A DNA stretch of 9,178 nucleotides from a bacterium. Lineage in GTDB: Bacteria; JACRDZ01; JAJRWM01. Where the stretch lies: positions 1-9,178 of the forward strand of contig JAJRWM010000006.1 of NCBI GenBank assembly GCA_024276815.1, written 5' to 3'. Made by a program: the position numbers and the translations under genes. The notes below the pieces were generated by a model that saw nothing but the letters and a program-made list of their open reading frames with translations, was not told the origin of the DNA and did not search any database. Positions 1 through 9,178 of this stretch are shown in pieces (within the stretch, counting starts at the first letter, position 1; each line of letters begins with the position of its first letter).

Positions 1-390
1 AACCGGTGAAGAATACTGACAGCGAATACCATAGCGGGCTAACTCAACCTTGCAGTTTTCCAGACGGCTTTTTTGATCCTTAACGCTGCGGACGAAATTC
101 AGACCCTGCCAGTCACCCGGAGTCGCCGGCAGTTTAAGCGGGGAAAAAGATACCGGGTTTTCCTTCTCGCCAATGGCCAGCAACTTGCCTTCAACAAACA
201 ACTCTCCCTTTTCGGAACGTTTTTCCTTTTCATAGAACCGGGTATCAAACAACAACTGCGCTCCGGGCTCCACCTTTACCGTGGTTCCCCTGGTGATAAC
301 GACTTTACCGCTGAAGATATAAGGACTGCCATCTTTCGTTAAAATAATATCCTGATCAATCCGACCCTGTAACTCGCCCTTCTTTTGTAA
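1..390 (-). other. Start of a right-handed parallel beta-helix domain (from about residue 2019)
   Basis: Seen: DGSPYIFSGKVVITRGTTV, then KVEPGAQLLF, KGELFVEGKLLAIGEKENPV, PGDWQGLNF and KSRLENCKVELARYGI. This G-x-Y-x-x-x-G-x-V-x-I-x-x-G-x-x-x-x-I/V-E-P-G opening followed by L-x-V-x-G-x-L-x-A-x-G and GDWxGI/L is characteristic of beta-helix (pectate-lyase-like fold) domains of surface and secreted proteins. The domain continues beyond position 1, so its length and any catalytic residues are unknown. Confidence 0.7.
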
Positions 391-3300
391 CCGCGCGACC
401 TTGAATTTAGCGCTGACAACCTCTGTCAGCAACTCCCGTTCACCAGTCTGTCCCCGGTATTTCCGCCTGAACCTGGCGTAAATTGTATGAGCGCCCAGCT
501 TTTTGTTTATCTTCATGGTGACGCTCTCCTTATAAGGCTGCCAACCGGCATCAACAAACAGCGGATGTTCACTGATTATCATCTCCTGCGCTCCGGCGGC
601 GAACAGTTTTAACACCTGTTGCTCTCCGTAGATGACCTTTTTATCAACATTTACCCGAGCCGTATTATAGAAACGGAGCACTTCCGGCTCAGTATCCAGA
701 TAGAAAGTCTCCCTGGCCTCCCTGGCCATGCGGTTTCCTAAAATCCCCTCAGCTCCATCAACAACTATTGTTATTTCCCCCCCCATCTCCTTGGTCAGCT
801 TGATCGGTGAGGAAATAAAAGTATCGTTGGAAATATTCGTGGTTGTCAAAACGTAACGCCTGTCCGGCGTCCCCGGGGGAGGCGCCTCGGTAATATAGGG
901 GACTTCAGGAGTGACGGGAGCCGTGCTGACAAAGCTGATGCGCGGTATCGTGCGAGGATTTATCGCCTCACTAAAGACCAGGGTTATCCGAAAATCGTCC
1001 GTTACTTTTACCGGCCTAGGGTATATATATTTCAAGACATAAGGCAAGTTAGACTTGAGAAAACCAAGTTGACTCTTGGGCCTGGCAACCTTGTCTTTCT
1101 TGCCTACATTTAAAAGTTTTTGCAGTTCCGGCGATAAAGTCTCCAGCAATTCAGCTTTTTTGGATTGTTTTTCCATTTCTTTTTTCCGTTGCGCCTCAAG
1201 ATCCTGCCGGCGATCTTTATCCATGAGTTCCTTTAATTTAAGAGAAATTTCCTCTTCTGAAGGCTGAGCGGCCGTTGGGCCGCCTTCCGCCGCGGTAGCG
1301 GAGATTGTTTGACTTTGATCGTCCAACAACCGGTCTTTAGCGACGGCTTTCGTACCCCACTGCCAAGTGCCCTTTTGCTGCAGGTGACATTGCTCACAGT
1401 TATCCCCGCCATCATTTTTGACGCGAAGAAAACTGGTTTTCTCATTGCCCTCGGTATTGACTACCTTGCCGGTCTCCTCGTCAATTTTATCTCTCAGGTA
1501 AGGATCGTCAGCGCTCCACTGGTGGGGGTTATGACAGGTGGTACAGGAAACATATAAATCAGATTTAGGTTTTACTCTTTTGAGTGACACCGGGTTCACA
1601 AGTTCTCCGCCTATCGTGAAAAGCGGCATGAATGCGGTGGGCAACCGGATCTCCCGATCACCCGGTTCCAGCGGTAATAACAGATGATGTCCGGTCTTGT
1701 TGCCGTCAACTTCTTCAGCGACCTTTTTGAAGGCCGCGCCCAGACGATTATGACAACTATTACACAAGGGGAAGAAGCCGCCTTCAATGTAACCGCCTTC
1801 GGACTTGAGCCAGTCACGCTTGACTATTGGTTTGGCTCCCATTGCCCGCGGATTGCCGTTATGAGCGGTGTGACAAGCTGAACAAACGCCGGAATCGCTG
1901 ACGGTCAGTCCCTTACGGTTCCACTCATCGGGAGCGGTTATCCGTAAATCGTGATCGGTATTAATTATCGTGCTCTTATCTTCGTGGGAGTTAAAACACA
2001 ATTCAGCTTTACCCGAATTGGTTTTTCTCAAGAAGCTGTTATTACCGTCGCCTTCAATGCCTTTGGCCAATTTACGATGGTCGATAACCGGATCGTCAAG
2101 CTCAATAATAGCGTCTTCCTCCACCGAGATCACTTTCGCGAAGGCCTCAAAGCCCTCCTTGGCAAAAGGATTCAGCTTTTCCACTTGCAGGTAGGCGATA
2201 ATCGTTTCATCTTTTAAGACCGCGTAAGTCCCCTTTTCCTTGATCGTTTTACCATCGTCAACATCAATATAAACCACCTCGTCTGAATAATAATACACTC
2301 TGCCGACCCGGATACGGTTAAAGTTCGTGCCGCTGAACATCTGCGGACTCCGATTGGCTTTTTCAAACTGATTGGGCGACCACTGGTGAACAAAATGACA
2401 GGTCATACAGGTTATTTTGCCATTTTCCTTACTTATTTTACCGTTTTCATCAAATTCAGGCAGAGAACTGACCATCCAGTCCGACAACTTCCTGTTTACC
2501 GGGTGATTCCCAGGACCAACCAGAGAAGATGTTACGTCGGCCCGGCTTTTCGACTCCGCCGCCCCGCCCTCTTTATGACAACTACCGCACATCTGGGTTA
2601 CCGGGTCTTCCCCGGCTTCTGTATTCAAAGGACGCGCCCAGCCAAAGACATTAAAACCCTGGTGAGGAACATGACACGGCGAACAGACGCCGGAATCCAA
2701 AACGTTCTTCTCCATGATGTTTTTTAAATTAGGCCCGGTTATGGATAAATCATGGTCCGTGTTTACAATCATTTGCTCTCTTTGATGACAGTCAATACAA
2801 AGAAATGATTCCAAATTGTCTATTCTCAAGAAACTGTTGGAACCGTCGCCTTCCTCGTTTTTATCATGATCCGCTTTCTCGACAACGGGATCCCAGCGAT
2901 GAGGATTATGACAGGTAGCGCAGGTAATTTCGCCATCCGTACGCCGGCTGCCCGAGGGATCATACAAGGGAAGATTGCTGGTTAAACCCTTTTCCAGGAG
3001 ATTGATGCCAACGGAGTGAGAAAAAATGCCGGTCAGTTTTTTCTCGGCGGCCCGGCCTTTCTGATGACAACTGGTGCACAGAATGGTGATCATGTTGTTG
3101 CCTTCCTCGCCCGGTATCTTAGACCACAAAAAAGCGGCCATGCCGTTGTGAACCAAATGGCAGGTGCCGCAAAGCCCGCTTTCTTTTACCGTGTGGCCAT
3201 TAATATTTCTCTCTTGGGGCGCGGTGATATTCAAATCATGATCGGTATTGACAATATATTTGTTTTCGATGTGACAGTTTGCGCAAAGGGTTGATTTTTC

Positions 3301-6300
3301 ATCATCCTTCATCCTTAAAAAACTGTTTCGAGCTGTTCCCTCCTCGTTTTTCCCGCTCCCCTTCGTCTTAACCGCCGGGTCCCATTGATGGACATTATGA
3401 CAGGTGGCGCAAGTGACATCGCCGCCGGGCGCCCTCTGACCTTTTTCGTTAAATAAGGGCAGGGAGGTTTTTACTCTCTGGTCTACGATAGGCATATCCA
3501 CCGAATGAGTCACAAGCCCGGTTTGTTTCCTGGCGGCGCATTCACCGTCAATATGACAGCTATCCACGCAAAACTGGGAATTGGGCGAAAAGGTTGTGTC
3601 CATGTTTCTGGCCCAGATCTTCGGACCGTTAGCCTGGTGCGGCAGGTGGCATACTCCGCAAGGACCGGTCCGCTCTATGGTCTGCCCCAGAACGTTTTTT
3701 TCGCGGGGCGCAGTGACTCTCAGGTCATGTTCCGAACCAATCAGCGGGGTGAAATCATCATGACAGTCAAGACATAAGGGATCATCGCCCAGAAAAGGTT
3801 TTCTCAGAAAACTATTGCTACCGTCGCCTTCTATATTAGCCCGCCGGCCTTGTTTATCACTTTTGGGGTCCCAACGATGCGCGTTATGACAACTACCGCA
3901 ACTAACGTAATACTCTTGAGGGTTTTTCACGGAATCAGCGTACGCCGGCCTGAGTACTTTACCCTTTTTGCTGTACAAGGGAAAAGATGTTTTGCTGTTG
4001 GATTTCTTCATGGATTTGCCGGTTGGATGACTCATCGCCGTGATTGTTTTTTTCTCGGCGTTACCGCCCTTTTCGTGACAGGTAGCCAGGCAAACCCGGC
4101 GGAAAGGATCGCTTCCGGTCTCGCCCAGTTTACGCGCCCAGATTAAAGGCCCCGTGCCGTTATGGGTCAGGTGACAAGAGCTACACAGACCTTTTTCACT
4201 GACTGTTTCGTCCAGAATATTCTTGTCGTTGGGAGCGGTAACAGTCATATCATGTTCGGTATTTTCCAAGTAGCGGTTCTGATCTGAATGACAGTTAATA
4301 CAAAGACGCGAGCTTTCGTTGGTAATCCTCAGGAAGCTGTTGCTGAAGTCCCCCTCAGTGTTCTTTGGCGTGCCCTTGGTCGAATCGTGCGGATCCCACT
4401 GGTGGACATCGTGGCAGGTAGCGCAGGTAACATACCCATCCATCGATTCGCCCTTGCTGCTTTGCAGGATCAAAGCGTCTTCCGGAATCTCGACGCCATT
4501 CAGGTAATACAGCGGCAGAGTCGTCTTGCCATCAGCGTCCTTGATATTGACTTGTACCGGGTGAGTATATTTTCCGACAACTTTTTTGCCGGCGCACTCA
4601 TCTTTTTTATGGCAACTATTGCATAACTGGCTGATGATATCCCCCTGGCCATCAACCTCCCTGGCCCAGGTTTTCGCTTCCCGGCCATAATGGGTCAAAT
4701 GACAGGCGCTACAAACCCCGCCCTTGGATTCCCGAACCGTTTCCCCCCTGATATTCTTTTCATCCGGAGCGATTTCAGTCAGATTGTGCTCACTGTTGAT
4801 AACAGACGACTTATCAGCGTGACACTTCAGGCAGAGGAAAGACTCCTTAACGTCAAAACCCAGGTTACGGGTGCCGCTCAAAGCCTGGTGCGGCCGATGG
4901 CAGGTATCACAGACAATTTCTCCGCCCGGCCCCAAAACCCCGCCCGCGGACAAGATATCGGCAGGAATCTTTATTTTCGTGGAAAATACGTTAACCGGAT
5001 GAGTATGGTTTTTCTCGGCCTGCTCAACAGTCATGGTGTTTAATTCCTGATGGCAAACCCCGCACAACTGCGACTTGTCGTTTTCCAGGATCAGGTTGCT
5101 GGAACCAATCTTTCCGCCGTGCATACGATGACAGCTGCCACAGACCATCTGCCCCTTTTCGCCCAGAATCGCCCCGTTATCCTTGAGGATTTTCGGCAAC
5201 TCGTATCTTTCGTCAGGAATGATATTGACCGGATGAGTCCCGGCGTTACGGGCTTCGCCAACAGTCATAGTCGTTACTTCCGCATGACAAAGACTGCATA
5301 AAGCCGAATCTTTATTACTGGCTATCAAGAGATTTTTTTGGGGAGCGTCGTAAGCGTTATGAGACTTGTGACAGGTGTTGCAAGTCACCCGCCCGTCCTC
5401 CAGCTTGATGATCTTGTTAGGCTTCATGCCTTTTTTCAGGGGAACACCGATAGAATGAGTGCCCCTGTTTTCCAGCTTGGAGCCTTCTTTATCCTTTTCC
5501 GGATGGCACTGGATACAAAACAACCCGCGTTCACTGCTGACAATCAACAGTTTCGTCTTTTCCGCGGCCCTATGGGAAACATGACAGGTACGACAGATCA
5601 CTTTCCCCTCCGAGCTTAAGACAACTTTCTCACCATTAGCCCACATTTTAGGTAGCTTCGTTTTGTCCGGTTTCTTGTTGACCACGTGAGACTGCTGACC
5701 GGCTCCGTGTTTCGGCCGACTGGGGTTTTCACCGTGACAGGACTCGCAGAGTTCGGAACGGGTAACTCCTTTACCCGAAACCGGCTTGATCAGTATTTTC
5801 TCACCGGGAGGAGCGCCGTGAACCACATGGCAGGTTTCGCAAATTACGATTTTCTCCCCTTTTTCATTCAGACCAAACTTGGCTCCGCCAGAAATTATCT
5901 TTTTCGACAATCTGGAGACCGGAATCATGACAGGATGAGAGCCTTTTTCCGGGCCTACCCCCTTAACCTGATGGCAGTCCAGGCAAATCCGCGAGTTTTT
6001 CGCCAAGCCCCGCAGGTTGCTTTTGCCCTCAATGGCATGGGGCGAATGACAGGTGCCGCAGTAGAGCCGCCCCTGCTTGTCGAGCGGGAAATTGGAGGGG
6101 ACACTGACATCCAGAGAAGGAACTATGCCGGTCAAATGCCGCTTATCGGTCCAGGCGGTCATCCGGGAATCAAGCACCGTACCGTCGTGGCAGCCAAAAC
6201 AAATGAACTCGTCAGCAACCAGATCTTTTTCTGTATATTGAAAAAGCAAGTCGGTGCCGGTCTTTAACGTCGCGATATCGCTGATATGACAGCGCAGACA

Positions 6301-6444
6301 CTCCTCGTTGGTGATATCCGTTGACACCTGCGCCCAGGCGGAAGACTGGATGCCGTGGAAACATATCAATAAAAACAAACCATAAAAAATCAGCCGTTTT
6401 TTTGGCCCAAGCAGAACTTTTAAAAGAGAGTTGGCACTACCCAT
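1..6444 (-). CDS. Giant exported multiheme c-type cytochrome with C-terminal Ig-like and beta-helix domains (3' end outside window)
   Basis: One uninterrupted frame of at least 2148 codons, still open at position 1. The ATG at 6444 follows AAGGA by 6 nt and gives a signal peptide with a basic n-region (KKR), hydrophobic core and an AWA-Q cleavage site near residues 38-39. I count 35 CXXCH motifs, two CX3CH (CLATCH 785, CVDSCH 959) and one degenerate CFNSH (1483), so about 37 predicted covalent hemes. Many motifs are followed by a second His (CHxxH), and HPV or EHDL segments may supply further axial ligands. Order: motif pair at 49 and 82; six diheme repeats (129-542); six tetraheme repeats (578-1687); coiled-coil-like linker (about 1729-1775); Ig-like domains (about 1808-1914 and 1917-2012); beta-helix start (from about 2020). 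No lipobox is seen. The protein is expected to be exported and to act as a long electron conduit, perhaps extracellular. It overlaps the membrane cytochrome gene by 25 bp. No named orthologue is recognised. Confidence 0.93.
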   Translation of the reverse strand, partial: MGSANSLLKVLLGPKKRLIFYGLFLLICFHGIQSSAWAQVSTDITNEECLRCHISDIATLKTGTDLLFQYTEKDLVADEFICFGCHDGTVLDSRMTAWTDKRHLTGIVPSLDVSVPSNFPLDKQGRLYCGTCHSPHAIEGKSNLRGLAKNSRICLDCHQVKGVGPEKGSHPVMIPVSRLSKKIISGGAKFGLNEKGEKIVICETCHVVHGAPPGEKILIKPVSGKGVTRSELCESCHGENPSRPKHGAGQQSHVVNKKPDKTKLPKMWANGEKVVLSSEGKVICRTCHVSHRAAEKTKLLIVSSERGLFCIQCHPEKDKEGSKLENRGTHSIGVPLKKGMKPNKIIKLEDGRVTCNTCHKSHNAYDAPQKNLLIASNKDSALCSLCHAEVTTMTVGEARNAGTHPVNIIPDERYELPKILKDNGAILGEKGQMVCGSCHRMHGGKIGSSNLILENDKSQLCGVCHQELNTMTVEQAEKNHTHPVNVFSTKIKIPADILSAGGVLGPGGEIVCDTCHRPHQALSGTRNLGFDVKESFLCLKCHADKSSVINSEHNLTEIAPDEKNIRGETVRESKGGVCSACHLTHYGREAKTWAREVDGQGDIISQLCNSCHKKDECAGKKVVGKYTHPVQVNIKDADGKTTLPLYYLNGVEIPEDALILQSSKGESMDGYVTCATCHDVHQWDPHDSTKGTPKNTEGDFSNSFLRITNESSRLCINCHSDQNRYLENTEHDMTVTAPNDKNILDETVSEKGLCSSCHLTHNGTGPLIWARKLGETGSDPFRRVCLATCHEKGGNAEKKTITAMSHPTGKSMKKSNSKTSFPLYSKKGKVLRPAYADSVKNPQEYYVSCGSCHNAHRWDPKSDKQGRRANIEGDGSNSFLRKPFLGDDPLCLDCHDDFTPLIGSEHDLRVTAPREKNVLGQTIERTGPCGVCHLPHQANGPKIWARNMDTTFSPNSQFCVDSCHIDGECAARKQTGLVTHSVDMPIVDQRVKTSLPLFNEKGQRAPGGDVTCATCHNVHQWDPAVKTKGSGKNEEGTARNSFLRMKDDEKSTLCANCHIENKYIVNTDHDLNITAPQERNINGHTVKESGLCGTCHLVHNGMAAFLWSKIPGEEGNNMITILCTSCHQKGRAAEKKLTGIFSHSVGINLLEKGLTSNLPLYDPSGSRRTDGEITCATCHNPHRWDPVVEKADHDKNEEGDGSNSFLRIDNLESFLCIDCHQREQMIVNTDHDLSITGPNLKNIMEKNVLDSGVCSPCHVPHQGFNVFGWARPLNTEAGEDPVTQMCGSCHKEGGAAESKSRADVTSSLVGPGNHPVNRKLSDWMVSSLPEFDENGKISKENGKITCMTCHFVHQWSPNQFEKANRSPQMFSGTNFNRIRVGRVYYYSDEVVYIDVDDGKTIKEKGTYAVLKDETIIAYLQVEKLNPFAKEGFEAFAKVISVEEDAIIELDDPVIDHRKLAKGIEGDGNNSFLRKTNSGKAELCFNSHEDKSTIINTDHDLRITAPDEWNRKGLTVSDSGVCSACHTAHNGNPRAMGAKPIVKRDWLKSEGGYIEGGFFPLCNSCHNRLGAAFKKVAEEVDGNKTGHHLLLPLEPGDREIRLPTAFMPLFTIGGELVNPVSLKRVKPKSDLYVSCTTCHNPHQWSADDPYLRDKIDEETGKVVNTEGNEKTSFLRVKNDGGDNCEQCHLQQKGTWQWGTKAVAKDRLLDDQSQTISATAAEGGPTAAQPSEEEISLKLKELMDKDRRQDLEAQRKKEMEKQSKKAELLETLSPELQKLLNVGKKDKVARPKSQLGFLKSNLPYVLKYIYPRPVKVTDDFRITLVFSEAINPRTIPRISFVSTAPVTPEVPYITEAPPPGTPDRRYVLTTTNISNDTFISSPIKLTKEMGGEITIVVDGAEGILGNRMAREARETFYLDTEPEVLRFYNTARVNVDKKVIYGEQQVLKLFAAGAQEMIISEHPLFVDAGWQPYKESVTMKINKKLGAHTIYARFRRKYRGQTGERELLTEVVSAKFKVARLQKKGELQGRIDQDIILTKDGSPYIFSGKVVITRGTTVKVEPGAQLLFDTRFYEKEKRSEKGELFVEGKLLAIGEKENPVSFSPLKLPATPGDWQGLNFVRSVKDQKSRLENCKVELARYGIRCQYSSPV
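409..696 (-). other. Second Ig-like domain (about residues 1917-2012)
   Basis: It starts YLDTEPEVLRFYNTARVN and runs through LKLFAAGAQEMIIS, a GWQPYKESVTMKI strand and a final KKLGAHTIYARFR strand. This order (D-T-x-P start, E-M-x-I-S, W-x-P-Y, G-x-x-T-I-Y-x-R/K-F-R) is that of Ig-like domains often found near the C-terminus of large exported proteins. No function beyond a structural role can be read from it. Confidence 0.6.
703..1056 (-). other. SbsA-type Ig-like domain (about residues 1797-1914)
   Basis: The segment begins with a strand of the form VTDDFRITLVFSEAINPRT and ends with GEITIVVDGAEGILGNRM. This is the usual layout of bacterial Ig-like (Big_5/SbsA-like) domains: an early F-S-E-x-I/V-N/D-P turn and a closing G-x-x-D-x-x-GN-x-M/L strand. 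It has no Cys. Such domains are common spacers in surface and secreted proteins. Confidence 0.65.
1120..1260 (-). other. Charged, probably coiled-coil linker (about residues 1729-1775)
   Basis: After the last heme motif (CEQCH 1683) comes a small-residue stretch rich in Ala, Gly, Ser and Pro, then a run of Glu, Lys, Gln, Leu and Met (SEEEISLKLKELMDKDRR, then KKEMEKQSKKAELLETL). Leucines and isoleucines recur at heptad-like spacing. It probably forms a helical spacer separating the heme part from the C-terminal domains. Confidence 0.6.
1984..1998 (-). other. Degenerate heme motif CFNSH (second Cys replaced by Ser)
   Basis: Residues 1483-1487 read Cys-Phe-Asn-Ser-His where the other five tetraheme units have an intact CXXCH. 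The serine codon is TCC, one base from the cysteine codon TGC. The flanking NSFLR...ELC and NTDHDL motifs are intact, so the position is aligned with certainty. Either the heme is lost, it is held through a single thioether, or the base is an error. Confidence 0.85.
2083..2319 (-). other. Beta-rich insertion domain in tetraheme unit five (about residues 1376-1454)
   Basis: Between CMTCH (1346) and the NSFLR motif (1469-1473), unit five contains about 80-90 residues absent from the other five units. The insert is hydrophobic/charged alternating, with stretches such as GRVYYYSDEVVYIDVDDG, GTYAVLKDETIIAYLQVEK and FAKVISVEEDAIIELDDPVI, which suggests a small beta-barrel. The pattern (strand, D-G turn, G-x-x-Y/F-x-V, I-A-x-L-x-V, I-x-x-x-D-P-V) faintly recalls SH3-like domains such as the FlgT C-terminal domain. 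This resemblance is by eye only. It contains no Cys, so it binds no c-type heme. Confidence 0.6.
4819..6060 (-). repeat. Array of six diheme protein repeats (giant cytochrome residues 129-542)
   Basis: Twelve CXXCH motifs come in six pairs, with first Cys at 129/154, 202/233, 284/310, 355/383, 435/461 and 512/538. Repeat spacing is 71-82 residues. Each unit reads roughly C-x-T/S-CHxxH, then a short N-L-L/I-like strand, LC-x-x-CH, a HPV/HSI-type segment, a leucine/proline-rich stretch, and a glycine-rich turn leading to the next VC-x-TCH. The units have diverged in nucleotide sequence, so this is an old protein repeat and not a recent tandem duplication. The last pair (512/538) already carries the EHNL...APxxKN tail typical of the tetraheme array that follows. 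Confidence 0.85.
6316..6444 (-). other. Signal peptide region of the giant cytochrome
   Basis: Residues 1-43 have a 14-residue lead, a basic stretch (KKR, 15-17), a hydrophobic stretch (LIFYGLFLLIC) and small residues ending AWA before Gln39. This is a Sec-type signal with a plausible signal peptidase I site. A Cys (29) lies within the hydrophobic core but lacks a lipobox, so lipid anchoring is not indicated. Export to the periplasm is needed for c-type heme attachment, which agrees. Confidence 0.8.
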
Positions 6445-7880
6445 TCTTTATCCTTTGTCAGCATGCCGAATTCTTCCAGATTGCGGAAATTCTTAATTTC
6501 TTTTCGCGAATATGAAAGAGCGGAAAAATCCATCACGCTTTTTTCTTCCTCAACGTGACAACGCACGCACTCAAGACCTTTTTTATCCGTTCGGTAACCC
6601 AAAGGAATAACGCCGTCATCTTTCATGCCCAAGACAATTTTTTTGCCTCCCACCACTTTATAGGGCATTATCTTGCTGCCGTTATCGTAATCCATACCCC
6701 GATAATCCGAGAGATATTCAACCTGACCGTTGTACCAAAGATAATCAATGCGGTCCCCGGTTTCTCTCTTGATATGACAGGTTTCACAGGCTAATTTACG
6801 GGAATGACGATTCATAAAGGTCCGCAAAACCAGGTTCTTCTGGTGAGGTAAAACGCCGTGGCAGATACGACAAAAACTTTTGTACTCCGGAGTCAAGGCC
6901 TGAAGATCAAAAGGTACTTCTTTGGTCTTTAATTGCATCATCATTCTCAAAATGTAAGGAGCGGCCAGCGTCAGAACAAAGATATAAACAAAAACCGCTA
7001 TGTATTTCCAGTTTTCCTGGGTCAGCTTCCTGATGAAAGTGAAGGAATAATGAAATAAAAGAATCCCGACGCCGATAAAGACAAAAATCGCTGAGAATCG
7101 ACCCAGTTCATGGATAAAAAAAGCTAAACCGCCTTTATATAACTGGTGGTTTACCCCCCTGCCAAAACGAGCGATGGCATCCGGATGACAGCCCTCGGTC
7201 TTGCAGGTTTTATTCTTTTTGCTCTTACTCCTCGTTGAAAGAATGTCATCATAGCGACGTATATTATGAGTGGTATGACAACTGACACAGGTCGCGGAGT
7301 TCCTGATATTGAAGTTTACCGCTTTGCCGTGATAACTGTCATCGTATGAATCAATTACGGTCGTGGAAACCTTGTGCTTGGCCATCAACTCAGTATCGGT
7401 ATGGCAACCAACACAAGTAAGATTAATTTCCCGCGGCGAAAACTCGGCGCTGCGTCTTTCGCTGTGCTCAATGTGACAGGCGACACAACCAATACTGTCT
7501 TCATTGGCCTCTCCATGAGCGCTCCAGACATACTCGTTGTTCTCCCGCTGGTGGCTGTACCCCTTGTCAATCGAATCATCTTCAAGGTGACACTCCACCG
7601 AACAGTCAACTCTCCGGTAATTCTTCGGATCATGAGGCGTTTTCTTGATATAAGAGTGACAGGTCTGACAAGTCAGTTTTTTATGAGCGGAGGAGTTAAA
7701 GACATCAGGATTGACATGAAAATCCCGGACTACGCCTTCCCTGGTCATCACTTTGAGGTTACGGTGCTGATGACACTTCGAGCAGTTTAAGACATCAACA
7801 GCGCCGCCAACAATACTTAACGCCAGGAAGGAAAACAACAATAAAATAAATAACGCCTGTTTTTTCATGTTATTTGGCAT
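6420..7880 (-). CDS. Integral-membrane decaheme c-type cytochrome (7 hemes - 2 TM - 3 hemes)
   Basis: A 486-residue membrane-bound multiheme cytochrome c, not recognised as a named family. A signal peptide or anchor (MKKQALFILLLFSFLAL, from residue 5) precedes seven heme motifs: CSKCH 33, CQTCH 71, CSVECH 93 (CX3CH), CVACH 132, CVGCH 156, CVSCH 198 and CKTEGCH 226 (CX4CH). Two membrane helices follow (about 263-283 and 293-314), joined by a short basic loop, then three more motifs: CRICH 337, CETCH 365 and CVRCH 438. By the positive-inside rule both heme domains face the periplasm. His257 and His277 flank and end the first helix, but their spacing of 20 is not a classical heme b pair. A likely role (inference) is electron transfer between the quinone pool and periplasmic or secreted cytochromes. 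The ATG at 7880 is chosen over a TTG at 7904 because GGAG (7890-7893) lies 9 nt upstream; ATG 7868 is also possible. The gene overlaps purN by 11 bp and the giant cytochrome by 25 bp. Confidence 0.9.
   Translation of the reverse strand: MPNNMKKQALFILLLFSFLALSIVGGAVDVLNCSKCHQHRNLKVMTREGVVRDFHVNPDVFNSSAHKKLTCQTCHSYIKKTPHDPKNYRRVDCSVECHLEDDSIDKGYSHQRENNEYVWSAHGEANEDSIGCVACHIEHSERRSAEFSPREINLTCVGCHTDTELMAKHKVSTTVIDSYDDSYHGKAVNFNIRNSATCVSCHTTHNIRRYDDILSTRSKSKKNKTCKTEGCHPDAIARFGRGVNHQLYKGGLAFFIHELGRFSAIFVFIGVGILLFHYSFTFIRKLTQENWKYIAVFVYIFVLTLAAPYILRMMMQLKTKEVPFDLQALTPEYKSFCRICHGVLPHQKNLVLRTFMNRHSRKLACETCHIKRETGDRIDYLWYNGQVEYLSDYRGMDYDNGSKIMPYKVVGGKKIVLGMKDDGVIPLGYRTDKKGLECVRCHVEEEKSVMDFSALSYSRKEIKNFRNLEEFGMLTKDKEWVVPTLF
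6451..6456 (-). promoter_or_regulatory. Ribosome binding site of the giant cytochrome
   Basis: The minus strand reads AAAGGA, then a 6-nt spacer TAAAGA, then ATG at 6444-6442. It lies inside the coding region of the upstream membrane cytochrome, and the start precedes that gene's stop (6420-6422). This supports the 6444 start, which is also the one that yields a complete signal peptide, and implies coupled translation. Confidence 0.8.
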
Positions 7881-8493
7881 CAGTATAAACTCCACGGCCC
7901 TCAACCCTCAGTCTACCCTCCGCGAACAACTCAATTACGCGGGAATAAAGACGATGCTCTTCCCTGAGTATCCGCGCGGAAAGACTCTCAGGGGTGTCGG
8001 TTTCCTCAATCGGCACCACCGCCTGCGCGATGATCGGGCCGGTATCCATCCCCTCATCGACAAAATGAACCGTACAGCCGGAGAATTTGACTACATAGTC
8101 CAAGGCTTTTTTCTGAACATCCAAACCAGGAAAAGCCGGCAACAGGGAGGGATGAATATTCATGATTTTCAGGGGGAAAGCGTCAATAAAAGCCCTGGTT
8201 ATCAGACGCATAAATCCAGCCAGAATTACCAGGTCCACCTGGTTTTCCCGCAAGATACGCACTAACTCAAGATCATATGAATTACGGTCCGAAAAATTAT
8301 TGGGATCAAGATAACAAACGGGTATACCCTGTTCCGCCACTGACGCCCGCAAAGGGGAATCCCTCCGGTCAGTAATCACTACAGCCAACTCGGCGTTTAA
8401 ACAGCCGCCCCGGATATTATCCAGTATCGCCAAAATATTGGAACCTCTGCCGGAACCCAAAGCCCCCAACCTGATCTTTCTGACCTCAGACAA
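7870..8493 (-). CDS. purN: Phosphoribosylglycinamide formyltransferase (GAR transformylase, folate-dependent)
   Basis: PurN transfers a formyl group from 10-formyltetrahydrofolate to GAR in the third step of purine synthesis. The 207-residue product has the normal family length. Visible motifs are the phosphate loop GSGRGSN (13-19), the core strand VDLVILAGFMRLI (86-98), the catalytic Asn112 and His114 in MNIHPSLLPAFPG, and the catalytic Asp150 in DEGMDTGPI; these match the Asn-His-Asp set known for the family. The start is TTG at 8491-8493, chosen because GAGG (8500-8503) sits 6 nt upstream and no other start precedes the GSGRGSN loop. It overlaps the end of purM by 8 bp. The stop (7870-7872) lies inside the first codons of the next cytochrome gene, so translation is probably coupled through all of these genes. 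Confidence 0.97.
   Translation of the reverse strand: MSEVRKIRLGALGSGRGSNILAILDNIRGGCLNAELAVVITDRRDSPLRASVAEQGIPVCYLDPNNFSDRNSYDLELVRILRENQVDLVILAGFMRLITRAFIDAFPLKIMNIHPSLLPAFPGLDVQKKALDYVVKFSGCTVHFVDEGMDTGPIIAQAVVPIEETDTPESLSARILREEHRLYSRVIELFAEGRLRVEGRGVYTDAK
7890..7895 (-). promoter_or_regulatory. Probable ribosome binding site of the membrane cytochrome
   Basis: The minus strand reads GTGGAG, then 9 nt, then ATG at 7880-7878. It lies within the last codons of purN. This favours the ATG at 7880 over the upstream TTG at 7904 and over the ATG at 7868, which has no clear purine-rich site at normal distance. Spacing is slightly long, so the choice of start is moderate in strength. Confidence 0.5.
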
Positions 8494-9178
8494 ATTTTAC
8501 CTCTTTACCAGCCCGTTTAACGACAGCGCCGATCAGGCACGCTTTCTCACCGGTCTTTTCGGCCGCGGCGATTGTTTTTTCCACTTCAGCCGGGTCCACA
8601 ATCAAAACCATTCCCAGCCCCATGTTAAAGGTACGGTACATTTCAGTTTCGGAGACATCACCCAGTTCATTTAAAAATTTAAATACCGGTAAAACATCCC
8701 AACTGTTCTTGTAACAATCAACCCCCATACCGTCAGGCATAATCCGGGGCAGATTATCAATAAGTCCACCGCCGGTAATATGAACCAGCCCCTTAATGTT
8801 ACACTCAGCCTGCAACGCTAATATCTGGCGGACGTAAATCCTGGTCGGCGTTAACAAGGTTTCAGCCAGGGTTTGCCCGCTCCAGGATACCCGCTCATTT
8901 AAATCATAATCGTTAACCTTAAACAGGAGGTGCCGCGCCAGGGAAAAACCATTGCTGTGCAGACCGCTCGACGCCAACCCGATTAACTTATCGCCATCAT
9001 TGATACTCTTACCATTTATTATTTTACCACGCTCGACAAGCCCTACGCCAAATCCGGCCAGATCATATTCGCCCGTCTGGTAGAAACCAGGCATCTCGGC
9101 TGTTTCTCCGCCTAAAAGGGCACAACCAGCCTGTTCACAGCCGGCCGCGATTCCCTCAATTATCTGAACCGCCGGGAC
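8486..9178 (-). CDS. purM: Phosphoribosylformylglycinamidine cyclo-ligase (AIR synthetase), 5'-truncated by window edge
   Basis: AIR synthetase carries out the ATP-dependent ring closure of FGAM to aminoimidazole ribonucleotide, the fifth step of de novo purine synthesis, in the cytoplasm. The frame is open to the right edge, so only the last 230 residues are visible; family members are near 345 residues, so about 115 N-terminal residues lie outside. Seen in the fragment: the family signature GGETAEMPGFY at fragment residues 23-33, the PurM/SelD-type motif GLASSGLHSNGFSLAR at 67-82, and HITGGGLIDNLPRIMP at 133-148. An apparent start at the Met of EMPGFY (9094) is internal to the signature and not the true start. 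The gene ends in TGA at 8486-8488 and overlaps purN by 8 bp, the common purM-purN arrangement. No frameshift or missing motif is seen. Confidence 0.97.
   Translation of the reverse strand, partial: VPAVQIIEGIAAGCEQAGCALLGGETAEMPGFYQTGEYDLAGFGVGLVERGKIINGKSINDGDKLIGLASSGLHSNGFSLARHLLFKVNDYDLNERVSWSGQTLAETLLTPTRIYVRQILALQAECNIKGLVHITGGGLIDNLPRIMPDGMGVDCYKNSWDVLPVFKFLNELGDVSETEMYRTFNMGLGMVLIVDPAEVEKTIAAAEKTGEKACLIGAVVKRAGKEVKFV
8500..8504 (-). promoter_or_regulatory. Ribosome binding site deciding the TTG start of purN
   Basis: On the minus strand the bases read AGAGG, followed by a 6-nt spacer and TTG at 8493-8491. The site lies inside the last codons of purM. It is the reason for accepting a TTG start, since no ATG or GTG lies at a sensible place before the phosphate-loop motif. 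Confidence 0.75.

Follow-up and report, generated by a model that had tools for sequence, protein, structure and literature searches.

A single gene from an uncultured bacterium of a barely known phylum encodes a giant multiheme cytochrome in which 37 c-type heme motifs are followed, in the same chain, by two probable Ig-like domains and a right-handed parallel beta-helix. The window, that is, the whole 9,178-nucleotide stretch of DNA that was analyzed, is an entire contig (C235) of a draft genome of 2.39 Mb. We lean towards reading the protein as an electron wire that its tip holds in place: the 37-heme chain would be fed by a partner cytochrome in the membrane, and the beta-helix would bind a glycan. 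Such an arrangement would bear on the open question of how a giant cytochrome locates its site of electron delivery and stays there. The features of the window are collected in Table 1.

Table 1. Features of the giant cytochrome gene and its upstream neighbor, with residue numbers of the giant protein
Feature	Residues	Window coordinates	Strand	Basis or remark
Partner membrane cytochrome, 10 heme motifs		6420..7880	-	octaheme-type module, two transmembrane helices, triheme module
Ribosome-binding-site-like AAAGGA		6451..6456	-	read from sequence; within 3' end of upstream gene
Giant multiheme cytochrome with Ig-like and beta-helix tail		1..6444	-	2148 codons; contig end cuts C-terminus
Sec-type signal peptide (...SSAWAQ)	1-39	6328..6444	-	cleavage site predicted from sequence
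Heme array, 37 CX2-3CH motifs	49-1687	1384..6300	-	motif scan, Pfam, alignment
Small beta-barrel insert, after 33rd heme motif	1374-1459	2068..2325	-	model and alignment
Decayed heme site CFNSH	1483-1487	1984..1998	-	CXXCH at same site in four relatives
Charged, poorly conserved linker	1690-1800	1045..1377	-	alignment
Ig-like domain 1	1801-1916	697..1044	-	Pfam, alignment, model, Foldseek
Ig-like domain 2	1920-2012	409..687	-	alignment, model, Foldseek
Right-handed parallel beta-helix, start	2021-2148	1..384	-	remainder visible in orthologues only

The giant gene and its heme array

The genes of the window were encoded on the minus strand in the order purM (cut), purN, the 10-heme membrane cytochrome (7880-6420), and the giant gene (6444-1). 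Successive genes overlapped by 8 to 25 bases, the 25-base overlap being that of the 3' end of the membrane cytochrome gene with the start of the giant gene, and the AAAGGA element sat six bases before the start ATG of the latter (6444). The giant frame was open from position 6444 to position 1, with zero stops in 2148 codons, before it left the contig end; this confirmed the preliminary description, which had put hemes and tail in a single uninterrupted frame. The only strongly hydrophobic stretch in the protein covered residues 10-36, within the signal peptide, and the N-termini of the orthologues were likewise signal-peptide-like. Window residue 2143 aligned with residue 2164 of 2427 in one intact orthologue (G001:C40) and with residue 2262 of 2526 in the other (G003:C12). 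Judging from these orthologues, the missing C-terminus comprises about 263 residues of beta-helix and a charged tail. Contig C168, the strongest candidate for a continuation of the gene within its own genome, proved to be a paralogue with 34% identity and about 210 extra residues before the helix, so that no continuation was identified.

The protein contained 35 CXXCH and two CX3CH motifs, the first at residue 49 and the last at residue 1683, at a density in the array of about 44 residues per heme. Five hundred shuffles of the same composition gave a mean of 0.14 CXXCH motifs and a maximum of two. These 37 motifs stood from an original count of 38 heme-like motifs; the remaining one, a CXXSH, is the CFNSH at residue 1483, which is read as a decayed 38th site because CXXCH occupies that site in four relatives. 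The formal CXXSH matches at 287 and 358 were rejected as heme sites, being mere overlaps with true motifs.

The window protein and its two intact orthologues shared 76 invariant histidines, 37 of them in motifs and 39 elsewhere. H1487 of CFNSH is one of the 39, and 38 candidate second ligands remain, one per site. This pattern fits bis-His ligation of each c-type heme, and the array would then form a low-spin electron-transfer chain with no open catalytic site. Pfam profiles PF09699, PF14522, and PF14537 all scored far above cut-off in the heme part, and the OmcA/MtrC, DmsE(/MtrA), and GSU2203 decaheme families gave generic heme-motif matches only, far below cut-off (decaheme-family scores were 35 of 209 bits for TIGR03507 and 116 of 192 bits for TIGR03508). 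Among solved structures, a search by sequence yielded a single marginal match (3ouq, E 0.049), and a search of the genome with a tight CXXCH-spacing pattern gave no matches.

In the tail-bearing relatives, two hemes near the end of the array were 136-175 residues apart, and a small beta-barrel filled the space. The barrel insert and the tail go together, since the tail-less paralogues with 34-35 hemes lacked both. Structural similarity of the insert to the barrels at the N-termini of F1-ATPase subunits and of HerA (VIA-align Z about 10-11) was read as that of a common small barrel rather than as kinship. The heme part of the model containing the barrel was unusable (mean pLDDT 44).

The tail and its recurrence within the phylum

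The beta-helix was the more firmly assigned part of the tail. The window holds only its start; in the orthologues, Pfam assigned a PF13229/NosD-type beta-helix above cut-off (Beta_helix 4e-22, NosD 1e-16), and the G003 tail, which aligns to that of the window, was modeled by AlphaFold with a mean pLDDT of 80.5 and values mostly of 90-98 across the helix. In VIA-align the helix superposed on AlgG with Z 33.3 (rmsd 2.0 over 292) and on NosD with Z 31.3. Other structural neighbors in Foldseek and VIA-align were AlgE4/E6 and phage tailspikes, and the PfbA adhesin was also near; a sequence search of solved structures with the tail returned nothing meaningful. The Ig-like assignment was weaker. The region scored 13.7 bits against Big_5 (cut-off 23.6 bits) in the window protein, paralogues passed the Big_13 cut-off, and the tail was modeled with two beta-sandwiches for which Foldseek returned tandem Ig/FN3 matches, so that two domains of this kind are predicted. 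The orthologous tail was thus modeled as two beta-sandwiches and a confident beta-helix, as the preliminary description had proposed.

Alginate epimerases and lyases are among the closest solved beta-helices, and the tail might therefore itself be an enzyme acting on polysaccharide, with the hemes serving merely for redox storage or anchoring. This is very improbable: identity to those enzymes was under 20%, and DPH, part of the AlgG catalytic motif, was absent from the beta-helices of the orthologues, whose single DPH falls in the heme part. Beta-helices of this kind often bind sugars. Binding of a glycan is not proven by the fold alone; NosD, which shares it, serves copper-site assembly.

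Sixty genomes were searched and contigs were scanned, and counterparts with a tail were found only in three other genomes of the same phylum. Two of these proteins were intact, with 38 motifs each, in G001:C40 (2427 aa) and G003:C12 (2526 aa). The third (G002:C141) had 27 and 10 motifs over two frames, with an apparent frameshift inside the heme array and not at the boundary of the tail. Over the alignment, the window protein was 42 and 41% identical to the two intact orthologues; in the tail the figure was 34-38%. The linker-plus-Ig stretch was present in all four genomes of the phylum, and the other 382 sampled genomes gave five short matches (about 44-56 residues).

A gene that runs off a contig end and has one frameshifted relative might owe its fusion to an error of assembly or reading frame that brought a cytochrome and an unrelated surface protein together. 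The orthologues refute this, and a chimera is ruled out in practice: the fusion, its domain order, and the 34-38% tail identity recur in three further assemblies, and in neither the window nor the two intact orthologues does a stop or frameshift part the hemes from the tail.

The same phylum also contained unfused paralogues with 34-35 hemes and an adjoining NHL gene (G000:C115, G001:C117, and G003:C21); cytochrome b561 and triheme genes were also present at the unfused loci of G001 and G003. In a phylogenetic tree the four fused proteins formed a single clade (100/98), sister to these unfused proteins; the tree was built on the region of the first 14 hemes only, the rest being ambiguous from internal repeats, and had long branches, including that of the window protein. 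The simplest history would be one duplication inside the phylum, followed by gain of the barrel, the Ig pair, and the beta-helix. A further paralogue (G001:C83) had 22 hemes, Ig, beta-helix, and further Ig domains, and at its end a SPOR domain, which is of a peptidoglycan-binding type.

The partner gene and the wider cytochrome family

The gene upstream of the giant gene was itself a fusion of two cytochromes. Residues 7-288 of its product matched an octaheme family, with a best direct match outside the phylum of 7.9e-38; the octaheme profile is partly circular, having been built from sequences that match the partner gene, and the pairwise value is not. Residues 327-485 matched a triheme family (domain E 1.9e-25 and 2.1e-12), and the profile that gave 1.9e-25 was not chosen using the partner gene. 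Two transmembrane helices lay between the two modules, and the cytochrome b561 profile had no match in the protein. The partner adjoined the giant gene in G001 and G003 as well; the G002 homologue, also fused, was on a separate contig from that genome's giant gene, which counts against the preferred reading.

Homologous arrays of 14-38 hemes were found in Nitrospirota, Thermodesulfobacteriota, Pseudomonadota, Myxococcota, and other phyla, with 30-41% identity to the giant array. In those phyla the arrays stopped 24-83 residues past the last heme, and the Ig/beta-helix tail and the barrel within the array were found in this phylum only. Locus L026 additionally has a different, longer protein. 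At most loci elsewhere the giant cytochrome gene was preceded, in order, by an 8-heme cytochrome, a cytochrome b561, a 3-heme cytochrome, and an NHL propeller, so that the octaheme and triheme families flank the b561. No published name or description of this octaheme-b561-triheme-NHL-giant operon was found in the literature, and a literature search yielded no description of Desantisbacteria with multiheme cytochromes. The comparison reveals a giant-cytochrome operon that is conserved in several phyla, with no MtrB-type porin found beside it.

The window protein shared with this family an array of CXXCH pairs with the family spacing, and octaheme and triheme partners lay just upstream of it, here as a single fused gene. 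Cytochrome b561 and the NHL propeller were absent from the window and from the two-gene units of G001 and G003, and the protein was therefore classed as a homologue of the family's giant cytochrome rather than as a member of the five-gene operon. On gene content, the five-gene set is condensed here to two genes, an 8-heme/3-heme membrane fusion followed by the giant. Compared with the family, the unit described here has gained the inserted barrel, two Ig-like domains, and the beta-helix, its partners are fused, and b561 and NHL are missing.

Proposed electron path and placement of the tip

The claim that the protein is a wire-like conduit is well supported as to type by the dense array, the conserved second ligands, the homology to giant cytochromes, and the membrane cytochrome upstream. 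In the wire-and-tip reading, the giant protein would be exported by means of its Sec signal peptide and would carry 37 bis-His c-type hemes (38 in the ancestor). The partner in the inner membrane would pass electrons from the quinol pool to the wire, or the route may run in reverse, and the heme chain could carry them tens of nanometers from the inner membrane. The Ig-like pair would act as a spacer, and the beta-helix may bind a glycan of the cell wall, the outer surface, a capsule or biofilm polymer, or a partner cell; so bound, it would fix the far end of the wire at the point where electrons are delivered. Quinol oxidation by the partner is weakened as a proposal by its lack of the operon's cytochrome b561.

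The host probably has an outer membrane, because BamA is present in the genome, which also has cytochrome c assembly genes and many further multiheme cytochromes. The four genomes gave no match to the MtrB/PioB porin (PF11854), and Pfam recognized no sorting domain in the tail, so that no route of the giant protein to the cell surface is visible.

Two specific forms of the wire-and-tip reading differ in where the tip would lie. The protein may be a surface cytochrome whose beta-helix serves as a recognition tip in contact with minerals or partner cells, a placement we hold tentatively and as quite possible. Phage tailspikes and the PfbA adhesin are among the structural neighbors of the beta-helix, and the combination of a giant array with a beta-helix resembles that of the ANME archaea, whose type C multiheme cytochromes (MHC-C) were suggested to recognize partner cell walls (PMC9012536). 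However, no passage through the outer membrane is visible, and the domain order is opposite to that of ANME MHC-C, to which the protein is likened by domain description. A rather unlikely placement is in the periplasm, where the tail would bind peptidoglycan and the hemes would bridge both membranes and deliver to separate outer-membrane carriers. Both the lack of an MtrB/PioB porin in the four genomes and the SPOR domain ending paralogue G001:C83 would suit a wire fixed to the wall, and 21-27 hemes could span a periplasm (PMC10734462), but Pfam found no SPOR domain in the window protein's own orthologues, and 37 hemes with a long rigid tail seem beyond what a periplasm needs. The surface or substrate-binding tip of the preliminary description thus named the right folds (AlgG, NosD, AlgE, and tailspikes); its location outside the cell gained no support, and the SPOR-bearing paralogue allows a tip in the periplasm.

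The same preliminary description had suggested an undescribed system, which is overstated, given an array family in several phyla with a conserved operon. Giant cytochromes, Ig-like fusions, and giant ANME cytochromes with a pectin-lyase domain are already known. In the last case the large ANME cytochrome class has 20-80 heme-binding sites, and MHC type C carries its pectin-lyase (beta-helix) domain at the N-terminus (PMC9012536). It shares with the window protein a giant heme array and a pectin-lyase-type beta-helix in one chain; by description, the former is archaeal with an N-terminal beta-helix, whereas the latter is bacterial with a C-terminal one. The PCC3 conduit includes very large linear cytochromes of 10 to 35 or more hemes, proposed as periplasm-spanning or extracellular wires (PMC5566968, PMC10734462); its cytochromes have, at the median, about 26 residues for each heme, and the conduit includes a porin and a membrane protein with five helices, compared with about 44 residues per heme and no adjoining porin here. 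MtrCAB and PCC conduits use an outer-membrane porin of the MtrB/PioB family, for which the four genomes studied here gave no PF11854 match. C-terminal Ig-like domains are found in MtoA-like cytochromes of Dethiobacter, whose heme domain is of the MtoA type and for which a beta-helix is unmentioned in the part of that account consulted (PMC10376724). As far as the searches reach, the combination and order of domains, the C-terminal beta-helix, the inserted barrel, and the condensation to two genes appear to be new.

A more speculative proposal, which we consider doubtful, is a porin-free conduit of two proteins, in which the 10-heme fusion in the inner membrane and a wire of 37-38 hemes would together cross the envelope, the glycan-binding beta-helix docking the end on wall, sheath, mineral-coating polymer, or partner cell. 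If true, a minimal extracellular electron route would have arisen by gene fusion in one uncultured phylum, in parallel to the ANME solution. Wire and putative docking module lie in one chain, and close paralogues of the same phylum lack the module, so that comparing the two forms offers a way to test what the tail does.

A conserved five-gene operon and its dense neighbors

Several phyla shared a conserved operon (loci L002-L040), at times in two tandem copies, which encoded an 8-heme cytochrome, a cytochrome b561, a 3-heme cytochrome, an NHL propeller, and a 14-38-heme cytochrome. A literature search gave no published name for it. Adjoining this operon were 26-heme and 16-heme cytochromes with about 25-28 residues per heme, a density resembling that of PCC3, a porin-cytochrome conduit. 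The window's genome (G000) also encoded a cytochrome with 23 heme motifs, and its density, about 27 residues per heme, was similar to that of PCC3.

Ig-like units with and without hemes

A paralogue in G001, another genome from the window's phylum, contained 22 hemes, Ig-like domains, and a beta-helix, and ended in a C-terminal SPOR domain of the peptidoglycan-binding type. Two very long frames in the window's genome were made up of repeated Ig and beta-helix units, as in the cytochrome tails, without hemes. In a Desulfobulbaceae protein, HYDIN-type Ig repeats and beta-propellers came after 20 heme motifs; it is a further giant cytochrome with a surface-type tail, differently built. In G002, also from the window's phylum, a frame with 15 hemes, Ig, and beta-helix continued stop-free into CTP synthase (PyrG), perhaps through a small assembly indel.

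Coordinates of the features; both heme-free frames are cut by contig ends, and their lengths are lower bounds
Feature	Genome:contig	Locus:positions	Residues
Five-gene operon, example		L015:6012-12247	
Dense 26-heme and 16-heme cytochromes		L007:2433-5690, L010:14768-18008	
23-heme cytochrome	G000:C30	L095:3896-5749	617
Paralogue with SPOR domain	G001:C83	L067:2970-11486	2838
Heme-free repeat frame	G000:C1	L065:3103-11427	at least 2774
Heme-free repeat frame	G000:C168	L066:2-5170	at least 1723
Desulfobulbaceae cytochrome		L026:19353-26891	at least 2513
Frame continuing into PyrG	G002:C156	L018:5056-12036
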